Assembly (NCBI GenBank): GCA_003647765.1
Contig: QMNM01000099.1
Span: 1-6,031 of the forward strand
Direction: 5' to 3'
Length of the DNA stretch: 6,031 nucleotides
From: Candidatus Cloacimonadota bacterium
GTDB taxonomy: Bacteria > Cloacimonadota > Cloacimonadia > JGIOTU-2 > B8-G9
Below are positions 1 to 6,031 of the stretch, one piece after another. The stretch's first letter is position 1; every line of letters starts with the position of its first letter. The notes beneath the pieces were generated by a model. It saw only the letters and a program-made list of their open reading frames with translations. It did not search any database and was not told the origin of the DNA. The position numbers were made by a program, and so were the translations under genes.

Positions 1-462
1 CGTGTTCCTAAAATCACAGAAGATAACCAGTTTATCAAAGATGAGATTATCAAACGCACAGAAGAAATGCTGAAATTAGAAGAAGTTAAACTTTCGGATT
101 TAGTAGATTTTTCTGATGTGCTGATGCAAAAATTTGATAGTGTTAAAATTTTAGATGAGAATCTTGTTTTAGTCAAAGATAGTAAATGGATTAAATGTAA
201 AATAAAAAGTGATAAGGACTTTGTTTCCAAAATTATTCAAAAGGAATTTATGCATAATGAGTTAAAGTTAGAAGATAAGAAAATCAGTTTATCAGAATTA
301 AAGTCGTGTCCAGCAATTGAGTTTGAGAAACAGAAAGCACTTAAAGATTATATTGATGATTTAGTCTTTGCACTTTATTTTAATATTAGATTGTCAGAAA
401 TTGGATTTGAATTTGCTGATAAAATAAAAGAAGAATGTAAAAAAAGTAAATTTAATTGGTAG
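1..462 (+). CDS. C-terminal end of a probable Eco57I/TaqI-class restriction-modification methylase (5' partial)
   Basis: The reading frame is open from the first base, so the gene starts outside the window; 153 residues are visible before the TAG at 460-462. The first Met (base 67) is not the true start, because the same frame encodes a good protein sequence before it (RVPKITEDNQ...). The fragment has a short RxPKI segment, a Lys/Glu-rich alternating strand region, and near the end (visible residues 111-127) a helix QKALKDYIDDLVFALYF. In Eco57I/TaqI-like methylases the C-terminal target-recognition domain often carries a PxI element and ends with a helix of the type 'id.lVy.lYgl', which this resembles. 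Catalytic motifs such as NPPY would lie upstream and cannot be seen, so the function rests on C-terminal resemblance only. The stop codon lies inside the 14-base direct repeat of the adjoining element, so any insertion there left the protein end intact. Confidence 0.5.
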   Translation, partial: RVPKITEDNQFIKDEIIKRTEEMLKLEEVKLSDLVDFSDVLMQKFDSVKILDENLVLVKDSKWIKCKIKSDKDFVSKIIQKEFMHNELKLEDKKISLSELKSCPAIEFEKQKALKDYIDDLVFALYFNIRLSEIGFEFADKIKEECKKSKFNW

Positions 463-473
463 TCCTGTATAAG
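460..473 (+). repeat. Left 14-base direct repeat
   Basis: TAGTCCTGTATAAG, identical to 686-699. It contains the stop codon (TAG, 460-462) of the upstream gene. It could be a target-site duplication or the end of the repeat unit itself. Confidence 0.7.
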
Positions 474-556
474 ATTTATATCGCTCCTACGGAGCTATGA
501 TTTGACACTATAATTATTGCTACGAGTATTTCATCCCTACGGGATTTTTTTTCACA

Positions 557-595
557 GAAACTCGACTCGGGTTCTTTGAACTCGAGTCGGGTTTC
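557..595 (+). repeat. Large hairpin within the element (18-base arms, 3-base loop)
   Basis: Arms 557-574 and 578-595 pair around the loop TTT. Sixteen of 18 positions are Watson-Crick. The other two, 562/590 (T-G) and 570/582 (G-T), become U-G and G-U wobbles in a plus-strand transcript, while a minus-strand transcript would have A-C mismatches. The arms contain CTCGACTCGGG and CTCGAGTCGGG, which are also near-identical direct repeats because the core is itself palindromic. No T-tract follows, so it is not a typical terminator. Confidence 0.7.
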
Positions 596-685
596 ACGGT
601 TAGGAGTAATATATTTGTAAAAATCTGTGACAAGAGAAATATAGAACTCCATAGGAGTGACATATTTATATTGTCTGAAAATGGC

Positions 686-699
686 TAGTCCTGTATAAG
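686..699 (+). repeat. Right 14-base direct repeat
   Basis: TAGTCCTGTATAAG, identical to 460-473 and 226 bases downstream of it. Sequence similarity to the left copy stops sharply on both sides. Confidence 0.7.
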
Positions 700-810
700 T
701 AGTTGTATTCAATTTGAGATGCGTTAGTTAATCATTCACCAGTACTTCTATGGAACTACCATTTTATTAAAGTTAAGTTGCGATTGTGTATAGTACAAAA
801 AATTTTTAGC

Positions 811-846
811 CCCCATCAGATAGCAATCATCTAAGGGGACAGGCAC
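811..846 (+). repeat. Small hairpin followed by a GGGGACAGGCAC motif (REP-like)
   Basis: CCCC (811-814) pairs with GGGG (835-838) and AGAT (818-821) with ATCT (829-832), separated by a small internal loop. GGGGACAGGCAC lies at 835-846. From memory, GGGGACAGGCAC and its complement GTGCCTGTCCCC recur as dispersed repeats in many environmental bacterial genomes, often near REP-associated (RAYT, Y1-type) transposases. No such transposase is present in this window, so the link is inference. Confidence 0.4.
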
Positions 847-895
847 AAAATTACACGAAAAAACATCGTAAATTGACAAAGTAAAATTAAATGAG

Positions 896-902
896 AGAGG
901 AG
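896..902 (+). promoter_or_regulatory. Ribosome binding site of the dehydratase gene
   Basis: AGAGGAG lies 10 bases before the ATG at 913, within a purine-rich run (GAGAGAGGAGA). It supports that start. Confidence 0.7.
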
Positions 903-912
903 ATTATTAATT

Positions 913-2160
913 ATGGGACAGACAATAATTGAGAAAATCATTACAAATCACTTAATAGACGAGGTAGATGTGAATCCTGGTGAGATTGTATGGATAAAAT
1001 TAGATGTTAGAACAGCACGGGATTTTGGTGGTCCAAATGTAGTAAAAAATATTGAGCGTGAGTATCCTGGTGAAGATTTGCCGGATAAAGAGAATATTCT
1101 GTTCACTTTTGATACTGTTGCTCCAGCAAAGACCATTCCTTATGCGAATAATCAAATGATTTGCAGGAATTTTGCAAAAGAACATAATATTAAAGTTTAT
1201 GATGTAAATGCTGGTATTGGCACACATATTTTAATAGAACAAGGCATTGCTGAACCAAATAAGACAATTGTTGGCACTGATAGTCATTTCAACATACTTG
1301 GAGCAGTTGGTGCATTTGGACAAGGAATGGGTGATCAAGATATTGCTTTTGCATTTAAAACAGGTAAGATATGGTTTGAAGTGCCTGAAACAATTAAAAT
1401 CAATATTGAAGGGGAATTAAAATATCCACTTACTGCCAAAGATATTGCACTGTTCATGTTAAAAAAATTGGGCTCCAAAGGTGCATTAGGTAAATGCATT
1501 GAGTATTATGGGAAAACTATACAAGGATTGGATTTAGCTGGACGAATTACTCTTTCTAGTATGATGACAGAACTGGGTGGTATTGTTGCTTTTCAAGAAG
1601 CAAGTGAAAATGTTGTTAATGAAATATCTAAGCGAACCGGAAAAAAAGTCCAATTTATCACTGCTGATGACGATGCAGTATATTGTCAAGAATTGAGTTA
1701 TGACATTTCAGGAATTGAGCCGCAAATTGCTTGTCCTCCGAATCCGGCTAATGTAAAAAATATAAGTGAATTAGAGGGAAAAGAGATTCATTCTGTATTT
1801 ATTGGGTCTTGCACGAATGGGCGATATGAAGATATGAAAGCTGTAGCTGATATTTTGAAAAATAAGAAAGTTGCTGATGGAGTAATGTTAAGAATTGTTC
1901 CTGCTACAAAAGAGGTTTACGGGCAAATGCTGTACACAGGTATATTGAATATTTTATTTAATGCAGGAGCAATTATATCAAATCCAGGCTGTGGAGGATG
2001 TGCTTCTGGACAAATTGGAATGACAGGTAAAGGAGAAGTGCAAATATCAACTTCTAATCGTAATTTCAGGGGCAAGCAAGGAGATGGCGATACATATTTA
2101 GCATCTCCGGTTGTTGCTGCAACAGCTGCCCTTTATGGCAAAATTACTAAACCTCTATAG
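913..2160 (+). CDS. leuC: Aconitase-superfamily dehydratase large subunit (3-isopropylmalate dehydratase / homoaconitase type)
   Basis: A 415-residue protein, the usual length (about 415-420) of the large subunit of two-part LeuC/HacA enzymes, which isomerise 2-isopropylmalate to 3-isopropylmalate or act on related hydroxy-acids in the cytoplasm. The three [4Fe-4S] ligands are present: Cys300 in GSCTNGR (298-304) and Cys360/Cys363 in NPGCGGC. Also visible are GIGTH (101-105), GTDSH (121-125), VPET (157-160), STSNRNF (379-385) and YLASP (395-399). Oddities: the Asp-His dyad usually seen as DH in this family reads FDTVAP (66-71), with Thr68 where His is expected; DSHT is DSHF; CGPC is CGGC; and the usual Arg after NRNFxG is Lys388. 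Such changes may mark a subfamily with another substrate (homoaconitate, dimethylmalate, citrate). No small subunit follows; pgsA starts 46 bases downstream. Family assignment is firm; the symbol and substrate are less so. Confidence 0.88.
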   Translation: MGQTIIEKIITNHLIDEVDVNPGEIVWIKLDVRTARDFGGPNVVKNIEREYPGEDLPDKENILFTFDTVAPAKTIPYANNQMICRNFAKEHNIKVYDVNAGIGTHILIEQGIAEPNKTIVGTDSHFNILGAVGAFGQGMGDQDIAFAFKTGKIWFEVPETIKINIEGELKYPLTAKDIALFMLKKLGSKGALGKCIEYYGKTIQGLDLAGRITLSSMMTELGGIVAFQEASENVVNEISKRTGKKVQFITADDDAVYCQELSYDISGIEPQIACPPNPANVKNISELEGKEIHSVFIGSCTNGRYEDMKAVADILKNKKVADGVMLRIVPATKEVYGQMLYTGILNILFNAGAIISNPGCGGCASGQIGMTGKGEVQISTSNRNFRGKQGDGDTYLASPVVAATAALYGKITKPL

Positions 2161-2206
2161 TAAAAGTAAAAATAAATATTTCAATTCGTAAATTCATGGC
2201 TTTAAT

Positions 2207-2770
2207 ATGGGAAAATATAATGTTATAATAGATAAATATAAAGTGCCTAATGCTTTGACTTTACTAAGAATATTATTAACAATATCTTTTTTAATTATCA
2301 GTTTTTATTACAAACTGTATCTGCTTTCATTCATAGTTTTTTTAATTGCTTGTTTAACAGATGTATTAGATGGTCATTTAGCCAGAAAATATAAGCTGAT
2401 AACTAATTTTGGGAAAATATGGGATCCATTAGCAGATAAAATTTTGGTAATCTCTGCTTTGTTTGCTTTATTTGTATGGGACTATATTTACTTATGGATG
2501 GTAATTGTTATTATAATCAGGGAAGTTTTAGTAACAATACTACGTGCTGTAATGACCAAAAAAAACATTTATCTTTCAGCAGATATTTTGGGGAAAATAA
2601 AAACTATGCTACAGATGATTGGAATAATTATTGCTTTGGCTCATAAATCATTGTTAAACAATTTTAATTTTTTGCCTGTGATAGTTATCATAGTTTTTTA
2701 TATTGTAGTTGTTCTTGCAATTGTGTCTGGAATCAATTATTTTACGAATATGAGAAAAAATATATTATAG
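2207..2770 (+). CDS. pgsA: CDP-diacylglycerol-glycerol-3-phosphate 3-phosphatidyltransferase (CDP-alcohol phosphatidyltransferase family)
   Basis: A 187-residue integral inner-membrane enzyme of normal family length. PgsA joins CDP-diacylglycerol and glycerol-3-phosphate to give phosphatidylglycerophosphate, the precursor of phosphatidylglycerol and cardiolipin. The full family signature D-x2-DG-x2-AR-x8-G-x3-D-x3-D is intact: Asp52, Asp55, Gly56, Ala59-Arg60, Gly69, Asp73, Asp77. NALTLLRI (15-22) and LGKIKT (128-133) are also typical of PgsA rather than of other family members. About five to six hydrophobic helices are visible (roughly 20-35, 38-52, 78-96, 97-116, 134-147, 156-176). The start is forced: a TAA at 2189-2191 in the same frame lies just upstream and no other ATG falls between. 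No Shine-Dalgarno sequence precedes it. It lies 46 bases after the dehydratase gene and 50 bases before the lipoprotein gene, probably in one transcript. Phosphatidylserine synthase or another alcohol acceptor is a less likely alternative. Confidence 0.9.
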   Translation: MGKYNVIIDKYKVPNALTLLRILLTISFLIISFYYKLYLLSFIVFLIACLTDVLDGHLARKYKLITNFGKIWDPLADKILVISALFALFVWDYIYLWMVIVIIIREVLVTILRAVMTKKNIYLSADILGKIKTMLQMIGIIIALAHKSLLNNFNFLPVIVIIVFYIVVVLAIVSGINYFTNMRKNIL

Positions 2771-2820
2771 GAAACCACACAAAAGTTTTACATCATAATA
2801 TTTATGGACGATATAAAAGA

Positions 2821-3918
2821 ATGAATCTACAAAAAATATCAATTATCTTTTTAATTGCATTGTTAATTGTTAGTTGCAGTGGCAAAAATAATGGAACTGG
2901 TAAAACCTCCAAGTCCAGCTCCAATGAGGCATACAAAAGCAAAGAAGATTATCGTAAGCCAATATCATGGGGCAAAAAAAATGTCATTTATATTTTTGCT
3001 GACAAAACAATATGGGACTATGGCAGAAATAAAATTAAACAATCATTTGAAAGAGAGTTTTTCACAACCCAAAATGAAAAACTGTTTAACATAGAAAAAG
3101 TTGATATTAAAGACATTTCTCGTTATTATAAATTCACAAATTTAATATTTTTTGCTGACATTACTAGTGATAAGCCAGTTGCTAATTATGTAAAGCAACT
3201 ATTAAGTGAACATGTTATAAATAACATAAAAACTACTGGCTCTAATATATTTGTTCAGGATGAGTTGTGGGCAAGAGATCAATTAGTGATTTTTGTTTTG
3301 GGTAAAAGTGCAGAACAGACATTACTTTGTACATTTGATAAACTCAACTTCCTTTTTGAGCAATTTAAGGCAAATGAGATGAAGCGATTAGAAAAGATTG
3401 CATATCGTACTGGTGTGAATAAACAAGAAATGAATTATGAAAGAGAGCATTATCAATGGCAGATACAATTGCCAAAATATTTCAAAACATTTCGTAGAGA
3501 TGATGAAAATAATTTTGTATCTTATTTATTGCGTGTAGAAAAATACCCAGACCGCTATCTATTTGTTTATTGGGAAAATATGCCTGAAAATAATGTATCA
3601 AAAAAGTGGCTATTTGAAAAGAGAAAAGAATTGGTATGGAAATATTATGACGAAGATGAATTCTCAGAACTGGATGTAGTTAAGGAGAATGCAACTTTCA
3701 ACAAATATAATGGGTACAAACTTTATGGAAGATGGCAGAATAAAAAATATTATATTGGCGGAGCTTTTGTTAGTTTTGCTTTTTATGAGCCAGAACAGAA
3801 AAGAGCATATATTATTGATACATCTGTATATTTCCCAGAAGGCAATAAATTAAGAGCATTATTAGAGTTAGAAATTATTGCAAAAAAATTTTTGGTGATT
3901 AGTCAAGATTTAGAATAA
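2821..3918 (+). CDS. DUF4837-like outer-envelope lipoprotein
   Basis: A 365-residue protein with a lipoprotein signal: hydrophobic stretch 5-17 and lipobox IVSC with Cys19 as the lipidated residue. Ser at +2 suggests export to the outer membrane by the usual Lol rule. A Ser/Asn/Lys-rich linker (20-45) leads to the folded part. The pattern then fits DUF4837, a lipoprotein family of unknown function known mainly from Bacteroidota: an N-terminal half with NVIYIFAD (54-61) and DELWARDQLVIFVLG (147-161), then a second half beginning near IQLPKYF (215-221) with NFVSYLLRV (231-239), GRWQNKKYYIGGAFVS (303-318) and a final FPEGNKLRALLELE (338-351). The assignment comes from remembered family features and is not proven. 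The start has no clear Shine-Dalgarno site; a nearby ATG at 2804 is in another frame and stops after six codons. It is the last gene before the terminator at 3975, downstream of pgsA. No enzymatic motif is seen. Confidence 0.75.
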   Translation: MNLQKISIIFLIALLIVSCSGKNNGTGKTSKSSSNEAYKSKEDYRKPISWGKKNVIYIFADKTIWDYGRNKIKQSFEREFFTTQNEKLFNIEKVDIKDISRYYKFTNLIFFADITSDKPVANYVKQLLSEHVINNIKTTGSNIFVQDELWARDQLVIFVLGKSAEQTLLCTFDKLNFLFEQFKANEMKRLEKIAYRTGVNKQEMNYEREHYQWQIQLPKYFKTFRRDDENNFVSYLLRVEKYPDRYLFVYWENMPENNVSKKWLFEKRKELVWKYYDEDEFSELDVVKENATFNKYNGYKLYGRWQNKKYYIGGAFVSFAFYEPEQKRAYIIDTSVYFPEGNKLRALLELEIIAKKFLVISQDLE

Positions 3919-3974
3919 CTTTTTCCACTTTTATATTACTTTTACTTTGTCAACTTACAAAAGTGCTATATTAT

Positions 3975-3998
3975 AGGACGCTTTAGCGTCCTTTTATT
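3975..3998 (+). terminator. Rho-independent terminator of the leuC-pgsA-lipoprotein unit
   Basis: AGGACGCT (3975-3982) and AGCGTCCT (3985-3992) form a perfect 8-base inverted repeat, realistically a 6 to 7 pair stem with a 4-base loop, followed directly by TTTTATT (3992-3998). It lies 57 bases after the stop codon of the lipoprotein gene. The stem could also be a palindrome of a dispersed repeat type. Confidence 0.7.
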
Positions 3999-4026
3999 GA
4001 CTCAGCGTCAGTGTTTACACCGTCGC

Positions 4027-4059
4027 AGCCTAAAAGAATTTTGTGGCTATATTTTTTTT
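4027..4059 (+). terminator. Possible second, weaker terminator hairpin
   Basis: AGCC (4027-4030) pairs with GGCT (4045-4048) and AAAA (4032-4035) with TTTT (4039-4042) around the loop GAA, with a small internal loop between the two stems. A run of eight T (4052-4059) follows three bases later. The AT half of the stem is weak, so this may be only a fortuitous fold. Confidence 0.3.
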
Positions 4060-4069
4060 GCGGCTCACT

Positions 4070-4106
4070 ATATCATTTTGATATTCCCTCATATCATTTT
4101 TATATT
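4070..4106. promoter_or_regulatory. Tandem dyad repeats, candidate operator upstream of the PDZ genes
   Basis: ATATCATTTTGATATT (4070-4085) is repeated with one change as ATATCATTTTTATATT (4091-4106). The first copy is itself a dyad (ATATCA-TTT-TGATAT); the second keeps the dyad with one mismatch. The copies start 21 bases apart, about two helical turns, so a dimeric regulator could bind both on the same face. This is inference from pattern only; AT-rich DNA gives such matches by chance at some rate. Confidence 0.35.
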
Positions 4107-4231
4107 GTAAAAACAGCAAGTTCTATAATTTGTTTTTAATACAAAATCTTTATCACTATAGATATTAAGTAATTATGACATTCCGTATAAATTTGGCATA
4201 GTATTTGCTTACTTCTTCATAAAAAATGTAT

Positions 4232-4239
4232 AGGAGAAG
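4232..4239 (+). promoter_or_regulatory. Ribosome binding site deciding the start of the small PDZ gene
   Basis: AGGAGAAG lies 4 bases before the ATG at 4244 (7 bases from its AGGAG core). It lies inside the longer reading frame that could start at 4226, so the start at 4244 is preferred. Confidence 0.8.
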
Positions 4240-4243
4240 TAAG

Positions 4244-4657
4244 ATGAGAGCAATACTTTTAACATTGGCATCTATCTTAATTGGAAGTTGTGCTTTTGCA
4301 TCTATTCATTATAATATTCCACAACCTTCGGATTATTATAAGATTAGTAATGATAGCAATATCCCATCTTTCTCAGAACTTGAATTTAGAGAAGAAAAGC
4401 CATTTCTTGGATTTGAATGTCAGAAAAATGCGGATAATTATCTGGAAATAAAATCTATCATTCCAGATTCACCTGCAAAAGAATCTCAATTGAATGTAGG
4501 TGATATTATCTTATCAATTGATAAGAAAAAAGTGGTTGATGAAAAATCATTCTATACTCTGCTCAAGAATTTACATATTGGTGATGTCATTTTCCTAAAT
4601 ATTAAAAGAGACAATGAAGTGAAGAAAATACCTTTAAGAGTAGGAAGTATTCAGTAA
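4244..4657 (+). CDS. Small exported single-PDZ-domain protein
   Basis: A 137-residue protein from the ATG at 4244, chosen over an in-frame ATG at 4226 because the Shine-Dalgarno site lies between the two and because the protein then begins directly with a signal peptide. The signal is MRAILLTLASILIGSCAFA. Two exits are possible: signal peptidase I after AFA (Ala19), or lipidation at Cys16 in IGSC. After a 35-residue linker, residues 54-135 form a PDZ domain: FLGF carboxylate-binding loop (54-57), SIIPDSPAKESQLNVGD (71-87), GDIILSIDKKKV (86-97) and a closing strand pair ending IPLRVGS. PDZ domains bind C-terminal peptides, often in periplasmic proteases and secretion machines, but no protease or other catalytic domain is present. 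Its PDZ resembles that of the next protein (RDNEVKKIPLRVGS against RDGEVRTTTLTLGS), so the two are probably paralogous. The next gene starts 23 bases later, so they are likely one operon. Confidence 0.8.
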   Translation: MRAILLTLASILIGSCAFASIHYNIPQPSDYYKISNDSNIPSFSELEFREEKPFLGFECQKNADNYLEIKSIIPDSPAKESQLNVGDIILSIDKKKVVDEKSFYTLLKNLHIGDVIFLNIKRDNEVKKIPLRVGSIQ

Positions 4658-4670
4658 TAAAATTAAATAG

Positions 4671-4679
4671 AAAGGAGAG
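4671..4679 (+). promoter_or_regulatory. Ribosome binding site of the PDZ-barrel gene
   Basis: AAAGGAGAG is a strong Shine-Dalgarno sequence. Its AGGAG core (4673-4677) is 3 bases from the ATG at 4681 and 6 bases from the second ATG at 4684, which favours the second. Confidence 0.7.
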
Positions 4680-4680
4680 A

Positions 4681-5943
4681 ATGATGAAAAAAATAATAAG
4701 TATCGCGACAATACTAATATTGATGTCAGCATCTCTTTTAGTTGCTAATGAAAATATGATTAAATTAGATGAAGGAGAGCCCATTTTACTTTCACAATCT
4801 ATGGATGAGGAAATTGAAGAATTCAAAGATGAAATGAAAGAAATGAAAAAAGAGATTAAAGAGGATGCTAAAGGGAAAAAGACCGTAAAATGGGAATTTA
4901 AATTTGACGATGATGAATCTGATGAGACCACTCCGCTTTTAGGACTTTATTTAAAGGATTTGACATTCGAAAAGATGTATGAATTGCGTTATGACCAAAC
5001 TTATGGTGTTTTAGTTACAAGTGTAGTTAGAAATGGTCCTGCATTTAAGGCTGGGTTAATGAAAGATGATATTATAATGGAATTTGGTGGAGAAAAGGTA
5101 AAGTATGAAGACCATCTTATAAGACTGCGTAATAGTCATAATGTTGGTGATAAGATTGAAGTTAAGTATTTCCGTGATGGTGAAGTAAGGACAACTACTT
5201 TGACTTTAGGCTCTCGTGAGCATAAATATACAAAAGAAGGTGAAGTTATTAAATCGAGCAAAAAGAAATTATCAGCTGGATATGGTGGTGGTAGTTGGAT
5301 TCCTGTTTGGTACACACCTGAACTTGATGATGTTAATGATTTGATAAAGTCATTTGGATTTAATGGACTTAAAGAAAGTGGCATATTCCTAAATGGCGGT
5401 GGAGGAAAGGGACCTATTGGCAAGGGACTGTTTATTGGAGGTATGGGTGCTGGCTATTCCTCTGATAAAAAAATAAATTATGAGGTTCCAAATCCTGATA
5501 ATCCTAATGACACTCTAAATGTAATTAGAAGAATGAAGTATAAAACTGGCTATGGCGGGATCACTTTAACAAAAAGAATTCCATTTTCCAGAAAAATTGT
5601 CTCTATGGCTGAATTTATGCTTGGCTGGGGTGGAAATACACTTGAAATCTCACAAGTTGACGGTGATTATAACTGGGAACTATTTGATACACAATTAGAA
5701 AAGTCAGCAAATAATTATATCAAGATTAAGAAGAACTATATCTTATTCCATCCTAAAATAGGTTTAATGTATCGTATAACAAGTTGGCTTGGTGTCAGAG
5801 CAACAGTTGGTTATATAATGAGCTATTCATATACAAATGGCTGGAATGCAGAAATCGCAGGTGATGTGTTTGAGATAAAGAAATCACCAGAAACCTCATT
5901 TGATGGAATGACTATTACTATTGGTCCCTGGTTCGGCTTTTAA
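4681..5943 (+). CDS. Exported PDZ-domain protein with a Gly-rich, probably beta-barrel C-terminal domain
   Basis: A 420-residue protein; the tandem ATGATG means the start could be 4684 (419 residues), which has better ribosome-binding spacing. Residues 1-22 are a signal peptide with probable cleavage after LVA (Ala22). Residues 40-66 are a highly charged Glu/Lys/Met helix, likely coiled coil, followed by an acidic patch (DDDESDE, 76-82). Residues 86-178 are a PDZ domain: LLGLYL loop, VTSVVRNGPAFKAGLMKDD (112-130), and RDGEVRTTTLTLGS closing it. Residues 198-420 are a Gly-rich region of alternating strands with GYGGGSW (200-206), NGGGGKGPIGKG (238-249), IGGMGAGYS (252-260), and a last strand ending GPWFGF. 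The terminal Phe and alternating pattern resemble outer-membrane barrel proteins. I do not know a function for this domain; similar Gly motifs (FLNGGGG..., GGMG) seem to recur in uncharacterised proteins of candidate phyla. No protease motif is present. It forms an operon with the preceding small PDZ gene and ends in a terminator 22 bases on. Confidence 0.8.
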   Translation: MMKKIISIATILILMSASLLVANENMIKLDEGEPILLSQSMDEEIEEFKDEMKEMKKEIKEDAKGKKTVKWEFKFDDDESDETTPLLGLYLKDLTFEKMYELRYDQTYGVLVTSVVRNGPAFKAGLMKDDIIMEFGGEKVKYEDHLIRLRNSHNVGDKIEVKYFRDGEVRTTTLTLGSREHKYTKEGEVIKSSKKKLSAGYGGGSWIPVWYTPELDDVNDLIKSFGFNGLKESGIFLNGGGGKGPIGKGLFIGGMGAGYSSDKKINYEVPNPDNPNDTLNVIRRMKYKTGYGGITLTKRIPFSRKIVSMAEFMLGWGGNTLEISQVDGDYNWELFDTQLEKSANNYIKIKKNYILFHPKIGLMYRITSWLGVRATVGYIMSYSYTNGWNAEIAGDVFEIKKSPETSFDGMTITIGPWFGF

Positions 5944-5964
5944 TTTCCCCCAATATAGTCTACG

Positions 5965-5999
5965 ACTCCCGTGCTTATCGTCAAGTGCGGGAGTTCTCT
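5965..5999 (+). terminator. Terminator hairpin after the PDZ operon
   Basis: ACTCCCGTGCTT (5965-5976) pairs with AAGTGCGGGAGT (5983-5994) around a six-base loop. Ten pairs are Watson-Crick and two (T-G and G-T) are wobbles in plus-strand RNA. The T-rich tail TTCTCT is short and interrupted, so termination may be partial. It starts 22 bases after the stop codon. Confidence 0.65.
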
Positions 6000-6014
6000 A
6001 ATTATCTTTGATTG

Positions 6015-6031
6015 CCACAGAGACACAGAGA
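6015..6031. repeat. Start of a CACAGAGA-type repeat, cut by the window edge
   Basis: CACAGAGA occurs twice in tandem (6016-6023 and 6024-6031), preceded by a C. The string CCACAGAGACACAGAG is, from memory, a widely dispersed intergenic repeat of environmental bacterial genomes. Only its first 17 bases are visible, so the extent is unknown. Confidence 0.45.

Follow-up and report, generated by a model that had tools for sequence, protein, structure and literature searches.

A fusion of an HtrA-type PDZ domain and a predicted outer-membrane barrel is widespread, and apparently undescribed, in Cloacimonadota

A protein that joins an HtrA-type PDZ domain to a predicted eight-stranded outer-membrane barrel is encoded in the window, the whole stretch of 6,031 bases analysed here. 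The window is an entire contig of a Cloacimonadota genome of ~2 Mb in 360 contigs, which is 88.8% complete; about 11% of it may be missing from the assembly. The fusion is real and widespread in Cloacimonadota, and it is apparently undescribed. Its domains, conservation, barrel fold, β-signal and gene linkage were all established computationally. We tentatively favour a function as an outer-membrane-tethered PDZ peptide binder or receptor, which, in lineages with the linked genes, may feed the state of the envelope to NtrYX.

The features of the locus, all on the + strand, are as follows.

4244..4657, +, small exported PDZ protein of 137 aa (PDZ_2 match; lineage-specific)
4400..4633, +, PDZ domain of the small protein, residues 53-130 (Pfam match)
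4681..5943, +, PDZ-outer-membrane-barrel fusion protein of 420 aa, the conserved element (domains, conservation, predicted structure)
4681..4746, +, putative signal peptide of the fusion protein, about residues 1-22, LxA type (sequence)
4747..4920, +, charged linker, helix predicted at 41-62 (low model confidence; variable in relatives)
4927..5220, +, HtrA-type PDZ, residues 83-180, with the carboxylate-binding loop YGVL at 108-111 (Pfam, predicted structure, alignment)
5287..5940, +, predicted eight-stranded outer-membrane barrel, residues 203-420 (AlphaFold2, fold searches)
5917..5940, +, C-terminal β-signal TIGPWFGF, residues 413-420 (last six residues GPWFGF in 70/73 loci)
5964..5995, +, hairpin ~20 bases past the stop of the barrel gene (-19.9 kcal/mol, z -4.8)

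The two genes are separated by 23 bases, and each has a purine-rich ribosome-binding site (AGGAG at 4232-4236 for the small PDZ gene, AAGGAG at 4672-4677 for the barrel-fusion gene). Both N-termini are signal-peptide-like. PDZ_2 scores above the Pfam cut-off in the 420-residue protein (E=3.3e-15) and in the 137-residue protein (E=1.9e-13), and the Pfam search found no protease domain in either. The open reading frames and Pfam matches thus agree with the first-pass annotation, which had described two exported, protease-free PDZ proteins encoded 23 bases apart. The two PDZ domains are ~30% identical to each other over 71 residues. The hairpin at 5964-5995 is possibly the transcript end; it lacks a long T run and is missing from the terminator predictions. 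The contig ends 88 bases 3' of the barrel-fusion gene. Elsewhere in the window lie a gene of the Aconitase / 3-isopropylmalate dehydratase large subunit family (913-2160) and, between pgsA and the PDZ genes, a DUF4837 lipoprotein gene (2821-3918; Pfam E=4.9e-25), which a terminator-like hairpin with a T run (3975-3992) at its 3' side sets apart from the PDZ genes.

An AlphaFold2 model of the fusion protein, built from the window protein and 26 relatives, shows a helix for the signal peptide and a charged linker of low confidence, then a confident PDZ domain (83-180) and a confident eight-stranded barrel (203-420). The Lys, the hydrophobic stretch and the LxA pattern of the signal peptide recur in the relatives. 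A charged coiled coil had been proposed ahead of the PDZ; the charged segment is there and a helix is predicted at 41-62, but the helix has low confidence and the linker is variable. The PDZ model superposes on the PDZ domains of DegP, DegQ, DegS and AlgW (Z 15-18), with PDZ1 of DegP and of DegQ as the best matches (Z 17), and the NCBIfam model degP_htrA_DO matches the fusion protein over its PDZ part only (E=6e-17). In the YGVL loop, Gly109 is invariant in all 27 aligned rows. With this HtrA-type loop intact, it is plausible from the sequence that the PDZ might sense or hold C-terminal ends, as had been suggested.

Conservation within the fusion protein is highest in the barrel. Modelled alone, the barrel reached a pLDDT of 89.8 and a pTM of 0.82, and several of its strands are at least 20 residues long. 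Its top fold matches (Z 14.6-16.1) are a designed transmembrane barrel, a Legionella Dot/Icm-machine porin, NspA, OmpA, OprF and OmpW, the last four being eight-stranded outer-membrane proteins that match at Z 14.6-15.5; Foldseek matched the barrel to OmpA with E 4.5e-5. The β-signal of BAM-dependent outer-membrane proteins follows the consensus polar-x-Gly-x-x-hydrophobic-x-aromatic. TIGPWFGF conforms to it, and the pattern holds in 70 of the 73 loci. What had been called a Gly-rich, barrel-like C-terminal domain ending in Phe is predicted as an eight-stranded barrel, and the predicted barrel, the fold matches and the β-signal together support the proposed joining of a periplasmic PDZ to an outer-membrane domain.

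No curated family covers the barrel. In the window protein the region has no Pfam or NCBIfam match above the cut-off, with the Pfam model OMP_b-brl (PF13505) reaching only E=0.3 and 11.7 bits where the cut-off is 28.7, and none of the 26 relatives has a Pfam match there. On these searches, a known family was rejected as the identity of the C-terminal domain, which the first-pass annotation had proposed to examine by a profile search. The C-terminal peptidoglycan-binding domain of OmpA is also absent by Pfam, and the fusion protein stops at the barrel.

It is highly improbable that the barrel is a soluble, lipocalin-like one, in which case the whole protein would be periplasmic. Soluble barrels do match the model, at lower Z (6ohh 12.9, 2o62 8.0), and the strands alternate imperfectly in hydrophobicity: under a first definition the alternation was not significant, as 541 of 2000 shuffles reached the observed value, and under a second it gave p 0.0055, a result of small weight given the use of two definitions. 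The best natural matches, by contrast, are outer-membrane barrels at Z about 15, the β-signal with its terminal Phe is kept in 70/73 loci, and several strands have the length given above. We infer an outer-membrane location for the fusion protein. In the predicted structure, the strand order brings the short turns together with the N terminus at one end of the barrel, opposite the long loops. The N terminus is on the short-turn side and, therefore, the PDZ is predicted to face the periplasm if the barrel sits in the outer membrane.

By profile search, 99 of the 124 Cloacimonadota genomes covered carry the barrel; of the 72 genomes in the first set with a completeness of 90% or more, nine were without a full barrel match. 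The larger protein is 28-65% identical through the phylum, and since this identity is kept, its features are more than chance. A single scan of the genome collection yielded 73 barrel loci, nearly all of them titled Cloacimonadota. Of the few that bear the name of another phylum, L112 and L127 correspond to genomes assigned to the same class; the others are L088, L102 and L140. In L102 (8001-9901), from a genome titled Neomarinimicrobiota, two tandem PDZ-barrel genes lie upstream of DUF4390, NtrY and NtrX genes.

The window's genome carries a second barrel copy on another contig, truncated by the contig edge and 60% identical over the barrel. In the barrel-domain tree the two copies cluster together (100/97), with the copies of the nearest genomes close by, and the second copy therefore looks like a duplication within the lineage. 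This copy (L002:849-1613, G000:C13) is followed by a gene for a DUF4097-like repeat protein, as in relatives, and then by a convergent zinc-ribbon (topoisomerase-like) gene, not DUF4390.

The small PDZ protein did not share this conservation. Its carboxylate-binding loop is NYLEI, without the usual Gly, and 58 other genomes contain one clear homologue (E 4e-20, 38% identity), which has unrelated genes beside it. None of the relatives' loci read has a small PDZ gene beside the barrel gene. A conserved two-gene PDZ operon is ruled out by these neighbourhoods, since no relative read has the pair and the sole clear homologue is encoded elsewhere; the pair had been put forward as a unit, with lack of conservation as neighbours named as an observation that would speak against it, and the claim fails for the pairing and leaves the fusion untouched. 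The small PDZ protein is a lineage-specific accessory, and the pairing is incidental.

In contrast to this pairing, a recurrent partner emerged downstream of the barrel gene in relatives. The barrel and DUF4390 are both present in 76 genomes, and in 48 of these, from nine families, they lie on the same strand, 46 to 3,705 bases apart. DUF4390 is thus found downstream of the barrel gene in 48/99 barrel-bearing genomes, and within three genes downstream in 37 of the 68 named loci having at least one downstream gene. In the loci read, DUF4390 is usually followed by NtrY (HAMP, HisKA, HATPase), whose gene usually overlaps it, and then by NtrX (receiver, sigma-54 activator). In the window's order, a DUF4097 gene often lies between the barrel gene and DUF4390. 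DUF4390 is the domain of PlrP, which was recently proposed, on genetic evidence, to act as a periplasmic third component of an NtrYX-family system and to inhibit the phosphatase activity of the sensor (PMC13001219); in Rhodobacter sphaeroides, NtrYX regulates cell-envelope genes (PMC7240162).

The linkage is not universal. In four genomes DUF4390 is present but no barrel was detected, and 23, the window's own among them, have the barrel without a detected DUF4390. Family f3, which holds the Cloacimonadaceae-type genomes and is the largest family of the phylum, has the linkage in none of its 42 barrel-bearing genomes. In the window's 88.8% complete genome, searches with a single protein, the Pfam family and a profile gave no DUF4390 and no canonical NtrY operon, both of which were rejected as candidates there; the histidine kinases looked at have other architectures. 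The PDZ-barrel protein cannot depend on NtrYX everywhere, because the window's genome has no detected DUF4390 and family f3 keeps the protein unlinked. DUF4390 was also ruled out as the PDZ ligand inside the NtrYX operon: its C-termini are not aromatic, and therefore no local PDZ ligand is evident.

On the favoured, tentative reading, the 420-residue protein would be exported, with the C-terminal eight-stranded barrel inserting it into the outer membrane and the short linker displaying the HtrA-type PDZ into the periplasm. There the PDZ would bind free C-terminal ends, most likely those of unfolded or in-transit outer-membrane proteins, or else of a partner envelope protein, making the fusion an outer-membrane-tethered receptor or scaffold. 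An outer-membrane PDZ encoded beside DUF4390-NtrYX suggests an outer-membrane input, and in the linked lineages the protein would most likely be that input of a DUF4390-NtrY-NtrX three-part system. PDZ occupancy might then alter the PlrP-like DUF4390 protein of the periplasm. That protein would in turn determine how NtrY is balanced between kinase and phosphatase activity and, through this balance, the NtrX-dependent transcription of envelope genes. Ligand binding by the PDZ, the identity of the ligand and any contact with DUF4390 or NtrY are what we infer. A general outer-membrane peptide binder is the safer claim, because signalling leaves the barrel-only genomes unexplained. We consider it unlikely that, in a stronger form of this scheme, a phylum-wide outer-membrane PDZ receptor reads the C-termini of misassembled outer-membrane proteins and signals through DUF4390 to the sensor kinase with no need for a DegS-like protease.

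A quality-control or chaperone role is possible, if on the doubtful side. Here the outer-membrane-tethered PDZ would capture the C-termini of outer-membrane proteins and hand them to BAM or HtrA, and the NtrYX linkage would reflect shared regulation only, with no signalling. The resemblance of the PDZ to PDZ1 of DegP and DegQ, the presence of the protein in lineages and genomes without DUF4390 linkage, the window's included, a TPR (BamD-like) gene and PpnP upstream of the barrel gene in several loci, and an HtrA-type protease also present in the window's genome all fit such a role. A DUF4390-NtrY-NtrX linkage in nine families is, however, hard to explain by chance, and no bamA gene was recognised adjoining the barrel gene in the loci read. 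It is distinctly improbable that the protein is a structural scaffold, whose PDZ would keep one particular partner, such as a protein of secretion or one linked to the wall, at the outer membrane, much as type II secretion uses PDZ domains to hold secretion components, with the barrel only as an anchor. The barrel is small and is the best conserved part of the protein, and non-protease PDZ domains with secretion roles are known in type II secretion (PMC12369372), but secretion genes were not recognised among the recurring neighbours and the nearest PDZ relatives are HtrA-type.

The phylum also encodes other exported PDZ proteins, a parallel that counts in favour of the preferred reading; the long translation that was read contains three PDZ-like repeats. 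These exported multi-PDZ genes were encoded with an ECF sigma factor in 9/9 loci read, and in eight of the nine an anti-sigma-like membrane gene was recognised between the two; the ninth genome (G003) has a profile match as well. Units of ECF sigma factor, membrane anti-sigma-like protein and exported multi-PDZ protein are seen at L038:576-2772, L150-L157 and L158-L187. A conserved SEF motif marks the anti-sigma-like proteins; a variable linker follows it, and in 27/30 the last residue is Phe/Tyr. Judged by sequence, this aromatic C-terminus looks like a ligand of the neighbouring multi-PDZ protein and, if so, recognition of aromatic C-termini would be used in Cloacimonadota envelope signalling. 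In the window's own genome, neither an anti-sigma-like protein of the SEF kind nor a triple-PDZ protein was detected.

Bacterial PDZ domains are familiar chiefly from proteases. A PDZ-barrel beside DUF4390-NtrYX offers a concrete candidate outer-membrane signal for a two-component family about whose natural inputs little is known, and the protein is a marker for an almost uncultured phylum. The open-access literature searched yielded no description of a PDZ-outer-membrane barrel fusion or of this protein, and within it the earlier statement that no system of this architecture had been described holds. In a microbial PDZ survey, PDZ-protease combinations make up 88% of the proteins that were classified, and searching the text of that survey revealed no outer-membrane barrel fusion (PMC6411480).

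Compared with known systems, the PDZ of the fusion resembles those of the HtrA family (DegP/DegQ/DegS) in sequence, in fold (Z about 17) and in the type of its carboxylate-binding loop. HtrA proteins, however, have a trypsin-like serine protease domain and are soluble or anchored in the inner membrane, whereas the fusion matches PDZ models only and is predicted to be anchored in the outer membrane by its barrel. The barrel shares with the OmpA N-domain, NspA, OprF and OmpW the predicted eight-stranded up-and-down architecture, the short periplasmic turns and a β-signal ending in Phe, but is only about 10-13% identical to them in structure alignments; OmpA carries its peptidoglycan-binding domain after the barrel, whereas the fusion carries a periplasmic PDZ before it. 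The gene order of 48 relatives, with the barrel gene upstream of DUF4390 and NtrY/NtrX homologues next in the loci read, recalls PlrP (DUF4390)-PlrS/NtrY-PlrR/NtrX, although the described PlrP-PlrS-PlrR system has no outer-membrane PDZ component and the window's genome has no detected DUF4390. With DegS-RseA-sigmaE, the fusion has in common a PDZ that could read the C-termini of outer-membrane proteins, ligand binding being presumed for the fusion; it differs in having no protease, in its predicted location in the other membrane and in its other downstream regulator.
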